A stretch of DNA of 64,000 nt from Anaerococcus pacaensis 9403502. Lineage in GTDB: Bacteria; Bacillota; Clostridia; Tissierellales; Peptoniphilaceae. The notes under the pieces are model-generated. The model worked only from the letters and a program-made list of their open reading frames with translations. It did not search any database and had not been told where the DNA came from. The stretch is from the NCBI GenBank assembly GCA_000308255.3, contig HG326663.1, positions 515,085 to 579,084 of the forward strand, read 5' to 3'. Shown here piece after piece: positions 1-64,000 of this stretch; position 1 is the stretch's first letter, and each line of letters begins with the position of its first letter. The position numbers and the translations under genes were made by a program.

Positions 1-70
1 GTTTTAATTGAATAGTATCATCAACTAGTGTAAAATTAGTTAATGATGATGTATTTTTAACGGTTTTCAT
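1..70 (-). CDS. Possible 5' end of a gene running off the left edge
   Basis: An ATG at position 70 on the minus strand opens a frame that stays open for 23 codons to the window edge, beginning MKTVKNTSSLTNFTLVDD. I do not recognise the product. No convincing ribosome site precedes the ATG, and a perfect bidirectional terminator lies just upstream, so the gene would start right after that terminator. It may be a real gene start or a chance frame. Confidence 0.25.
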   Translation of the reverse strand, partial: MKTVKNTSSLTNFTLVDDTIQLK

Positions 71-86
71 AAATACATTGTATCAG

Positions 87-121
87 AAAAAGACGAGGAT
101 TTCAGTTTCCTCGTCTTTTTT
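87..121. terminator. Bidirectional terminator
   Basis: The nine-base arms AGACGAGGA and TCCTCGTCT (91-99 and 108-116) flank an eight-base loop, with an A tract before and a T tract after. It ends the minus-strand dehydrogenase gene that stops at 127 and would also stop plus-strand transcripts. Confidence 0.85.
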
Positions 122-126
122 CTATC

Positions 127-1167
127 TTAGGACTTTTGCAACAGCCCCTTATCTTTATTCTGCAAGTTTTTCACCTTTTCATAGATGCCATCGTCGATAG
201 TCATACCAAATTCTTTATTTTGTTTTTCCCTAAGACTTGCTCCTTCACCAGGATAACGAGTAGCATTATCTGCATCAACTGCTTCTGCCCCATGAATGCT
301 GTCTTTCATCTTTGCTATTGTCTCATCATTGGATTCCTTCGTCCTAAAGGCCTCTGGATTTATGGCTATAAATATTTGCGAGCAAGCTGTACAAAAAGAC
401 TCTCTTGGGTCGTCATCCATATCATAAGTCGAGTTCCCATTTGACATCATTGCTGCTATCATATCAAGGGCAATGGTAAGGCCCGATCCCTTCCAATAGC
501 CAATTGGCAGCAATCTTCTGGTTCTTTCAATAGCTGCTGGGTCTACTGTGAGATTGCCATCCGAATCAAAGCCACCCGGATATGGAAGATCTTCGCCCGC
601 GAGCTTTGTAGTTTCAAGCTTGCCATAAGAATACTGGCTCATAGCCATATCGAGCGCTATATCCCCATCAGCTGCAGGAATAGCAATACCAAGTGGGTTG
701 TTGCCAATGCTAGGAGATGTTGCTCCCCAGGCTGGAACAATCGATTCAGTATTGGTCCAGCAAAGGCCGATAAAGCCTCTTTCAGCCATTTTTTCTGTGT
801 AAAGCCCTCCACGCATCCAGTGGGTAGTATTACGAAGACCTACAAGGCCAATGCCATATTCCTTAGCAAGCTCAGTTGCCCTTTCGCTAGCCTTTAAAGC
901 ATTGAGGATGCCAATCCCTAGATTACCATCATAATTTTCCATAGCTCCAAAGCTATTTACAAGCTCCATCTCAGCATCAATATCCACCAAGTCCTTACCA
1001 ATCAGCTCAATAAATTTTGGTACTCTATCAATCCCATGAGAATTAACCCCCTTCAATGTCGAATCAGCATGAACAGAAGCTAGTATCTCCGCCTTCTCTT
1101 CAGCTATACCAGCATTAAGAAACGCTCTTTTAATCAAATCTTTTAATTCATCATATTTAATTACCAT
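127..1167 (-). CDS. Ldh_2/YiaK-family NAD(P)H-dependent 2-oxoacid (diketogulonate-type) reductase
   Basis: This belongs to the malate/L-lactate dehydrogenase type-2 family, which includes 2,3-diketo-L-gulonate reductase YiaK. At 346 residues it has the family length. The SHG motif is at residues 43-45, and His44 matches the catalytic histidine of YiaK. A second conserved segment (HWMRGG) starts at about residue 116. The longer GTG-started frame begins at 1173, but the ATG at 1167 has GAGG five bases upstream and is the better start. An extended -10 (TGTTATAAT; hexamer 1199-1204) lies upstream, and the gene looks monocistronic, closed by the terminator at 87-121. The substrate is not fixed by sequence: sugar-acid or other 2-oxo acids are possible, and the sugar-acid genes nearby favour a carbohydrate derivative. 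Confidence 0.8.
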   Translation of the reverse strand: MVIKYDELKDLIKRAFLNAGIAEEKAEILASVHADSTLKGVNSHGIDRVPKFIELIGKDLVDIDAEMELVNSFGAMENYDGNLGIGILNALKASERATELAKEYGIGLVGLRNTTHWMRGGLYTEKMAERGFIGLCWTNTESIVPAWGATSPSIGNNPLGIAIPAADGDIALDMAMSQYSYGKLETTKLAGEDLPYPGGFDSDGNLTVDPAAIERTRRLLPIGYWKGSGLTIALDMIAAMMSNGNSTYDMDDDPRESFCTACSQIFIAINPEAFRTKESNDETIAKMKDSIHGAEAVDADNATRYPGEGASLREKQNKEFGMTIDDGIYEKVKNLQNKDKGLLQKS

Positions 1168-1259
1168 ATTCACCTCAGCTAATTAATTTGTTAATGTAAT
1201 TATAACATAAAGCTGTTTTTAGTCTGATAAAAGCTATCATAATATGAGGCAAGCAAAAA

Positions 1260-1280
1260 GCCCATGATATAATCACGGGC
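1260..1280 (-). terminator. Terminator of fucO
   Basis: Read on the minus strand, a GCCCGTGAT/ATCATGGGC stem with a three-base loop is followed by TTTTT. It lies just after the fucO stop codon. Confidence 0.85.
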
Positions 1281-1287
1281 CCTTGTA

Positions 1288-2439
1288 TTAGATTAATTTT
1301 TTGTATAATTCTTTGATTTCTTCTAGCTTTGGTTCTCTTGGGTTACCTGGTCTACAAGCATCTGCCATAGCTGATTCTGCCAAGAAATCAATGTCTTCTT
1401 CTTTAACAATTTCTTTTAAGTCTTTTGGAATTTTTACTTCGATAGCTAGGTCTTTAACAGACTTAATAGCAGCCTCTCTGTATTCTTCTTCAGACATGTT
1501 ATCCACATCTTTAACACCCATAGCCCTAGCTATTTCTCTGTATTTTTCACCTGTAGACTCAGCGTTGTATTCAAGTACTGTAGGCAATAAAATAGCATTT
1601 GCTATACCATGAGGTGTATCATAAAGTGCTCCTAGTGGGTGAGCCATAGAGTGAACTAAGCCTAGGCCTACGTTTGAGAATCCCATACCAGCCACATATT
1701 GGGCTATGGCCATTTTTTCTCTAGCATCTTTATCATTGTCACATGATTTCGCAAGATTTCTAGCAATAAGTTCAATAGCCTTTAAGTGAAACATGTCAGA
1801 TATTTCATTGGCACCGTTTGTAATGTAACCTTCGATTGCATGTGTTAGGGCATCCATACCTGTAGCTGCTGATAGGCCATATGGCATAGATTCCATCATA
1901 ATCGGGTCTACTATAGCAACAACTGGTACACAGTGAGGGTCTACACATACCATTTTCTTTTGGTTTTCTTCATCTGTGATAACATAGTTCATTGTCACTT
2001 CTGCAGCTGTACCAGCTGTTGTTGGAATAGCAATGGTTGGCGTAGCAAAATTTTTAGTATCAGCCATACCTTCTAGGCTTCTCACATCTTCAAACCCTGG
2101 ATTTGTATTGATGATAGCAGATCCTGCAGCACAGTCAATTACAGATCCACCACCGATAGCGATGATACCATCTGCTTCGTAATCTTTAAGAGCCTTTAGT
2201 CCACTTAGAACATTTTGGATAGATGGGTTTGGTTTAATATCTGTAAAAAATGTATACTCTAAGCTATCGATTGCATCTAGGCGTTTGGTTACAGGCTCTA
2301 ATAGGCCTTCTTTTTTTAAAAATTGATCTGCAAATATTACGATTTTTTTAAATTCATAATCTTTTACAACTAATTCTAGGTTATCGAGTGCTCCGTAACC
2401 ATGGTAACTAACAGGGTTTAGTACAAATCCAAATGACAT
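1288..2439 (-). CDS. fucO: Lactaldehyde reductase (1,2-propanediol oxidoreductase)
   Basis: Iron-dependent (group III) alcohol dehydrogenase that reduces L-lactaldehyde, from fuculose- or rhamnulose-1-phosphate cleavage, to L-1,2-propanediol and regenerates NAD+ under anaerobic conditions. At 383 residues it has the length of E. coli FucO. The four iron ligands fall at the same numbers as in that enzyme: Asp196, His200, His263 and His277. The nucleotide site GGGSVID is at residues 96-102. AGGAGG precedes the ATG by four bases. It has its own strong promoter and terminator, about 11 kb from the fucA end of the fucose operon on the same strand. The fucose operon yields its substrate, which makes FucO the natural call over other group III enzymes. 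Confidence 0.9.
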   Translation of the reverse strand: MSFGFVLNPVSYHGYGALDNLELVVKDYEFKKIVIFADQFLKKEGLLEPVTKRLDAIDSLEYTFFTDIKPNPSIQNVLSGLKALKDYEADGIIAIGGGSVIDCAAGSAIINTNPGFEDVRSLEGMADTKNFATPTIAIPTTAGTAAEVTMNYVITDEENQKKMVCVDPHCVPVVAIVDPIMMESMPYGLSAATGMDALTHAIEGYITNGANEISDMFHLKAIELIARNLAKSCDNDKDAREKMAIAQYVAGMGFSNVGLGLVHSMAHPLGALYDTPHGIANAILLPTVLEYNAESTGEKYREIARAMGVKDVDNMSEEEYREAAIKSVKDLAIEVKIPKDLKEIVKEEDIDFLAESAMADACRPGNPREPKLEEIKELYKKLI

Positions 2440-2498
2440 ATGGCCTCCTAATATTATTTGTCGAATCTATTGGTGATTAATCATTACTTACACAATAT

Positions 2499-2527
2499 AT
2501 GATAACGTATACTGATAATAATGTCAA
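2499..2527 (-). promoter_or_regulatory. Promoter of fucO
   Basis: On the minus strand a perfect TTGACA (-35, 2522-2527) lies 17 bases before TATCAT (-10, 2499-2504), upstream of the fucO ribosome site. Confidence 0.75.
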
Positions 2528-2623
2528 ATTTTTAACATAAAAAGCAGACTTTAATCCATTAAAATAAAAGGTTTCCATCAAAGTAAAGCTTTCAAGCTAG
2601 TCTTTATTTTATTAGTAAAAACA

Positions 2624-2648
2624 ATATACTATTAATAGAATAGTATAT
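2624..2648 (+). promoter_or_regulatory. Inverted repeat in front of the phosphofructokinase gene
   Basis: The arms ATATACTATT and AATAGTATAT are perfect ten-base complements with a five-base spacer. The right arm ends two bases before the GGAG ribosome site. It could be an operator overlapping a TATACT -10 element or a leader hairpin near the start codon. The sequence does not decide which. Confidence 0.5.
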
Positions 2649-2659
2649 AAGGAGTTAGT

Positions 2660-3880
2660 ATGAATGTAATAGTTGCCCAATCTGGTGGCCCAACTAGTGT
2701 AATAAATGCAAGTCTTGCTGGAGTGATTTCAGCTGCGATTGACCACGACTTTGATAAGATTTATCTTAGCCAACATGGTATAGAGGGTATCATCAATGGT
2801 GAAATTCAAGAAGTAGATAAAGATAAATTTGTAAATGATAGCATCTCAGATAAGCTCAAGGCTCGTCCATCATCAATCCTAGGCTCTTGTAGATATAAGC
2901 TAGCTGATGATTTTTCAGATAGTGTTTATGAGAAAATATTTGATAGTTTAAGTAAGTACGATATTAGTAGTCTAATCTATATCGGCGGCAATGATTCGAT
3001 GGATACTGTCATGAAGCTCAATGATTATATGGATCAAAATGAGATAGCTGGCATCAACATCATCGGTTGTCCAAAAACTATCGATAATGACCTTGAAGTC
3101 ATGGACCATTCGCCAGGATTTGGATCAGCTGCCAAATTCATAGCTACTACCACAAGGACCCTTCGCACAGATGTCGATATCTATGACTTAAAATCTGTCA
3201 CCTTTGTAGAAATCATGGGCCGTCATGCCGGCTGGCTAGCAGCATCAAGTCTCGTAGCCAACCACGGCCTAGATAAAAGAGCAGTCAATCTCGTATATAT
3301 ACCAGAAAATGAAGTGAGTATCACAGACATCATGGATGATATCAAAAGAGAACTAGAAACTGAAAACAACCTCCTAGTAGCCTTAGCCGAAGGATTTCGC
3401 GATAAAGATGGGAAGCTAGATGAAGACACCTTCTCCAATGCATCCGACGGCTTTGGCCACAAAATCGTATCTGGAGTGGGCGAGAGACTAGCAAACATTA
3501 TCAGAAATGAACTCGAAATCAAATCTCGTGCAGTAGAGCTAAACATAGTCCAAAGGACCAATTCACTCATAAGCGCAACCGACGCAGACGAAGCCTATGA
3601 GCTCGGCAAAAGAGCCCTAGAGCTATCAATTGATAAAACAAATCTAATCCCAATCCTAATCCGCACCTCAGATGCCCCATACGAAGTCGAATACACAGAA
3701 GTAAGCCCAGATGAAATAGCCAACCACGAATCCACGATACCAACCGACTGGATAACTGACTTCAATACCTTAGAAGAAAACATCACAACCTACACCCTGC
3801 CTCTAATAGCAGGAGAATTAGACCAAAATTTCGAAAACGGAATACCTGTTTTTGTAGAGCTTGCTGATTTTACAAAATAA
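2660..3880 (+). CDS. pfp: Diphosphate-type 6-phosphofructokinase
   Basis: Phosphorylates fructose-6-phosphate to fructose-1,6-bisphosphate in glycolysis, probably with pyrophosphate. The phosphate-donor loop reads GGNDS at residues 109-113. The Asp after it takes the place of the Gly found in ATP enzymes and blocks ATP binding in PPi-PFKs. PKTIDND at 138-144 has the Lys typical of PPi-dependent members, where ATP enzymes usually have Gly. MGRHAGW follows. The length, 406 residues, fits the longer PPi-type clade and not the roughly 320-residue bacterial PfkA. The first residue of the GGDD signature is Asn here, which is slightly unusual. The gene is monocistronic, opposite to fucO, with GGAG before the ATG, an inverted repeat in its leader and a strong terminator. 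Donor specificity is inferred from motifs. Confidence 0.88.
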   Translation: MNVIVAQSGGPTSVINASLAGVISAAIDHDFDKIYLSQHGIEGIINGEIQEVDKDKFVNDSISDKLKARPSSILGSCRYKLADDFSDSVYEKIFDSLSKYDISSLIYIGGNDSMDTVMKLNDYMDQNEIAGINIIGCPKTIDNDLEVMDHSPGFGSAAKFIATTTRTLRTDVDIYDLKSVTFVEIMGRHAGWLAASSLVANHGLDKRAVNLVYIPENEVSITDIMDDIKRELETENNLLVALAEGFRDKDGKLDEDTFSNASDGFGHKIVSGVGERLANIIRNELEIKSRAVELNIVQRTNSLISATDADEAYELGKRALELSIDKTNLIPILIRTSDAPYEVEYTEVSPDEIANHESTIPTDWITDFNTLEENITTYTLPLIAGELDQNFENGIPVFVELADFTK

Positions 3881-3885
3881 TTTTT

Positions 3886-3923
3886 AGACCCATTTACTAT
3901 ATGCTTGTAAATGGGTCTTTTTC
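3886..3923 (+). terminator. Terminator of the phosphofructokinase gene
   Basis: Eleven-base arms AGACCCATTTA and TAAATGGGTCT (3886-3896 and 3908-3918) are followed by TTTTT. Confidence 0.9.
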
Positions 3924-3953
3924 TACCTTTACCCTCTTAATTTCAAGATAAAC

Positions 3954-3978
3954 AACACTCCTTCATAATAGGAGTGTT
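3954..3978 (-). terminator. Probable terminator of the threonate/erythronate operon
   Basis: The nine-base arms AACACTCCT and AGGAGTGTT surround a seven-base loop just past the gntP stop codon. The T tract after the stem on the minus strand is weak, so confidence is moderate. Confidence 0.6.
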
Positions 3979-3986
3979 CGTTAATC

Positions 3987-5366
3987 TTATCCAAAGAACA
4001 TATTTAATATTACTATTGTAATAAATCCTACTGCCCAAGCAATAGTTGTGATAACTGAATATCCTCTTAATTGCTCCTTAGCTTCTCTTAGACCTAGTGA
4101 CCTATTAACCACCCAGAACATTGAATCGTTAAAGTAAGAGAAGAATAATGATCCCACACATGCAGATAAGGTAGCAAATACTGGGTCAACCCCAAGAGAT
4201 AGGACAATTGGAGCAGATATAGATGCACTAGTTAGCATAGCAACTGTACCAGATCCTTGGATGAATCTAATCAAAGTTGATATGATAAATGGAAGTAAAA
4301 GTGGATTTATATTTCTACTAGCTATAGATTCAGCAATCTGTGTACCTACGCCAGAATCAGTTAGTACCCTACCTAGAGCTCCACCACCACCTGTTACGAG
4401 TATTATAATACCAGCTGATTGTATACCAACTTCAAGTTCTTTTATAACATCTTCTCTTGGTATACCTCTTGTAAGTGTTAGGATAGCAATAATAAGACCG
4501 ATACCTACAGCGACAATTGGTGTACCTAGGAATGATAGGGCAGCATATAAGCCTGTAATTTCTAGACCTCTAGTTTTTGACATAGCTCCTATGATTGTAT
4601 TTATCAGGATTAAGAAAATAGGAACTAGGATTGGCATAAAGGCTTTGGCTGTTGATGGCATTGCTTCGCTATCATCAAAGATATACTCTTTGATTTGATC
4701 ATTACTTTGGTTAGCCGGTCTAATCCAGTTGCCCTCTTCATCAGCGATTTGGTAAAGCTTATTACCATACCATCTAGCATAGGCAAGCATTGCTATTACC
4801 ATAGGAATAGCTACTATGATTCCCCAAAGAATTAGCGAACCTACGTTTGCTTCAAATATACCAGCAGCCCCTACTGGACCTGGTGTTGGAGGGACTACAG
4901 TGTGAGTAATTACTAGACCACCTGCGAGAGCAAGTCCTAGGGTAATAACTGATTTTCTTGTAGTTGCCGATAGGGCTTTTGCTATTGGGAATAATACTAC
5001 AAAACCAGAGTCACAGAAGATTGGAATAGATACTAAAAAGCCTGTAATAGCCATTGCTATATCTTCTCTACCTTTTCCAAACATCTTAATAAATGAACGA
5101 GCCATTCTCTTAGCTGCATTTGATATTTCAAATATCTGACCCATCATTACACCAAAACCGATTATGATTCCGATAGAACCCAGTGTTCCTCCAAAACCAC
5201 CGGTTACTGATGCCAGTACTTCATCATAAGGCATACCACCTGCTATACCTATAAATAAGGCTGTGATAATTAAAGCAAGGAAGGTATGAATTTTTGTCTT
5301 CATTATTAGGCCAATTAGAAGTATAAGGCCTATTATCAGAGCAATTATTATTCTTGAATCTCCCAT
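3987..5366 (-). CDS. GntP-family sugar-acid:H+ symporter
   Basis: A 459-residue polytopic membrane protein of the gluconate:H+ symporter family. Hydrophobic helices run its whole length, with the conserved segment IPIFCDSGFVVLFPIAKAL near residues 113-131 and VVPPTPGPVGAA near 157-168. It is the last gene of a four-gene minus-strand operon: deoR regulator, four-carbon acid sugar kinase, PdxA2-type dehydrogenase, this permease. The 12-base gap to pdxA and the AGGAGAG ribosome site fit co-transcription. Given the two enzymes before it, the cargo is probably D-threonate or D-erythronate and not gluconate. That substrate is inferred from context only. Confidence 0.85.
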   Translation of the reverse strand: MGDSRIIIALIIGLILLIGLIMKTKIHTFLALIITALFIGIAGGMPYDEVLASVTGGFGGTLGSIGIIIGFGVMMGQIFEISNAAKRMARSFIKMFGKGREDIAMAITGFLVSIPIFCDSGFVVLFPIAKALSATTRKSVITLGLALAGGLVITHTVVPPTPGPVGAAGIFEANVGSLILWGIIVAIPMVIAMLAYARWYGNKLYQIADEEGNWIRPANQSNDQIKEYIFDDSEAMPSTAKAFMPILVPIFLILINTIIGAMSKTRGLEITGLYAALSFLGTPIVAVGIGLIIAILTLTRGIPREDVIKELEVGIQSAGIIILVTGGGGALGRVLTDSGVGTQIAESIASRNINPLLLPFIISTLIRFIQGSGTVAMLTSASISAPIVLSLGVDPVFATLSACVGSLFFSYFNDSMFWVVNRSLGLREAKEQLRGYSVITTIAWAVGFITIVILNMFFG

Positions 5367-5378
5367 ATTTCTCTCCTA

Positions 5379-6371
5379 TTATTTTCTAAAGTTTGGACCA
5401 TATACTGCTGCTAGTCTCACTGCTTCTACCATGCTGACTTCAGATGCGATATTTTGTCCTGCTACGTCATAAGCTGTACCATGGTCTACCGATGTTCTTA
5501 AGAATGGCATAGAATTTGTAAGTGAAATAGTCTTCATGAAATTGTAGGTCTTTGTAGCGATATGGCCTTGGTCATGATATAGAGAAAGAACTGCACCATA
5601 TTTACCTTGTAGACCTTGGGCAAAGACAGAGTCAGCACCAATTGGGCCCACTACATCGAAACCTCTTTTTTGTGCTTCTTCTATAGCGGGTGTCACTTCT
5701 TCTACTTCTTCCATACCAAATAGGCCGTGTTCACCTGAGTGTGGGTTAAGTCCTGCTACAGCAAGGGTTCCTTCAATGCCTAATCTTTTCATTGCTTCAG
5801 TACATCTATCTATATAATCTAGAATTCTGTCGTATTTTACTTGATTGATTGCATCTCTTAATGATAGGTGGCGGCTTAGGAAGAATACTCTTAGACCTTC
5901 TACTTCAAACATAGTAAGCGGGTCATGGACACCAGAGATTTCTTCAAACATTTCAGTATGGCCTATAAATGGAACATCAGCTGCTCTCAAAGATTCTTTG
6001 TTGATTGGAGAGGTTGCTACTGATTCTACATCGCCAGCCATAGCTAGCTCCCCTGCTTTTCTGATGTATTGGTAAGAAGCTTCTCCACACTTTGCATTTA
6101 CTTCACCGAAATTATAATCTTCTGTTATAAGACCTAAATCTATTAAATCAATTGTGCCATATTCGTACAGGCCATCATCTACTTTATCTATAACATTAAT
6201 TTTTAAATCAAGGCCTGTAACTTCAAGGGCTTTTTCTAATACAAACTTATCTCCTACTAGGACTAATTGTGCCTGCTCGTATAATTCTTTTTCGTTAAAT
6301 GTTTTAGCTACGATTTCTGGACCAATACCTGCTGGGTCACCTAATGTTACTGCTATTCTACTTTTCTGCAT
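5379..6371 (-). CDS. pdxA2: D-threonate/D-erythronate-4-phosphate dehydrogenase (PdxA2 type)
   Basis: A PdxA-family NAD-dependent decarboxylating dehydrogenase. In this context it should oxidise the 4-phosphate made by the neighbouring kinase and release CO2, giving dihydroxyacetone phosphate. TLGDPAGIGPE at the N-terminus, the SPINKESL and GHTEMFEE segments, and YHDQGHI with its metal-binding His are family hallmarks. A longer frame begins at 6386, but its ATG is part of the AAGGAG ribosome site that serves the ATG at 6371, giving 330 residues. The kinase stop codon ends one base before this start, so translation is probably coupled. The alternative is vitamin B6 biosynthetic PdxA. The operon with a DUF1537 kinase and GntP permease argues for the catabolic paralogue. 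Confidence 0.85.
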   Translation of the reverse strand: MQKSRIAVTLGDPAGIGPEIVAKTFNEKELYEQAQLVLVGDKFVLEKALEVTGLDLKINVIDKVDDGLYEYGTIDLIDLGLITEDYNFGEVNAKCGEASYQYIRKAGELAMAGDVESVATSPINKESLRAADVPFIGHTEMFEEISGVHDPLTMFEVEGLRVFFLSRHLSLRDAINQVKYDRILDYIDRCTEAMKRLGIEGTLAVAGLNPHSGEHGLFGMEEVEEVTPAIEEAQKRGFDVVGPIGADSVFAQGLQGKYGAVLSLYHDQGHIATKTYNFMKTISLTNSMPFLRTSVDHGTAYDVAGQNIASEVSMVEAVRLAAVYGPNFRK

Positions 6372-6372
6372 A

Positions 6373-7653
6373 TTATTCTCCTTCATTTAATATTCTTTGT
6401 ATGCATTCTGCCATTACAACATCATTTCCAACCATACCGCCCTTACTTACTATTTTAAGGTCAGGCTTTATTCCGTTTATCACCCTACCATAAGCTACTA
6501 ACGGCTGGATTTCTTCTCTGATTTCTATACCATCACTCATCAATTCTTCTATTACTGCTACTGTTACATCACCCCCCGATGAAAATATGCCAGATATCGA
6601 TGGCTCGCTTATTACTACATCCTTTGTTATTTTGGCAAGTCCTCTTGAAATCATCAACGACAAGTCATCTATGGTTATATTAGTTTCTTCAGATATTTGT
6701 TTTAGATTTAATCTACCTTCTATTTTGTCTGGAGTAGTTGTAATTATAATTAAATCGTGTTCGTCTAAATGTTTACGTGACTCACCTACTGCTTTATCAA
6801 TCTCTGCTATAGCTGAATCTATGTCCATGAGTTTAATTGGATCTACATTTACTTTATAGTAGTTAAATCTTTTTTTAAGCTCCTGCATTTGTTTGATAGT
6901 TACTTGGGTAACTGAACCAATTACTGCAATTGCTTTAGTACTTATGCTGTGGCTCTTATATAGGAGCTTTGTAACTTCTTTTGTAAATGGACCTGGGTCT
7001 ACACTAATAAAGTCAATGCCCGTAGCTATGGATGCTTCTGCTATATGAGAAATTTGCTCATTGGTTATAGCATCAAATATCAGTAGGTCTACATCTTTAT
7101 TTTCTCTGATTATTTCTTCTAGGTGGCCTACTCCTTTTTCTATATCGTCTATGGATATATGGACAATATCTCCATCATAATCTTTTTTGAAATTCTCAGT
7201 TACATAATTACTTACAGCCGAGATTTTACTATCTTTACCAGCATCTGTATTCATTAGAGGTATACCATTTACATACATATAATCGTTTATAACTATCCTC
7301 TTTGAATCTGGAAAGGCTGGCACGCATATGGCAAGTCTTCCATCTAAGGCATCCTGGTAAGCTTTAAGTTCTGACCCTAGATTGCCCCTTAGGGTAGAGT
7401 CTATTCTTTTAGAATAAAGCTCTATTGAATCAGTCTTATATTTATTGACTTTTTTGTTTACTCTCTTATATGCACTTTCTTTACTCATGGCCCTAGAGTC
7501 TGTGGTGAAGGCAACAACATCCATTTTTTGAGGAAGTGTGTCTACGTTTGATGCAGTCATACTGGCCGCTCTTAAACCAATCGTTTTCATCAGTGCACAA
7601 TTGGCATTAGCTCCTGTTAAGTCATCTGCTATTATCAGTACTCTTGTCATCAT
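6373..7653 (-). CDS. dtnK: Four-carbon acid sugar kinase (DUF1537; D-threonate/D-erythronate kinase)
   Basis: ATP-dependent kinase of the four-carbon acid sugar family, phosphorylating C4 of D-threonate or D-erythronate. The N-terminal domain starts with IADDLTGANANC, close to the family IADDLTGA signature. The C-terminal nucleotide-binding domain carries SSGGDVTVAV near residue 365. The length, 426 residues, is normal. The operon with PdxA2, GntP and DeoR is the classic layout for this pathway. Two ATGs in tandem follow AAGGAGGG; the second (7650) is better spaced, so the true start may be one codon later. Specificity between threonate, erythronate and their epimers cannot be read from sequence. 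Confidence 0.88.
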   Translation of the reverse strand: MMTRVLIIADDLTGANANCALMKTIGLRAASMTASNVDTLPQKMDVVAFTTDSRAMSKESAYKRVNKKVNKYKTDSIELYSKRIDSTLRGNLGSELKAYQDALDGRLAICVPAFPDSKRIVINDYMYVNGIPLMNTDAGKDSKISAVSNYVTENFKKDYDGDIVHISIDDIEKGVGHLEEIIRENKDVDLLIFDAITNEQISHIAEASIATGIDFISVDPGPFTKEVTKLLYKSHSISTKAIAVIGSVTQVTIKQMQELKKRFNYYKVNVDPIKLMDIDSAIAEIDKAVGESRKHLDEHDLIIITTTPDKIEGRLNLKQISEETNITIDDLSLMISRGLAKITKDVVISEPSISGIFSSGGDVTVAVIEELMSDGIEIREEIQPLVAYGRVINGIKPDLKIVSKGGMVGNDVVMAECIQRILNEGE

Positions 7654-7659
7654 CCCTCC

Positions 7660-8415
7660 TTATTGTATAAAATTAACAAGATTTGCTGAACTTATATAAT
7701 CATTAAGTTTTTTATTATTTGAATCAGTAATTATATAATCAAAATCTTGGCAAGTATAAAAAGAATACAGTCCCTTTTTTTGAAATTTTGAACTATCAGT
7801 TAGTAAGATTGACTGTGAGGAATTCACTATCATCCTATTTTTTACCTTAGCCTTATTTTCATTTGTAGAATATACATAATTTTCATCAAAGGCATCTGTG
7901 CCTATAAAGCTAATATCAGCATGTACATTACAAAGATCTTCAAAACCTGCAAGTGAAAGCGAGGTTCTAGTTTTATGATCTACGTATCCGCCTAGTATAT
8001 ATAGATTGATATTTTCATATTTGGACAGCTTATAGGCTATCTCTAAGTCATAGGTTATGACCGATATATCTGTGAGGCTATATAGTTTTGGTATCAAAGC
8101 CTGGATAGTAGTGCCCGCATCTAAAAAAATATTTAAACCATCTGTCAAGAAAGTCGAAGCCCTATCTACGATTTGACTTTTTAGAGCAATATTTTTTTCG
8201 GACTTTTCTTCTATGGCCTGATCCAGGACATGTGGTTCTATGCTAATAGCACCTCCATATGTCCTCTTTAATAGATGCTTTTCTTCTAGAAAGCTAAGGT
8301 CTTTTCTAATAGTAACTTCTGAAACATCTAGTTCTGTAGAAAGTTGTGCTACGCTTACTCTGTTGTTGGAGTTTAGTTTATCTAGTATATAGTTTTGTCT
8401 TTCTTCATTGAACAT
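7660..8415 (-). CDS. DeoR-family repressor of the threonate/erythronate operon
   Basis: 251 residues with an N-terminal DeoR winged helix-turn-helix (about residues 5-58, with VSEVTIRKDLSFLE as recognition region) and a DeoR C-terminal sugar-phosphate sensor domain (DAGTT near residue 99, GTDAFD near 174). It is the first gene of the operon it probably controls. Its promoter is followed by two identical TTTCGTTT boxes 20 bp apart, the second touching the start codon, which suggests autorepression. The likely inducer is a phosphorylated four-carbon acid, by analogy with other DeoR sensors. Confidence 0.88.
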   Translation of the reverse strand: MFNEERQNYILDKLNSNNRVSVAQLSTELDVSEVTIRKDLSFLEEKHLLKRTYGGAISIEPHVLDQAIEEKSEKNIALKSQIVDRASTFLTDGLNIFLDAGTTIQALIPKLYSLTDISVITYDLEIAYKLSKYENINLYILGGYVDHKTRTSLSLAGFEDLCNVHADISFIGTDAFDENYVYSTNENKAKVKNRMIVNSSQSILLTDSSKFQKKGLYSFYTCQDFDYIITDSNNKKLNDYISSANLVNFIQ

Positions 8416-8442
8416 TTCGTTTAGTTATGTTTCCTTTCGTTT
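8415..8442 (-). promoter_or_regulatory. Paired DeoR operator boxes
   Basis: AAACGAAA (minus strand) occurs twice, at 8435-8442 and 8415-8422, exactly 20 bp or two helical turns apart. Both lie between the -10 element and the start codon of the DeoR gene. Confidence 0.65.
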
Positions 8443-8452
8443 GCTTACGAAT

Positions 8453-8481
8453 ATTATAGCAGACAATTATCATGTATGCAA
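8453..8481 (-). promoter_or_regulatory. Promoter of the deoR-dtnK-pdxA2-gntP operon
   Basis: The minus strand reads TTGCAT (8476-8481), 17 bases, then TGC-TATAAT (-10 at 8453-8458 with an extended TGn motif). The transcript would start just before the first operator box. Confidence 0.8.
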
Positions 8482-8491
8482 ATGTTTTCTC

Positions 8492-8550
8492 AAAAAAAGA
8501 AGCAAATTTATTCATTTAATTTATCTAATGAAAATTAATCGCTTCTTTTA
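8492..8550 (-). terminator. Terminator of the chromate transporter/kdgT transcript
   Basis: An AGAAGC/GCTTCT stem with AT-rich inner pairing is followed on the minus strand by a run of seven T. It sits directly after the permease stop codon. Confidence 0.6.
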
Positions 8551-9492
8551 TTAATATTCTGACTTACCATATTTCCCCACCCACCTAGTCACTATAATCG
8601 GCACAAGTAGGGCAGTTAGCACTACCGATGTCGCCACTTGGGTGGTGGCGGTTTGGACGTAGGGGATGAATGTAGGGTCTACTTCTGCTATAAGTTGTGG
8701 GGTGGCTATTGATATTACGGCTGTGGCGCCCATTGACCAGGCGGCGTAGCCTGGGCGTTTGTTTACTTTGCGGTCGGCCAGTACTAGTAGTGGAGCGGCT
8801 ATTAGGATTTGAATTAGGGCAAGAATTATCCCTGATATGCCTCCGTAGAGGATCGAAAGGATATTTATCGATGCACCTAGGGCAAAGCCTAGGAAGGGCC
8901 TTAGAAAAGTGAGCCCTGTTTTTAAGAAGGCTCTGGCATTTTCATCTGTATTTCCAATTATAAATCCAATTACAAGTGGGACTAGGATGTCTATTAGGAA
9001 TTTGATGGGGATATCTGATAGGCCAGTGACTGTGACAGTTAGAAACATCATAAAGGGGTTTGCTAATAGGCTCATTGGCCCAATGGCAGCTTGATCTATC
9101 CTGTCTCCATATTCTAGATTTAGCGCGAGATTGATTGAATTATTTGGGCACATAGTGGCTGTCATAAGGGCAATTACTGATATTCCCATGATACCCTCCA
9201 TGCCAAAAAAATAATTCACTACTAGGCCAAGCACAGTAGCTATGGCCCATTTGAAGAAAAATAAGACTCCCCCACGTTTTAGAACCAGGCTCAAGTCAGC
9301 AAGACTAATTTGAGCGGCAGTACACATTAGCGTGATGCCCACTATGGTATTGACCCCTTGGGATGTGAATATGGCTCTGGTGAATTTGCCAATTTCAAAC
9401 ATTTCCGGGAAGAAACTATTTAAGATGGCCGACAAAAACATGGGCACAATCATTAGCCCTGCTGGGATTTTCTTTATAAATTTACTTATCAT
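8551..9492 (-). CDS. 2-keto-3-deoxygluconate permease (KdgT) family transporter
   Basis: A 313-residue, roughly ten-helix permease of the KdgT family, beginning MISKFIKKIPAGLMIVPMFL and carrying the family segment TATMCPNNSINLAL near residues 110-123. KdgT imports 2-keto-3-deoxygluconate by proton symport. A TTG four codons upstream could extend the frame, but the ATG at 9492 starts one base after the stop codon of the preceding chromate-transporter gene, so coupled initiation there is more likely. No KDG kinase or aldolase is in this window, so the substrate is uncertain. A related sugar acid handled by the adjacent threonate operon is possible. Confidence 0.8.
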   Translation of the reverse strand: MISKFIKKIPAGLMIVPMFLSAILNSFFPEMFEIGKFTRAIFTSQGVNTIVGITLMCTAAQISLADLSLVLKRGGVLFFFKWAIATVLGLVVNYFFGMEGIMGISVIALMTATMCPNNSINLALNLEYGDRIDQAAIGPMSLLANPFMMFLTVTVTGLSDIPIKFLIDILVPLVIGFIIGNTDENARAFLKTGLTFLRPFLGFALGASINILSILYGGISGIILALIQILIAAPLLVLADRKVNKRPGYAAWSMGATAVISIATPQLIAEVDPTFIPYVQTATTQVATSVVLTALLVPIIVTRWVGKYGKSEY

Positions 9493-9493
9493 A

Positions 9494-10054
9494 TTAGATT
9501 CCAATTATGAGATTTATTATCAAATACACCGCACCCGAGCCCAGCATAACTTTCACTGGGTCTGAATTTTTCTTCGATAAAAAGTAAAATGCAAGTGCAA
9601 ATATAGCTATCATGATCCAATCCACATTGGCAAGGCTTACGGCATTTGTATCAAAAAAGGCAGTTTGAAGAATGCCTACTCCTGCTATAAGTATCATCGA
9701 AACGATAGCCGGCCTTAGAAAATATAAGATATTACCAATCGCATCTAGGTCTGAGTATTTTTTGTAGAAATATGATATACTTCCTACTATTATTGCGCTT
9801 GGTAGCACGCATCCTAGGGTAGCGGCTAGGGCTCCTGGAAAGCCTGCTATTCTCGTGCCAACGAATGTGGCAGAATTTATGGCAATAGGTCCTGGAGTCA
9901 TTTGAGAAATTGTAATTAGGTCATTAAATTCATTGAGACTAAGCCAGTTATTTAGCTCTACGACCTCTTCTTGGATTAGCGGAAGTGCTGCATAGCCTCC
10001 ACCAAATGAGAAAAGCCCAATTTTTAAGAAACTTATAAAGAGTTTAACTAGCAT
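9494..10054 (-). CDS. Chromate transporter (CHR) half-protein, second subunit
   Basis: A 186-residue membrane protein with one CHR domain: the FGGGYAALPLI motif near residues 18-28 and the MTPGPIAINSATFVG segment near 52-66. Short-chain CHR proteins occur as adjacent pairs whose halves are homologous and probably insert with opposite topology to form one transporter. The partner gene overlaps it upstream by 11 bases. The family is known for chromate export, but in many organisms the natural anion is unknown. Resistance to chromate should not be assumed. Confidence 0.85.
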   Translation of the reverse strand: MLVKLFISFLKIGLFSFGGGYAALPLIQEEVVELNNWLSLNEFNDLITISQMTPGPIAINSATFVGTRIAGFPGALAATLGCVLPSAIIVGSISYFYKKYSDLDAIGNILYFLRPAIVSMILIAGVGILQTAFFDTNAVSLANVDWIMIAIFALAFYFLSKKNSDPVKVMLGSGAVYLIINLIIGI

Positions 10055-10604
10055 GTTGACCTCCTCTTAGGGTATAAATCACACCGACTATTATCAAAAA
10101 CAAAATAATATAGGCCACACTTATATTAAAGAAAAATCCGGCAATAAAGCTTGCAAGCATTATAAGCGGAATTACAGCAGACTTAATCTTAAATAAGTCT
10201 CTGGCCATATCAATCACTACCTTTATGATTAGTGCCCCCACTCCAGCCTGCATGCCCTTTAGAAATGTAGCTATGTAACGATTTGTGATAAAGGCCTCGT
10301 AGGCTATAGATATGACTGATATAATGACTAGGGGCGGGATAATAGTTCCAAGTATTGCCACAATCATACCAGCAAGCCCCAAGGTTTCATAACCTACAAC
10401 CACCGCTGCATTTACAGCCACAGCCCCAGGTGCGGATTGGGCAATTGCCGTCATATCAAGCATCTCATCCTGGCTAATCCATCCCAGCCTATCCACAAAA
10501 GTATCCTTCATCAAGGATAATATCACATAGCCTCCGCCAAAGGTAAAGGCTGATAGGTATAGGGTAGATTTAAAAAGTTCCCATAATTTCTCTTTTCTTT
10601 CCAT
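10044..10604 (-). CDS. Chromate transporter (CHR) half-protein, first subunit
   Basis: A 186-residue CHR-domain membrane protein, paralogous to the gene it overlaps downstream. FGGGYVILSLM near residues 22-32 and AQSAPGAVAVNAAVVVGYE near 54-72 match the family signatures. It is the first gene of a transcript running through the second CHR half into the kdgT-like permease. The joint transcript is inferred from an 11-base overlap and a one-base gap. Confidence 0.85.
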   Translation of the reverse strand: MERKEKLWELFKSTLYLSAFTFGGGYVILSLMKDTFVDRLGWISQDEMLDMTAIAQSAPGAVAVNAAVVVGYETLGLAGMIVAILGTIIPPLVIISVISIAYEAFITNRYIATFLKGMQAGVGALIIKVVIDMARDLFKIKSAVIPLIMLASFIAGFFFNISVAYIILFLIIVGVIYTLRGGQHAS

Positions 10605-10634
10605 CTTTCCTCTTTTCTACTTCTGCCAATATAA

Positions 10635-10666
10635 TACCCCTAAAGCCAGTCCGGGCCTTAGGGGTA
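10635..10666 (-). terminator. Terminator between transketolase and chromate transporter genes
   Basis: Arms TACCCCTAA and TTAGGGGTA (10635-10643 and 10658-10666), with additional GCC/GGC pairing inside. The following tract on the minus strand is AT-rich but not a pure T run. Confidence 0.6.
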
Positions 10667-10715
10667 GATTTTATTTCTAATAAACTAGGTTGTTAATTTT
10701 TATATTATGGGCAAA

Positions 10716-12710
10716 TTACGAGAAAAATTTTTCGTTTATTTTTTCCACTACTTTTTCTACTGTAAAGCCTAGTTCAGCTGCAACTTCTTCTCCCTTACCA
10801 CTCATACCAAAACGGTCGATGGCAATATTTAGTCCATCTAAGCCTGTCCATTCGCCCCAACCAAAGCTTGCGCCCATTTCTAGGGAAATTCTATTTTTTA
10901 CGTCAGCTGGTAAGACTTCTTCTTTGTATGCCATATCAGCTTCTCTAAAGAGTTCCATAGATGGCATAGATACTACTCTGATATCCTTGCCATTTTCTGA
11001 TAATTTATCTGCTGCAGCAAGGGCAAGACTTACTTCAGATCCTGTGGCAATGATAATTGCATCTGGCTTTGCTGCTGTGTCTCTAATGACATAAGCACCC
11101 TTGTTTAAGTCAGTAAGTTCATAGGTTTCTTTTAGTGTAGGTACGTTTTGACGGGTAGTTGCGAGTATTACAGGCCTATCTTTGCTTTCTAGGGCATATT
11201 TCCAAGCGAGTCTCATTTCATTGGCATCAGCAGGGCGTAGTAATACTGCGCCTGGGATTGCCCTAATCATGGCAAGTTGGTCAATTGGTTGGTGGGTAGG
11301 CCCATCTTCACCTACAGCTACTGAATCGTGGCTCATCACATATGTAAGTGGGAGCTTAGATAGGGCTGATAGCCTAATAGCTGGTTTTAGGTAATCAGAG
11401 AAGACAAAGAAAGTCGATACATGATGCCAGGTTCCTCCGTGGGCTATGATACCATTGCCTATAGCAGCCATAGCAAATTCACGAACTCCATACCATACAT
11501 TGCGGCCTTCTGGTGTCCTGTCTGTGAAGGCTACTGTGTTTTTGATATTGGTCTTATTTGATGAGAATAGGTCAGCAGATCCTCCCCAGAAGTTTGGAGT
11601 AATAGCAGCTAGGTCTTGGATAATTTCAAAGTTTGATGCTCGTGTAGCAAGACCTTTTTCATCTTCTTCAAATTTCTTCACATCATCGATGAAGTTTTCA
11701 GGAAGCTCTCTATTAATACCATCCATAAGATTATCAAAGTCTTCTCTATAGTTTTCCTTGTAATATTCTAAGAGCTCATCCCATTTTTGATTTTCTTTTT
11801 CACCTGTTCTGATGATGCCGTCTGCAAATGTTTCATAGACCTCATCTGGTACTGTAAAGTCATCTTCTGCCCATTCGTAGATTTCTTTGGCATTTTTGAA
11901 ATCTTCTTCACCAATTGGTGCTCCGTGCACTGCAGATGTACCTTGATTGGTAGATCCATAGCCTATTACAGTTTTTACTTCGATTAGGGTTGGTCCGTGC
12001 CAGTTGCCTTTGGCATGGCTTATTGCCTTATAAATCTCTTCTATGTCTGTACCATCTTCTACGTATAAATAGTTCCAATTTAAGGCTTCGCAGCGCTTTT
12101 TGATATCTTCTGACAGAGTAGTATAAGTCGGCCCATCTAGACAAATATCATTTGAATCGTAAAGAACAATTAGCTTTGATAGGTTTAAATGACCAGCTAG
12201 ACTCATCGCTTCATAAGAAATACCTTCCATAAGGTCACCATCACCGCAAAGAGCGTAGGTGTAGTGGTCGATAATTTGGGCGTCTTCTTTGTTGTATAGA
12301 GCAGCTAGGTGCTTTTCAGCTAGAGCAAGACCTACAGCTTGGGCAATACCTTGGCCAAGTGGTCCTGTGGTCACTTCCACGCCTTCCACATATCCACGCT
12401 CAGGGTGACCAGCAGTTTTTGCCTTAAGCTGTCTAAAGTCCCTTAAGTCATCTAGGCTTAAGTCATATCCAGCTAAGTGTAGTAGCGAATAAAGCATAGC
12501 CGATCCATGGCCTGCTGATAAAACAAACCTATCGCGATTAAACCAGTTGGCATTTTTAGGATTGGCCTTTAAAAATTTGTTCCATAAAACATAAGCCATA
12601 GGAGCCGCCCCCATAGGAAGTCCAGGATGGCCAGAATTGGCAGCCTCAATTTGTGCTATAGAAAGCGCACGAATGGCACTGATGGCTCTGTCGTCATTTT
12701 TATTAAACAT
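10716..12710 (-). CDS. tkt: Transketolase
   Basis: Thiamine-diphosphate enzyme of the non-oxidative pentose phosphate pathway, moving two-carbon units between sugar phosphates. The 664 residues are full length. The N-terminal part has the substrate and TPP segments GHPGLPMG (residues 27-34) and GDGDLMEG near 156-163. The middle domain has HDSVAVGEDGPTHQPIDQL near 460. The C-terminal domain follows. AAGGAG lies seven bases before the ATG. It is nine bases downstream of the transaldolase stop, so the two form an operon. This pair links pentoses and four-carbon phosphates to glycolysis and fits the sugar-degrading surroundings. Confidence 0.95.
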   Translation of the reverse strand: MFNKNDDRAISAIRALSIAQIEAANSGHPGLPMGAAPMAYVLWNKFLKANPKNANWFNRDRFVLSAGHGSAMLYSLLHLAGYDLSLDDLRDFRQLKAKTAGHPERGYVEGVEVTTGPLGQGIAQAVGLALAEKHLAALYNKEDAQIIDHYTYALCGDGDLMEGISYEAMSLAGHLNLSKLIVLYDSNDICLDGPTYTTLSEDIKKRCEALNWNYLYVEDGTDIEEIYKAISHAKGNWHGPTLIEVKTVIGYGSTNQGTSAVHGAPIGEEDFKNAKEIYEWAEDDFTVPDEVYETFADGIIRTGEKENQKWDELLEYYKENYREDFDNLMDGINRELPENFIDDVKKFEEDEKGLATRASNFEIIQDLAAITPNFWGGSADLFSSNKTNIKNTVAFTDRTPEGRNVWYGVREFAMAAIGNGIIAHGGTWHHVSTFFVFSDYLKPAIRLSALSKLPLTYVMSHDSVAVGEDGPTHQPIDQLAMIRAIPGAVLLRPADANEMRLAWKYALESKDRPVILATTRQNVPTLKETYELTDLNKGAYVIRDTAAKPDAIIIATGSEVSLALAAADKLSENGKDIRVVSMPSMELFREADMAYKEEVLPADVKNRISLEMGASFGWGEWTGLDGLNIAIDRFGMSGKGEEVAAELGFTVEKVVEKINEKFFS

Positions 12711-12719
12711 GTACTCTCC

Positions 12720-13376
12720 TTATCTTAGATTTCTAGATTCGAAACTATCCCAGTCTTTTATAAAGGCATCTATCCCAGCAGTTGTCAGAGGATGTGTCCA
12801 TAATTTTTCAAATAGATTGCCTGGGATGGTTGCAATGTGGGCTCCTGCTAGGGCAGCTTTTTCTAGGTGGTTGATATGCCTAATGCTTGCAGCTATGATT
12901 TCACTATCATAGCCATAGATGTCTATTATATCACGTAATTGGCTAATTAACCTAGCCCCATCTTCTCCCATATCATCGATTCTTCCCATAAAAGGCGAAA
13001 TATATGTGGCCCCAGCCTTCATAGCCATAAGGCCTTGGGATACTGAAAATATCAGGGTGCAATTGGTTTTAATACCTTCTGCAGTGAGGGTGTGAATAGC
13101 CCTTAGCCCATTTTCAGTCATAGGAACTTTTACTACTACATTGTCCGCCCATTTGGCTAAGCTTCTCGCTTGTTCTACCATAGCGCCATAGTCATAAGCT
13201 GTTACCTCAGCTGAAACAGGGCCAGCTATAGTAGCTGATATTTCTTTAATGACCTCTTCAAAGTCCCTACCTTCTTTATTAATCAGCGATGGATTGGTTG
13301 TAACTCCATCTACTAATCCAAGTGCATTGATGCGTTTGATTTCTTCTATATTTGCTGTATCTAGAAAGAATTTCAT
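12720..13376 (-). CDS. tal: Transaldolase (short TalC/MipB type)
   Basis: A 218-residue single-barrel transaldolase of the small subfamily that includes fructose-6-phosphate aldolase. The Schiff-base lysine is Lys83 in [11 protein letters not shown]. The N-terminus [14 protein letters not shown] and the VTTNPSLI segment (25-32) are characteristic. It transfers dihydroxyacetone units between sugar phosphates. AAAGGAG precedes the ATG. It is first in a tal-tkt operon. Whether it acts as transaldolase or fructose-6-phosphate aldolase cannot be settled by eye. The adjacent transketolase favours transaldolase. Confidence 0.92.
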
Positions 13377-13429
13377 AATTTGCTCCTTTTATTTCACTTA
13401 TGATATAGATACCCTCTATTTATTTAAAA

Positions 13430-13465
13430 ATAAAGCCCTCAAAGTATCTACTCTGAGAGCTTTAT
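13430..13465 (-). terminator. Terminator of the L-fucose operon
   Basis: Outer arms ATAAAGC and GCTTTAT with further partial pairing inside. On the minus strand the stem is followed by TTTTTA. It lies about 30 bases after the fucA stop codon and separates the operon from tal-tkt. Confidence 0.75.
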
Positions 13466-13494
13466 GATTTTCATCGCAAGACTATTTTAAAATT

Positions 13495-14139
13495 TTATTT
13501 TACTTGACCATAATGTTTGAATTTTTCGTTCATTAGGGTCATTTCTTCGTCGTCTAAGACAACAGGTTCGCCTATGGCTCTAGCATAGATGTTTATCTTA
13601 GCGCAGTATTCTACTTCTTCTATAATATTGTAGGCATTGGCTAATGAATAGCTGCCTGCTAATATGCCGTGGTTGGCAAGTAGACATGCATATCTGTCTT
13701 TCATAGCTTCTAGGGCATTGTCTCCTAGTTCCTTGGTACCATAAGTAGCATATTCAGCACATCTTACATCAGGGCCTGCTACTGCTATCATATAATGGGT
13801 AGCAGGGAGGGTTTCTCTAAGGGTTGCTATAACTGTCGCAAATGTAGTATGAGCGTGGATGATAGCTGTGATATCATCTCTATATTTATATTGGACAGCA
13901 TGCATGTACCATTCACTAGAAGGTTTTTTATCTCCCTCTATAACATTGCCATCTAGGTCACATACAACTATATCTTCAGGTTTGATTTGAAAGAAATCAA
14001 TACCTGATGGAGTGATAGCCATATATTTGCTTTCTGGATCATAGACACTTAGATTGCCACCTGTACCTTTGGTTAGACCATCATTAACTAATCTTTTACC
14101 AAATTCTATTAACTCTAGTCTTTCTTTTTCAAATAACAT
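13495..14139 (-). CDS. fucA: L-fuculose-1-phosphate aldolase
   Basis: Class II (zinc) aldolase that cleaves L-fuculose-1-phosphate to dihydroxyacetone phosphate and L-lactaldehyde. The 214 residues match FucA. Zinc ligands are His95 and His97 (IIHAHTTFAT) and His157 (LLANHGIL). Glu76 in KPSSEWYMH is the catalytic acid. TKGTGGNLSV (24-33) binds phosphate. It is the last gene of the fucose operon, followed by a terminator. Related aldolases act on rhamnulose- or ribulose-phosphate, but the operon with fucose isomerase, mutarotase and kinase supports FucA. Confidence 0.93.
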   Translation of the reverse strand: MLFEKERLELIEFGKRLVNDGLTKGTGGNLSVYDPESKYMAITPSGIDFFQIKPEDIVVCDLDGNVIEGDKKPSSEWYMHAVQYKYRDDITAIIHAHTTFATVIATLRETLPATHYMIAVAGPDVRCAEYATYGTKELGDNALEAMKDRYACLLANHGILAGSYSLANAYNIIEEVEYCAKINIYARAIGEPVVLDDEEMTLMNEKFKHYGQVK

Positions 14140-14150
14140 ATTTTATCCTA

Positions 14151-15314
14151 TTAGTCGTATAGTAATGGAGCCATTTCTTCAGAATCTACGTTTTCTGCGT
14201 TATACCATTTAGCTCCTGTATCCACATCTTCTACAGCTTCGCCTCTAGCAGCTTTAACTGCAAGTTCAACTGCCTTGTAACCAATTTGTACTGGGTCTTG
14301 GGTGATTGAACCAAATAATTGGCCAGTTCTTATAGCTTCTTTTTGCATAAGACCTGCATCGAAGCCTACACCAAGGATGTCTTCGCCAAGGATGTTGCCC
14401 ATAGCATTGTCAGCGTTGATGATTGCTTTAGCTGCAAATTCGTTTGAACCAAAGATTGCAATTAGGTCTGGTTTGTTTAGTAGTGTTTGAGCTTGTGTTT
14501 GACCTTCAGAGTCTGTTACTTTTGCAGGAACTGCAAGATCGATAATAACTGCCGCACCTTTTTCAGCTACCCCGTTGTTGAATTTGTCGTTACCAACTAC
14601 TGCTACATCGCCACCACAAAGTTCTGCCATTTTGTCGATGAAACCTTTTGTTCTGTCAGAGATAGATGCTGAGTTTACTTCTTGAGAAACTACGCCAATT
14701 CTTACTGGAGCTTCTGGAGTTGCAGCTTTAACTTTTTCTTCGATAGCTGGATATAACATTTCAGCTGCAAGCGCTGCTGCTGCTACGTTGTCTGTAGATG
14801 CGTTTGCTACGATAGAGCCTTCTGGAGCACCTGGTACACCTGAGTCAAAACCTACGATTGGGATACCAGCTGTTTTAGCTTGGTTTAGTAGGTCAACTGA
14901 AGCTGTTGTATCTAGGGCTGCTAAGCAAATTGCATCTGGTTGTTTGTTGATTGCGTTTGCTATCATTTGAACTTGTTCTTGGATAGCTGTTTCGTTTTCT
15001 GGACCTTGGAAGGTGATTGTTGCATTTAGGTCAGCTGCCGCTTCATCAGAACCTTGGTTTACTGATTTCCAGAATTGGTGTTGGAAGCCTTTAGCTACTA
15101 CTTCTACTACGATTGGTTCACCATCTGCTGGGGTGCTTTCAGCTGTTTCTGTAGTTTCTGCTGGAGCTTCAGCTTCTGTTGTTTCTGTAGTTTCTGCAGT
15201 TTCAGTTGTTTCTGCTGGAGCTGGTTCATTGGCTGCTTGTTGGTTGCCACCACATGCTGTAAATGCAAAGAACATAGAAAGGATTAATGCTAATTTTGAA
15301 ATATCTTTTTTCAT
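14151..15314 (-). CDS. Sugar ABC transporter substrate-binding lipoprotein (probable L-fucose binder)
   Basis: A periplasmic-binding-protein type 1 (RbsB-like) receptor, membrane-anchored by a lipid. The signal peptide ends in FTAC with Cys21 as the lipidated residue. A low-complexity Thr/Glu/Ala linker covers about residues 28-66. The sugar-binding domain starts at EPIVVEVVAKGFQHQFW, with GFDSGVPG and NDKFNNGVAEKG as recognisable type 1 features. The gene lies between the permease gene and fucA, with a strong TTAGGAG site. It is probably the receptor for L-fucose uptake, inferred from the operon, since RbsB-type proteins bind many sugars. Confidence 0.88.
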   Translation of the reverse strand: MKKDISKLALILSMFFAFTACGGNQQAANEPAPAETTETAETTETTEAEAPAETTETAESTPADGEPIVVEVVAKGFQHQFWKSVNQGSDEAAADLNATITFQGPENETAIQEQVQMIANAINKQPDAICLAALDTTASVDLLNQAKTAGIPIVGFDSGVPGAPEGSIVANASTDNVAAAALAAEMLYPAIEEKVKAATPEAPVRIGVVSQEVNSASISDRTKGFIDKMAELCGGDVAVVGNDKFNNGVAEKGAAVIIDLAVPAKVTDSEGQTQAQTLLNKPDLIAIFGSNEFAAKAIINADNAMGNILGEDILGVGFDAGLMQKEAIRTGQLFGSITQDPVQIGYKAVELAVKAARGEAVEDVDTGAKWYNAENVDSEEMAPLLYD

Positions 15315-15332
15315 AAAATTCTCCTAAAATTA

Positions 15333-16316
15333 TTATTGTTTTTTCTCTCTAATATTTCTCACTACGTCTAGGTATACAGCTAGTATTAGTACGATACCTG
15401 TTATGAATGTTTGATAGTGAGATTGTAGGCCGATAAATGGAAGACCTACTTTTAGTATAGTCATGATAAATACACCGACGATGGTACCAGCTATACCAGC
15501 CTTACCACCTGCTAGAGACGATCCACCGATTACAGCAGATGCGATAGCATCAAGCTCGAAACCTACACCTTCACCAGGAAGAATTGTTGTATAGGTTGCT
15601 GCATAAGCTACACCTGCAAGTCCTGCGAAAAATCCACAAAGTACAAATGCTAGGAAGATATATTTTTGTGTATTAATACCTGATAGTCTAGCTGCCTCTG
15701 TGTTTGAACCTATGGCTAATAGGTATCTACCAAACTTGGTTTTCTTTAGTACGATAGCCATGATAATAGCTATAGCTGCTATAACAAAAATACCGATTGG
15801 GAAACCCGAATCTAATTTAAAGATTGATTTGTACCATCCTTCTGGAGATGTTCTAAGTGGGTAGTTCGATGTTTGAACCTTAGTTATAATTGATCCTAAA
15901 CCAACCGCAAGCATTTGCGTAGCAAGGGTTGTAACAAATGGAATAATTTTAAGCTTTGTGATTAAAATTCCGTTTAGTACTCCAAATAAAGTACCGATTA
16001 TTACTGTAATTAGAAGGGCAACGCCTACATTTAAGCCATATTTTTGAGCAATAAATCCACCAACCAGTGCAGAGGTATTCATTACCGCACCGATAGACAT
16101 GTCGAAAGCTCCTACTGCAATGGTAAAGGTAACACCAATTGCTAGAAGTGCTAGGTAGTATGATGAGTCAAAAATACTAGCTAGTGTTGTACTAGTTCTA
16201 AATGGTTTACTCATAGCAAAGAAGAAGATGTATAGGGCTATTAGCACTATAAGAGCTATTCCTTGCTGAGTCCCAAAGAACTCTTTTCCACGATTATGTT
16301 TATGTTTTTCTGCCAT
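15333..16316 (-). CDS. Sugar ABC transporter permease (RbsC/AraH family)
   Basis: A 327-residue membrane permease of the BPD_transp_2 family with about eight to ten helices. It has GAFDMSIGAVMN near residues 67-78, the EAARLSGIN coupling segment near 208 and the SAVIGGSSLAGGKAG signature near 263-277. It forms the membrane channel for the neighbouring ATPase and binding protein. Its ATG directly follows the stop codon of the ATPase gene (TAAATG), and GGAGG lies within the end of that gene, which shows tight translational coupling. Confidence 0.9.
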   Translation of the reverse strand: MAEKHKHNRGKEFFGTQQGIALIVLIALYIFFFAMSKPFRTSTTLASIFDSSYYLALLAIGVTFTIAVGAFDMSIGAVMNTSALVGGFIAQKYGLNVGVALLITVIIGTLFGVLNGILITKLKIIPFVTTLATQMLAVGLGSIITKVQTSNYPLRTSPEGWYKSIFKLDSGFPIGIFVIAAIAIIMAIVLKKTKFGRYLLAIGSNTEAARLSGINTQKYIFLAFVLCGFFAGLAGVAYAATYTTILPGEGVGFELDAIASAVIGGSSLAGGKAGIAGTIVGVFIMTILKVGLPFIGLQSHYQTFITGIVLILAVYLDVVRNIREKKQ

Positions 16317-17810
16317 TTATGCCTCCATAGATGCTAGGTCTAGTATTTTTTCTTGTGTAGCATCTTCTATAGATAGTTCGCCAGCCTTTCTGCCTTCAGC
16401 GATAACTACAATCCTATCAGCAAGCCTTAGTAACTCTTCCATTTCTGATGAGATAACAATTATTGACTTGCCTGATTCTGTTAGTTTTTTGATGATTTTA
16501 TAAATTTCGTTTTTTGCACCAACATCTATACCCTTGGTTGGTTCGTCAAAGATTAGGATGTCTGAATCTCTATTTAGCCACTTGGAAATGATAACTTTTT
16601 GTTGGTTACCACCTGATAAGGTTCTTACTACTTGGTTTGGCGAATATGTTTTAATATTTAGGGCCCCTATAAAGTCATCTGCTACTTTATAAATCCTATC
16701 ATCATCGATAAGACCACCCTTTACAAAATCATCTATTGTACAAATCGCAATATTATCTTTTACTGGGAAATCAAGTATACAGCCATCAATACGCCTATCT
16801 TCTGATAGGTAGCCTATACCTAGGGCTACTGCATCTTCCGTATTTTTGATTTCAACCTTGTTACCATTTAGATAAACTTCACCAGAATCAAGTGGGTCTG
16901 CTCCAAAGAGTGCACGAGCTATCTCAGTACGGCCTGCCCCCATAAGTCCTGCAAGACCTAGGATTTCGCCTTGTCTTAGATTAAAGCTTACATCCTTTAT
17001 GACATTGCCCCTATTGAAGTTCTTTACTTCAAGCACCACTGGTGCATCAGCTGCTACATCTGGTTTTTCTTTTGGGTCTACATATGAAACACGACCAACC
17101 ATCATGTTGATTAGCTCATCTCTACTAGTTTCACTAGTATTTACAGTGCCGATATAACTACCATCACGTAGAACGGTAATCCTATCAGTAATTTTTCCTA
17201 TCTCTTCCATCCTGTGGGAGATATAAATGATACCAATGCCCTTATCTCTAAGCATATTTATAATCTTAAATAATTCAGCTATTTCTTCTTCTGCAAGAGA
17301 TGAAGTTGGTTCATCAAATACTACTAGCTTGGCATTGATGGAAATCGCTTTCGCAATCTCTATCATTTGTTGGATACCAACTGGTAATTTATATACTGGT
17401 GTTCGAGGGTCTACATGGACCCCTAGTTGGTCAAAGAGTTTGCGAGATTCTGCTACCATGGCATCATCATCGATTAGTTTGCCCTTCATGATCTCACGGC
17501 CGACAAAGATATTTTGAGCAGCTGTTAAGTCTTGCATGAGGTTTAGCTCTTGGTGAACCATAGCAATACCAGCTTCTTGGGACTGGTCTATATTTTCAAA
17601 GTTTCTTTCTTCACCTAAAAATTCTACAATTCCTGCATTACGACTATAGTTACCAGTAAGGATTTTCATCAGTGTTGACTTACCAGCACCATTTTCCCCC
17701 ATGAGTGCGTGAACTTCGCCACCTTTAACTTCCAGATCAACGCCCTTTAGTACATGTACTGAGCCGAATGATTTCTGGATATCTTTCATTTTTAAAATTA
17801 CGTCATTCAT
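16317..17810 (-). CDS. Sugar ABC transporter ATPase with two nucleotide-binding domains (RbsA/MglA type)
   Basis: A 497-residue duplicated ATPase that drives sugar import. The first domain has Walker A GENGAGKST near residues 38-46, Walker B LVVFDEP near 161-167 and an LPVGIQQMIE signature region. The second has the degenerate GLMGAGRTE loop near 287-295, the LSGGNQQK signature near 398 and ILIFDEPTKGIDVG. A degenerate second Walker A is normal for this family. It sits between fucU and the permease gene in the fucose operon. Only a weak ribosome site precedes the ATG, so it may depend on coupling from fucU, which ends nine bases upstream. Confidence 0.92.
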   Translation of the reverse strand: MNDVILKMKDIQKSFGSVHVLKGVDLEVKGGEVHALMGENGAGKSTLMKILTGNYSRNAGIVEFLGEERNFENIDQSQEAGIAMVHQELNLMQDLTAAQNIFVGREIMKGKLIDDDAMVAESRKLFDQLGVHVDPRTPVYKLPVGIQQMIEIAKAISINAKLVVFDEPTSSLAEEEIAELFKIINMLRDKGIGIIYISHRMEEIGKITDRITVLRDGSYIGTVNTSETSRDELINMMVGRVSYVDPKEKPDVAADAPVVLEVKNFNRGNVIKDVSFNLRQGEILGLAGLMGAGRTEIARALFGADPLDSGEVYLNGNKVEIKNTEDAVALGIGYLSEDRRIDGCILDFPVKDNIAICTIDDFVKGGLIDDDRIYKVADDFIGALNIKTYSPNQVVRTLSGGNQQKVIISKWLNRDSDILIFDEPTKGIDVGAKNEIYKIIKKLTESGKSIIVISSEMEELLRLADRIVVIAEGRKAGELSIEDATQEKILDLASMEA

Positions 17811-17819
17811 ATTAGATTT

Positions 17820-18248
17820 CTATTCTACAACTCCTTTCTTAAGGATTATATTTGCGTATAGGGCAGTTTCCCCTGTGTGGATTACAGCGTAGGCTTCCTT
17901 TGCCCTATCGTAAAAATCAAATCTTTCCAGATGAGCTATTTTATATTCTTCATCGGAATCATCTAATATTTTTTTATACTCATCCCAGATTACAGGGTCA
18001 TAGTCTACCCCTTCTCCTACAGCCATTAAAAATACTTGCTCTTCAGAAAACTTATAGTCTAACGGAAAGATTTTTAGGATTGATTCTAGGAGATTTGGTA
18101 CATCGGATGAGTCGCATCTTATTACCTTATCATGGAGATTTTCAGATGGGAAGTTCCCATCTGATATTACTATCTCATCTCCATGGCCCATTTCATCTAA
18201 TACTTTTAGAAGCTCAGGCGATATGTTTTTTGGTATACCTTTTAACAT
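17820..18248 (-). CDS. fucU: L-fucose mutarotase
   Basis: RbsD/FucU-family mutarotase that interconverts alpha- and beta-L-fucopyranose so the isomerase receives its preferred anomer. The 142 residues match FucU. MLKGIPKNISPELLKVLDEMGHGDEI is the typical start, with the catalytic His in MGHGDEIVISDGNFP. It lies between fucI and the transporter ATPase with four bases between fucI and its ATG. The longer FucU-type C-terminus, not RbsD length, and the fucI neighbour support the fucose call. Confidence 0.92.
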   Translation of the reverse strand: MLKGIPKNISPELLKVLDEMGHGDEIVISDGNFPSENLHDKVIRCDSSDVPNLLESILKIFPLDYKFSEEQVFLMAVGEGVDYDPVIWDEYKKILDDSDEEYKIAHLERFDFYDRAKEAYAVIHTGETALYANIILKKGVVE

Positions 18249-18252
18249 CTAC

Positions 18253-20037
18253 TTATCCCTTATAGAATGGTCCATAGTATTCGCTTGCTTTGTAGTCTGC
18301 TGATTCTTGGCATTTTGTTCCAAATCCATTGTATGAATGTGGTCTAAATACTCTATCTCTATCTACGTTGTGAGTAGATACTGGGATTCTAAGCATACTA
18401 GCAAGTGTGATTAAGTCAGCACCAACATGGCCATAGACTGCAGCACAGTGGTTTGATCCCCAGTTTGCCATTACTTCGTATACACTTTCAAAGCCTGGCG
18501 CTCCAAGGATTGGAGAGAACCATGTGGTTGGCCATGTTCTATCTGACCTATCTTCAAGGATTTGACTGATGTCTGCTGGTAGGTTAACTGTGTAGCCTTC
18601 TGCTATTTGGATAGTAGGTCCTACACCATCGATTAAATTTACTCTAATCATTGTCATTGGCATTTCTGCTTCTGTTCTAAATCTAGAAGAGAATCCACCG
18701 CCTCTGAAGTATTGGTGGTTAGCTTGTGGCCAGTCAGTTGCATCTAGCATTGCCTGCATGTCTTCTTCTGTAACGTCCCAGAAGTGTTTCATTACGTTGT
18801 TGCCTTCGCTATCTTTACATGCACCTGATGCATCTAGGGCAGAAGCGCCTGAGTTAATTAGGTGGATAACGCCGTTTTTGCCAACACCTTCTAGGTCATA
18901 ACCTGTTACTCTCTTCATAGATTCTGGTGACCAGTATGTTCTTACATCTGAGAATAGGGCTGCTTTATTAGTTAGTAATGTACCAAATAGCATTGATACA
19001 CCGTTTAGTGTGTCATTTTCTGTAGCAAATGCTAGTGGTTGTTTTGGACCGTTCCAGTCAAATGTAGATGCCATGATAGCTTCTGTGAAGTCTGCATTTG
19101 GTAGCCAGTCTGTCCATTGCCTTTGGCCTTGGAAGCCTGCAGAGATTGCATTTCTACCTAAGGCTTCTTCATGCCAACCTAGTTCAGCTAGTTTTTCGTT
19201 ACCAAACATTAGGTCTCTACAAATCATAGCGTGTTTTACAACAAAATCCCACTCATCTTCATCAGATACTACTTTAGATTTTGTAACAATCTCTGGCATA
19301 TCAATACCTTCGTTGATATTGATGCCTTCATTCATGTTTTCTGCTACCCACTTACGAGCGCGTTCAAATTCATCTTTATCATAGATTTCAAGTTTCATTC
19401 TTCTAAGGATTTCTGTCATGTCTACCCATTCAGTTCTCATACCTAGGTAGTCTTGGAAGAATTTAGCATTGGCATCAGATCCAGCTATACCCATTGATAT
19501 ACCACCAATGTTTAAGTATGCCTTATCTTTCATTTGACCCATAGCTACTGCAGCTCTTGCAAATCTTAGGATTTTTTCTTTAACATCTTCTGGTACTGTT
19601 TCATCATTAGCATCTTGTACTTCGCTACCGTAGATGGAAAATGCAGGTAGGCCTCTTTGTGCATAGGCACTCATTACAGCTGCTAGATATACAGCCCCTG
19701 GTCTTTCGGTTCCATTAAAGCCCCATACAGCTTTCACTGTGCTTGGGTCAAGGTCCATAGTTTCTGTACCATAGCACCAGCATGGTGTAACTGTAAGGGT
19801 TGCTACTACATTTTCTGTAGCAAATTGTTCAGCGCATTGGTTAGCTTCTGCAGATCCACCGATAGTTGTGTTTGATACCACACATTCTACTGGGTTACCA
19901 TCAGCATATCTTAGATTTGATTCGATTAAATCTTTTGCAGCATTAGCAAGTCTCATTGTTTGTTCTTCTAGGGATTCGCGAACGCCACCCCATCTACCAT
20001 CGATTACTGGTCTAATACCAATTCTTGGATTTGTCAT
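18253..20037 (-). CDS. fucI: L-fucose isomerase
   Basis: Manganese-dependent isomerase turning L-fucose into L-fuculose. It is 594 residues, as in known FucI. The N-terminus reads PRIGIRPVIDGRWGGVRESLE. The metal and substrate region is around FATENDTLNGVSMLFG near residues 337-352, and the C-terminal part contains NWGSNHCAAVYGHVGADL near 545. AAAGGAG precedes the ATG. It is second in the operon, after the kinase gene. D-arabinose is a known side substrate of such enzymes, but fucA and fucU next door fix the pathway. Confidence 0.95.
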   Translation of the reverse strand: MTNPRIGIRPVIDGRWGGVRESLEEQTMRLANAAKDLIESNLRYADGNPVECVVSNTTIGGSAEANQCAEQFATENVVATLTVTPCWCYGTETMDLDPSTVKAVWGFNGTERPGAVYLAAVMSAYAQRGLPAFSIYGSEVQDANDETVPEDVKEKILRFARAAVAMGQMKDKAYLNIGGISMGIAGSDANAKFFQDYLGMRTEWVDMTEILRRMKLEIYDKDEFERARKWVAENMNEGININEGIDMPEIVTKSKVVSDEDEWDFVVKHAMICRDLMFGNEKLAELGWHEEALGRNAISAGFQGQRQWTDWLPNADFTEAIMASTFDWNGPKQPLAFATENDTLNGVSMLFGTLLTNKAALFSDVRTYWSPESMKRVTGYDLEGVGKNGVIHLINSGASALDASGACKDSEGNNVMKHFWDVTEEDMQAMLDATDWPQANHQYFRGGGFSSRFRTEAEMPMTMIRVNLIDGVGPTIQIAEGYTVNLPADISQILEDRSDRTWPTTWFSPILGAPGFESVYEVMANWGSNHCAAVYGHVGADLITLASMLRIPVSTHNVDRDRVFRPHSYNGFGTKCQESADYKASEYYGPFYKG

Positions 20038-20047
20038 TTTATCTCCT

Positions 20048-21454
20048 TTATTTATATATTTTTATTTCTTCGCTATTTAATATATATTCTCTAAGTTTTA
20101 GAGAAGCTTCTCTTCCTTCTAGTATCTCTACTTGCGATAAAATATTGCCCATACCAGTGGCTTCTTTAGGACCTGCTATGACAGCAAGTCCAAGTTTATC
20201 AGCTACGAGCTGGCATAGGATTTCAGACTGAGAACCACCCCCAATAATATGAGCTTTCTTAAATTTCCTATCTAATATATGTTCGATATATTCCACTACT
20301 TCTACATAACTTTCGACAATGCTTTGGTATAAAAGTCTAAAATATTCCATTGGGTCTACTGATTTCTGATAAGCGTTATCATCTAGATATTTTTCAAATA
20401 CTCCGATAAAATCATCAGTTTGCTTATTTAGTTCTTCGTCGTAGACATCTACATAGTAGCTAAAGTCTTCTGTCTCGTGAACTCTTCTTGTAATCTCATC
20501 AAAAGATAGTTTTTGGCCCTCTTTTGCTTCGATAGCTTTTTTGAGTTGCTCAATCAGATATAGCCCTGTGATATTTTTAAAGAACATGTTCTTACCAGCA
20601 AAGCCTGTTTCATTGGTCAGGTCATAGTTATAAGACTCTTCGGTGATGATTGGATTATCAGTAAAACACCCTACCAAAGACCAAGTACCTGATGATATAA
20701 AAAGTGTATCAAGGTTGTCATATGCCTCTGTAAGATATGTCGCACTTGCAGTATCGTGGGATGGGACCTGCAGGACTTTTATATCAAATTTATTAATTTC
20801 ATCATTGCTACTATTTTTTGTAGATCCTATCACGGTCTTCTCAGTTACCTCTGGCAGCAAGTCCTTATCAAAGCCCAAGTCTTCAAACAATTTATAATTC
20901 CAATCTCCAGCTTCTAAATCAAACATTTGACTGGTTGAGCATATGGTTTTTTCTCCGTACTTTTCGCCTGACAGGAAATAATTAATCAGGTTTGGAGTCA
21001 TCAGTATGACTTTTGCCTTATCAAGCAAATCAGGGTGCTCTTTCCTTAGGGTTTCTAATTGAAATAAGGTGTTGATATCCATGATTTGATTGCCGGTTTT
21101 TAGGTATAAGTCTTTAAGTGAGATTTTATCTTCTATGCTTGCAAGTCCCTTAGCATATATATCATTTCTATATGCCATAGGGCTTGCTACTAGATTCCCT
21201 TCATCATCTATGAGCCCATAATCTACACCCCAAGTATCAACCCCAATCGATTCGATTGTCCCGCCATGCTCTATAACAGTTTTGTAAATGTTTTCAAGTA
21301 GGCCATCGATATTCCAATAATTGATACCATCTTTGGCCACCATCTCGTGATTATATCTCATCACTTCTTCAAAAGAGATCTGACCATCTTCATAGACACC
21401 TAATATTCCCCTAATCGAGGTGGCGCCCATATCTATAGCTAAATATTTTGTCAA
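20048..21454 (-). CDS. fucK: L-fuculokinase (FGGY family, rhamnulokinase-like sequence)
   Basis: A 468-residue FGGY carbohydrate kinase expected to phosphorylate L-fuculose at C1. The N-terminal ATPase fold starts IDMGATSIRGILG. GVDTWGVDYGLID (around 71-83) is closer to rhamnulokinase than to enterobacterial FucK. SSGTWSLVG and IIGGGSQSEILCQL mark the C-terminal phosphate and adenosine sites. The start appears to be TTG, five bases after the GGAGG core; a nearby ATG is out of frame. It opens the fucose operon, so fuculose is the likely substrate, though L-rhamnulose cannot be excluded from motifs alone. Confidence 0.85.
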   Translation of the reverse strand: MTKYLAIDMGATSIRGILGVYEDGQISFEEVMRYNHEMVAKDGINYWNIDGLLENIYKTVIEHGGTIESIGVDTWGVDYGLIDDEGNLVASPMAYRNDIYAKGLASIEDKISLKDLYLKTGNQIMDINTLFQLETLRKEHPDLLDKAKVILMTPNLINYFLSGEKYGEKTICSTSQMFDLEAGDWNYKLFEDLGFDKDLLPEVTEKTVIGSTKNSSNDEINKFDIKVLQVPSHDTASATYLTEAYDNLDTLFISSGTWSLVGCFTDNPIITEESYNYDLTNETGFAGKNMFFKNITGLYLIEQLKKAIEAKEGQKLSFDEITRRVHETEDFSYYVDVYDEELNKQTDDFIGVFEKYLDDNAYQKSVDPMEYFRLLYQSIVESYVEVVEYIEHILDRKFKKAHIIGGGSQSEILCQLVADKLGLAVIAGPKEATGMGNILSQVEILEGREASLKLREYILNSEEIKIYK

Positions 21455-21469
21455 TCATCCCTCCTTATA

Positions 21470-21495
21470 GTTTAACGTTTTCATTTAATATTATA
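21470..21495 (-). promoter_or_regulatory. fuc operon -10 region with cre-like element
   Basis: On the minus strand TATAAT (21490-21495) is followed by TGAAAACGTTAAAC (21470-21483), which matches the CcpA cre consensus except at its last two positions. The element lies between the -10 and the ribosome site, a position suited to catabolite repression. No good -35 at standard spacing was seen. Confidence 0.45.
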
Positions 21496-21556
21496 GTACA
21501 CTAAATCGTTTGCTTTGTAAATTTTGGATATTAGAATGACTAATTACACCCATTTG

Positions 21557-21607
21557 TTCATTAAACAATTCATAAAACTTCAAGTTCGTTCATAAATTTG
21601 ATATAAT
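21557..21607 (+). promoter_or_regulatory. Promoter of the divergent DeoR gene with repeated TTCATWAA boxes
   Basis: TATAAT (21602-21607) has TTCAAG 17 bases upstream (21579-21584). Three related boxes, TTCATTAAAC (21557), TTCATAAAAC (21569) and TTCATAAATT (21589), surround it and may be sites for the DeoR regulator. Confidence 0.5.
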
Positions 21608-21649
21608 TGAATAAATACAACTAGAATTTAAGTAATTATGGAGAAAAAA

Positions 21650-22429
21650 ATGATTTCTGATGAACGTTTGTACAAAATCAAAGAAATTTTAGATAATAAA
21701 AAATTTGTATCCACCAAGGAGCTTGCTGATACACTCTATGTGTCCATGTCTACTATCAGACGCGATCTAATTGAACTAGAAAACCAAGGGATGGTGGCTC
21801 GTAGCCGAGGGGGCGTATCCCTGATCTCTGACCAGCACGGGGAGTTTTCATCCTATGTAAGAAGTGGGGAGAACATAGAGAAAAAGAAAATCATAGCCCA
21901 GCTTGCTAATAATTTCCTAAATGACTACAAGACCATGTTTATAGATTCATCATCCACTTGCCTTTATCTAACAGATTATTTTGCCCAATATAGCAAGCTA
22001 TCTGTCATAACCAACTCCCTCATGCTTCCTTACGTCCTAAACAACGATAAAAGCACTAGCATATATTGTAGTGGAGGAGTTCTAAAGCCTTACAGCTTTG
22101 CTTTTGTAGGCTATGATGCTATAAAATATGTCAACAAATTCAAAACTGAACTGTGCTTTTTTTCGTGTAACTACGTAGATAAAAATGGCATCTACGGATC
22201 TAGCTTAGACCAGGTAGAACTGAAAGAAGCTATGATACGAAATTCCGCTTTTGTAATTTTGCTGGCAGATTCTAGTAAATTTAACAGGAGCACACTGATT
22301 AAAATCACCAACTTTGATGAAGTTGATTACATAATCACAGACCAAGAACCTGTTGGTTTTAACACCTATGATGAGACAACCCAAAAGAAATTTATTTGGC
22401 CAAAACAAAAGGGCTCTACCAATGAGTAG
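21650..22429 (+). CDS. fucR: DeoR-family transcriptional regulator, probable fucose operon regulator
   Basis: 259 residues: a DeoR winged helix-turn-helix (about 5-57, with the segment MSTIRRDLIELENQG) and a DeoR C-terminal sensor domain (IDSSSTCLYL near 98-107). It is divergent from the fucose operon, so control of fucK-fucA is likely. DeoR proteins usually sense a phosphorylated sugar, here perhaps L-fuculose-1-phosphate. An ATG four codons upstream (21638) lacks a ribosome site and itself forms part of the GGAG that serves the ATG at 21650. The gene ends in a bidirectional terminator shared with the facing kinase gene. Confidence 0.85.
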   Translation: MISDERLYKIKEILDNKKFVSTKELADTLYVSMSTIRRDLIELENQGMVARSRGGVSLISDQHGEFSSYVRSGENIEKKKIIAQLANNFLNDYKTMFIDSSSTCLYLTDYFAQYSKLSVITNSLMLPYVLNNDKSTSIYCSGGVLKPYSFAFVGYDAIKYVNKFKTELCFFSCNYVDKNGIYGSSLDQVELKEAMIRNSAFVILLADSSKFNRSTLIKITNFDEVDYIITDQEPVGFNTYDETTQKKFIWPKQKGSTNE

Positions 22430-22440
22430 AGCCTTTTGTT
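22406..22440. terminator. Bidirectional terminator between the DeoR gene and the FGGY kinase gene
   Basis: CAAAAGG-G-CTCTAC pairs with GTAGAG-CC-TTTTG, leaving one bulged G. The stem overlaps the last codons of the plus-strand gene, and both flanks are A/T tracts. Confidence 0.85.
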
Positions 22441-24036
22441 TTAAAATTTATTTTCTGCTTCTTTCACCACGGTTAGAGCATTTTTGTATCTATCTAGATA
22501 TACATTAAAGCCCTCTACCAAGTCTGGGTCTGGTTTTTCATTTAATTTCTCTAGGTCATTAAAGACTTTTATGTTCAAGAAATCATTCAGTTTCTCACCC
22601 TGACTTTCTTTGGCAAATAATGTGAGCAGGGCCATGCCCCAAGGGCCGCCATCTCCAGCTGATTCATAGACATCCACTGGCACGTTTAGGCCTGCTGCAG
22701 TTATTTTTTGCATGCCGCCTGGAGTATTGAACACTCCACCATGGGCTACCAAGCTTTCGATAGCTACGCCTTCGCCTACAGTCAGGATGTCTTGGCCAAT
22801 TCTAATGGTGGCCATAGTAGAATACAGATTTGACAAGAGGAGATTGGATAGATTAAAATTGCTGTCTTCTTTTCTAATTACCATTGGTCTGCCGTAGTAG
22901 ATATCTACAATTGGTTCACCAGAAAGAAGGTTATATGATAATACATTGCCACAATCAGGGTCTCCAGCTAGAGCCTTTAGGTAGATATACTTATAAAAGT
23001 CCCCATCATTTTCAAAGCTAAAGCCATTGTCAGACATGAATTCTCTCATGAGATTAATCCAGCTATCAAAGTCGCTTACGCCGTTGTTGGCATGGACCAT
23101 AGCCACCGGATAGCCATCAGGGGTAGCTACTATATCAATTTCTTCATAGTATTTTTCAAGGTCTTCTTCTAGGACTATCATTGAAAAAATTGATGTTCCC
23201 ACTGAGATATTACCAGTTTTTGGCTCTATGGCATTTGTAGCTATCATTCCTGTTTGGGCGTCACCCTCTGGGGCTGCCATAAAAATGCCCGGCTTAAGGT
23301 CTCCGCTAGGATCTAGGAGCTTTACACCAGCTTCTGTCAGAGACCCAGCTTTTTCTCCAGCTATCTTTATGGTAGGGAGTATGTCAGCAATATTTAGCTT
23401 AGAATTATTTTCATTTAATAAGACGTTCATCTTTTCAATCATGACTTTGTCATAATCAAGTGATGTGTAGTCTATTGGAAACATACCAGACGCATCGCCA
23501 ATACCTAGATATTTTTCACCTGTGAGTAGATAGTGGATGTATCCAGAAAGCGTAGTCATATAGGCAATATCTTCTACATAAGCCTCTTTGCTGATAAGGG
23601 CTTGGAAGAGATGGGCTACTGACCACCTGTGAGGGATATTATAAGAAAATTGGTCAATCAATATATTTCTAGCTTCACTAGTATTAGAATTTCTCCAAGT
23701 TCTAAAAGGAGTGAGGAGTTTATCGTTTTTATCTAGTGCAATAAAGCCGTGCATCATAGCTGATATGCCGATAGCTCCGATTGATTCTAGTGTGATGCCG
23801 TAGCTCTCTTGTATCTTTTCTTTTAGGTCCTTATAAACAGTTTGGACACCAATAATAGCATAATCTAGGTCATAAGTCCAGAAGCTATTTTCAAATTTAT
23901 TTTCCCAGTTAAAGGCTGCTGTTGCTAAAATGCTCGCCTCATCATCTATCATTACTGCCTTTATTCTAGTAGAACCAAGCTCGATTCCTAGATAGGTTTT
24001 ATTATCTATAATTTTTTGTTTTAGTAATTCATTCAT
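22441..24036 (-). CDS. FGGY-family carbohydrate kinase, substrate unknown
   Basis: A 531-residue sugar kinase of the xylulokinase/ribulokinase superfamily. It has an N-terminal phosphate loop GIELGSTRIKAVM near residues 17-29, GISAMMHGFIALD near 88-100 with TPFRTWRN soon after, and a C-terminal VAHGGVFNTPGGMQ. It belongs to the branch usually labelled xylulokinase-like or sugar kinase in anaerobic Firmicutes. The longer frame begins at 24063, but the ATG at 24036 has GGAGG seven bases upstream. The gene is monocistronic, with its own promoter, a cre-like element and terminators on both sides. Its place between the fucose and GalNAc operons suggests a host sugar, but the substrate is unknown to me. 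Confidence 0.8.
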   Translation of the reverse strand: MNELLKQKIIDNKTYLGIELGSTRIKAVMIDDEASILATAAFNWENKFENSFWTYDLDYAIIGVQTVYKDLKEKIQESYGITLESIGAIGISAMMHGFIALDKNDKLLTPFRTWRNSNTSEARNILIDQFSYNIPHRWSVAHLFQALISKEAYVEDIAYMTTLSGYIHYLLTGEKYLGIGDASGMFPIDYTSLDYDKVMIEKMNVLLNENNSKLNIADILPTIKIAGEKAGSLTEAGVKLLDPSGDLKPGIFMAAPEGDAQTGMIATNAIEPKTGNISVGTSIFSMIVLEEDLEKYYEEIDIVATPDGYPVAMVHANNGVSDFDSWINLMREFMSDNGFSFENDGDFYKYIYLKALAGDPDCGNVLSYNLLSGEPIVDIYYGRPMVIRKEDSNFNLSNLLLSNLYSTMATIRIGQDILTVGEGVAIESLVAHGGVFNTPGGMQKITAAGLNVPVDVYESAGDGGPWGMALLTLFAKESQGEKLNDFLNIKVFNDLEKLNEKPDPDLVEGFNVYLDRYKNALTVVKEAENKF

Positions 24037-24061
24037 AGCTAATCCTCCAATTATTATAATC

Positions 24062-24090
24062 ACTATATCAAGAAATCGTTTTTATTGCAA
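24062..24090 (-). promoter_or_regulatory. Promoter of the FGGY kinase gene with cre-like spacer
   Basis: On the minus strand TTGCAA (24085-24090), 17 bases, TATAGT (24062-24067). The stretch 24071-24085 reads ATAAAAACGATTTCT, which differs from the cre consensus WTGNAANCGNWNNCW only at the G. That suggests CcpA repression by blocking RNA polymerase. Confidence 0.6.
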
Positions 24091-24112
24091 TTTATAAATT
24101 TAAGTTTAGCAG

Positions 24113-24146
24113 CAAAACGAAAAAATCGCCCCAGCCTTGGGGCGAT
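24113..24146 (-). terminator. Terminator of the GalNAc/galactose operon
   Basis: Perfect nine-base arms ATCGCCCCA and TGGGGCGAT (24125-24133 and 24138-24146), followed on the minus strand by TTTTT. It lies three bases past the lacD stop codon. Confidence 0.92.
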
Positions 24147-24149
24147 ATC

Positions 24150-25136
24150 CTATTCACATTCAATTTTGTCAAATACAGATGTAGCTGTTTCTTTGATAAC
24201 CTCATTAAGGGTTACTATATTTTCTTTTCCTGTTTCAGTCAGCCATTTTTGAGCATCAGTTTCGTTTTGGCCGTAGATGTCTACTGCTCCCTTCCATGTC
24301 GCCCTCCCGCAAAGTACACCGTTAAATGTTGATCCTGCTTCTTTGGCAAATCTTAGGGTGTCTTGGAACATTTCTGCGCTTACTCCTCCTGATAGGAAGA
24401 TGAATGGGATGCTTGTGGCATCTGATTGTTCTTTGAATAGCCTTAAGGCTTCTTCGCGGCTAAATAGGTTTTCGCCTTCGCCAAAGCCTTCTACATAGTT
24501 CATATTTAGTGGAGCTTCTACTTTTAGGACATCTACTTTGTAGCGAGGGTCATCGAATACTTTCATGGCTTCGTTGACTTTTCTTGGGCGAACTTTTGCG
24601 TACTCTGCTCCCTTAACATCTTCTATCGTTTCATCATAGGTTACGATTTCTAAGAAATATGGTAGGCCTAGGGCTTCACATTCATAGCCTACTCTTTCTA
24701 CCCATGCTTTTTTGATTTCATTGTATTCTTCTGTTTGGTCTACATCGTAATATAGGAGAACTTTTATGCCATTTGCGCCCATTTCTTTTAGGCGTATCCC
24801 GCTCATATTATCGATTAGCTTTGGTAGTCTACCCTCATCGTATTCGTCATATCCTGTTTGCTCGTAGCTAATGATAAGGCCTGCGTCTTTGTCGCGCGCC
24901 TTTATGCCAGGTGCTCCATAGATTGGGTCTAGCAAGATTGATGAGGAGTATTTGGTAAGTTCACTAATCACGAGTTCCTTAAATCTACCAATTCCTTCGA
25001 CATTATTGAGCTCTGGATTGGCCTTATCCATCATTTTTTCCATCGACCCACGTTGGTCGATGGCAAGGGCTGCTATCGCTCCTGCTTCATTTGCTAAAAT
25101 CCTTAGATTGTCGTATTTCTCTTTTGAAACTTTCAT
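24150..25136 (-). CDS. lacD: Tagatose-1,6-bisphosphate aldolase
   Basis: Class I aldolase cleaving D-tagatose-1,6-bisphosphate to dihydroxyacetone phosphate and glyceraldehyde-3-phosphate. It is 328 residues, close to LacD. AIDQRGSMEKMM (22-33), LLDPIYGAPG (69-78), DVLKVEAPLN near 199-208 with the Schiff-base lysine, and FIFLSGGVSAEMF near 244-256 are LacD features. It is the last of eight genes. Its ATG overlaps the lacC stop (ATGA), and the operon terminator follows directly. Confidence 0.93.
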   Translation of the reverse strand: MKVSKEKYDNLRILANEAGAIAALAIDQRGSMEKMMDKANPELNNVEGIGRFKELVISELTKYSSSILLDPIYGAPGIKARDKDAGLIISYEQTGYDEYDEGRLPKLIDNMSGIRLKEMGANGIKVLLYYDVDQTEEYNEIKKAWVERVGYECEALGLPYFLEIVTYDETIEDVKGAEYAKVRPRKVNEAMKVFDDPRYKVDVLKVEAPLNMNYVEGFGEGENLFSREEALRLFKEQSDATSIPFIFLSGGVSAEMFQDTLRFAKEAGSTFNGVLCGRATWKGAVDIYGQNETDAQKWLTETGKENIVTLNEVIKETATSVFDKIECE

Positions 25137-26059
25137 ATTTCCTCCACGATTATTTGATCGTAATATTTGTCAAAGTCATCCATATTGATATGGGCCGTTT
25201 CCGGGTCTAGGACATTTAAAAGTCCGGCATTCATGCTTGTTTTTATAATATCGATATCAGTTTTATTTTTTGCAATGGCATAAATTGCGCCTGCTAGGGT
25301 CGAATCACCGCTGCCTACTGGGTTTACTGCGGTAACTACTGGCACACTAGCGGAATAAATATTATCTTTGATTTTAATAATAGCCCCGTCTTTACCGAGG
25401 GATGCGATAATGTATGGGATATCTATAAAAGGTTCAGCTAGCAACACTTCCTTGAGATCATCTTTAGTAATTTCCCTGCCAAGGAGATCTGAAATTTCAG
25501 TTTCATTTGGCTTGATGAGGTCAGGTTTTATCTCTGCTTTGATGACAGCTTCTAGGGCCTTTCCAGAAGTGTCTACTGATATAAATTTGCTACTTTTTTT
25601 GGCGTATTTTATAATTTCTTCATAAAAGTCTGGGTCAAGGCCTTGTGGGAGTGAACCTGAGATATTGATAAAGTCGCATCCGCAGCTTATTTCATCAAGA
25701 CTAGCTATAAATTTATCTCTTTCTTCAGCAGAGATAACTGGGCCTTTTTCGTTGATTTCTGTTTGCTTGCCCTCGTGAAGGATGGCTACACAATTGCGGG
25801 TAGCCCCCTTTATATCGACAAATCTAGTTTGATGGCCGAGGTCATTTAGTGAATTTTTGATAAATTCTCCAAGGACCCCACCGGCAAAGCCTGATTGGAC
25901 GACTTCAGCACCCAATTGGTGTAGGACTTTGCCAACATTGACTCCCTTGCCGCCTGGGGTTTTGATTTCATTTGTTACACGATTAACAGCATCTATTTTT
26001 AGCTCATCTAATGGATAGGATATATCCACAGATGGGTTGGCTGTTATGGTTAGGATCAT
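25133..26059 (-). CDS. lacC: Tagatose-6-phosphate kinase (PfkB family)
   Basis: A 308-residue PfkB-family kinase that phosphorylates tagatose-6-phosphate at C1. TPGGKGVNVGKVLHQLGAE (34-52) and the C-terminal NPVGSGDSTLAGAIYA near 247-262, with the catalytic Asp, are family signatures. 1-phosphofructokinase (FruK) and LacC are close relatives. Here lacD overlaps by an ATGA junction and lacA/lacB lie in the same operon, so tagatose-6-phosphate is the expected substrate. The start also overlaps the nagA stop by ATGA. Confidence 0.9.
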   Translation of the reverse strand: MILTITANPSVDISYPLDELKIDAVNRVTNEIKTPGGKGVNVGKVLHQLGAEVVQSGFAGGVLGEFIKNSLNDLGHQTRFVDIKGATRNCVAILHEGKQTEINEKGPVISAEERDKFIASLDEISCGCDFINISGSLPQGLDPDFYEEIIKYAKKSSKFISVDTSGKALEAVIKAEIKPDLIKPNETEISDLLGREITKDDLKEVLLAEPFIDIPYIIASLGKDGAIIKIKDNIYSASVPVVTAVNPVGSGDSTLAGAIYAIAKNKTDIDIIKTSMNAGLLNVLDPETAHINMDDFDKYYDQIIVEEI

Positions 26060-27183
26060 CCGAAGACTCTCTTTCCATCAATGAAAGTTGCTATGAGTTC
26101 TAGGTGATGGTCTAGGACGACAAAGTCAGCTGCATAGCCTTCTTTGAGCTTGCCACAAACATCATCTATACCTACTGATTTGGCTGGGATGAGGCTTGCC
26201 ATTTGTATAGCTTCAAAGGCTGTGGCTATATCCCATTCTACTACGTTTTTGACCCCATCTTTTAATTTTAGGATAGATCCAGCTAGGGCTCCTCCTTCTT
26301 TGAGGCGGGCTTGGCCATCTTTTACTAAAACGTCGAATTCGCCAAGCATATAGTCGCCCTCATCCATGCCGCCAGCTGCCATGCAATCTGTGATAAGGGC
26401 AACGCGGTCGCGGCCTTTTACATTCATGAGGACATTGGCAGAAGCTGGATTTACATGGTGGCCATCGCAGATAAGCTCACAATAAGCATCTGAATTCATA
26501 GCTGCCCCTACCATTCCCGGTTCTCTGTGGTGGAGGCCACTCATGCCGTTATAAGTGTGGATAAATATATCTGCACCTTCATTTACTGCAGACATAGCCT
26601 CATCATAGGTCGCATCAGAGTGAGCAAGGGCTACATGGATACCCAAGGCATTAGCCTGATGGATAAAATCAGCCACCCCTTCTCTTTCTGGGGCTATAGC
26701 GATTTTTTTAACTATGCCGCCTGATAGGTCATTCCATGTTTTAAGCTTTTCAATATCTGGATCTGTCATGTATTTTGGATTTTGAGCGCCCTTGTATTTT
26801 TCTGTAAAAAATGGGCCTTCTAGGAAGATTCCACGGACCTTCGCTCCTTCTACATCTTTCCACTCATCTCCTACGACCTTGCAAGCTTCATTGAGTCTTT
26901 CTACACTGTCGGTGAGAGTGGTTGGTAGAAATGATGTGACACCTGTTTCAAGGAGGCCAAGGCTCATTTTATTAAGTGCTCCAGGCTTACAATTCATTAT
27001 ATCTTCGCCTTTGTAGCCGTGGATATGAGTGTCAACTAGGCCTGGGGCGATGATTTCGCCTAGGTCTTCGTATTCATCTGGTTCATTTTTGGAGAAAGTA
27101 GTGATGATCCCATCCTTTACTTCCATAAAATAATCTTCTAATATCCTATCTTCTAGTACTATATATTTTGCTTTATAAAACAT
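26056..27183 (-). CDS. nagA: N-acetylhexosamine-6-phosphate deacetylase (NagA/AgaA)
   Basis: Amidohydrolase removing acetate from N-acetylglucosamine- or N-acetylgalactosamine-6-phosphate. Metal-site motifs are seen in VDTHIHGYKGED near residues 50-61, ALAHSDATYDEA near 187-198, HTYNGMSGLHHREPG near 208-222 and DGHHV. The catalytic Asp is in ALITDCMAAG. At 375 residues it is normal for NagA. In an operon with agaS and the tagatose pathway it most likely acts on GalNAc-6-phosphate, the role called AgaA elsewhere. Sequence alone does not tell the epimers apart. Confidence 0.9.
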   Translation of the reverse strand: MFYKAKYIVLEDRILEDYFMEVKDGIITTFSKNEPDEYEDLGEIIAPGLVDTHIHGYKGEDIMNCKPGALNKMSLGLLETGVTSFLPTTLTDSVERLNEACKVVGDEWKDVEGAKVRGIFLEGPFFTEKYKGAQNPKYMTDPDIEKLKTWNDLSGGIVKKIAIAPEREGVADFIHQANALGIHVALAHSDATYDEAMSAVNEGADIFIHTYNGMSGLHHREPGMVGAAMNSDAYCELICDGHHVNPASANVLMNVKGRDRVALITDCMAAGGMDEGDYMLGEFDVLVKDGQARLKEGGALAGSILKLKDGVKNVVEWDIATAFEAIQMASLIPAKSVGIDDVCGKLKEGYAADFVVLDHHLELIATFIDGKRVFG

Positions 27184-27191
27184 TTTAACCT

Positions 27192-28325
27192 CTATTTCTC
27201 GTATGCGTGGATTGTAACACCTTTTACTACTCTATTTACCGTACCAGTTTTTGAAGGATTATCTGGGCTATTGCCCACCCTGAGACTAGTAACTAGGCTG
27301 ATTAGCTGGCCAACTAGGATATAACAAACAGCTAAGTATGCATCATTATCCATATCATTTTCATAAATCAGCTTATCAAAATCTCCGTCTATTTCAGTAT
27401 TTGTAACAGCAATTACTTTTTGAGCAATCTTATCAGCTGATATTTCATTTAATATATCCAGGTCATAATTTCTAGTGTAAGGATTTGATGAAATAAATGA
27501 AACTATGAGGGTCTTTTTATCTACGAATGATTTTGGCCCGTGGCGGAAGCCCATGGATGATTCAAATAGCGATGCCACTTCTCCTGCTGTAAGCTCCAAT
27601 ACTTTTAGTCTAGCCTCATTGGCAAGTTTATAGAGCGGGCCAGAACCCAGATAAACTATTCTATCAAAATCAAAGTCTACGAGTCTTTCTACTTGCTCAC
27701 TATCATTTAAAATCACTGAGCCAGTTTCAGTTAATTTTTGCACTAGAGTTTTTTTAGCAGTTCTATTATCAAAAATCAATAGGGCTGTGAGCAGCATAGA
27801 TGTGAATGAGCTGGTCATAGCAAAGCCCTTGTCATTGGTCCCATCTGGCTCGATAAACACATAAGATTTCTCGTTAGCAGTAAGCTTTTCGGCAAGCTTG
27901 CCATCAGGGGCGCATGTGATAGCTAGATTGTAAAAATCATCCACTATTTGCTCACCCAATTCTACTGCAGCGAGCGACTCTGGAGAATTGCCAGATCTTG
28001 CAAAGCTTACGAGTAGGGTTGGCTTTTCTTTTTTGAAATGTAAGTAAGGGCAGGCTACCAAATCAGTTGTAGCGATAGACTTGAAATTATAAGTTCCTAG
28101 TGATTTCAAATATTCACTGGCTATATTTCCCACATATTCACTAGTGCCTGCACCAGTGAAAATAATCTCTACATTTTTTGGCAATGCATCCAAAAAATTT
28201 TTGATCTCATCACATCTATCTAGATAAAGCTCATAAACCCTCTCCCATTGCTTTGGCTGGGATAAGATTTCTTCGTAAGTATGGATCCCGCCATAGTTTT
28301 GTATATATTCTTTGTCTAAATACAT
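27192..28325 (-). CDS. agaS: Galactosamine-6-phosphate deaminase/isomerase (AgaS, SIS domains)
   Basis: A 377-residue protein with two SIS sugar-isomerase domains. IFTGAGTSEYVGNIASEYL near residues 55-73 and LVSFARSGNSPESLAAV near 103-119 bind the sugar phosphate in the first; VYLGSGPLYKLANEARLKVLE and SSMGFRHGPKSF mark the second. AgaS converts D-galactosamine-6-phosphate to D-tagatose-6-phosphate and ammonia, and this links nagA to lacC-lacD in the same operon. The length and the FRHGPKSF segment fit AgaS better than GlmS, which also carries a glutaminase domain absent here. Confidence 0.9.
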   Translation of the reverse strand: MYLDKEYIQNYGGIHTYEEILSQPKQWERVYELYLDRCDEIKNFLDALPKNVEIIFTGAGTSEYVGNIASEYLKSLGTYNFKSIATTDLVACPYLHFKKEKPTLLVSFARSGNSPESLAAVELGEQIVDDFYNLAITCAPDGKLAEKLTANEKSYVFIEPDGTNDKGFAMTSSFTSMLLTALLIFDNRTAKKTLVQKLTETGSVILNDSEQVERLVDFDFDRIVYLGSGPLYKLANEARLKVLELTAGEVASLFESSMGFRHGPKSFVDKKTLIVSFISSNPYTRNYDLDILNEISADKIAQKVIAVTNTEIDGDFDKLIYENDMDNDAYLAVCYILVGQLISLVTSLRVGNSPDNPSKTGTVNRVVKGVTIHAYEK

Positions 28326-28336
28326 GGGGACATCTC

Positions 28337-29590
28337 CTATATACTTGCTATATAATCATCTATATCCACCAAGACATGTTCTTTTCTGGACTTCTCTGCC
28401 GCAAAGCACATCATATGGCTAGATATAGATTCGTTTATATCTGTTCTAATCCTTGACCTATCACCTCTGATACCTCTTAGGAAGGAATCGATTATACCAC
28501 TATCCCCTCCGCCATGAAAAGATATCTCCGCTTCGACATCGATGATTATATCTTCGCCTTGACCAAATTTTCTCATAATTACCTGAGCCTTCCTATCATC
28601 GGCCTCAAGCTCTCCAAGCGTACCTTGGATTTTGATATTGCGGTGGAGGTCTCTAGAAAATGCTGATAGGTTAAATACTGCACTTATCCCATCTTCAAAC
28701 TCAATACTTATAGACTGATGGTCGCATACATCATTATCGCATGCCCAAACGCACCTGCCATATGGGCCAGTCCTTAGAGCTTCTTCCAATGTTTCATCTG
28801 TTAGGGCGGGATCAATTAGGTTTCTCCAACCATAGCCTCTAAAGCCTTCTTTGTAAAAATCCTTGGCTGAGTATAAGCAAGTATCTTGGTACTTACAGTC
28901 TAGGCACCTATCTGATGCCCCTTCTGGCTGATTTTCATCAATAAAATATGTGAGATCTCCAAAAGCTTGTATATTAACTGGCTTTTTGCCTGTCAGATAT
29001 AAAAGTAAGTCCATATCGTGGCATGATTTTTGTAAAATTAGCGGAGATGAAAGTTTTTCATTTCTCCAATTGCCTCTCACAAAAGAATGGGCAAAGTGCC
29101 AATAGCCGATATTTTCGTTGTGACTAATACTCATCACATCGCCAATGGTTCCCTCATCTATGAGGTCTTTAAGCTTCATATATAATGGGGCATAGCGAAG
29201 GACGTGGCAGACCATAATTATTTTCGGATAATTGGCTGCCTTTTCTGCTATGGCCTTTAGCTCTGCTGGGTCTGGGGTGATTGGTTTTTCAAGTAGGATA
29301 TCGAGATTATAGTCCATTGCATCGATCACTATCTGATAGTGCTCTCTGTCATATGTTGCAATCACAAGTGCATCTACAAATCTCTCCTTAGATAAGTCTT
29401 TGAAAAACTCACGGGCATCTGTATATAAGTGTTTTTTATCCACTCCAAACTCAGCTCCAGTTATGGCGAGCCTATTGGGATCTTGTTCTACAATTGCTGC
29501 GATTTTAACATCTTCATAGGAGTTTAGTATCCTCCCATAGGCTATCCTACCGCGTTCACCTGCTCCTATGATTCCAACTCTAATTTTCAT
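28337..29590 (-). CDS. Gfo/Idh/MocA-family oxidoreductase with a six-cysteine insert
   Basis: The N-terminal Rossmann domain starts VGIIGAGERGRIAYG, with LLEKPIT near residues 99-105 as the family EKP motif, followed by the C-terminal alpha/beta substrate domain. The ATG at 29590 (seven bases after AGGAAG) gives 417 residues; longer starts lie inside the upstream gene. Six cysteines sit in a tight pattern, CxxCx5C at about residues 229-238 and Cx3Cx4C at about 280-289, typical of neither glucose-fructose oxidoreductase nor inositol dehydrogenase. In a GalNAc operon it could oxidise or epimerise an amino sugar, or act as a GH109-type NAD-dependent glycosidase. No signal peptide is seen. Its exact reaction is unknown. 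Confidence 0.8.
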   Translation of the reverse strand: MKIRVGIIGAGERGRIAYGRILNSYEDVKIAAIVEQDPNRLAITGAEFGVDKKHLYTDAREFFKDLSKERFVDALVIATYDREHYQIVIDAMDYNLDILLEKPITPDPAELKAIAEKAANYPKIIMVCHVLRYAPLYMKLKDLIDEGTIGDVMSISHNENIGYWHFAHSFVRGNWRNEKLSSPLILQKSCHDMDLLLYLTGKKPVNIQAFGDLTYFIDENQPEGASDRCLDCKYQDTCLYSAKDFYKEGFRGYGWRNLIDPALTDETLEEALRTGPYGRCVWACDNDVCDHQSISIEFEDGISAVFNLSAFSRDLHRNIKIQGTLGELEADDRKAQVIMRKFGQGEDIIIDVEAEISFHGGGDSGIIDSFLRGIRGDRSRIRTDINESISSHMMCFAAEKSRKEHVLVDIDDYIASI

Positions 29591-30491
29591 CTGCATACTT
29601 CCTAGCAAGGATTACAGATCCTTCTACAGGGCTGGTGTATGGGAGTTTCATATTTATATCTGATTTCACTTTTGATTCAATTTCTGCAAATAATGCCCTA
29701 CCGAGATTGGTCACCCCACCAGAAAATGTAACATCTATAGTGTCTTTAAAGTCTAGTTCGCGGGCAATGGTGTCGATTACTAGTGCAATCTCAGCTGTGA
29801 CCTCATCTAGGATATCTAGGGCATATGGGTCGTTGTCATTTAGGGCATCTCCCATGATTGTCGAAAAGGCCGCTATCTCATCTCGCCTCATATTTTCCAC
29901 TATATCAAATATTTCAAAATCATCTGTGATAGCTAGTTTTTCTTTTACCTTGTCATAGATAATTGTTTTTTCTAATCTACCATCACTCATTTTTGTAAAT
30001 AGATTTAATATTTTAAGGCCAATCCAATAGCCACTTGCTTCATCTCCCATAAGTGGCCCCCAGCCTGAGCAACGCATATCATTGCCAGCTTCATCTACCC
30101 CGTAGCCGATTGCTCCAGTGCCTATGACTATATTGATCCCAGGGCTGGCATTGAGCGAACCCGCCCAGCCGTTGACACAGTCATTGGCCACCTTAAATCT
30201 ATCGTTACCGAGGACTCTTCTTATACCCTCGTGGATGTATTCTTCTGTGTCTGGATATTGGCCATAGCCAGGGCTTGCTATAAAGCTATAGTCTATGTCA
30301 GCAGGGCTAATGCCTGCTTTATTACACACATCATTTATCCCCAACTCCATGATATCAAAATATTCTTTCTTGCTGACTTGCTTAGGATGTATGGTGATTT
30401 GTCTGGATTCGTACTTTTCTCCGTTTTTATCAAGCAAGAAGGCGGTCTTTGTCCCGCCTCCGTCTACTCCAAGATAGATACCATCAGTCAT
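29580..30491 (-). CDS. BadF/BadG-type N-acetylhexosamine kinase (probable GalNAc/GlcNAc kinase)
   Basis: A 303-residue ATPase of the BadF/BadG/BcrA family, which includes N-acetylglucosamine kinase. The phosphate-1 loop is [17 protein letters not shown] (residues 8-24). [12 protein letters not shown] near 119-130 is phosphate 2, and [15 protein letters not shown] near 254-268 the adenosine site. It overlaps lacB by eight bases and the Gfo/Idh gene by 11. The operon has no PTS permease, so a cytoplasmic kinase is needed to make the 6-phosphate for NagA. GalNAc is therefore the best-fitting substrate, by inference. Confidence 0.82.
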
Positions 30492-31008
30492 GGTATTCGC
30501 CTCTGTCCCATTTTTCTAAAAATTCTTCGAAGAACGTGTCATTTTCAAATTGTTCTTCTCTGTCTTCGTTGTTTTCAATTTCCATTAGCTTTTTAATTAG
30601 TTCATCTTTTTCTGGGCTTGCCTTATATTCTGTATCAAGGAAGCTATCGATGATTTCAAGGGCTAAGTCTTTACCTACTATCATTCCACCTACTGCTATG
30701 ACATTGCAATCTAGGTCTTCTCTGGCATGGATTGCTGTAGCGCAATCACGTACTAAGGCGCAGCGGGTACCATAAGATTTGTTTACTGCTGTTGATATAC
30801 CAACACCTGTCCCACAAAGGACAACACCAAGGTCAGCACGACCAGTTGCTACTAGCTCGCCTACTTTTTTACCATACATAGGGTAGTGGGTTCTGGTGTG
30901 GTCGTAGGTTCCTACATCTAGGACCTCAAATCCTCTTGATTTTAAGTGGTCTGATATATCTATTTTTAAATCTGTAACTATATGGTCACATCCTAATGCT
31001 ATTTTCAT
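30484..31008 (-). CDS. lacB: Galactose-6-phosphate isomerase subunit B
   Basis: RpiB/LacA/LacB-family subunit, 174 residues as in LacB. The N-terminus reads [18 protein letters not shown], and [26 protein letters not shown] near 63-88 forms the phosphate site. With LacA it converts D-galactose-6-phosphate to D-tagatose-6-phosphate. The next gene starts inside its last codons (ATGACTGA). Allose-6-phosphate or ribose-5-phosphate isomerase is the family alternative, but lacA upstream plus lacC and lacD downstream support LacB. Confidence 0.92.
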
Positions 31009-31018
31009 GGCACTCTCC

Positions 31019-31471
31019 TTACATCATTTTGTTTAACATATCGATTCTGATTTGGTGGCGGCCGCCATCATAACCATGGCTTAGGAAATTTCTAAGGCAA
31101 GACTTAGCAAGCTCTTCACCAACTATGCCGGAACCTAAGCAAAGCACGCGTGACCCGTTGTGCCTTTTGGTCATAAGCGCTGATCTCTCATCAGATACTT
31201 CAGCCCCAATCATGCCCTTGTGTTTGGTTGCAGCTATATATGAGCCTGCCCCATATTTATCGATTAAGATTCCAACTGATGCATCATCAGAACCACTTGT
31301 AAGCATCCCATCTACCTCAAGCAGCTTGGCGCATACATTCTTAGCACTATCTACAAAGTCACCTCCCTCTACTGTGAGATCTTCGTATTCAAAACCTAAA
31401 TTCTCTATCTCATCTATTAGAGCATCTTTTAAGGCTACCCCGTCTTTATCTGCCGAAATATATACTTTCAT
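31019..31471 (-). CDS. lacA: Galactose-6-phosphate isomerase subunit A
   Basis: A 150-residue LacA/RpiB-fold subunit, first in the operon. [20 protein letters not shown] is the family start, and [21 protein letters not shown] near residues 56-76 corresponds to the phosphate loop, more diverged than in LacB, as expected for LacA. It works as a complex with LacB, ten bases downstream. GAGGAGG lies before the ATG. The promoter must lie in the 76-base gap shared with the divergent folA. TACCC/GGGTA half-sites ten bases apart there might be an operator. Confidence 0.9.
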
Positions 31472-31547
31472 AAATCCTCCTCTTATATAAATCCACTTTA
31501 TATAATATTACCCTAATTAATATGGGTATAAGTAAATGAGGTGAGAA

Positions 31548-32027
31548 ATGAAGGTTATTTTAGCAGTAGACAAAAATCGGGGTATAGGCAAGGACAATGA
31601 TATGCTCTATCATTTAAAAAAAGACCTCGAACATTTTAAAGAAACAACTATGGGAAATACCCTAATTATGGGTAGAAGTACATATGAATCGATGGATGGG
31701 GCTTTGCCTAATAGGGAAAATATAGTGCTTACGACTAATCGTGATTACAAGGCCGATGACGCCCTTATCTTTCACAGCGTAGAGGATATACTGGCATATG
31801 TAAAAGATAAGGATGATAATGAAGTATTTGTTATCGGTGGCGGGCAGATAGTTGAACTATTTATCGACTATATAAATGAAGCCATTATCACGAAAATCGA
31901 TGGATCAAGACCTGCCGATACATATCTGCACAATTTCGATGAAGATCCTAATTTTACCCTAGTGGAAGTGTCACCAACTATAGAAGATGAAGTAAATTTC
32001 AATATCGCAAGATACAGGAGGAAATAA
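31548..32027 (+). CDS. folA: Dihydrofolate reductase
   Basis: NADPH-dependent reduction of dihydrofolate to tetrahydrofolate for thymidylate, purine and glycine synthesis. It is 159 residues, standard for chromosomal DHFR. ILAVDKNRGIGKDNDMLYHLKKDL (3-26) holds the Met20-type loop and the acidic residue region. TLIMGRSTYESM near 37-48 and VFVIGGGQIVELF near 93-105 bind NADPH. GAGGTG precedes the ATG. The stop codon overlaps the start of the glutaredoxin-like gene by one base (TAATG), so the two are coupled. No thymidylate synthase gene is in the window. Confidence 0.93.
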   Translation: MKVILAVDKNRGIGKDNDMLYHLKKDLEHFKETTMGNTLIMGRSTYESMDGALPNRENIVLTTNRDYKADDALIFHSVEDILAYVKDKDDNEVFVIGGGQIVELFIDYINEAIITKIDGSRPADTYLHNFDEDPNFTLVEVSPTIEDEVNFNIARYRRK

Positions 32028-32287
32028 TGGAAAAGAAAACAACAGAAATATTTGTATCAGATAAATGCCCACATTGCCAAAATGTAATCGAAGATTTTAA
32101 TGCAAATCCAAATAACTATGAAGAATGTGAACTAATTAATATCACAGAAAGCATGGCAAACCTTAAGAGATTTTTAAAATACCGCGATGACCTAGAAGGC
32201 TATAAAGAAGTCAAAGCTAGTGGAAAAGTGGGCGTGCCAAGTAAAGTCCTTGATGGGGTTGAAGTAGAGTTTTTTGAACAAGTATAA
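32027..32287 (+). CDS. Glutaredoxin-like thiol protein
   Basis: An 86-residue protein with a thioredoxin fold. The redox motif CPHC lies at residues 14-17 (SDKCPHCQNVIEDF), and GVPSKVL near 68-74 has the cis-proline loop. It probably acts as a small cytoplasmic disulfide reductase. It is translated together with folA by a one-base overlap, which might serve ribonucleotide or folate metabolism, though this is speculative. It lacks the long C-terminal extension of true thioredoxins. Confidence 0.75.
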   Translation: MEKKTTEIFVSDKCPHCQNVIEDFNANPNNYEECELINITESMANLKRFLKYRDDLEGYKEVKASGKVGVPSKVLDGVEVEFFEQV

Positions 32288-32290
32288 AAC

Positions 32291-32318
32291 TTGAATTATA
32301 GGAAATACATTATATAAT
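32291..32318 (+). promoter_or_regulatory. Promoter of the antisense RNA
   Basis: TTGAAT (32291-32296), 16 bases, TATAAT (32313-32318), directly after the glutaredoxin stop codon. There is no downstream plus-strand gene before the terminator at 32405-32434, so it should drive a short untranslated RNA. Confidence 0.6.
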
Positions 32319-32379
32319 GTAAATAAGAGAAGCCACCTCTTAAATCCCCAAAAAAGCCTTTGACATTTGTCAAAGAAAT

Positions 32380-32406
32380 GCACGTATTATCAAAATAGGG
32401 TATCAA
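32380..32406 (+). repeat. Direct repeat copy 1 (antisense RNA side)
   Basis: GCACGTATTATC followed by three variable bases, ATAG, three variable bases and ATCAA. It is identical to the copy at 32517-32543 at 21 of 27 positions, with the first twelve exact. Confidence 0.8.
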
Positions 32407-32434
32407 AAAAGAGTAGTTGCCGCTACTCTTTTTT
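32405..32434. terminator. Bidirectional terminator shared by toxin mRNA and antisense RNA
   Basis: Twelve-base arms AAAAAAGAGTAG and CTACTCTTTTTT (32405-32416 and 32423-32434) with a six-base loop TTGCCG. It ends plus-strand transcripts from folA and the antisense promoter. On the other strand it overlaps the toxin stop codon. Confidence 0.92.
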
Positions 32435-32533
32435 ATTTTGGTCTTGGTCCTTCCAATCTTTGTAGATTTCGGTAAGGATATTGACCGCTAGTGGCAGGAT
32501 CAAACCCATCACTAGAGCACGTATTATCTCCAT
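32423..32533 (-). CDS. Fst-like type I toxin, small membrane peptide
   Basis: A 36-residue peptide: one hydrophobic helix (LVMGLILPLAVNIL, residues 7-20) with a central proline, then a charged tail rich in Asp, Gln and Lys. Aligned with Fst of plasmid pAD1, the Pro, a Val three residues later, the helix-ending Glu and the charged C-terminus correspond. AAAGGAG lies ten bases before the ATG. An alternative ATG at 32540 in another frame is only three bases from that site and encodes a non-membrane peptide. Fst peptides insert into the membrane and disturb chromosome segregation and envelope functions. The promoter, 5' hairpin, direct repeats and terminator around it support a type I toxin-antitoxin locus. 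Confidence 0.7.
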   Translation of the reverse strand: MEIIRALVMGLILPLAVNILTEIYKDWKDQDQNKKE

Positions 32534-32543
32534 AGACCATCAA
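32517..32543 (-). repeat. Direct repeat copy 2 (toxin start region)
   Basis: Second copy of the 27-base repeat. In the toxin mRNA its complement runs from just after the ribosome site through the start codon to codon six. An RNA read across copy 1 would therefore base-pair with it. Confidence 0.8.
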
Positions 32544-32555
32544 CTCCTTTCGGAG
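32544..32555 (-). promoter_or_regulatory. Hairpin sequestering the toxin ribosome site
   Basis: The toxin leader reads CTCC-GAAA-GGAG: a four-base stem closed by a GNRA tetraloop, with the GGAG of the ribosome site as its 3' arm. A 5' stem-loop hiding the ribosome site is a known control feature of fst mRNA. Confidence 0.6.
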
Positions 32556-32563
32556 ACAATTAA

Positions 32564-32569
32564 ATTATA
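32564..32569 (-). promoter_or_regulatory. Extended -10 promoter of the toxin mRNA
   Basis: The minus strand reads TGT-TATAAT, an extended -10 with a consensus hexamer. No recognisable -35 lies 17 bases upstream. Transcription would begin near 32557, only a few bases before the sequestering hairpin. Confidence 0.6.
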
Positions 32570-32582
32570 ACACACAAATAAT

Positions 32583-32611
32583 CCCCATTATCTATATGTC
32601 AGATAACGGGG
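32583..32611 (-). terminator. Terminator of the two-gene membrane module
   Basis: Arms CCCCGTTATCT and AGATAATGGGG on the minus strand, one mismatch, seven-base loop, then an AT-rich tract. It lies five bases past the stop codon at 32616 and insulates the toxin gene. Confidence 0.7.
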
Positions 32612-32615
32612 ATAT

Positions 32616-33143
32616 TTAGCCCTTATGTTCTATATGTCTATTCAGATTTATAGCCTCCACCACCTCATTAAAAAGTATCCTCTTTCTCATGTCAGTAAGC
32701 ATAGCATAAATCGAAACTACAATGGCTATCCCGGACCCCAATGTAAATAGGCTCAGAGCCAATACTTCTATATATAGGCCTGCATTCATCTCAACAGTTG
32801 GGTCGCTCATATTGGTAAAATAGTCAAATACTGATGCTACCAAGGCAAATATAGCTGAAGCTATAACGGCAGATTGAATCAGCTGGTTAAAATCCCTTTT
32901 TTGATGAATTTTTGCTAATAAATCATCGGCAAGCTCATCTGTGAGTTTGATATTATTTTCATCAAGTATTCTAAATATCATCTTCATTGCATTATTCATC
33001 TCGCTTGTCTTAAACTTATAGATATAGTGTTTCAAAAATAAATCCAAAAGAAAAAACACGATTATAGCAGCCAGAAAAAGTATACCAAAGGTAGCCGCAT
33101 TGCCAAAGGTCCTCCAAATTGGCCTGAGATTATTTAGAATCAA
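32616..33143 (-). CDS. Membrane protein of unknown function
   Basis: A 175-residue protein with a hydrophobic helix near residues 17-36, a cytoplasmic-looking charged middle, and two further helices near 90-108 and 124-148. I do not recognise the family. The start is TTG, overlapping the stop codon of a small upstream frame (TTGA), so it is probably translated by reinitiation after that frame. The arrangement, two helices at the C-terminus after a coiled charged part, resembles SLATT-type or holin-like membrane proteins, but I see no diagnostic motif. A terminator follows at once. Confidence 0.65.
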   Translation of the reverse strand: MILNNLRPIWRTFGNAATFGILFLAAIIVFFLLDLFLKHYIYKFKTSEMNNAMKMIFRILDENNIKLTDELADDLLAKIHQKRDFNQLIQSAVIASAIFALVASVFDYFTNMSDPTVEMNAGLYIEVLALSLFTLGSGIAIVVSIYAMLTDMRKRILFNEVVEAINLNRHIEHKG

Positions 33144-33328
33144 ATAAAAAATAAAGCAAAACCAACAGCCGCCCCAAATTCTATCATATAATTCTTTCCA
33201 GTATTTTTATAATTCTTCACAAATATCTTCACCAAATTTTCATATGATGCATAGTGAAGTTCCAAGGGATTTGATAGGTAATCATCCCCCTCATCGATTA
33301 ATAAATCGTCCAAATTATAATCACTTAT
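33140..33328 (-). CDS. Small ORF with an apparent ATA start, coupled to the downstream membrane protein
   Basis: Sixty-two codons beginning with residues SDYNLDDLLIDEGDDYL after the first codon: an acidic N-terminal half, a basic middle and a hydrophobic C-terminal stretch ending FGAAVGFALFFI. AAGGAGG lies four bases before an ATA codon. The frame has no ATG or GTG near it, and a TAA lies just upstream. A well-spaced GTG in another frame stops after eight codons. The stop TGA overlaps the TTG start of the next gene by three bases. It could use ATA as a rare start, use a TTG five codons in, or be an ORF whose ATG mutated. No family recognised. Confidence 0.45.
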   Translation of the reverse strand: MSDYNLDDLLIDEGDDYLSNPLELHYASYENLVKIFVKNYKNTGKNYMIEFGAAVGFALFFI

Positions 33329-33443
33329 AAGCCCTCCTTGTTAAATGACTTATACCCCAGTTGATTATTTAATTTGCCACTAGTATAAAATTATTATATA
33401 ATTAATTTTAGATTATTATATTTAAAATAATGAGGATTAAATA

Positions 33444-34229
33444 ATGAAGAAATCATCTAGAACTTTAATAAAATTAATATTAGTCTTTCTGGCATTTATC
33501 GGAGGATTTATACTTTTTCGTAACAACAGGACGCCTAAATACACTATAGCCATAGTCCACAACAACCAAGATGTCAATAAGATTTACGATGTTCTCCTCC
33601 AGTACGAGGTCGGTATGGCAGATATCGATACTACTAGCTTGTCAGATGACATGATAGATGAGCTAATAGCCGATGCAGACGGGGTTATATTTGCAGGTGG
33701 CAATGACTTCAACCCTGATATCTACGGTGGAGATTCCGATTTGGTAGAGTATTTTAATACAAATGATGACTATGATAGCCTTCGCATCCTCGATAAGTGC
33801 ATAGCAGATAATAAGCCAATTTTAGGCCTCTGCCGTGGTTTGCAGCTTATAAATATCTACTATGGTGGCAGTCTCTATGAGGATATACCTAGCCAATACT
33901 CAACAGATGTCATCCACAGGGGCGAGAACAAAAGCGTCACCTACCACCCTGTTAATATATCATCGGACACTAGATTATACCAGATAATACAGACTGATTA
34001 TATAGATGTAAATTCCTACCACCATGAGGCTATCAAAGACTTGGGAGATGGCCTTCGTGTAGGTGCAACTAGCGATGATGGTCTAATCGAGGCGATTGAA
34101 AATCCTTATTATCCTTATATGGTCGCTGTCCAATGGCATCCAGAATTTTCTTATTTTGAAGATGTCCGCAGCCAGATGATTTTTGATGATTTCATAAGTT
34201 TTGTAAGAGAAGAAAAGAACCTAGATTAA
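33444..34229 (+). CDS. Membrane-anchored class I glutamine amidotransferase-like hydrolase (peptidase C26)
   Basis: A 261-residue protein with an N-terminal membrane anchor (residues 8-25) and a peptidase C26 domain like gamma-glutamyl-GABA hydrolase PuuD. The nucleophile Cys is in ILGLCRGLQLINIYYGGSLYED near residue 133. The catalytic His is in VAVQWHPEFSYF near 235, followed by the Glu. GVIFAGGNDFNPDIYGG near 74-90 is a C26 hallmark. The extracellular-facing anchor is unusual, since PuuD is soluble, and suggests action on gamma-glutamyl bonds outside the membrane. It is monocistronic and convergent with the suf operon, sharing a bidirectional terminator. Confidence 0.82.
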   Translation: MKKSSRTLIKLILVFLAFIGGFILFRNNRTPKYTIAIVHNNQDVNKIYDVLLQYEVGMADIDTTSLSDDMIDELIADADGVIFAGGNDFNPDIYGGDSDLVEYFNTNDDYDSLRILDKCIADNKPILGLCRGLQLINIYYGGSLYEDIPSQYSTDVIHRGENKSVTYHPVNISSDTRLYQIIQTDYIDVNSYHHEAIKDLGDGLRVGATSDDGLIEAIENPYYPYMVAVQWHPEFSYFEDVRSQMIFDDFISFVREEKNLD

Positions 34230-34243
34230 ATTCTAGGTTCTTT
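34214..34243. terminator. Bidirectional terminator between the C26 gene and the suf operon
   Basis: Perfect twelve-base arms AAAGAACCTAGA and TCTAGGTTCTTT with a six-base loop. It overlaps the 3' ends of both convergent genes. Confidence 0.92.
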
Positions 34244-34414
34244 AAATTTCTTGTATTTAACATATGCATTTGCCGCCATGAAGATGGTTACTATTAAGAT
34301 TAGCCACCAATATGGGCGGTTTTTTTGAAATTGTAAGATAGTCACTATGGCTAAAAGCACTGCAGTGACAACACTTGTCATAAACTCTAGGGCTTCTAGA
34401 TTGTTTTTATTCAT
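34226..34414 (-). CDS. Small two-helix membrane protein at the end of the suf operon
   Basis: A 62-residue protein with two predicted helices (about residues 12-28 and 34-51) around NRPYWW, and a basic C-terminus. It starts one base after the sufU stop codon and ends inside the operon terminator, so it is cotranscribed with suf. Function unknown. Nothing in the sequence ties it to iron-sulfur assembly beyond its position. Confidence 0.65.
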   Translation of the reverse strand: MNKNNLEALEFMTSVVTAVLLAIVTILQFQKNRPYWWLILIVTIFMAANAYVKYKKFKEPRI

Positions 34415-34415
34415 A

Positions 34416-34835
34416 TCAAACCACTTGGTCTAGAGTTTTCCAGCTTAGTAGAGCGCATTTTACCCTTTGTGGCATGTTTTGGATGTTGATGAAGGCTACA
34501 GCATCGCCTAGCTTTTCGAGTTCCTCATCAGATACGTCCTCACGTTTAATCATGCGAATGTATATATCTGCAAGCTCCTTAGCTTCTTCTTTAGTCTTTC
34601 CAACAATCATGTCACACATTACAGATGTAGCTGCCTGGCTTATAGCACAGCCTTCACCTGTAAATGCTGCTTCTTTTATCACATCCCCATCCATTTTTAG
34701 TTGAATGACAATCTCGTCCCCACATGATGGGTTGTGGCCTGGTTCTGTGATATCAGGATCTGCTAAGTCGTGTTTGTTTGCTTGGTTTCTCGAATGATCT
34801 AGGATTATTTGAGAATAAATTTCTTCCATATTCAT
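34416..34835 (-). CDS. sufU: SufU iron-sulfur/zinc sulfur-transfer protein
   Basis: A 139-residue NifU/IscU-like protein that takes sulfur from SufS and passes it to the SufBCD scaffold in Firmicutes. Zinc and sulfur-accepting cysteines appear in NPSCGDEI (Cys38), GEGCAIS (Cys62) and RVKCALLSW (Cys127). The insertion between the first two cysteines and the position after sufS mark it as SufU and not IscU. Its ATG comes one base after the sufS stop; an in-frame ATG two codons later is also possible. Confidence 0.93.
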   Translation of the reverse strand: MNMEEIYSQIILDHSRNQANKHDLADPDITEPGHNPSCGDEIVIQLKMDGDVIKEAAFTGEGCAISQAATSVMCDMIVGKTKEEAKELADIYIRMIKREDVSDEELEKLGDAVAFINIQNMPQRVKCALLSWKTLDQVV

Positions 34836-34836
34836 C

Positions 34837-36057
34837 TTATAGACCCATTACCTTTCTAACGTTTAATAGTTCTTTTGCAAATATTTCTGCTTCTTCTTTG
34901 GTGTTATAAAATGCAAAACTTGCCCTAGTTGTAGAGCTTACTCCTAGGTATTTGTGTAGTGGCATAGCGCAGTGGTGGCCAGAGCGGACTGCCACACCTG
35001 CATTGTCTAATATACTTGCAATATCGTGTGGGTGGATATCATCAAAAGTGAATGATAATACCGCCCCAGTCTTTACATTTTCTGGATAGAATGTCTTGAT
35101 ACGTGGGATGTCTTTGATGAGGTCATAGGCGTATCGGGTAAGTTCAGATTCGTAATTATATATCTCATCGATACCGATATCTTCCATATATTTGATAGCA
35201 GCAGCAAGGCCGACAGCCCCGCCTACATCTTGGGTTCCCGCTTCAAATTTGTATGGTAGCTCTGCAAAGGTCACATCTTGTTCATAGACATATTCGATCA
35301 TATCCCCACCTGTGAGGAAGGGATCCATATTTTCTAAGATTTCCTTTTTGCCGTAGAGCACGCCTATGCCCATAGGTGCAAGGAGCTTATGACCTGAAAA
35401 GACTAAGAAGTCACAGTCAAGGTCAGCCACGTCTGTTTTTAGGTGTGGGATAAGCTGCGCTCCATCCACTATTGATATTGCCCCCACTTCATGGGCCCAG
35501 CCAGTGATTTTTTTGACATCTATTATTTCGCTATTTACATTAGATGCACCTGTAAATGAAACAATCTTTGTGTTTTCATTTATCTTGCTCTTCAAATCAT
35601 CGTAGTCTAGGGAATAATCATCATTTAGGTAAGCATATACTAACTTTGCCCCAGTGAGGTCACGTATTCTTTGCCATGGCACTAGATTTGCATGGTGCTC
35701 TAGGATTGTAATTAGAATCTCATCGCCCTCTTTGAGGTTTTTCATAGCGTAAGAATAAGCGATGATATTTAGGGCCTCTGTAGCATTTCTAGTAAAAATG
35801 ATTTCTTCTCTGTGGGCTGCGCCTATGTATTCTTTGACATAGTCACGGGAGTCCTCGTAGGCATTGGTAGCTACCATGCTTAGGTAGTGAGCTCCCCTGT
35901 GAGGATTTGCATTTTGATATTTATAATAATTGTCCACTGCTTCTAGCACTTGGATTGGCTTTTGGCTAGTGGCAGCTGTGTCTAAATAAATAATATCCCT
36001 GCCTAGATGGTCTTTATCTAGGTAAGGAAAATCATTTCTTATTTTTTGTATATCCAT
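34837..36057 (-). CDS. sufS: SufS cysteine desulfurase
   Basis: A 406-residue PLP-dependent group II desulfurase that releases sulfur from cysteine to its own Cys and then to SufU. IYLDTAATSQKP (23-34), the PLP lysine in VFSGHKLLAPMGIGVLYG near 219-236 and the active Cys in RSGHHCAMPLHKYLG near 355-369 are all present. The gene is one base from sufD and one from sufU, inside a five-gene suf operon. Confidence 0.95.
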   Translation of the reverse strand: MDIQKIRNDFPYLDKDHLGRDIIYLDTAATSQKPIQVLEAVDNYYKYQNANPHRGAHYLSMVATNAYEDSRDYVKEYIGAAHREEIIFTRNATEALNIIAYSYAMKNLKEGDEILITILEHHANLVPWQRIRDLTGAKLVYAYLNDDYSLDYDDLKSKINENTKIVSFTGASNVNSEIIDVKKITGWAHEVGAISIVDGAQLIPHLKTDVADLDCDFLVFSGHKLLAPMGIGVLYGKKEILENMDPFLTGGDMIEYVYEQDVTFAELPYKFEAGTQDVGGAVGLAAAIKYMEDIGIDEIYNYESELTRYAYDLIKDIPRIKTFYPENVKTGAVLSFTFDDIHPHDIASILDNAGVAVRSGHHCAMPLHKYLGVSSTTRASFAFYNTKEEAEIFAKELLNVRKVMGL

Positions 36058-36058
36058 T

Positions 36059-37102
36059 TTAGTCCCTGATATTCATTTGGTGAACCTTATCTTTAAGGCT
36101 CTTTCTGATATCTTCATCATCGACCTTATCAATCGCCTTTGAGAATACTGCTTCTAGCATCATTGATTCAGCTTGTTTTTTATCAAAGCCACGGCTAATG
36201 ATGTAGAATAGCATTTCTTTATTTTGTCTACCGACGCTTGCAGCGTGGTTGCCGGCTACTTCTTTTTCTGCACAAAGTAGGATTGGAGCAGTCTTGTTCT
36301 TTACTTCATTTGAGAACATCATTGAGTAGTCACCAATCTTGCCGTCTGCTTCAAAGCAGCCTTTTCTAAGGTCTACTACACCCTTCCAATTTTTGTGAGC
36401 GCGGTCTTTTACAGCTCCGTTAAACATAGCATCTGAGTCAGTCTCATTGCCGTAGTGCTCGTTGGTCGCTAATAAATCTAAGAATTGGTCTTTTTCTTTG
36501 AAGTATACACCATCTTCTACTACTATAGATCTGTCGCCTTCCATGATGTTTTTAAGGTTAACTACAGAATAATCAGCCCCTACTTCGATGTATGATAGGT
36601 CTAGATGTGACTCTTCGCCTAGTATTGTGGTGGATGATAGGAAGTTTATAGTATCTTCTGGTAGGTCTGTCACTATCACTAGCTTCACGCGAGCCTTATC
36701 TTTGATATTTACTCTGATTTGGTTATTTAAATAAAGGCGAGATCCAGCTTCACCTGTGATATTTACAAGGAAAGATGAAGTGGTATCAGCAGCTACATTG
36801 ATATCAATGGCTCCTGTAAGGATTTCGTTATCTCCATTTACATGAAGATCAATCCTTTCAGTATCTCTATCTTCTTTCACATCGCGGTAGATGCTATAGT
36901 TTCTAAACTCTTTATTCTCTGCCTTGATATCTTCAGATAGGCCGTAGATTTTGCCGTCAAAGGCTTCTTCTAGGGCTTTTATTGATTCGCCTTCTGATTC
37001 TTTGTAGTATGGAACGTGCTCAGCTTGGCTATGTTTATGGTCTACATAGTTTAGCCCTTGGGCATTCCATGTATACATTCTCATTTCATTTAATTTACTC
37101 AT
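36059..37102 (-). CDS. sufD: SufD, subunit of the SufBCD iron-sulfur scaffold
   Basis: A 347-residue beta-helix protein paralogous to SufB. Near the C-terminus it has CAEKEVAGNHAASVGRQNKEMLFYIISRG, the SufB/SufD family segment with the conserved His. It binds SufB and the SufC ATPase. The ATG shares one base with the sufB stop codon (TGATG), giving strict coupling. It is more diverged than SufB, as is normal. Confidence 0.92.
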   Translation of the reverse strand: MSKLNEMRMYTWNAQGLNYVDHKHSQAEHVPYYKESEGESIKALEEAFDGKIYGLSEDIKAENKEFRNYSIYRDVKEDRDTERIDLHVNGDNEILTGAIDINVAADTTSSFLVNITGEAGSRLYLNNQIRVNIKDKARVKLVIVTDLPEDTINFLSSTTILGEESHLDLSYIEVGADYSVVNLKNIMEGDRSIVVEDGVYFKEKDQFLDLLATNEHYGNETDSDAMFNGAVKDRAHKNWKGVVDLRKGCFEADGKIGDYSMMFSNEVKNKTAPILLCAEKEVAGNHAASVGRQNKEMLFYIISRGFDKKQAESMMLEAVFSKAIDKVDDEDIRKSLKDKVHQMNIRD

Positions 37103-38514
37103 CAGCCATTCGCTCCTTCTAATTCCATATCAATTAGCCTATTCATCTCAACTGCATATTCTAGTGGGAGTTCACGGCTAATAGGTTCAGCAAAACCACG
37201 TACAATCATTGATTTCGCTTCATCTTCTGGGATACCACGGCTCATTAGATAAAATATTTGAGATTGGTTTAGCGAACCAATCTTTGCTTCGTGACCGCAG
37301 TCTACGTCATCATTTCTGATATCAAGTATTGGAATTGTATCTGATTGGGCATTTTCACTTAGCATTAGGTTCTCACAGTCTACAGTCGAACGGCTTCCTA
37401 CTGAGTTTGCCTTCATCTGTACAAGCGATCTTGTCATAGACTTACCAGAGCCTGCTGTGATTGATTTGGTAAGGGCTGTTGAGAAAGTATTTGGAGCAAG
37501 GTGGATCATTGAACAACCATTATCAATATATTGACCATCAGCTGCAAATGTGATACCTGTGTACTCTGCACTTGCTCTTTCACCAGCTAGAACTGATGTT
37601 GGATATAGCATAGATACCTTAGATCCAAATGATCCTGATACCCAAATCACCTTGCCGCCTTCATCAACGATAGCACGTTTGGTGTTTAGGTTGTACATAT
37701 TTCTTGACCAGTTTTCGATGGTTGAGAAACGAACTTCAGCATTTTTACCAACAAAGATTTCTACAGAACCAGCGTGAACATTTACTACGTTATATCTAGG
37801 TGCAGAACAACCTTCGATGAAGTGTACCTTAGCATTGTCTTCAGCAATGATCATAGTGTGTTCAAATTGGCCAGCTCCTGGCGCATTTAATCTGTAATAT
37901 GATTGTAGAGGGATGTCTACTTGGACACCTTCTGGTACGTATACTAGGGTACCACCAGACCATACTGCCCCGTGTAGGGCTGCATATTTGTGAAGTGTTG
38001 GTGGGATGGCTCTTTGGAAGTATTCTTTTACGATATCTTCGTGTTCCTTAAGGGCTGTTGCAAAGTCCATAAAGATAACCCCTTGGTCTTCAAGGTGTTT
38101 TTGGATAGAGAAATATACTTCTTCGGAGTCGTATTGGGCACCTACACCAGCTAGAGACTCTTGCTCAGCCTTTGGTATACCAAGTCTATCAAAGGTTGCC
38201 TTGATATCTTCTGGTAGGGCATCCCAATTTGATTGCTTGTCAGTTTTTGGTTTTACATATGTGGTAATATCGTTCATGTCAAGCTCAGATAGGTCTGGGC
38301 CCCAGTTTGGATTTTCAAGCTTGTAAAATAGCTCTAGAGATTGCAATCTTCTGATTCTCATCCAGTCTGGTTCGCCTTTTTTATCTGATATCTCATTTAC
38401 GATATCGGCATCGAGGCCTTTTTCCGTTATATAATCATAGGAAAACTCGTCGATAAAGTCATAAAAACCACGATCGAGTTCCTTTAATTGTTCTTCTACA
38501 CTTTTATTTGGCAT
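37102..38514 (-). CDS. sufB: SufB, iron-sulfur cluster scaffold protein
   Basis: A 470-residue core scaffold on which the nascent cluster is built. KYAALHGAVWSGGTLVYVPEGVQ near 180-202, EGCSAPRYNVVNVHAG near 234-249 and the C-terminal DCGHEAKIGSLNQSQIFYLMSRG are diagnostic. It is three bases downstream of sufC and overlaps sufD by one base. Full length and intact. Confidence 0.96.
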   Translation of the reverse strand: MPNKSVEEQLKELDRGFYDFIDEFSYDYITEKGLDADIVNEISDKKGEPDWMRIRRLQSLELFYKLENPNWGPDLSELDMNDITTYVKPKTDKQSNWDALPEDIKATFDRLGIPKAEQESLAGVGAQYDSEEVYFSIQKHLEDQGVIFMDFATALKEHEDIVKEYFQRAIPPTLHKYAALHGAVWSGGTLVYVPEGVQVDIPLQSYYRLNAPGAGQFEHTMIIAEDNAKVHFIEGCSAPRYNVVNVHAGSVEIFVGKNAEVRFSTIENWSRNMYNLNTKRAIVDEGGKVIWVSGSFGSKVSMLYPTSVLAGERASAEYTGITFAADGQYIDNGCSMIHLAPNTFSTALTKSITAGSGKSMTRSLVQMKANSVGSRSTVDCENLMLSENAQSDTIPILDIRNDDVDCGHEAKIGSLNQSQIFYLMSRGIPEDEAKSMIVRGFAEPISRELPLEYAVEMNRLIDMELEGANG

Positions 38515-38517
38515 AGT

Positions 38518-39249
38518 CTACACCCATTCATATCCTTTTTCGATGATTTCATCCATGAGTCCTGCATCACCTGTTTGTGAAATCTTGCCATCTTTTATTA
38601 CGTGAACATAGTCAGCTTTGATGAATTCTAGTAGGGCCTTGTGGTGGGTGATGAGGATTACTGCATTGTCTTCATTTCTAAAGTCTTCTATACCTTTAGA
38701 TACGATTCTTACCGCATCGACGTCAAGACCAGAGTCTGTCTCATCTAGCATAGCAATTTTTGGATTCATCATCTTCATTTGAAGAATCTCACTCTTTTTA
38801 CGTTCCCCACCAGAAAAACCTACGTTTACATATCTTGATGCATATTCATCAGATAGGCTAAGTTTTTCCATTTCGCTTGTTAATTTTTTATTGAAAGCTA
38901 ACATTTGTGGCTTTTCACCTGTGACTTGTTCTTCTGCTATTCTTAGGAAATCATTTAGCTTTACACCAGGAATCTCATCAGGGTGTTGAAAACTCATGAA
39001 AATACCACGACGAGCGCGTTTGTCTACTGACTCTTCTGTGATATCTTCGCCTTCAAAATATATGTGGCCTTCTGTAACTTCATATACAGGATTTGCCATG
39101 ATTGTATTCATTAGGGTTGATTTACCCGAACCATTAGCTCCCATCACTACATGGACTTCTCCTGCATTTACAGTTAAATCTATACCTTTTAGAATCTCCG
39201 CATCTTCTACTGATACATGGAGATTTTCAACTTTTAATAACTCAGACAT
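38518..39249 (-). CDS. sufC: SufC, ATPase of the SufBCD complex
   Basis: A 243-residue ABC-type ATPase. Walker A is GANGSGKST (residues 37-45), the signature FSGGERKKSEIL near 144-155, Walker B IAMLDETDSGLDVDA near 166-180 and the switch His in ILITHHKALL. It is first in the suf operon, preceded by AGGAG. The promoter carries a Fur-family-like palindrome across its -35 element, consistent with control by iron or metal state. Confidence 0.95.
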   Translation of the reverse strand: MSELLKVENLHVSVEDAEILKGIDLTVNAGEVHVVMGANGSGKSTLMNTIMANPVYEVTEGHIYFEGEDITEESVDKRARRGIFMSFQHPDEIPGVKLNDFLRIAEEQVTGEKPQMLAFNKKLTSEMEKLSLSDEYASRYVNVGFSGGERKKSEILQMKMMNPKIAMLDETDSGLDVDAVRIVSKGIEDFRNEDNAVILITHHKALLEFIKADYVHVIKDGKISQTGDAGLMDEIIEKGYEWV

Positions 39250-39282
39250 ATTTTCTCCTTTATAAATTGAAAATTCATATAA

Positions 39283-39310
39283 AGTATACTATTTTGATAA
39301 AGATTATCAA
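39283..39310 (-). promoter_or_regulatory. suf operon promoter with Fur-family-like box
   Basis: On the minus strand TTGATA (39305-39310), 16 bases, TATACT (39283-39288). The perfect palindrome TTGATAA-TCT-TTATCAA (39294-39310) covers the -35 and spacer. Read as 7-1-7 it is TGATAAT-C-TTTATCA, one base from the Fur consensus. Confidence 0.65.
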
Positions 39311-39337
39311 TACTTAGTTATTACCCTTAATAGGGCA

Positions 39338-39361
39338 CAAAAAAACGAGCCTGGGCTCGTT
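39338..39361 (-). terminator. Terminator of ptsH
   Basis: Seven-base arms AACGAGC and GCTCGTT (39344-39350 and 39355-39361), four-base loop, followed on the minus strand by a long T run. Confidence 0.92.
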
Positions 39362-39371
39362 CACTCTCTTA

Positions 39372-39638
39372 CTAGTCTACATTTATTTTATTTTCTACAA
39401 CATCTACTAGAGTAATTACGGCTTCTTCTTCCTTATCTCCTTCTGCTCGGATGATAAGCTCTTCGCCGCCTGAAGCACTCATGCTTAGAACTGACATGAT
39501 AGACTTTGCATTATAACTTCTTCCGTTTTTTTCAACTGTGATATCACATGGAAACTGAACAGCGGCTCTGATGAAAATTGATGCAGGTCTTGCATGTAAG
39601 CCAATTTCATTAGTTAATGTGACTTTTTGCTCGTACAT
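39372..39638 (-). CDS. ptsH: Phosphocarrier protein HPr
   Basis: An 88-residue phosphotransferase carrier. GLHARPAS has the His15 phosphorylated by enzyme I. KSIMSVLSM contains the Ser46 region targeted by HPr kinase in Firmicutes, where HPr-Ser-P is the CcpA corepressor. It is monocistronic with its own terminator; the gene for enzyme I is not adjacent or elsewhere in this window. The cre-like elements at the fucose and FGGY promoters would depend on this or another HPr. Confidence 0.93.
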   Translation of the reverse strand: MYEQKVTLTNEIGLHARPASIFIRAAVQFPCDITVEKNGRSYNAKSIMSVLSMSASGGEELIIRAEGDKEEEAVITLVDVVENKINVD

Positions 39639-39756
39639 AGTACCTCCTTATCTAGTTTTTACTCATATGAATATATTACAGCATTTTAAATTAAAATGCA
39701 AACATTTTCACCATTTTTCCTATCAACTTTACACCAGCTTAACATTTAATATGATA

Positions 39757-39780
39757 AAACCCACCGTTAAGTGGGTTTAC
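39757..39780 (-). terminator. Terminator of pepD
   Basis: Perfect arms AAACCCAC and GTGGGTTT (39757-39764 and 39771-39778) around a six-base loop, three bases past the pepD stop, with TTTTAT following on the minus strand. Confidence 0.85.
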
Positions 39781-39783
39781 ATC

Positions 39784-41211
39784 TTAGATTCTCTTTAATA
39801 CTTCTATTAGTAGCTTATAATTTTTTTCTACTGAATTGATATTTGCTCGCTCTGCTGGGCTATGAGCACCTTCTATTTCAGGACCAAATGAAATCATTTC
39901 TACATCTGCCATGTAGCCTTTAAAGATACCACATTCCAGGCCGCCGTGGGTAGTGCCCACTTCCATAGATCCACCATTTTGCTCTTGCCATACATCATTA
40001 AATATATCAACAAGTTTGGTTTCTTCTCTTTGCCAGCCAGAATATGCGCCCTTGATATTAGTAGTAGCTCCAAAAGATTCGGCAATTTTACTTGCGATGC
40101 CAGCTCTATTAAACTTCGCAGAATCAATTTGAGATCTGATCATTGAGCTTAGGACTAGCTTATTATCAACTGTTTCTAGTGTACCTAGGTTTGAAGATGT
40201 GATAATCTCGCCCTTATGCTTTTTATATAAGCCGTCTGGGATAGCGTATAGGACATTTGCTATTTGACTTGACACTTCTTCTGATAAGAACTCATCTTTA
40301 TCGCATGGAACACACTCGATAGCGATATTGGCATTTGGATCTGTGTCCTTGTATTCATTTAGAATTTCTGCTGCACGTTCTTTAAGAACTTCGGCATCTT
40401 TTTCGCTATCATTAGTCTTAAAAATAGACACAGCGGATGCTGCGATTGCATTTCTTTTCACACCACCGTAGATATCAGCGATTTTAAGTCCTTCTAGGTC
40501 ATTAAGTAATCTACCCATAGCCTTTAGGGCATTTAGCCTTGCCTTATCAATCTCCATACCAGAATGACCGCCTTCTAGGCCAGAGATTTGTACTGAGATA
40601 GCCTTTGAGTCTTTGTCAGATTCTTCTTTGATTAAGTTCTTTTCAAAATATATTTCTAAATCAAGACCACCAGCACATCCAATAGTAAGGATGCCATCTT
40701 CTTCAGAATCAATGTTTAATAGATATTTTGCATTGATATCTGATGCATCAAGGGCATTGGCCCCGACCATTGCTGTTTCTTCACCAGTTGTGATAATAGC
40801 TTCAAGTGGGCCATGCTCTAGCGAGTGATCATCTAGGACAGCTAATATATAAGCCACACCCATACCATCATCTGCACCAAGTGTCGTGCCATTGGCCTTC
40901 ACCCAGTCTCCGTCGACTATTAGCTCGATTGGGTCTGTATCAAAATTGTGGTCTGAGGAATCATCCTTCACGCACACCATATCAGAGTGAGCCTGAAGGG
41001 CAACGGTAGGTCTATCCTCATATCCAGCACTTGCTGGCTTTTTGATAATCACATTTAACGCCTCATCTTGGCGCACTTCTAGGTTTCTCTCTTTGGCAAA
41101 GTTTACTAAATAATCAGACACCCTTTGCTCATCACCAGAACATCTAGGTATCTCACTTAGCTCAGAGAAAAATCTCCACACTCCTTGTGGCTTCAAATCT
41201 TTAATTTCCAT
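39784..41211 (-). CDS. pepD: Aminoacyl-histidine dipeptidase (PepD/M20C)
   Basis: A 475-residue zinc dipeptidase of the M20 family that cleaves Xaa-His and other dipeptides in the cytoplasm. Metal and catalytic regions are LQAHSDMVCVKDD near residues 72-84, NGTTLGADDGMGVAYILAVLDD near 110-131 and ITTGEETAMVGA near 144-155 with the catalytic Glu pair. THGGLECGIF near 424 holds a further ligand. It is monocistronic with AAGGAGG and its own terminator. Intact. Confidence 0.92.
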   Translation of the reverse strand: MEIKDLKPQGVWRFFSELSEIPRCSGDEQRVSDYLVNFAKERNLEVRQDEALNVIIKKPASAGYEDRPTVALQAHSDMVCVKDDSSDHNFDTDPIELIVDGDWVKANGTTLGADDGMGVAYILAVLDDHSLEHGPLEAIITTGEETAMVGANALDASDINAKYLLNIDSEEDGILTIGCAGGLDLEIYFEKNLIKEESDKDSKAISVQISGLEGGHSGMEIDKARLNALKAMGRLLNDLEGLKIADIYGGVKRNAIAASAVSIFKTNDSEKDAEVLKERAAEILNEYKDTDPNANIAIECVPCDKDEFLSEEVSSQIANVLYAIPDGLYKKHKGEIITSSNLGTLETVDNKLVLSSMIRSQIDSAKFNRAGIASKIAESFGATTNIKGAYSGWQREETKLVDIFNDVWQEQNGGSMEVGTTHGGLECGIFKGYMADVEMISFGPEIEGAHSPAERANINSVEKNYKLLIEVLKRI

Positions 41212-41300
41212 TATAACCTCCTTAGGTATCGCAATTACTAATAGATATTGTACCCCAATCTAAATTCTATTCTCTGTTTTAAAAATACAATGGAATGCGA

Positions 41301-41329
41301 TTGATTATTTAATTTTTATAATGTATAAT
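41301..41329 (+). promoter_or_regulatory. Promoter of the C39-like peptidase gene
   Basis: TTGATT (41301-41306), exactly 17 bases, TATAAT (41324-41329), about 60 bases before the start codon. Confidence 0.65.
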
Positions 41330-41387
41330 TGAATTAATTTAAGTATTCATATTAGGTTTTTGAATAAATAAAAGTTGGAGGTTTAGG

Positions 41388-42266
41388 ATGCATCAAAGAC
41401 GAATATATAAGAAGAGAAGGAAAGGAACTTTTTTTAGAAAGATTCTTATATTTTGCTTTATGGTTTTCTTATTTTTCTTTATTAGAAACCGTATTTACTA
41501 TTATGAGGATAATTATTCAACTGCTAGCAGCTTTATTAACCTCCCTATCTTTGCCCCAAAATCTGGACCTAAGTCTTATAAGTCTGATGATCTAGATAGA
41601 CTTAGAAAAAACTTAAGAACTGAATCCAAATCTGGCAACGAAAAAGCTCAGTGGATATATGATAACTCCTACACCCTAGCAGATGTAGACCTGTACCTCG
41701 CTGGCAATGATGCTGACACCATTGACTTTGTCTATAACTACAAAAATGGGATTACCGATTTCCCATATTTTCCAGGGGAATCTCTTGACCTAGGTAGAAA
41801 AACCCCATATTTTATTCAGTGGGATAATAGGTGGGCCTATAATAGGCTGGGCAATTCCAATATCGGCATTGCTGGCTGCGGACCGACATCTATGGCCATG
41901 GTGCTTGCAAGGCTAAGGGGAGATAGGTCCATCACTCCAGATCTGATAGCAAAAGATGCAGAAAGCTATATGACTAATGATGGTATAGGCTGGGCATTTT
42001 TTGCAGATGAAGCAGCAGCTTATGGCTATGGCTGTTATGATGTCTACACAGATGAGGAATCAATGATAAGAGCACTAGAAAACGGTCCACTCATTGCATC
42101 AGTAGACAGGGGGTATTTTACCCTCTTTGGTCATATCCTAGTGATTGACTCCTACGAAAATGGCAGATTTATAATAAATGATCCAAACTCTATCGGGAAG
42201 TCCAAAGAAAGCTGGACTTATGAGGAAATCAGTGACCAGCTAGTAAAAATATGGTTGATAATTTAA
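41388..42266 (+). CDS. Membrane-anchored C39-like cysteine peptidase
   Basis: 292 residues. A basic start and one helix (about residues 18-35) anchor the protein, followed by an extracellular region and a peptidase_C39_2 domain. The catalytic Cys lies in IGIAGCGPTSMAMVLARL near residue 164, after the typical PYFIQWDNRWAYNRLGN. The His is in FGHILVIDSYENGRFIINDPN. Such proteins hydrolyse peptides outside the cell or in the wall; they are not the ABC-fused bacteriocin processors. There is no neighbouring transporter or bacteriocin gene. GGAGG precedes the ATG. Confidence 0.82.
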   Translation: MHQRRIYKKRRKGTFFRKILIFCFMVFLFFFIRNRIYYYEDNYSTASSFINLPIFAPKSGPKSYKSDDLDRLRKNLRTESKSGNEKAQWIYDNSYTLADVDLYLAGNDADTIDFVYNYKNGITDFPYFPGESLDLGRKTPYFIQWDNRWAYNRLGNSNIGIAGCGPTSMAMVLARLRGDRSITPDLIAKDAESYMTNDGIGWAFFADEAAAYGYGCYDVYTDEESMIRALENGPLIASVDRGYFTLFGHILVIDSYENGRFIINDPNSIGKSKESWTYEEISDQLVKIWLII

Positions 42267-42295
42267 AAGGGATGAGTTTCTACTTATCCCCTTTG
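42267..42295. terminator. Bidirectional terminator between the C39 gene and hemZ
   Basis: AAAGGGAT and TATCCCCTTT pair around a short interior with GAG/ACT mismatches, between two convergent genes only 13 bases apart. Confidence 0.6.
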
Positions 42296-43575
42296 TATTT
42301 ATCTAGTATTTCATTTTTATCTATTATAATTTTCTTAATATTATCCATATAATCTTTCATATTCCTTGCATTCCTATATTTTTTCCCATTCATAAGCTTA
42401 GTATTCGCATTCATCCCTAGGCCTACTACATTTTCTAGCTCTTCGTTTATTATAATATTGTAGCGCTGAGCGGTGGAATCCCTGTGATAGCCTACGTTTT
42501 CTAGGTTTGAGATGATGTTTTTTTGGCGGTAGAGGTAGTAGGGTTTATAGGAATTCTTTTCTGTGAATTCTTTGACTTGAGCTGCTATCTCGTTTGCTGC
42601 TTTAACTGAACCCTTTTTGTTTTCTTCCTTGTATTTGCTGCCAACTTTTGTAGCAAGGGCGTGGAAGGTTATGTTGTGGGGTTTTAGTTTTTCAAGGATT
42701 TTAAAATTTTTGGCAAATTGGTCAGCGCTTTCGCCTACTAGGCCAACTATAAAGTCCATGTTTACTATAAAGTCTAAATCAATGGCCCTATCATACATTT
42801 TTAAAAAATGGTCTAGGTCTTGGGTGCGGCCTACTGATTTTATAATATCTTCATTGAATGTTTGAGGATTTAGGGATATGCGGTCCACACCAGCATCCCT
42901 AATGATTTCTAATTTCTCAGTATCAAGCGTATCTTCCCTGCCTGCTTCGAATGTGAATTCATCATAGGAGAATTTATTATTTATCGCATTAAGTAATCTT
43001 TCCAAATCATGATGGCTAATGTCAGATGGCGTGCCACCACCGATATAGATTGTATCGAGCTTTTCTGGTAAGACTATCTCATTTATTTCCCTGATGAGCA
43101 GATCAATATAAGCTGTCCTATCGTGATGGAGCCCTATGAGGGTTGGATAGGAGCAGTACCTACATCTGGTTGGGCAAAAGGGGATATTGATGTAAAGATT
43201 AAAAGCGTTTTTATCAAAAGATAATTTTTCTTGTTCGAATTTGACTTTTATAAGTAAATCCATTTTATCATCCGCTATAAAATACCTACTTGCCATCTCA
43301 TCCGGACTCATTTTTTGCAATAGTTTACTAGGCTTAGATCCTGTGAGCATCCCCCAAGGTGATTCATAGCCTTCTGCTTGCACTAATATGTTATACAAAG
43401 TAGCTTTAAGCTCATAATTATTCTCAAAATCATAGGTCTTATCAGCAAATATAATCTTATCGGATTCGATTCTTATATCGGCCTCATCATCTACAAATGC
43501 CGACTCATCATAGAATATATTTAAAATATCATATACAATTTTTCTCTTATTTTCATCAGTAAGTCTAATTTTCAT
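42280..43575 (-). CDS. hemZ: Radical SAM coproporphyrinogen dehydrogenase-like protein HemZ
   Basis: A 431-residue radical SAM protein of the HemN/HemZ group. The 4Fe-4S motif is in INIPFCPTRCRYCSYP near residues 130-145, with CxxxCxxC spacing. IYIGGGTPSDIS near 178 is the family GGTP motif. The extra N-terminal domain (MLTGSKPSKLLQKM near 78-91) marks the HemZ branch. No other heme genes are nearby, and HemZ/HemW relatives do not always make porphyrin, so the reaction is uncertain. Confidence 0.82.
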   Translation of the reverse strand: MKIRLTDENKRKIVYDILNIFYDESAFVDDEADIRIESDKIIFADKTYDFENNYELKATLYNILVQAEGYESPWGMLTGSKPSKLLQKMSPDEMASRYFIADDKMDLLIKVKFEQEKLSFDKNAFNLYINIPFCPTRCRYCSYPTLIGLHHDRTAYIDLLIREINEIVLPEKLDTIYIGGGTPSDISHHDLERLLNAINNKFSYDEFTFEAGREDTLDTEKLEIIRDAGVDRISLNPQTFNEDIIKSVGRTQDLDHFLKMYDRAIDLDFIVNMDFIVGLVGESADQFAKNFKILEKLKPHNITFHALATKVGSKYKEENKKGSVKAANEIAAQVKEFTEKNSYKPYYLYRQKNIISNLENVGYHRDSTAQRYNIIINEELENVVGLGMNANTKLMNGKKYRNARNMKDYMDNIKKIIIDKNEILDKYKGDK

Positions 43576-43586
43576 ACAAATATTAT

Positions 43587-43616
43587 ACCGACTATCAAGC
43601 TATAGCTACCAGTTAT
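43587..43616 (+). promoter_or_regulatory. Candidate LytTR binding repeats
   Basis: ACCGACTAT (43587-43595) and ACCAGTTAT (43608-43616) agree at six of nine positions and start exactly 21 bp apart, the spacing of LytTR-type tandem sites. A TATAAT -10 lies between them and the LytTR gene. Confidence 0.4.
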
Positions 43617-43679
43617 CGGAAATCTGTGGCGGGGCTTTGAGTTTCAATCTATAATGTAAGTACAAGGAGGGCAAGGAAT

Positions 43680-44120
43680 ATGAAAGTGAATTTGAAAGTA
43701 GATGAGAGCCTCGCGGCAGATGAGCTTATTATCTACTCGAAAGAATTGAACAAAGAAGTGTTGGCCCTGAAGGAAAAAATCGAAAATTCATCCCCGCTAG
43801 TCCTAACTGGTTTTTATGATGATAAGCTCGAGTTTATAGACCCAGATGATATCATAAGGGTCTATGCCAATGACAAAAAAGTCTATGCGGTGACTATGGA
43901 TAAGGAATATTTGTTAAGGCTTGCCCTATACCAAGTAGAAGAGAGGCTAGATCCCAGCCAATTTATTCGTATATCTAATAGTGAGATTATTAATCTTAGA
44001 AAAACCAGAAACTTCGACTTAGCCTACATAGGAACTATATCGTGCGAAATGGTAAATGGGGATGTCTGCTATGTATCAAGAAGGACACTCAAAAAAGTCA
44101 AAGAAATACTAGGAATATAA
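43680..44120 (+). CDS. LytTR-domain DNA-binding regulator
   Basis: 146 residues with an N-terminal helical segment and a LytTR DNA-binding domain (about 45-146), including the typical DPDDIIRVYANDKKVYAVT and LDPSQFIRISNSEIINL segments. It has no receiver domain, so it is a stand-alone regulator. It is followed after ten bases by a DUF3021 membrane protein, its usual partner, which often holds the regulator in check. AAGGAGG precedes the ATG. Candidate LytTR repeats upstream suggest autoregulation. Confidence 0.88.
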   Translation: MKVNLKVDESLAADELIIYSKELNKEVLALKEKIENSSPLVLTGFYDDKLEFIDPDDIIRVYANDKKVYAVTMDKEYLLRLALYQVEERLDPSQFIRISNSEIINLRKTRNFDLAYIGTISCEMVNGDVCYVSRRTLKKVKEILGI

Positions 44121-44130
44121 GGAGACGATT

Positions 44131-44601
44131 ATGGAAAAAAGAAAAGTAGACATAAACTGGTTTGACTTGATTCTTTATATATTTACCTGGATTGGAGCTT
44201 CATTTTTCACCCAAATTGTTGCTAGCATGATAGCAGGTGAAACAAATTTTTACTTTGTGACAGATGCCTTTATGGTTGGCAAAACAGAAGTAGAAGCATA
44301 TTTCTACCAAACTATACTCTATATAATAGCTTTAGTAGCCGTTTACTTTATACACTCAATCCCATATATTTTTAAAATGGTTTACAAAAAAGCCATAGCT
44401 ATTACTTATACAGGGACTCTTCTAGTAGCTACCTTGCTATCATATATATTAAAAGGTCTGCCACACAGCCCTGTTTCTTGGATACAATCATTAATATCCT
44501 TTACTATAGGCTACTATTTAATTTACAAGCTATATGTCAGACGCGATCAAATTACGATAAATAGAATAAATGAAGCCATCAAAACACAGGAAGTTAAATA
44601 A
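44131..44601 (+). CDS. DUF3021 membrane protein, partner of the LytTR regulator
   Basis: A 156-residue protein with four predicted helices (about 12-30, 52-78, 88-108 and 116-134). Pairs of LytTR regulator plus DUF3021 protein are common in Firmicutes, and in some the membrane protein inhibits the regulator. AAGGAGA lies before the ATG. The pair ends in a long bidirectional terminator. Target genes are unknown. Confidence 0.75.
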   Translation: MEKRKVDINWFDLILYIFTWIGASFFTQIVASMIAGETNFYFVTDAFMVGKTEVEAYFYQTILYIIALVAVYFIHSIPYIFKMVYKKAIAITYTGTLLVATLLSYILKGLPHSPVSWIQSLISFTIGYYLIYKLYVRRDQITINRINEAIKTQEVK

Positions 44602-44667
44602 AAAACACCTCCACAGTAGACAGGCTAATTAATAAAATTAGGCTAAACTACTTGGAGGTATTTTTTT
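44602..44667. terminator. Long bidirectional terminator
   Basis: ACCTCC-ACAGTAG pairs with CTACTTGGAGGT, with an inner AGGCTAATT/AATTAGGCT-type stem. A and T tracts flank both sides, between the convergent DUF3021 and CpXC genes. Confidence 0.85.
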
Positions 44668-45304
44668 ATTTATTCTTTAGAAAATCATAAGCCCAGTTTT
44701 TATCAATTAATTGGGCTTTGTCAGTTTCAAACATGCCGTCATATTGGGCAACTATTTTGTCATAGACTTCTCTTACAAAAGCCAGCCTATATTCTTCTTC
44801 ATCTGCGGTTTTGATCAAGAAATTATTTTGTGGAGTATATCTAAAGCTTACCACATCATCGTGATTTAGGCTAAGCTCATCACTTTCTAGTAGCATATAC
44901 TTTAGAATCTCTATAGCCTTATCTGATAGATAAGCTTCAAATATAGCCATCTTTTCGCGTACTTCTTCGATATCTGTGGTCATTCTTGTCAGATACTTAT
45001 CTTGCTCGCTTTTTCTAGATGGATCTAGGATAGATAGTGATGATTTGAATGCTAGTCTATTTTGAACGCATACAAACTTAGGGTCGTTTACTATCATAAA
45101 TTTCACATCTTCATCTGTATAGACAAAGCGGTAGTTTAAGATAAATTCGTGGCCACAGCTAGGACAAGTGAGGCTTGCAAAACTTCCTGTTAGTAGTTTT
45201 TCGCGATCTGTAGTTGATGCGAAAACAGCTGTATTCATTTCTGTTTCATATTCATGTCCACATGATGGACAGGTTACTCCAAATACTTTATTACGTGTTT
45301 GCAT
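44666..45304 (-). CDS. CpXC-domain protein
   Basis: 212 residues. The N-terminal CpXC domain has two zinc-ribbon-like CPSCGHE motifs (CPSCGHEYET near residue 13 and CPSCGHEF near 47), probably binding one metal. The rest is helical. A TTG-started frame begins at 45319, but the ATG at 45304 has GAGGT four bases upstream. The upstream PPC gene ends just before. The family has no established function. Cotranscription with a PPC-domain protein may hint at a regulatory role. Confidence 0.75.
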   Translation of the reverse strand: MQTRNKVFGVTCPSCGHEYETEMNTAVFASTTDREKLLTGSFASLTCPSCGHEFILNYRFVYTDEDVKFMIVNDPKFVCVQNRLAFKSSLSILDPSRKSEQDKYLTRMTTDIEEVREKMAIFEAYLSDKAIEILKYMLLESDELSLNHDDVVSFRYTPQNNFLIKTADEEEYRLAFVREVYDKIVAQYDGMFETDKAQLIDKNWAYDFLKNK

Positions 45305-45311
45305 ATCTACC

Positions 45312-45734
45312 TCACTCAAATTCTATAGTATTTATTCCTAGGTCTGGGTCTAGTCTTTTCACTATCTCCCCATCTATCACATCTATAAATATCTCCATGG
45401 TCAGTGAACATGTAGCCTCATCTAAGTGGCCTCCTATGATTTCACTTTTTGCCCTACCACAAGTAATGTGGGTATGAACGAGCTGGTTGCCGTCCACCAT
45501 GCCGATATTTCCTACTAAGGAAGTTACTTCCATGTCTTCATTATAATAATCCCAAGTATAGTCGCCTTTTTCTGGATAAAATAAACCAATCTTTAGCTTA
45601 TCTACTGCACCTATACCTGTGAAATAAGCCGCTTTGATATCTTCTTTGACAGCAACTTCTCTTATTGATTCTCGAACCTTATCGCCTTTTTCAAGTCTTA
45701 GGACAATCTTATTTCCAAATCTTTTGTAATCCAT
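45312..45734 (-). CDS. PPC (DUF296) domain protein
   Basis: A 140-residue PCC/DUF296 domain protein, a fold known from plant AT-hook proteins and stand-alone bacterial versions. The metal-binding histidines are in LVHTHITCGRAKSEIIGGHLDEATCSL, near residues 86-112, with the family pattern HxH and GGHL. Bacterial members are usually annotated as DNA-binding, without firm evidence. GAGGTGA lies just before the ATG, and the CpXC gene follows directly. Confidence 0.8.
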   Translation of the reverse strand: MDYKRFGNKIVLRLEKGDKVRESIREVAVKEDIKAAYFTGIGAVDKLKIGLFYPEKGDYTWDYYNEDMEVTSLVGNIGMVDGNQLVHTHITCGRAKSEIIGGHLDEATCSLTMEIFIDVIDGEIVKRLDPDLGINTIEFE

Positions 45735-45773
45735 AAGTCACCTCTTAAGTTAATATTTACCCAAGAAATAGTC

Positions 45774-46319
45774 CTAGTCGTCAAATTTGATATTTTTAAG
45801 TAAAATTGGAGCAAGTATGCTCGCTACAATTACAGAAATGATACCGTTTATGCTAGAAACACCTGCTTTTTGGACTATCTCTACCATAACTGCTTCTTTA
45901 GTTAGGCCCATAATGTAGTAGTTGCTTATAAAAGTTTTTAGTAAGTATAAGATAATATAAGTTACCTGGCCCAATACACTTGCTAGGATGATTCGTGTTT
46001 TTTCGCTAGCTTTTGTATGTTTATGAAAATACCAGCCAGCCACCCAAGCCATAGCGAATTTATTGATAAAGGTAGTTGGTGCTGATGATATATACAAGGG
46101 ACTAGTCATATCAAATAGTGCAGATCCCAGGCCTGCAGAAAGACCCCCATGGACCGGTCCTAAGATGAGACCGGCTAAGATACATAGCACATTTCCTAGA
46201 TGAAACCTAGTATTACCAAATGGTGTGGTGTAAGGTATCTGAAATATCTTAGAGAAGACAAATACCAAGGCAATAAATAAAGCCATATAAGCAAATTTTC
46301 TAGTAGTTAATTTTTTCAT
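45774..46319 (-). CDS. ECF transporter S component (substrate unknown)
   Basis: A 181-residue membrane protein with about six helices and the ECF S-component fold: ALFIALVFVFSKIFQI at the first helix and LAGLILGPVHGGLSAGLGSALFDM near residues 47-70. S components bind a vitamin or metal and dock on a shared EcfAA'T module, which is not encoded here. The leader shows no riboswitch I can recognise, so the vitamin is unknown. GGGGGAAAA precedes the ATG. Confidence 0.78.
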   Translation of the reverse strand: MKKLTTRKFAYMALFIALVFVFSKIFQIPYTTPFGNTRFHLGNVLCILAGLILGPVHGGLSAGLGSALFDMTSPLYISSAPTTFINKFAMAWVAGWYFHKHTKASEKTRIILASVLGQVTYIILYLLKTFISNYYIMGLTKEAVMVEIVQKAGVSSINGIISVIVASILAPILLKNIKFDD

Positions 46320-46372
46320 TTTTCCCCCTTAAATCATGATAGTATAAGTATAACACAAAAAGTTAGACAAAA

Positions 46373-46402
46373 AAATAACGCAGGTCTAAACCTGCATTAT
46401 TT
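46373..46402 (-). terminator. Terminator of the first CAP-like gene
   Basis: AATGCAGGT and ACCTGCGTT form a stem with a TTAG loop, followed on the minus strand by ATTTTTTT. Confidence 0.85.
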
Positions 46403-46408
46403 GTTATC

Positions 46409-47416
46409 TTAGTCAATATTTTTAAATTCACCTAGCATACCATAGGCGCTTTGTTGTAGATAATATGATTCATCCATGATTTCTACCAACTTATCCCATA
46501 CTCTTTCTACTGTCTTAGGATAATTTTCCATAAGATTATACGCTACATTTGATTGCATTTGCGCATCACTTAGGGCTTTTCTTAGAGCTTTTTTTGTCGA
46601 TTCTGATAACGGTTTAGCATTTGGATCACCTACATATAGTTTGTATGAACCATTGTAGCCTGTGGCTCTAGTGTCAGTAGTTTTCATTTGGTTTGCCACT
46701 AGCAAAACCCCGTAAGAAGGTGTACCATTAATTGAACTTAACTGTGCGTAGCCAAAGTCTGTTACAAATGGATCGATTATATTAAATAAGTCCGAAGACT
46801 CATTTGCCCAAACACCTTTAGCTGCTAGGAGATAATCATAAGATGAATATCCACCCATATCATCAAGTTTTTCTGTAGTCCAAATACCAACGGCTGTTGC
46901 TGGGTTCATACCCTCATAGCTTAATGCATGGAACTCATTTGAGTAGCCTGCAAGTAGCTTACTATGAGAATCAAATGGATTTGAACCATCTGCTCGATTG
47001 AAGGCAAAATCTGTAATCAAATCTTCATAGGCTCTTTGGATAGCGAATTGTTCTAGTCTAGTATTCCACTTGATAGCATTTACATAAGCTTCTTTGCTGC
47101 GTAGACCTGCTTCAAAGGCTACATCACGGATTTTCTCACCTTTTGAGTTCACTTCTTCCTCAAATGTGAAATAAATATCTTCTTTCCAAGCCTTAGCTCT
47201 TATTTTTTTGATTTCATTTAATACTTCCTTCTTTTGTGCTTCAGTTTGTGTAAGCTTTACAATGCTTTCTTTGAAGGCTGCATTTGGTAACGGAAAGCCA
47301 AGATCGAGTCTTTGAGGAGCCTCGCTTGCAAAGCTTGTATTTACTGGGCTTAAATTAAATGCCCCTAGAAAAGAAAAAGCTAAGCTTGCAACTGCTATTT
47401 TAAACACTTTTTTCAT
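46409..47416 (-). CDS. Secreted CAP-like protein, paralogue A
   Basis: 335 residues with a signal peptide (about 1-30, ending near TSFASEA). The central region resembles a CAP/SCP domain: EAYVNAIKWNTRLEQFAIQRAYED near 108-131 followed by FAFNRADGS, in place of the usual FSHxRPDG with its His. The C-terminal 60 residues hold the repeat module shared by the cluster (VAYNLMENYPKTVERVWDKL). There is no LPXTG or membrane anchor, so the protein is secreted or held by the module. Target unknown. It has its own terminator. Confidence 0.7.
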   Translation of the reverse strand: MKKVFKIAVASLAFSFLGAFNLSPVNTSFASEAPQRLDLGFPLPNAAFKESIVKLTQTEAQKKEVLNEIKKIRAKAWKEDIYFTFEEEVNSKGEKIRDVAFEAGLRSKEAYVNAIKWNTRLEQFAIQRAYEDLITDFAFNRADGSNPFDSHSKLLAGYSNEFHALSYEGMNPATAVGIWTTEKLDDMGGYSSYDYLLAAKGVWANESSDLFNIIDPFVTDFGYAQLSSINGTPSYGVLLVANQMKTTDTRATGYNGSYKLYVGDPNAKPLSESTKKALRKALSDAQMQSNVAYNLMENYPKTVERVWDKLVEIMDESYYLQQSAYGMLGEFKNID

Positions 47417-47516
47417 AATATCCCCCGATAATTAATTTTCTAACTTTATTATATAACATTTTAACGCGCATAACTATACGTTAAGTAAATTTAACAAAAC
47501 GGGCTGGGGCCTGGTG

Positions 47517-48236
47517 TTATTTAATCTCTTCTAATAGTTCATTTGCAAGTCTGATAGTTTCCTTAGCATCTTTTAGCATCTTTTCTAATTTTTCACGGAC
47601 ATTTGCTACTGTCTTTGGGAAATTAATCATTAGATTTTCTGCTATATTCACTTCTTTTTGAGCACGATCTCTCGCCTCTTTAAGTTCCACAAATACTTCA
47701 TTCTGAGCTTCTTCTTTTATTTCTGTGCTAGGAGCATCTAACTCTGATGTGATTTTTAGGATATGTTCTTCTTCTATATGGTTAACTTCATTATCTATAA
47801 CTTGTGTATTTGTGATTTCGATTGAAGGAATTGTAGGTACTAGTGGTACAATTTTTTCATAAGTTTTTTCTATGATAGTTTCAGTCTTGTTAACTGTGGT
47901 AGTGGTGGTTGATCCATTATTTTCACTATAATTTTCTCCAACCATTCCATCGCCATCTTTATCATGCATAAATGGATATAGCCAATCTTTCCCCTTTACT
48001 ATAGGTAGTTGATACTTGCCATAAGCGCGGAGCTCATCAATTTTTATCGGTACTCTACCATCTGTATTCATCTTATCAAGCTCTTCTTGCTGATCTTTAG
48101 ATAGCTTAACATACTCTTGCCTATAATTCTTATTCTTATAAAAAGGTGAACTTGTATCTGCAAATGCCTGGCTAGTTCCGATAAACGCTAGAGATGCGGC
48201 AAGTCCTAATGCTGATAATTTTCTGATATTTTTCAT
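47517..48236 (-). CDS. Secreted protein with calcium-loop-like motif and the shared C-terminal module
   Basis: 239 residues with a signal peptide (cut near SQAFADT). No CAP domain: the mid region has WLYPFMHDKDGDGMVGE near residues 83-99, whose DKDGDGMVGE segment resembles an EF-hand or dockerin calcium loop, then a Thr-rich linker of alternating hydrophobic repeats. The C-terminal 60 residues (VNIAENLMINFPKTVANVREKL) match the other three proteins of the cluster. AGGAGG lies before the ATG. It looks like a shorter cousin of the CAP proteins, built on the same C-terminal module. Confidence 0.65.
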   Translation of the reverse strand: MKNIRKLSALGLAASLAFIGTSQAFADTSSPFYKNKNYRQEYVKLSKDQQEELDKMNTDGRVPIKIDELRAYGKYQLPIVKGKDWLYPFMHDKDGDGMVGENYSENNGSTTTTTVNKTETIIEKTYEKIVPLVPTIPSIEITNTQVIDNEVNHIEEEHILKITSELDAPSTEIKEEAQNEVFVELKEARDRAQKEVNIAENLMINFPKTVANVREKLEKMLKDAKETIRLANELLEEIK

Positions 48237-48308
48237 ATTTCCTCCTATAATGATTATTATCTATATTATGTATATATTTATCCAATTATATATAATAATA
48301 AACAAAAA

Positions 48309-48332
48309 GACCCCAACTGGGGCCTTGAAATT
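48309..48332 (-). terminator. Terminator after paralogue C
   Basis: On the minus strand GGCCCCA and TGGGGTC form a stem with a GT loop, followed by TTTTTG. Confidence 0.85.
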
Positions 48333-49343
48333 TTATTTAACTGGAACTAGCTCGTAAGCTTCTTCTAGTGTTGCTTTAGCATCATTCAGTAACTTATATA
48401 ATTTGTCTTGAACTTTGCTTATAGTTTTTGGGAAGTTTTGTTGTAGATTTTCTACCACTGCTATTTGAGATTCAGCATCCTTAATCGCTTTTTTTAGAGC
48501 TTTTTCAGTTGCTTCAGGAAGTGGCTCATATTTTGGATTACCATAACTCATCTTGTATGTGCCATTGAAGTCTTTTTTGTCACCTTGGATTGGGTCATAT
48601 CCATATAAAAGTACAGCCGCTGTTTTGCCTGTTTTTGGATTGTGAACTTGACCGTAGCCTACAGATACAAATGTTGGCTGACTCATCAGCATTGGCATAA
48701 CTATATTAAAAGTAGAGCCTTTTGAATTTTTATATTCTTCATATAGACCAGGATTGCCATCTTTACCAAACACCAAATTTTCAAACATTTCATCAACCGT
48801 AAATTCAAAGTCATTTACTACCCTCATATGAGGACCTTCGTTGAATTTTTCCCTAATTGATTCATCTCTAGTAGAAGATGTGATATAAAAAGTTTCATCA
48901 CTGAAATTATCTGGCCTGTATCCACTTGGCCCAGTTAATGTTAGTTCAAAGGCTCTTTGAATAGCCATTTTCTCTAGCTCATAACTATAGCCAAATTCAT
49001 TCGCATAGCTGTCCTTACCAGGACCCATGTAATAGTTGTGGTGATCTTTATTATATTCTCTTACTGGAGTAGGTTTTTCAACTAACCATGAAGTAATATG
49101 AGCATTGTCATCCCAAGCCTTCTCTCTGACTTTTATCAGATTCATCATCACTCTATCACGTACATTATCATCAATATTGACATCAACCTCAGTTTCCCTA
49201 TAAGGAGCATTTGGCATATTTACTCCAAGATCCAGCTTTTGCACTTGTTTAATTGCGTAAGACACATCATTATCTGCATTTGCCGCCATAAATGAAAAGC
49301 TCATGGCAAGAGCTAGGGCTGATATTTTAATGATATTATTCAT
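48333..49343 (-). CDS. Secreted CAP-like protein, paralogue C
   Basis: 336 residues with a signal peptide (cut near AANADN). A CAP-like domain with YELEKMAIQRAFELTLTGPSGYRPD near residues 134-158; the catalytic-type His before RPD is not present. FVSVGYGQVHNPKTGKTAAVLLYG near 233-256 fits the second half of the fold. The C-terminal module reads VVENLQQNFPKTISKVQDKL. It starts eight bases after the preceding CAP gene, so the two form one transcript that ends in a strong terminator. Confidence 0.7.
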   Translation of the reverse strand: MNNIIKISALALAMSFSFMAANADNDVSYAIKQVQKLDLGVNMPNAPYRETEVDVNIDDNVRDRVMMNLIKVREKAWDDNAHITSWLVEKPTPVREYNKDHHNYYMGPGKDSYANEFGYSYELEKMAIQRAFELTLTGPSGYRPDNFSDETFYITSSTRDESIREKFNEGPHMRVVNDFEFTVDEMFENLVFGKDGNPGLYEEYKNSKGSTFNIVMPMLMSQPTFVSVGYGQVHNPKTGKTAAVLLYGYDPIQGDKKDFNGTYKMSYGNPKYEPLPEATEKALKKAIKDAESQIAVVENLQQNFPKTISKVQDKLYKLLNDAKATLEEAYELVPVK

Positions 49344-49351
49344 AATCTCTC

Positions 49352-50392
49352 CTAGTTACCTAACATTTTGTTTGCTTCTTCGATCAGAAGTTTAGAGTCT
49401 TTTACCATTTGACTTAGCTTACCACGTACGTTTTTAACTGTATTTGGGAAGTTGTTTAATAGGTTTTCTGCAACACTGATTTGAGCCTTGGCATCTGCTA
49501 CTGCTTTTTCTAGGCTAGCACGTACATCTGTTGGGAGTTCGTCAGTTTTTGTAGTATTTGCCTGAGGCTTGATTGCTTCTGGAGCTTTTTCTTCTACTAC
49601 TTTTGGTTTTCCTACATAAAGAGTAGTCTCGCCTACTAGGTTTGCAGAAGCTTGGTTGTTGCTTGTATTTTTGAAGCTAAATACAGCAAGGCCTATGTTC
49701 CATTTGTCAGATGTGTTGTTTAGCTCAGCATAGCCGATGTGTTTAAATTGTGGGTTTAGGATGTTGTGTAAGTGGCCGTTGGCTGGAGTGAATGCGCCGT
49801 TTGATTCTTTTAGTAATTGGTACTCACTTTTGTTGTTGTAATTTTTTCTAGGACCAAATGACCATTGTTCAAAAGAGCTTGCTGGGCTTTGGATTCTGGT
49901 ATTACGAGCGATGTTTTCACCATTCGGTCTAACCCCTGATGTGGTTGTAGTGGTCATTCCGCTAGAACCATCAGGTCTATTGTGGCTCATGCCTGTGATG
50001 GTTTGTTCATAAGCTCTTTGGATAGCTATTCTTTCTAGGTCGATTGACCAAGATAGGCCATTGATGTAGGCTTCTTTGTTATTGTAACCGTAGGCTTTGG
50101 CTACATCTTGTAGTCTTTCTTTTTTAGTATTTGTATCATCTAGAGTAAAGAGGATGTTTTCATCCCACAGTTTTGCTCTGATGTCACGGACTTCTTTTAG
50201 GGATTCGGCTTTTAAGGCATCATTTTGTCTTAGATTGAATGTGTATTCTTTATAAGCTACATTTCCTGTATCCACATTTAGAACATAGTTTACGCTACTA
50301 GCTTCTGCTACTATTTGAGGATTGATTATACTTGCCCCTGCTATAGTAAATGTAAGGGCAAAGGTTAAACTTACTATTTTTTTGAAATTCAT
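49352..50392 (-). CDS. Secreted CAP-like protein, paralogue D
   Basis: 346 residues from the ATG at 50392, which follows AAGGAG by six bases; an ATG two codons earlier is too close to it. The signal peptide is about residues 1-32. The CAP-like domain is the most canonical of the cluster: WSIDLERIAIQRAYEQTITGMSHNRPDGS near 113-141 keeps the SHNRPDG pattern, and LNPQFKHIGYAELNN fits the next strand. A Pro/Lys-rich linker leads to the C-terminal module (VAENLLNNFPNTVKNVRGKL). It is the first gene of a two-gene transcript with paralogue C. Confidence 0.78.
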   Translation of the reverse strand: MNFKKIVSLTFALTFTIAGASIINPQIVAEASSVNYVLNVDTGNVAYKEYTFNLRQNDALKAESLKEVRDIRAKLWDENILFTLDDTNTKKERLQDVAKAYGYNNKEAYINGLSWSIDLERIAIQRAYEQTITGMSHNRPDGSSGMTTTTTSGVRPNGENIARNTRIQSPASSFEQWSFGPRKNYNNKSEYQLLKESNGAFTPANGHLHNILNPQFKHIGYAELNNTSDKWNIGLAVFSFKNTSNNQASANLVGETTLYVGKPKVVEEKAPEAIKPQANTTKTDELPTDVRASLEKAVADAKAQISVAENLLNNFPNTVKNVRGKLSQMVKDSKLLIEEANKMLGN

Positions 50393-50463
50393 TGGCATCT
50401 CCTTAATTTATGATATATATACATTATATACTAATTATATAGCCAATTTTTTTCAAAATTCCA

Positions 50464-52106
50464 CTAAATATCATAAAATCCTTTTTTGTAGGCTTTGATA
50501 GCTAGCGTTGATGCTAATACAGTTAGGGCCAGTATTACCACAAGAATTACAAAGCTTGCTATATTGTGGCTGCCCGTGATATTTATAATTAGGACATATG
50601 CCCCTATGGTAAGGCCAATAAAGACCATACTTAGGATATAGGTGATGAAAAATTTCATCCCGCCCTTGGTAACTTCTTCTGGCTTTTTCCAATTGATATT
50701 AATCCCATTTGAACCAATCCATAGGCTAAGTGGAGTAGCAAAAAGCGCTCCTAGGCTTAGGCCAAGAAAGACTAGTATACCATTTACGATGCCTAGCTTT
50801 ATAAAAATAGTAAATACTATGGCTAGAGCCAGGTTAAATATTTCTGTCGATAGAAAAGCTGACATGAATCTACCTGAATAGTGATTTATTGGATCTATTG
50901 GCAGAGTTTGGAATAGGTAGAAGCTTTTTTGTTCACGTGATAGGGCAGTTTGGCCAAAGCCAGTTGATGTCCAAATCATTGCGCTTAGTAAAAATCCAGC
51001 CATAAATACCCAAAACTTAAAGACCCCATCCATGACAGTGTCAGTTGATAGTTCATTTGCAAATTGCCTGCCTAGAGTAAGTGCCATCACGCCAAATATT
51101 ACCACAAATGTAATGGCCTGAGCAAAGAATACTATATTGAAAATAGGTTTTTCATATCCCTTTTCATAATAGCAACCGGTTGAGATTTTTTGGTAAAATC
51201 AACTTCGTTTGGAGATTTTTCCACTCTTTTTTTAGTTGAAGTGCCAGATTCTGAAACTGCATCGTAGAAGTATTTATCAGAAAGCCTATAAAGGATAAAA
51301 CAAATTAGCGCTGCTATGGCAACTAGTATCAGAGTATATGTCAGCTGCTGGGTAATAGGGCCTGTCATAGCCAGGCCAAATATTTTCGCGTGGAAAAATA
51401 CGTCTGAAATTCCCCCAATAGCTTCAACAGCCTTACCAAAACCTTCAGATTGATTAGCCCCATAGTCCTCACCAGAACTAAATGAAAAGTAATAAATAAC
51501 CCCTATAAAAATAAAGAGCAGGATATAGCCAATATTTTTTATTAACTTTTTATGACTACCTATGTTGGTAAACTTTAGCAAAATTAGTATCAGTCCAAGA
51601 ATAATCCCATAAGGAATTACTAACAGGCTAAAGAAATTGATAATCCCAAGTACAAGTTGAGATGCACTAAAGCCTACCCCTACAAAGTACAAAATCAAAT
51701 ACACTAGGAAAAAGATTATAAAATCAAAGTTGCCAAGGACTACTCCAAAAAATTTGCCCATGTAAAGCTCACCTTGGCCGACCGGCCAGGTTTTCATGAT
51801 ATTTATCTCGCTAGAATTAAAAAAGCTAGATAACATCTGTGGGATATACATGGTAAGGAGCAGTAGGGTCAATATTACTCCAAACATTGCAAAATACATG
51901 ACTTCATTATTTTGTCCATTTATGTAGACAGTAGCCGATGCAGCTGCAAAGTAGAAGAAAAATAGGCCTAAAAATATATAAGAAAATGCAAATAAGGCAA
52001 GCCTTCCTACATAGTTCTTAGGGTATTTTGATATGATTTTCTTTGGGCTAAATGGGAATAATTGCTCTTTAAAAGTGTACTTAGTAATAGTCTTTAGATT
52101 ATTCAT
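50464..52106 (-). pseudogene. ABC-2 type exporter permease, split by a one-base frameshift
   Basis: Two frames (51132-52106, 324 residues; 50464-51105, 213 residues) together resemble one roughly 540-residue ABC exporter permease. The first ends KRDMKNLFSI-stop at 51132. Reading one frame back, the sequence continues NIVFFAQAITFVVIFGVMAL straight into the second. Adding one T to the four-T tract at 51140-51143 would restore KRDMKNLFFNIVFF. There is no slippery heptamer, so this is a mutation, a phase-variable tract or a base-calling error. Both halves still encode full sets of helices. The first overlaps the ATPase gene by eight bases, so ATPase and permease form one operon. Confidence 0.75.
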
Positions 52107-52821
52107 CAGTTAGCTCCAAGAATACTGCTTCTAAGTTTTCCTTGTGGCTTGATTGAGCCCTTATCTCATCAAAAGTGCCCTCCGCTATGATTTTGCCCTT
52201 ATTTATAATAGCTAGCCTATCGCATAGCTCTTGGGCCACACTCATCACATGTGTTGAGAAAAATACAGACTTACCTGCTGCTGTCCTTTCTCTTAGGATT
52301 TGCTTTAGATTATAAGAACTTTTCGCATCAAGGCCAACCATTGGCTCATCTAAGATTAGGACATCTGGGTCGTTTATAAGCGCCCCGATTAGAGCTAGTC
52401 TTTGAGCCATACCGTGTGAATAAGTATCGATTTGATCAGCCATAGCTCCTCTGAGGTCAAAGAAGTCTAGATAATATTCAAGCCTTTCCTTGCGGGTCGC
52501 CTCATCTATCCCATAGATATCTGAGATGAAATTGATATATTCGTAGCCCGAATATGTATCAAAAAGCTCTGGGTTATCTGGCACATAAGAAAATTTTGAT
52601 TTGTAGCTCAGAGGGTCATTATCAAGGCTTATCCCGTCAATTGTAATAGACCCGTGGGTAGGTTTATTGATTCCAACTATAGCCTTGATGGTAGATGATT
52701 TGCCGGCGCCATTTGGGCCTAGGAAGCCAAATATCTCTCCATCTCGCACATCAAAACTGATATCGTCAACTGCAATTTTTCCATTTGCATAACTTTTCGT
52801 AAAATCTCTTACTTCTATCAT
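52099..52821 (-). CDS. ABC exporter ATPase
   Basis: A 240-residue single-domain ATPase of the ABC-2 exporter type. Walker A is GPNGAGKSST (35-44), the signature SHGMAQRLALIGAL near 138-151 and Walker B VLILDEPMVGLDAKS near 157-171. It powers the permease encoded next, with which it overlaps. The substrate is unknown; this group includes antibiotic, peptide and sodium exporters. GGAGG precedes the ATG. Confidence 0.9.
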   Translation of the reverse strand: MIEVRDFTKSYANGKIAVDDISFDVRDGEIFGFLGPNGAGKSSTIKAIVGINKPTHGSITIDGISLDNDPLSYKSKFSYVPDNPELFDTYSGYEYINFISDIYGIDEATRKERLEYYLDFFDLRGAMADQIDTYSHGMAQRLALIGALINDPDVLILDEPMVGLDAKSSYNLKQILRERTAAGKSVFFSTHVMSVAQELCDRLAIINKGKIIAEGTFDEIRAQSSHKENLEAVFLELTDE

Positions 52822-52861
52822 TAATAATTCCTCCTAGCTATGATTGTAACAAAAAAATAAA

Positions 52862-52898
52862 AAAGAATAAAATGTGAATGATACACACTTTATTCTTT
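52862..52898 (-). terminator. Terminator of the nucleoside hydrolase/ArAE transcript
   Basis: AAAGAATAAA and TTTATTCTTT arms with inner TGTG/CACA pairing; on the minus strand a T-rich tract follows. Confidence 0.8.
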
Positions 52899-52914
52899 AA
52901 GTTTTATAAATATA

Positions 52915-53430
52915 TTATTCTGTTTTATAAGTATTTTCTTTAATATGGTCTTCTCTGAAGCTAAAGTCAGCTCTATTGACCACTACCGCTGTAATTACAC
53001 CTATCATAGTATCTAGTGTCCTATTTAGAGCCGACATATAAGCTGGTTCATTGGTACTAGGTATGAGTGTGATAGCCAAAAACACTATGGCCATGATTAC
53101 AAGTGCCTTTGGTTTATTTAGCATTGCCATCACCCAAATTATAATAGATGTCAAAACGCTAATCAATGTAAGTTCTAGCCAAGGTGCTAAAGACCCTGCT
53201 GGGACTAGCATTAGATAGACTAAACCACATAGACCACCCAGAAGTGTTCCTATTATTCTATTAATACCAACATCTCTCGAATCATCCACATTTTGTTGCA
53301 GGCATATAATGGCAGCAATAGCACTTTGGAAAGGCTGGCCCAAACCTGGCCTATACTGGCTGATAAGTAGAGCAATAAGGGTAGCTATAAAGGTTTTTAT
53401 TATTCTAAGGCCTGGTAATTTTAATTGCAT
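52915..53430 (-). CDS. Aromatic-acid-exporter-like (ArAE/FUSC) membrane protein, short form
   Basis: 171 residues with four to five helices. The start LPGLRIIKTFIATLIALLISQY, then FQSAIAAIICLQQNVDDSRDVGINRIIGTLLGGL near 32-65, match the N-terminal membrane domain of ArAE_1 exporters. The long cytoplasmic domain of full ArAE proteins is absent, as in many Firmicute forms. Its ATG lies inside the last codons of the nucleoside hydrolase gene. The substrate is unknown. Confidence 0.8.
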   Translation of the reverse strand: MQLKLPGLRIIKTFIATLIALLISQYRPGLGQPFQSAIAAIICLQQNVDDSRDVGINRIIGTLLGGLCGLVYLMLVPAGSLAPWLELTLISVLTSIIIWVMAMLNKPKALVIMAIVFLAITLIPSTNEPAYMSALNRTLDTMIGVITAVVVNRADFSFREDHIKENTYKTE

Positions 53431-54251
53431 GATAGACCCCCTATCAAATAATCATAGAAACTATCCTCGTTGACCTTGTTGGCCATGTAGTTTTGCTTGC
53501 GGCTAGAGGATCTTACAATTGCTCCTGCATCTTCATTGGTCTCGACCTTGTAGCCATTCTCTTCAAATATAAAGGCCTCTGGGGCTTGAGTGAGGTATAA
53601 AATCAGGGCTGCACCAAGATGGCGGCTATCTTCTGGCTTTGCCTTTGCTATATTGAGTATCTTATCAAGCTTACTATCACTGCCATATAGGCGGTCTATC
53701 ATATCATCTGTGAGAACAATATGCTTATAGACTTCTTCTGGTAGGATAAAAATGTCGATACCAGTATTTAGTATCATATCAGCGGCCTTAGGGTCTAGGG
53801 CAAAATTTTCCGACACCTCGCCTGAAAGTGATCCGCCCAGAATAAATATATGGGAGATATAATCTTCTATCTCTGGAGTTTCGTTTAAGGCAGCGGCTAC
53901 ATTTGTAAGACTTCCTGTAGTGATGATATCAAGTTTGCCGCAATCATCTGCCTTATCGATGATATTTTCAAAGGCAGGCATTTCTTCTATGTAATCAGCA
54001 GTTGTTGTAAAAATTTCTGTATCAGCATAAGTTTTTTCAAGCTCTTCACCTGCTGATATCGATAAGAATAGCTCATCGTAAGCCGATAGGGCAACTATAT
54101 TTTCAGCTGCTGCTTTTGGACTCATAAGGCCTGCACTAGTTGATAAGCCTACTAATTCAAAATCATAGGACCTAAAGGCCATCATCAGCATCATAGCCTC
54201 GTCCATGTCAAAATTTGTATCAATATATATAAAGGGTTTTTCGTATTCCAT
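53421..54251 (-). CDS. Diverged nucleoside hydrolase-like protein
   Basis: A 276-residue protein with the inosine/uridine-preferring nucleoside hydrolase fold. The N-terminal calcium motif, normally DTDPGxDDA, reads DTNFDMDEA (residues 11-19), with Asn and Glu replacing two aspartates. HIFILGGSLSGEV near 134-146 and NFALDPKAADMIL near 150-162 follow the family pattern. These changes may alter metal binding, so ribosyl-hydrolase activity should not be assumed. It overlaps the ArAE-like gene by ten bases. Confidence 0.7.
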   Translation of the reverse strand: MEYEKPFIYIDTNFDMDEAMMLMMAFRSYDFELVGLSTSAGLMSPKAAAENIVALSAYDELFLSISAGEELEKTYADTEIFTTTADYIEEMPAFENIIDKADDCGKLDIITTGSLTNVAAALNETPEIEDYISHIFILGGSLSGEVSENFALDPKAADMILNTGIDIFILPEEVYKHIVLTDDMIDRLYGSDSKLDKILNIAKAKPEDSRHLGAALILYLTQAPEAFIFEENGYKVETNEDAGAIVRSSSRKQNYMANKVNEDSFYDYLIGGLSCN

Positions 54252-54346
54252 ATCTACCTTCCTTAGATAGGACTATACAATGAAAATGAGTATTTTCCAA
54301 AGATGAGTATTGGGTAAGTATATATATAAATATACTAGGAGAGATT

Positions 54347-55270
54347 ATGAATTTTATAAAAAGAATGCCTATGAGCATAGGCGGATTGGCCTTAGGGTTA
54401 GTATCGCTAGGCAATTTGCTAGGCGGGTCTATCGCGCCAGTACTCGCTATGATATCAGCAGTAATTATGATTTTATTTTTATTTAAAGTCTTTACCCAGC
54501 CAGACCTAGTTAGTCTTGAACTGCAAAATACAATCGGTGCATCAGTGGCCCCTACCTTTGCCATGGCTATGGTCATGCTAAGTAGGTATGTGGCTCTTTG
54601 GATTGACTATAAAGCTGGAACACTTTTATTTTATGGAGGAATCATCCTTCATTTGATACTGCTAATCTATTTTACAAAAAATTATAGAAAGGCTATCAAT
54701 AGCCGCGATGTCTACGGGTCTTTTATGATTGTCTACGGGTCCTTTGGGGCTGGAGCTATTGTAGCACCATTTTTTGATGCTTATTGGATTGGAAAAATTG
54801 TCTGGATTGTAGGAATGATAGGCTATCTGCCACTTTTATTATTAGTTTTGTATAAGGATTTTAGAACACCAGAAACAGACGAAGCAAAAATGCCCTTATT
54901 TTGCGTAGCTGCTGCCAATGGTGGCTTGCTTTTAACAGGATATTACAATAGCTTTAGGGGTTTTAATACGATTTTTATTATCTTTATGATTGTGCTTGGC
55001 CAATTGGTGTATTTCACAGACCTAAATAAGCTCAGGAAATACCTAAGGCTAAATTTTTATCCATCCTATTCATCATTTACTTTTCCCTTTGTAATCAACG
55101 CCACAGCGCTTAAAATGACTGCAGAGTATTTTGAGGGACTAGGCTATAATATGGTCTTTTTAAAGACTCTAGCTATGGTAGAAGTTGCCATAGCGACTAT
55201 CCTTGTGATTTATGTTTTTATCATGTATATGAGATTTTTATTTACAGGAAAAACTGCTAGACTTTTTTAG
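54347..55270 (+). CDS. TDT-family transporter (TehA/Mae1-like)
   Basis: A 307-residue protein with about ten helices of the tellurite-resistance/dicarboxylate (TDT) family. MPMSIGGLALGLVSLGNLL at the N-terminus and FTFPFVINATALKM near 243-256 are typical. Members include SLAC1-like anion channels and malate transporters, so the cargo is probably an anion but is not identifiable here. AGGAG precedes the ATG. A short AGTATAT/ATATACT inverted repeat (54317-54336) lies just upstream of it. A terminator follows the stop. Confidence 0.8.
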   Translation: MNFIKRMPMSIGGLALGLVSLGNLLGGSIAPVLAMISAVIMILFLFKVFTQPDLVSLELQNTIGASVAPTFAMAMVMLSRYVALWIDYKAGTLLFYGGIILHLILLIYFTKNYRKAINSRDVYGSFMIVYGSFGAGAIVAPFFDAYWIGKIVWIVGMIGYLPLLLLVLYKDFRTPETDEAKMPLFCVAAANGGLLLTGYYNSFRGFNTIFIIFMIVLGQLVYFTDLNKLRKYLRLNFYPSYSSFTFPFVINATALKMTAEYFEGLGYNMVFLKTLAMVEVAIATILVIYVFIMYMRFLFTGKTARLF

Positions 55271-55279
55271 AATCAAAAA

Positions 55280-55312
55280 CAGCTCAATTCCTCATGGAAT
55301 TGGGCTGATATT
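55280..55312. terminator. Terminator between the TDT gene and the sigma-factor operon
   Basis: Twelve-base arms CAGCTCAATTCC and GGAATTGGGCTG (one G-T wobble) with a TCAT loop, then TTTTTT on the plus strand and an A/T tract on the other side. Confidence 0.88.
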
Positions 55313-55314
55313 TT

Positions 55315-56391
55315 TTAACCCTCAGCATCAGAATACTCTTTGAGTTTGCCGAGGGCTTGATTTTCGATTTGTCTGATACGCTCGCGGCTTAGGTCATAGA
55401 TGGTGCCTATTTCTTCGAGCGTCTTTGGCTTTTCGTTATCTAGGCCGTAGCGGTAGATTATGATTTGTTTTTCACGGTCAGTTAGCTGGTCTAGGGCTTG
55501 CAAGAGGAAGTTCTCCATATCGCGTTCTAGTATTAGAACATCAACTGGAGTTGACTCATCGCCTACCATATCCATTAGCTCATCACCAGTAGAATCTTCA
55601 CTGTCTAAGTTGATATTTAGCGAAGTTGAATTTACTTGATTGCGGTTGATTAGGAAGAGGTCATCGGCTTGTTTTTTATCAATGCCTTCTTTTTCTAAGA
55701 TCTTATAGATTTCTTCATCACTTGCTTCAGGATTGGCCTTTAGGATTTGTTTTAACTTGTTTAGCTTTAGATATTTACCAGCAGGGATTCTAATTGTGTG
55801 GCCCTCTTTGTTGATGGCCTTTCTGATAGCCTTATCTATCCATTTGTAGGCATAGGTGGTAAACTTATAGCCGAGTGTTAGGTCAAATTTTTCTGCAGCA
55901 CGAATCATACCGAGCATACCTGATTGAACTAGGTCTTCTAGGTCTAAGTCATTGCCGTGAGAGCGGTAGAAGTAGCTAGCACGAGAGCGCACGAGCCCTT
56001 GGTTTTTTTCAACTAGGGCTGCTAGGGCATTTTGATTGCCTGCTTGAAATTGCTCCACTATCTCTTCATTGGTCATATCTGATAATCTCATCATGTCCTT
56101 ACGAGTGATTGGAGTGAGCGAAGCATTGGTCTTATCTACCCTATCAAAGTCATCATCGTCATCGTCATCATCAGCCAAATCGATACTATCATCAATATCT
56201 TCATCAGCCTCTTCGACTTCATCTGGAAACTCGCCGTCTTCTTCGATTAGGTATTCCTCTAGCTCTTCAGTTTCTTCTTCTGATAATTCTTCTAAGACAC
56301 TTGATATTTCCTCTTCGCTCATGTCATCGTTATTAAAGAATGTGCGAAGTCTATCAAGTGTAGATTCATCTTTTAAATTTATTTTATCCAT
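55315..56391 (-). CDS. Sigma-70 family factor with long acidic N-terminus, in the sigH position
   Basis: 358 residues. Residues about 20-85 are packed with Asp and Glu, including an unbroken run of eight Asp. Region 2 spans about 105-190 (EDLVQSGMLGMIRAAEKFD, TTYAYKWIDKAIRKAI), region 3 about 195-250, and region 4 about 300-355, ending with the helix-turn-helix TLEEIGTIYDLSRERIRQIENQALGKL. Region 4 follows the primary/RpoD pattern, but the TYATWWIRQAI core of housekeeping sigmas reads TYAYKWIDKAI. It ends the gltX-cysS-rlmB-rae1 operon, where Bacillus carries sigH. It may be an alternative group 2 sigma or a rebuilt SigH. The acidic part could act like an enlarged region 1.1. Confidence 0.85.
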   Translation of the reverse strand: MDKINLKDESTLDRLRTFFNNDDMSEEEISSVLEELSEEETEELEEYLIEEDGEFPDEVEEADEDIDDSIDLADDDDDDDDFDRVDKTNASLTPITRKDMMRLSDMTNEEIVEQFQAGNQNALAALVEKNQGLVRSRASYFYRSHGNDLDLEDLVQSGMLGMIRAAEKFDLTLGYKFTTYAYKWIDKAIRKAINKEGHTIRIPAGKYLKLNKLKQILKANPEASDEEIYKILEKEGIDKKQADDLFLINRNQVNSTSLNINLDSEDSTGDELMDMVGDESTPVDVLILERDMENFLLQALDQLTDREKQIIIYRYGLDNEKPKTLEEIGTIYDLSRERIRQIENQALGKLKEYSDAEG

Positions 56392-56424
56392 AACATTACC
56401 TTTTGAATTTATTTTACTTACTTA

Positions 56425-56949
56425 TTATTTATCCAAATCTTCCCTAAGCATTTCAATTTTTTCAATCATTTCTTCTGAAAGCGGAAAAGATTTGAAGTTT
56501 CTATTAAAATCAGCTCTTTTGGCACGGCTAATTTTTTTGTTGGCATTGTAGATATCTGCAGCAAGCTCCGCTGATGTTATCCTAGCTGCACCCTTGCTTG
56601 TAGCAAGGATTTGGATTTGGCTATCATCTGTGACTATCTTTAGCTTGTGCCTTTGGGCCAGCCTTAGGATTTGCTTTTCGATATATGTATCAGCAGTTTG
56701 AAATCTCTTGGTATAGACTATCTTCATGCCGTATTTTTCTTCGGTGGTTTCTACTGGCCTATCGAGATTGTAGGCATCAAAGACTATGACCACTTCTTCT
56801 CCCGATAAGGACTTGTATTCTGCCATCTGATCAATAAGGGCTTCTCTGGCATCGGCCAAGGACTTTTTGGAAATATCCCATAAGTTTGGCCAAGCATTGA
56901 TTACATTGTAGCCATCTATTATTGTGATATTTCGCTTAGTCCTAGGCAT
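56425..56949 (-). CDS. rae1: NYN-domain ribonuclease Rae1/YacP
   Basis: A 174-residue PIN-like NYN endoribonuclease that cuts mRNA in the ribosomal A site in Bacillus. IIDGYNVINAWPNL near residues 10-23, VVIVFDAYNLDRP near 53-65 and the aspartates in KIVTDDSQIQ near 100-109 form the acidic metal centre. It overlaps rlmB by eight bases. It is between rlmB and the sigma gene, the same place as in Bacillus. Confidence 0.88.
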   Translation of the reverse strand: MPRTKRNITIIDGYNVINAWPNLWDISKKSLADAREALIDQMAEYKSLSGEEVVIVFDAYNLDRPVETTEEKYGMKIVYTKRFQTADTYIEKQILRLAQRHKLKIVTDDSQIQILATSKGAARITSAELAADIYNANKKISRAKRADFNRNFKSFPLSEEMIEKIEMLREDLDK

Positions 56950-57640
56950 TTTGTCGGGTCACCTCATACATGGCAATGGCTGATGCAACAGATGCATTGA
57001 GGGAATTGACCTTGCCTATCATTGGTATTTTTATAAGCATATCACAATGCTCTCTTGTAAGTCTAGAGATACCTGATCCTTCATTGCCCACCACAAGGGC
57101 AACTTTGCCTGTAAGGTCAGTTGCAGCTAAATCGCTTTGTGCTTCTCCAGCGAGCCCATATACCCAAAATCCATTTTCTTTGATAGCATCAATGGTGCGG
57201 TTGAGATTAGTGACCCTAACCACCTTTATGTTGTTGATAGCCCCAGCACTTGTTTTATAAACAGTTGGGTTGACCTTAGCTGAGCGGTGCTCAGGGATAA
57301 TCACTGCATCAAAACCAAAGCTTTCGGCAGATCTTATGATGGCTCCTAAGTTGTGTGGGTCTTCTATTTGGTCAAGTAATATTACTTTTGTTGCATCAGA
57401 TATGTCATCAAGGCTCGCATATTGATAAGAATCCACCTCAATCATCACGCCTTGGTGGTTGGCTTCAATTTTTTCAAAATATCTCTTATCGACATATGAT
57501 ATATCGACACCTGCTTTTTTTAGCTTATCAATGATTTTTGCAACTATTGGAGTATTTTGGTCGATGATATAGGCCTTGTGGATAGTAAGGCCTGCATCAA
57601 TTGATTCTAAAACTGGCTTTCTACCATATATCTTATCCAT
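56942..57640 (-). CDS. rlmB: 23S rRNA 2'-O-methyltransferase RlmB-type (SpoU family)
   Basis: A 232-residue SpoU-class methyltransferase, N-terminal substrate-binding domain (residues 1-70, YGRKPVLESIDAG) plus a knotted SAM domain with VILLDQIEDPHNLGAIIRSAESFG near 87-110, LVVGNEGSGISRL near 180-192 and IPMIGKVNSLNASVASAIAMYE near 203-224. It is directly downstream of cysS with no Mini-III RNase gene between them, unlike Bacillus. Confidence 0.9.
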   Translation of the reverse strand: MDKIYGRKPVLESIDAGLTIHKAYIIDQNTPIVAKIIDKLKKAGVDISYVDKRYFEKIEANHQGVMIEVDSYQYASLDDISDATKVILLDQIEDPHNLGAIIRSAESFGFDAVIIPEHRSAKVNPTVYKTSAGAINNIKVVRVTNLNRTIDAIKENGFWVYGLAGEAQSDLAATDLTGKVALVVGNEGSGISRLTREHCDMLIKIPMIGKVNSLNASVASAIAMYEVTRQNA

Positions 57641-59062
57641 CTATACCAGCTCCCATTTGACCCCTTCGCGGGTGTCTTTGATAGCAACACCCATATCTAA
57701 AAGCTCATCGCGGATGGCATCAGCTGTGGCAAAGTCTTTATTTTTCTTTGCCTCAGTACGTTTTTCAATTAGAGCAAGAATTGCTTCTTCATCGATATCA
57801 TCATTGGTCTTCTTGCGGTTTTCGATACCTAGCACTTTTTGCAATTCCACTATTTTATCTAGGACTGCCTCGATTAATTTTTTGGAATTGTCCGCGCTTA
57901 CTTTTGTATTGGCAAATTTTACCATATCAAAGATCACAGTGATTCCATCAGCAGTATTTAGGTCATTGTCCATGACTTCTATGAATTTTTCTTCGAAAGT
58001 TTTTAATTCGTTTATAAGTACTTGCTCATCTGCATGAAGTTCGCTAGCTTCCGCTACCTCAGCCAGTTCTTCTAGCCTAAAGACAGCATTGTTTATTCTG
58101 TCTAGGGAATTTTTGGCTTGGTCGATGATTTCGCGGGTGAAGTTGATTGGTTGGCGGTAGTTGGTTGTAAGTAGCCAAAAACGAATAACCATAAGGTCGT
58201 ATTCTTTTTTGATATCGTGTAAGGTAAAGAAATTGCCCAAAGACTTACTCATCTTGGTCCCATCTACTTGAATCATGCCATTGTGCATCCAGTAGTGGGC
58301 AAAGGTGTCTTCATTTAGTGTTTCTGATTGGGCTATTTCGTTTTCGTGGTGAGGAAACTCTAAGTCTTCTCCACCAGCATGGATGTCTATGGTGTCACCT
58401 AGGATTTTCTTATTCATAGCTGAACACTCGATATGCCAACCTGGACGGCCAGCTCCCCATGGAGAATCCCAGCTTACTTCTCCATCGATTTTGGTTTTTT
58501 TCCAAAGGGCAAAGTCGAGTGGATTTTCTTTTTTGCTTGCTTCACTGCTTTCGACTCTGTTGCTAGCTCCATGTTGTAAATCTTCGATGTTTTTACCTGA
58601 TAGCTTACCATAGTCTTCTGTAGCAGAGACTCTAAAATACACATCTCCATCTACTTCATAGGCAGCACCTTTTTCTACAAGGCCAGCTACAAAATCGATG
58701 ATATCATCCATGACCTCGGTTGCACGTGGGTGGATGGTATTTTCTTCATCTAGGTTTAGGTCAGCCGCATCTTCCATATAAGCTGCTATATATCTGTCTG
58801 TGACTTCCTTAGTTGTGATGCCTTCTTCAATAGATTTATTGATTATCTTATCATCTACATCTGTGAAATTGACCACATAGGTCACATCGTAACCACGGTA
58901 GCGGGCGTACCTGCGGAAGGTATCAAACACTACCAGAGGCCTTGCATTACCTATGTGCATATAATCATAAACAGTAGGCCCACAGACATACATTTTTATT
59001 TTATTTTCTTCTATAGGAGTAAATTCTTCTGTTTTTCTGGTGAGCGTGTTATGAATTTTCAT
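57641..59062 (-). CDS. cysS: Cysteinyl-tRNA synthetase
   Basis: 473 residues, class I synthetase. The zinc Cys and HIGH-type motif are in MYVCGPTVYDYMHIGNARP near residues 24-42. WHIECSAMNKKILG near 207-220 and GGEDLEFPHHENEIAQSE near 229-246 bind zinc and substrate. KMSKSLGN near 266-273 is KMSKS. Complete, with the anticodon-binding C-terminal domain. It lies two bases after gltX and one before rlmB. Confidence 0.96.
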   Translation of the reverse strand: MKIHNTLTRKTEEFTPIEENKIKMYVCGPTVYDYMHIGNARPLVVFDTFRRYARYRGYDVTYVVNFTDVDDKIINKSIEEGITTKEVTDRYIAAYMEDAADLNLDEENTIHPRATEVMDDIIDFVAGLVEKGAAYEVDGDVYFRVSATEDYGKLSGKNIEDLQHGASNRVESSEASKKENPLDFALWKKTKIDGEVSWDSPWGAGRPGWHIECSAMNKKILGDTIDIHAGGEDLEFPHHENEIAQSETLNEDTFAHYWMHNGMIQVDGTKMSKSLGNFFTLHDIKKEYDLMVIRFWLLTTNYRQPINFTREIIDQAKNSLDRINNAVFRLEELAEVAEASELHADEQVLINELKTFEEKFIEVMDNDLNTADGITVIFDMVKFANTKVSADNSKKLIEAVLDKIVELQKVLGIENRKKTNDDIDEEAILALIEKRTEAKKNKDFATADAIRDELLDMGVAIKDTREGVKWELV

Positions 59063-59064
59063 TT

Positions 59065-60546
59065 TTATAAGTTTTCCTTAACGTAATTTAATCTTTTTTC
59101 TATATTTTCTTTGCCCATTAAAAGCATTACATTTGATAAATCTGGGCCGTGTACTGAGCCTGTGATAGCAGCTCTGATTGGGAACCATAGGTTTTTGCCC
59201 TTGATGCCTGTTTCTTTTTGGATAGATTTCATTACTGACTTAGCAAATTCTTCATCGATTTCATCGGTGCCAGATAGTTTTTCTAAAAATGCATCTACAA
59301 GTGTTTTTGCTTCTTCTGTGTCTAGGGCTTCTTTGGCTTCTTCTTCCCAGTCCATGTCAGCTGGGTCAGCGTACATGTTGGCAGCTAGTTTTGGAGCATC
59401 TGAGAATTTGTCGATAGCTGATTGCCAGGTTTCTGCTAGCATTTCTAGTTGGTCAGCTGGGTAATCTTCATCGATTAAGCCTGATTCTAGCATGAATGGT
59501 TTGATAGCTTCTGCAAGGTCTGCTGCGCTCATTTCACGTACATAGTGGCCATTGATCCAGTCTAGCTTTCTCTTATCAAATACAGCTCCAGTTTTGTTTA
59601 CCCTATCAAAGTCAAATTGTTTAGAAAGTTCTTCTATAGAGAAGATTTCTTCTTCTGAGTCTGGTGACCAACCAAGTAGAGATAGGAAATTTACTAGTCC
59701 TTCTGGTGTGTAGCCTTCTGCTATGAAGTCTTCCACCATACCGTCGCCATTACGCTTTGAGTATTTCTTATGGTTTTCGTTTAGTACTGTTGGTAGGTGG
59801 ATGTACTCTGGTGCATCCCAGCCAAAGGCTTCATATAGGTAAACGTGTTTTGGTGTAGATGAAATCCATTCATCGCCACGAACTACGTGGGTGATTTTCA
59901 TTAGGTGGTCGTCAACTACTACTGCAAAGTGATATGTTGGGAAGCCATCACGTTTGATAAGGACTTGGTCATCCATGTCATTGGTATTGAAGGTGATCTT
60001 GCCTTTAATCCTATCATCAAAGCTTATTTCTCTATCTTGTGGGAGTTTTAGTCTAACTGTGTATTCTTCGCCATTTGCTACTCTTTCTCTTGCTTCTTCT
60101 TTTGGAATAGAGCGGCATAGGCCGTCGTATTTTGGAGTTAGTCCATCAGCCTTCATTTGGTCGCGAACAGCATCGACTCTTTCTTGTGAGCAGAAGCAAT
60201 AGTAAGCCTTGTCTTCGTCAATCAGTTTTTCGATGTATTCGTCATAGATACCAGCTTCTACACGGTCAGATTGGATGTATGGGCCGTATTCGCCTTTTTC
60301 TGTGACATGACCTTCATCATCTAGCATGACACCCTCATCGATTTCTACTCCAGACCATTCTAGGGCTTTAAGAAGGTTTTCTAGTGCTCCTTCTACAAAT
60401 CTAGTTCTGTCTGTATCTTCTATTCTTAAAATCATTGTCCCATCTGTGTGGCGTGCATATAAATAATTAAATAATGCAGTTCTAAGCCCACCAATGTGCA
60501 GATATCCTGTAGGGGATGGGGCAAATCTTACTCTTACATCACTCAT
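59065..60546 (-). CDS. gltX: Glutamyl-tRNA synthetase
   Basis: 493 residues, class I synthetase. The HIGH-type motif is in FAPSPTGYLHIGGLRTALFNY (8-28), the KMSKS motif reads KKYSKRNGDG near 257-266. A full anticodon-binding domain follows. Some GltX also charge tRNA-Gln; no gatCAB genes are here to show this. It is the first gene of a five-gene operon and has a promoter and a leader hairpin upstream. Confidence 0.96.
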   Translation of the reverse strand: MSDVRVRFAPSPTGYLHIGGLRTALFNYLYARHTDGTMILRIEDTDRTRFVEGALENLLKALEWSGVEIDEGVMLDDEGHVTEKGEYGPYIQSDRVEAGIYDEYIEKLIDEDKAYYCFCSQERVDAVRDQMKADGLTPKYDGLCRSIPKEEARERVANGEEYTVRLKLPQDREISFDDRIKGKITFNTNDMDDQVLIKRDGFPTYHFAVVVDDHLMKITHVVRGDEWISSTPKHVYLYEAFGWDAPEYIHLPTVLNENHKKYSKRNGDGMVEDFIAEGYTPEGLVNFLSLLGWSPDSEEEIFSIEELSKQFDFDRVNKTGAVFDKRKLDWINGHYVREMSAADLAEAIKPFMLESGLIDEDYPADQLEMLAETWQSAIDKFSDAPKLAANMYADPADMDWEEEAKEALDTEEAKTLVDAFLEKLSGTDEIDEEFAKSVMKSIQKETGIKGKNLWFPIRAAITGSVHGPDLSNVMLLMGKENIEKRLNYVKENL

Positions 60547-60583
60547 ATTAACTCCTTATTACTTTTCATTAATTGAATATTAA

Positions 60584-60604
60584 AGGGAGTGCAAAACACT
60601 CCCT
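60584..60604 (-). terminator. Hairpin in the gltX leader (attenuator-like, or terminator of the upstream gene)
   Basis: Perfect eight-base arms AGGGAGTG and CACTCCCT with a five-base loop, followed on the minus strand by TTTAATATT. It lies downstream of the gltX promoter, so it would be part of the gltX leader RNA and may also end transcripts from the AGCS gene. No T-box consensus is present. Confidence 0.6.
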
Positions 60605-60631
60605 CGGTCATCTAACTTATTTAAGTATAGC

Positions 60632-60661
60632 ATTATATACTCCAAAAATCAACTTTGTCAA
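60632..60661 (-). promoter_or_regulatory. Promoter of the gltX operon
   Basis: On the minus strand TTGACA (60656-60661), 18 bases, TATAAT (60632-60637). Both hexamers are perfect consensus. Confidence 0.85.
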
Positions 60662-60676
60662 TTAGATTTTTGTTAA

Positions 60677-62101
60677 TTAATTACGCTCTTTTTTTCCTGG
60701 CCAAGCTGTCACCTGATCCCTATATGGGGCAAGTTCTGGGATATCATCTGGGTCAAAGACTGGATCAAGACCCGCTTGTAATTGCTTGGTGTAATCATAG
60801 TAGCTAGCTATGGCAACTTTACCAATTATTACTAGAGTAATCAGATTTATCATAGCCATAATTCCCATAAATACATCGCCAGTATCCCATACGATAGAGA
60901 AATCACCCACAGCTCCCATAAATACAAAGGCAAGTACTAAAAGCCTATAAATAGTAATCGATTCCTTGCCCCAGTCTAGGTAGTTTAGGTTGTTTTCACC
61001 ATAGTAGTAGTTGCCTATGATAGATGATAGGGCAAAGAGGAATACGCACACTGTAAGGAAGTGCTGAGCCCATGGGCCTACTTCTGTGGCCATAGCTGCT
61101 TGAGTGATACCAAGACCCCTATAAGCTGGATTGCCATAGACTTCTTCTCCTGCCATAATCACTACAAAGGCTGTAGCAGAACATACGAGAATAGTATCAA
61201 GGTATACGCCAAGGGCTTGGATAAGACCTGTTTTTGCTGGGTGGCTCACATCAGCTACAGCCGATGCATTTGGCACAGCCCCCATACCGGCTTCGTTTGA
61301 AAATAGTCCACGTCTTACTCCATTTACTACAGCAGACCCTATAAGGCCACCAAGACTTGCCTTGAGGCTAAAAGCTTCTCTAAATATTAGGCCAAACATA
61401 TGTGGGACTTTTGAAATATTGGTGATAAGTATGTATAAAACTAAAAGCATATAGGCAATAGCCATCACAGGTACAAGTAGTGCCGTAATATCAGCTATCC
61501 TTCTTACCCCACCAAAGATTACAAAACCAGCTAGAATAATGACAATAACTGCTGATACTACAGAAGATAGGCCAAGTGAAGTATCAAGTCCAGAAGCTAT
61601 GGTATTTGACTGCATGGCATTAAACATAAAGCCATATACTATGCAAACTATTAGTGAAAAAATCACACTTAGGGCTCTGATATTTAGGGTCTTATCCATA
61701 TAATAAGCTGGCCCACCCTTAAAGGTCCCATCAGGATTTTTTTCTTTGAAAATTTGGCCAAGTGTATTTTCGATAAATGATGAGGCTCCACCTATGAGGG
61801 CTGTTATCCACATCCAAAATACAGCTCCAGGCCCACCGATTGTAATAGCTGTAGATACTCCTACGATATTGCCAGTCCCAATGTGGCTGGCTGCTGAGAT
61901 TGTGAAGGCCTTAAATGGGGAAATCGCCCCCTCATCTGTTGGCTTGCTGGTGATAAGCCTTACGGCATGGTCTATGTTTCTAAATTGGCCGCCCTTGATT
62001 TTTATTGTAAAATATATGCCTATACCAATCAAAAGTGGAATCAATAAGTAGGTATAGATAGCGTCATTTACAAGGCTCGTTATTTTGCTAAAAGTTTCCA
62101 T
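60677..62101 (-). CDS. AGCS-family alanine/glycine:cation symporter
   Basis: A 474-residue transporter with about eleven helices that imports alanine or glycine with Na+ or H+. FKAFTISAASHIGTGNIVGVSTAI near residues 63-86, GGPAYYMDK near 128-136 and GLFSNEAGMGAVPNASAVA near 265-283 are family signatures. It is monocistronic, with a start after GGAG and terminators on both sides. Exact amino-acid specificity is not determined. Confidence 0.92.
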   Translation of the reverse strand: METFSKITSLVNDAIYTYLLIPLLIGIGIYFTIKIKGGQFRNIDHAVRLITSKPTDEGAISPFKAFTISAASHIGTGNIVGVSTAITIGGPGAVFWMWITALIGGASSFIENTLGQIFKEKNPDGTFKGGPAYYMDKTLNIRALSVIFSLIVCIVYGFMFNAMQSNTIASGLDTSLGLSSVVSAVIVIILAGFVIFGGVRRIADITALLVPVMAIAYMLLVLYILITNISKVPHMFGLIFREAFSLKASLGGLIGSAVVNGVRRGLFSNEAGMGAVPNASAVADVSHPAKTGLIQALGVYLDTILVCSATAFVVIMAGEEVYGNPAYRGLGITQAAMATEVGPWAQHFLTVCVFLFALSSIIGNYYYGENNLNYLDWGKESITIYRLLVLAFVFMGAVGDFSIVWDTGDVFMGIMAMINLITLVIIGKVAIASYYDYTKQLQAGLDPVFDPDDIPELAPYRDQVTAWPGKKERN

Positions 62102-62179
62102 TATTAACTTCTCCTTTTCTAATTATTTAAAGCAATTATACACAATTTTTATAGATATTAGCAAGTAGAAAATTTCACA

Positions 62180-62213
62180 AAAAAAACAAACCCTAATATT
62201 TTGTTAGGGTTTG
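62180..62213 (-). terminator. Terminator of the M20/FNT transcript
   Basis: Ten-base arms CAAACCCTAA and TTAGGGTTTG (62187-62196 and 62204-62213), then a long T run on the minus strand. Confidence 0.93.
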
Positions 62214-62222
62214 CCTAAAAGT

Positions 62223-62900
62223 CTAGCCTTTTAGTTTGAAGTTGTCATCATAAATTAGAGCAACTGTCGGTATGATAAGGCCTCCTATGATATTGCCTAT
62301 GAGGACTACAAAAAATACCTGCACCATCCTAAGGGTGAAATCTCCTGCTAAAAAGAAGAAGAAACTATCAGCTATACTATGCTCAAAACCTGATAATACG
62401 AAGGTCATGATTGAGATAAATATAGCCAAATATTTACCAACTTGGTAAGGGTTGTACTTAAATTGGTGGGTAGCATTGGTCACAAACATATTACAAAATA
62501 TGCCTAGTAAAAACATAGAAAGCAGCGAATCAGTTAATTTGTCTGCAGTCTTTAGCTGGGCTACTTCCATCAGCCCTGGGCCGTAACGGGTAAATTTGAT
62601 TAGGGTTGCCATGATAAAGGTCCCTATGAGATTTCCTAATAGAACTACTGCTAGCTCTTTGGCATAGGACTTTTTCTCCTTATAGAAGAAATATCCTACC
62701 ATCCCTGTAAATAGATTGTAATTTAAGCTTAGGATGATAAATAGGGCGCCGGCAAATAGGAATGACCCTAGGGTTGGACTTGGCACCGATAAAAGTACTA
62801 TCCCCCCAAAGCCTACTACAAAGCCCGCCATGATCCCATACACCAAAAACTGCAGGTAGGGATTTTTATTTAATTGTTTCATAGATTGATTCGATTTCAT
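62223..62900 (-). CDS. Formate/nitrite transporter (FNT) family channel
   Basis: A 225-residue protein with six helices in the FNT fold. AGFVVGFGGIVLL near residues 18-30, LFTGMVGYFFY near 62-72 and the diagnostic SGFEHSIADSFFF near 169-181 with the central His are visible. FNT channels pass formate, nitrite, hydrosulfide or lactate. The ATG at 62900 has AGGAG five bases upstream and lies 35 bases inside the end of the M20 gene, so coupling is likely. Anion specificity is unknown. Confidence 0.88.
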   Translation of the reverse strand: MKSNQSMKQLNKNPYLQFLVYGIMAGFVVGFGGIVLLSVPSPTLGSFLFAGALFIILSLNYNLFTGMVGYFFYKEKKSYAKELAVVLLGNLIGTFIMATLIKFTRYGPGLMEVAQLKTADKLTDSLLSMFLLGIFCNMFVTNATHQFKYNPYQVGKYLAIFISIMTFVLSGFEHSIADSFFFFLAGDFTLRMVQVFFVVLIGNIIGGLIIPTVALIYDDNFKLKG

Positions 62901-64000
62901 CTCGACTCCTGTTTTCTTCTCTAAATAGGCCCTCTAAATTGCCCTTAAATGGTCCATCTTCTATTACTAAATCTGAGTTTAAAAACTCTGTGACAAATCT
63001 ACATGTAGCAGATACTCCATACTTTAGAGCATCTTCGTCTAGGTCAAACTTTTCTGAATGGAGCGCTGCTCCTGATCCCTTGTCCTTGTTGGCTATGCCA
63101 AGCATCAGATAAAGGCCTGGCCATTGGGCTGTGTAGATTGAAAATGAATCTGAGCCCATAGAAGGGTCTGCCTCGATTACGAAGTCTTTCCCATTTTCAT
63201 CTCCTATCACATCCATGGCAAGCTTTGCCATGGCCTCGTGATTTATGATTGGGAAATGTGGTTTGGTAAATAAATTGAAAACCACCCTGCAGTTATTGGC
63301 CTTGGCCTTATTTATGATTAGGTTTTTGAATTCATTATGGAAGACATAGCCCACATTTGCCCTATCAAAGAATCTGGCTGAGCCTTTAAATCTTAGTTTT
63401 TCTGGGATTTGATTGTATTGGCTGCCCATTTCTACTGCCCCTATGGAATAGGTGAAGGGTTCAAAGGGGGATATTTTTTTCATGCGGATAGTATCCATGC
63501 CTTTGTAGATATCCATGAAACAATCCAAGGGATTGTTGGCTAGATATGGCCTTGCCCCATGACCTGCTTTACCCTTGATGGTGACATCAAAGATGATGCC
63601 GCCAGCATTGACATTACCTCCCTTGATAGCCATGACACCACTCTCATATTCTGGTGAAACGTGGATGGCATAGGATGCGTCAATTTCTATATCATGCTGG
63701 TCAATGTAGGCCATGATAAACCTATAGTTCATCCCATTTTCCTCGCCTCGTTCAAAGCAGAGTATGACCTTGCCTGCAAAATCATCGCGGGCTTCGTTTA
63801 GGATTTTTCCAACTGTTAGAAGCATGGCAGTGTGGCCGTCGTGGCCGCAGGCATGCATGGCTCCCTTGTTTTTACTTTTTACCTCTCTAGGTCCAGCTAG
63901 GTTTTCATCTGGTTCATCAAATGGTAGGGCATCCAGGTCTGCGCGGAGGAGGATGGTTTTTGGATTGTGAGACTCTTTGTTCCCCTCTATAAAACCTAGG
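62866..64000 (-). CDS. M20-family amidohydrolase, 5' end outside the window
   Basis: 377 residues are visible. The frame continues upstream of the ATG at 63858 to the window edge with LLRADLDALPFDEP, the normal N-terminal M20 segment, so that ATG is internal. Metal sites are in MHACGHDGHTAML near 48-60 of the visible part and the catalytic acid in ERGEENGMN, slightly different from the usual EEG pattern. GHGARPYLANNP belongs to the lid domain. Such enzymes hydrolyse N-acyl amino acids, hippurate or aminobenzoyl-type amides. The FNT gene overlaps its 3' end. Confidence 0.85.
   Translation of the reverse strand, partial: LGFIEGNKESHNPKTILLRADLDALPFDEPDENLAGPREVKSKNKGAMHACGHDGHTAMLLTVGKILNEARDDFAGKVILCFERGEENGMNYRFIMAYIDQHDIEIDASYAIHVSPEYESGVMAIKGGNVNAGGIIFDVTIKGKAGHGARPYLANNPLDCFMDIYKGMDTIRMKKISPFEPFTYSIGAVEMGSQYNQIPEKLRFKGSARFFDRANVGYVFHNEFKNLIINKAKANNCRVVFNLFTKPHFPIINHEAMAKLAMDVIGDENGKDFVIEADPSMGSDSFSIYTAQWPGLYLMLGIANKDKGSGAALHSEKFDLDEDALKYGVSATCRFVTEFLNSDLVIEDGPFKGNLEGLFREENRSRDEIESIYETIK

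What the first reader, a model, noticed from the sequence alone, without database searches (positions are those of the whole stretch)
46409..50392. Tandem secreted proteins sharing a roughly 58-residue C-terminal helical module
Four adjacent secreted proteins end in the same pattern: A-x-x-[NL]-L-x-x-N-[FY]-P-x-T-[VI]-x-x-V-x-x-K-L followed by a charged helix. Three carry CAP-like domains and one a calcium-loop-like domain, so the module is shared across different N-terminal parts, as a cell-surface binding or docking domain would be. None has an LPXTG or other standard anchor. I do not know a named domain with this pattern.
Basis: partly seen in the sequence, partly recalled or inferred. Interest (0 to 1): 0.65.

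Follow-up and report, generated by a model that had tools for sequence, protein, structure and literature searches.

The report
Helical attachment module on Anaerococcus proteins
Many secreted proteins of the anaerobic bacterium Anaerococcus end in the same small two-helix piece, which probably holds them on the cell surface, perhaps by pairing with matching pieces on proteins fixed in the membrane or wall.

Summary
The last ~60 residues of four adjacent secreted proteins are homologous (p2-p4: 44% identity, E 8e-12) and are predicted to form a two-helix hairpin (pLDDT 94.3). Genome-wide it says more: 30 modules in 26 ORFs, in 23 of 31 Anaerococcus genomes and in no other of the 92 genera searched in the order. 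No Pfam, NCBIfam or PDB family fits. Carriers include CAP, GA, G5, 5'-nucleotidase, transglutaminase and FIVAR proteins. Where relatives use lipid, sortase or CWB2 anchors on related domains, the module tends to stand in their place. One small lipoprotein, little more than a tethered acidic module, occurs in 21 of 23 module-bearing and 0 of 8 module-less genomes; a sortase-tailed wall protein has a detectable module in 15 of 21 genomes where it was found. Best reading: a genus-specific, non-covalent surface-attachment module, perhaps working by module-module docking. Attachment is supported by architecture only; docking is inference; no binding was tested.

The parts
46409..47416 (-). p1, secreted degenerate CAP-like protein, 335 aa, C-terminal module
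   Evidence: ORF; paralog of p4, E 3e-48; CAP 14.8 bits, below the cut-off
46421..46618 (-). module of p1
   Evidence: E 2.8e-21
47517..48236 (-). p2, secreted 239-aa protein with a calcium-loop-like segment and C-terminal module
   Evidence: ORF; no CAP hit; significant similarity to p1, p3, p4 only in the module and, to p3, in the signal peptide
47520..47717 (-). module of p2
   Evidence: E 1.4e-19
47934..47963 (-). DKDGDGMVGE loop of p2 (Excalibur-like, by eye; name recalled)
   Evidence: sequence; no Pfam hit; position kept in relatives as DRNKNGQVGE or DKNKNGEVGE
48333..49343 (-). p3, secreted degenerate paralog of p4, 336 aa, C-terminal module
   Evidence: ORF; E 2e-29 to p4; no CAP hit in Pfam
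48336..48530 (-). module of p3
   Evidence: E 2.1e-19
49352..50392 (-). p4, secreted CAP protein, 346 aa from the better start, C-terminal module
   Evidence: ORF (there from 50398); CAP 34.9 bits
49715..50065 (-). CAP domain of p4
   Evidence: PF00188, E 3e-8, residues 112-228 of the 348-aa reading
49355..49546 (-). module of p4, the copy whose structure was predicted
   Evidence: E 9.4e-24; pLDDT 94.3
48307..48326 (-). terminator-like hairpin after p3, so p4-p3 may be one transcript
   Evidence: 8 found in the region, 2.4 expected from shuffles; consensus match only
46373..46402 (-). terminator-like hairpin after p1

Best explanation
The module is an Anaerococcus-specific, non-covalent surface-attachment domain. 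Each copy is an antiparallel two-helix hairpin with a nearly invariant turn proline. Fused to one end of secreted proteins (CAP, albumin-binding GA, G5, 5'-nucleotidase, transglutaminase, FIVAR), it keeps them on the cell in place of a lipid, sortase or CWB2 anchor. The most likely route is helix-bundle docking. Nearly every module-bearing genome makes one small lipoprotein (lipid anchor, acidic low-complexity tether, acidic module), and many also make a sortase-linked wall protein with an internal module; these would be fixed receptors at membrane and wall, and soluble 'client' proteins would pair with them, and perhaps with each other, through the exposed apolar seam of the hairpin. Shown by computation: homology, distribution, carriers, predicted hairpin, anchor replacement by architecture, the conserved lipoprotein and wall protein. 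Inferred: attachment (about 0.7) and docking as its route (about 0.35; I had 0.4 before one search showed a wall protein without a module).
For: Of 145 distinct module ORFs in the fetched loci (chosen mostly by module hits), 120 carry the module at the C-terminus; of 13 counted as N-terminal, 12 carry it or a tandem pair behind the signal peptide and one is a short wall protein; 12 are internal, all wall proteins; 138 pass a signal-peptide heuristic. Anchor replacement: (a) in this genome two CAP lipoproteins (L061, L062) are related to two CAP proteins with tandem N-terminal modules and no lipobox (L064, L065), 29-34% identity, E 7e-28 to 2e-57; (b) in a family sample of 120 genomes, 17 p4-like CAP matches lie in 11 Anaerococcus genomes and 16 of 17 end in the module, the 17th being broken, while 3 of 3 in another genus carry three CWB2 repeats; (c) 16 of 19 GA frames in module-bearing genomes end in the module, while 3 of 3 GA-like proteins read in module-less genomes end in a sortase-type tail. 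Receptors: lipoprotein in 21 of 23 module-bearing and 0 of 8 module-less genomes. Lipoprotein modules have net charge -9.0 (sd 2.4, n = 20), wall-protein modules +2.8 (n = 13), others +1.8 (n = 112); 20 of 20 lipoprotein modules keep E13, F17, R24 and E27 on helix 1. Helix 2 has a second apolar seam (columns 47, 54, 61).
Against: No binding or localisation data. Presence of module and lipoprotein is one split in the genus tree, so co-occurrence counts once. Of 21 genomes where the wall protein was found, 15 have a detectable module in it (E < 0.02), one fragment is weak (G023), and G005, G006, G017, G019 and G022 show none; so the wall protein is not a universal receptor. The charge contrast may only reflect an acid-rich lipoprotein; own-genome clients are near neutral (-5 to +6). 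Co-divergence of wall-protein and lipoprotein modules beyond GltX (partial r 0.49, p 0.0005) is matched in part by a control region (0.31, p 0.0025). GA and GA-like are different Pfam families, and GA-like was not searched for in module-bearing genomes. A wall-polymer ligand fits the anchor-replacement data equally well. Modules on proteins that already have a lipid or sortase anchor argue against anchoring as the sole role. Large G5 proteins remain sortase-anchored in module-bearing genomes.
Confidence: 0.48

Rival explanations
1. Each module binds a cell-wall component directly (secondary polymer, teichoic acid or peptidoglycan), as SLH or CWB2 repeats do, with no protein receptor.
For: The module stands in the place of CWB2 and of sortase or lipid anchors; tandem copies occur in 8 of 145 ORFs, as avidity would favour; K43 in 41 of 49 and K35 in 26 of 49 modules of A3.
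Against: Few conserved aromatics and an apolar seam fit protein-protein contact better than sugar binding (inference). It does not explain why a membrane lipoprotein and a sortase-linked protein also carry it, nor why lipoprotein modules are strongly acidic.
Confidence: 0.32
2. A general oligomerisation device: carriers pair with each other in the envelope or medium, with retention on the cell a side effect.
For: Hairpin with more apolar surface than a two-helix coil needs (inference); only generic hairpins as structural neighbours.
Against: Does not account for replacement of anchors.
Confidence: 0.12
3. Host- or neighbour-binding domain (adhesin head).
For: Some carriers are GA or G5 surface proteins; the species are human commensals (recalled).
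Against: Also carried by a 5'-nucleotidase, a transglutaminase-like protein and a lipoprotein that is nearly the module alone; terminal position is typical of anchors.
Confidence: 0.05
4. Inert expansion of a fast-evolving helical tail with no attachment role.
For: Mean identity among client modules only 29%; p1, p3 and p4 are simple paralogs.
Against: Proline 34 in 49 of 49 and leucine 44 in 46 of 49 modules of A3; gap-poor alignment over unrelated carriers; both N- and C-terminal placement.
Confidence: 0.03

Closest known systems
CWB2 (PF04122) and SLH (PF00395) cell-wall binding repeats
   Same: Non-covalent surface attachment of many different secreted proteins; CWB2 sits on the CAP relatives of another genus of the family. 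Passages of the review PMC5817068 place CWB2 and SLH proteins at wall polymers.
   Different: No Pfam match of any of 49 modules; a two-helix hairpin of about 60 residues, single in 137 of 145 ORFs, not three repeats.
Cohesin-dockerin of cellulosomes
   Same: Idea of a docking module on soluble proteins captured by receptors fixed on the surface (PMC5817068 passages).
   Different: No dockerin or cohesin match; here receptor and client would carry versions of the same module, and the receptor has one copy.
LPXTG-type sortase anchoring
   Same: Same surface outcome; the wall protein of this system has such a tail.
   Different: Only 13 of 145 module ORFs have the tail, all orthologs of the wall protein (after removing two false pattern hits); the window proteins have none.
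FAF of Finegoldia magna
   Same: Coiled-coil, wall-anchored, self-associating surface protein of another Gram-positive anaerobic coccus (PMC2628433, passages read); resembles the wall protein in layout.
   Different: Sequence not compared here; no module found outside Anaerococcus in the order at E <= 0.001.
HR1 domain (PKN1) and other antiparallel helical hairpins
   Same: Fold-level similarity only: 4nkg, TM 0.68, E 3, Z 7.4.
   Different: Not significant; a generic arrangement.

Membership tests
CAP / SCP superfamily (PF00188), N-terminal part of p4 | Score over Pfam's gathering cut-off | tested here: met
   34.9 bits, cut-off 21.1
CAP / SCP superfamily (PF00188), p1 and p3 | Score over Pfam's gathering cut-off | tested here: not met
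   p1 14.8 bits, p3 no hit; both are full-length homologs of p4
CWB2 (PF04122) | Module matches the profile | tested here: not met
   Not among the 17 families hit by any of 49 modules at E <= 0.01
SLH (PF00395) | Module matches the profile | tested here: not met
   Not among the 17 families hit
Dockerin / cohesin | Module matches a Pfam dockerin or cohesin profile | tested here: not met
   Not among the 17 families hit
Dockerin / cohesin | Specific binding to a fixed receptor protein | not testable with these tools
   No complex prediction or binding assay
FIVAR (PF07554) | Module matches the profile | tested here: not met
   No module hit at E <= 0.01; FIVAR occurs elsewhere in some carriers
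GA module (PF01468) | Module matches the profile | tested here: not met
   No module hit; GA is a separate domain in some carriers
Sortase substrates | C-terminal xxxTG, hydrophobic stretch, basic tail on the four window proteins | tested here: not met
   Pattern and profile test
Non-covalent surface-attachment modules (functional class) | Terminal position on varied secreted proteins | tested here: met
   120 of 145 ORFs C-terminal, 12 N-terminal behind the signal peptide
Non-covalent surface-attachment modules (functional class) | Retention of the carrier on the cell | not testable with these tools
   Needs fractionation or a fusion-binding assay
HR1 / helical hairpin folds | Significant structural match | tested here: inconclusive
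   No Foldseek E <= 0.001; Z up to 8.1, in the range of common helical arrangements

The most novel reading that the evidence does not exclude
A new, genus-specific surface-assembly system: an acidic helical-hairpin receptor tethered to the membrane by a lipoprotein, joined in many species by a hairpin on a sortase-linked wall protein, captures up to some two dozen soluble secreted proteins through pairing of homologous hairpins: a cohesin-dockerin-like system built from one fold.
Probability: 0.27. Interest if true: 0.8.

Novelty: new variant of a known kind. Interest (0 to 1): 0.6.

Why it matters
Anaerococcus is a human skin and mucosal commensal and opportunist (recalled) whose surface biology seems little studied: searches for Anaerococcus with CAP domain, with surface protein/adhesin/cell wall anchor, with sortase, and with lipoprotein plus surface proteins listed no paper on this module by title; most subscription journals are not held. 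If right, a ~60-residue tag marks about 26 proteins of this strain as surface-held rather than merely secreted, names a membrane lipoprotein and a wall protein as partners to test, and offers a small genus-specific display tag. It also suggests that anchors are exchanged on related CAP and GA-type proteins within one bacterial family.

Tried and rejected
Full-length model of p4 from three sequences failed (pLDDT 34.5) and was not used. Foldseek and VIA-align gave only generic helical hairpins; HR1 is not claimed. PDB profile search: best E 0.016, partial, to a sensor protein. Scattered coiled-coil Pfam and NCBIfam hits to a few modules differ between members and were dismissed. A phylum sample of 398 genomes gave one weak, partial match outside the genus (G459, E 1e-4, 31 of 66 positions), and A1 gave one at E 0.003 in another genus of the family (G033); neither is counted as a module. 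Co-occurrence as statistical evidence was rejected: the module-less species are one clade (100/99 support; 7 of 8 in the tree, G003 left out because its GltX is split). The mirror-tree test was inconclusive because the control also correlates. My pattern for sorting tails gave 15 hits; two (L023_249, L019_1444) were false by eye, leaving 13. GA proteins of module-less G008 and G030 were not used as clean anchor-replacement cases: a sortase-type tail lies beyond masked bases in another frame. Three of 19 GA frames in module-bearing genomes lack a seen module: one (G000, 740 aa) runs into masked bases, two (G021, 779 and 110 aa) have none in the stretch read. A late check of three genomes without a recognised wall protein: G022 has a short relative with the same signal peptide and a similar tail but no module, which counts against the wall protein as a general receptor and made me lower docking from 0.4 to 0.35 and the novel case from 0.3 to 0.27; G010 shows only the tail at a contig edge; G004 an unrelated sortase-tailed protein. 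Paper searches listed nothing relevant.
Full report
WHAT IS THERE. The window is part of a 2.37-Mb genome. Four minus-strand genes, p4-p3-p2-p1, encode secreted proteins of 346, 336, 239 and 335 aa. p4 and p3 are 8 bases apart and may be one transcript ending at a terminator-like hairpin behind p3; another such hairpin follows p1. Their last ~60 residues align with 12 invariant columns.

CORRECTION TO THE FINDING. p1, p3 and p4 are paralogs over their whole length (E 2e-29 to 3e-50). Only p4 is a CAP protein by Pfam's cut-off; p1 and p3 are diverged copies. So only p2, whose N-terminal part is different and bears a DKDGDG loop, shows module sharing inside the cluster (p2-p4 44% over 61 residues, E 8e-12).

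DISTRIBUTION. A four-row profile found 31 places at E <= 1 in this genome. A 49-row profile A3 (proline 34 in 49 of 49; leucine 44 in 46 of 49) found 30 at E < 1e-7, the next at 0.06; these lie in 26 ORFs, of which 24 pass a signal-peptide heuristic (one of the other two starts in masked bases, one has no clear start). In the order, 23 of 249 genomes match at E <= 0.001, all of the same genus: 23 of 31 genomes of that genus, 1 of 92 genera (up to 24 candidates per genome were scored). In a phylum sample 2 of 398 match: own genome and one weak partial hit. The 49 modules share no consistent Pfam or NCBIfam family and no PDB sequence is close.

STRUCTURE. With nine sequences from the window and L086 only, the module is predicted as a hairpin, helices 6-32 and 41-62, pLDDT 94.3, pTM 0.75. 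Structural neighbours are generic hairpins. Column composition shows the expected core on helix 1 (12, 16, 19, 23, 26, 30) and helix 2 (37, 40, 44, 48, 51, 55, 58, 62), plus further apolar positions (29 on helix 1; 47, 54, 61 on helix 2) that a lone hairpin would probably leave exposed. This suggests partner helices (inference; I had no coordinates for a surface calculation).

CARRIERS. Own-genome carriers include transglutaminase-like, FIVAR, GA, G5 + GA, 5'-nucleotidase and CAP proteins (the two N-terminal-module CAP proteins pass the CAP cut-off and fall just below it). Across fetched loci, 145 distinct ORFs carry modules: 120 at the C-terminus, 13 counted as N-terminal (12 transglutaminase, nucleotidase or CAP-type proteins, one a short wall protein), 12 internal, all of the wall-protein family; 8 have two modules; 138 pass the signal-peptide heuristic. 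These loci were mostly chosen by module hits, so they are not a random sample.

ANCHOR REPLACEMENT. (a) Own genome: five CAP matches. p4 has a C-terminal module; L064 and L065 have two modules behind the signal peptide (L065's gene is broken by a stop); L061 and L062, near-identical to each other, have no module but a lipobox. L061/L062 and L064/L065 are related (29-34% identity, E 7e-28 to 2e-57). (b) p4-like CAP proteins: in a family sample of 120 genomes, 17 matches in 11 Anaerococcus genomes, of which 16 end in the module and one is broken by a stop; three matches in another genus of the family carry three CWB2 repeats, E 7e-41 to 7e-47. (c) GA domains: 21 frames in 14 of 31 genomes; of 19 in module-bearing genomes, 16 end in the module. 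In module-less genomes, three GA-like (PF17573) proteins (G001, G007, G009; 3 of 3 scanned) end in a sortase-type NVQTG or NVNTG tail. GA and GA-like are separate Pfam families and GA-like was not sought in module-bearing genomes. Sortase use persists beside the module: all 31 genomes have such tails, and several large G5 proteins keep them.

CANDIDATE RECEPTORS. One small lipoprotein (lipobox, acidic low-complexity stretch, C-terminal module; 146-186 aa) is found in 21 of 23 module-bearing genomes (G017 only in part, G004 not) and in 0 of 8 module-less ones. As it is little else than anchor and module, its function is probably that of the module. Its modules have net charge -9.0 (sd 2.4, range -12 to -5, n = 20) against +2.8 (13 wall proteins) and +1.8 (112 others). 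E13, F17, R24, A25 and E27 are kept in 20 of 20, R or K at 20 too, although mean identity is 47%; 13, 17, 20, 24 and 27 lie off the core, on one stripe. A second protein, sortase-tailed (NAKTG...LAAASVAYAASK) and coiled-coil, was recognised by eye in 20 of 23 module-bearing genomes; an internal module is detected at E < 0.02 in 15, weakly in one fragment (G023), and not in G005, G006, G017, G019, where other helical sequence lies at that place. A short relative in G022 has no module, G010 shows only the tail at a contig edge, and G004 none in the stretch read. In module-less genomes the best-matching tails belong to other proteins. Right after the module it has a signal-peptidase-like TAYA/AEE segment, 18 of 19 by pattern. 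In 10 of the 19 genomes with both full genes the two lie 3-9 kb apart (coordinates: G002, G005, G006, G016, G019, G020, G021, G027, G029, own); in the others they are far apart or on different contigs. The lipoprotein is thus the more constant candidate.

MECHANISM. Terminal placement on unrelated secreted proteins and replacement of three known anchor types argue for surface attachment. A nearly bare module on a lipoprotein, another on a wall-linked protein in many species, and the apolar seam argue for docking between hairpins. The charge contrast is suggestive, but own-genome clients are near neutral (-5 to +6; lipoprotein -11). Co-divergence of the two receptor modules is beyond GltX (partial r 0.49, p 0.0005), yet a control region does nearly as well (0.31, p 0.0025; 17 species). 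Presence and absence is one event on the tree and so is no independent statistical support. Direct wall-polymer binding remains a serious rival.

LITERATURE. Passages of PMC5817068 list known wall-binding domains and the cohesin-dockerin arrangement; none of the passages shown describes such a module. Passages of PMC2628433 describe FAF of Finegoldia magna, a self-associating, coiled-coil, wall-anchored protein; I did not compare its sequence. The listings show no paper on this module by title; listings were capped where many papers matched, and subscription journals are mostly not held.

VERDICT. A real, apparently undescribed, genus-restricted surface module; new variant of a known kind (non-covalent attachment modules). 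Its binding partner is the open question, now with two named candidates.

Noticed in passing
L056:572-2527 (-) and orthologs: The sortase-tailed wall proteins carry a conserved signal-peptidase-like TAYA/AEE segment directly behind the module (18 of 19 by pattern; two more by eye). Cleavage there would leave the module at a C-terminus, as in the clients.
   Followed up: partly
L061:4244-5725 and L062:4684-6168: Own genome holds two copies of a CAP lipoprotein gene (98.5% identical over 1.7 kb); the second lies just behind a transposase-like gene pair (L062:3023-4404, by eye).
   Followed up: no
L065:3989-5125 (-): A CAP gene with tandem modules is interrupted by an in-frame TAA, so probably a pseudogene.
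   Followed up: no
L055:11946-16775 (-), L073:8951-11980, L144, L145, L146: Next to the module lipoprotein lies a large protein (FIVAR by Pfam in L055; just under the cut-off in L073); in L073, L144, L145 and L146 it ends in an unusual IVKTG or IVRTG sortase-like tail.
   Followed up: no
L054, L056, L057, L058, L059 carriers: A subgroup of modules is preceded by a Y-x-x-I-x-x-G-Y/T-Y-like stretch (by eye), suggesting an extended ~85-residue form.
   Followed up: no
L188, L189, L190: In another genus of the family CAP proteins carry three CWB2 repeats (PF04122, E 7e-41 to 7e-47).
   Followed up: yes
window 1-31000: Long run of sugar-catabolism-like genes (kinases, aldolases, isomerases, a sugar ABC transporter, DeoR-type regulators); function read by eye only.
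   Followed up: no
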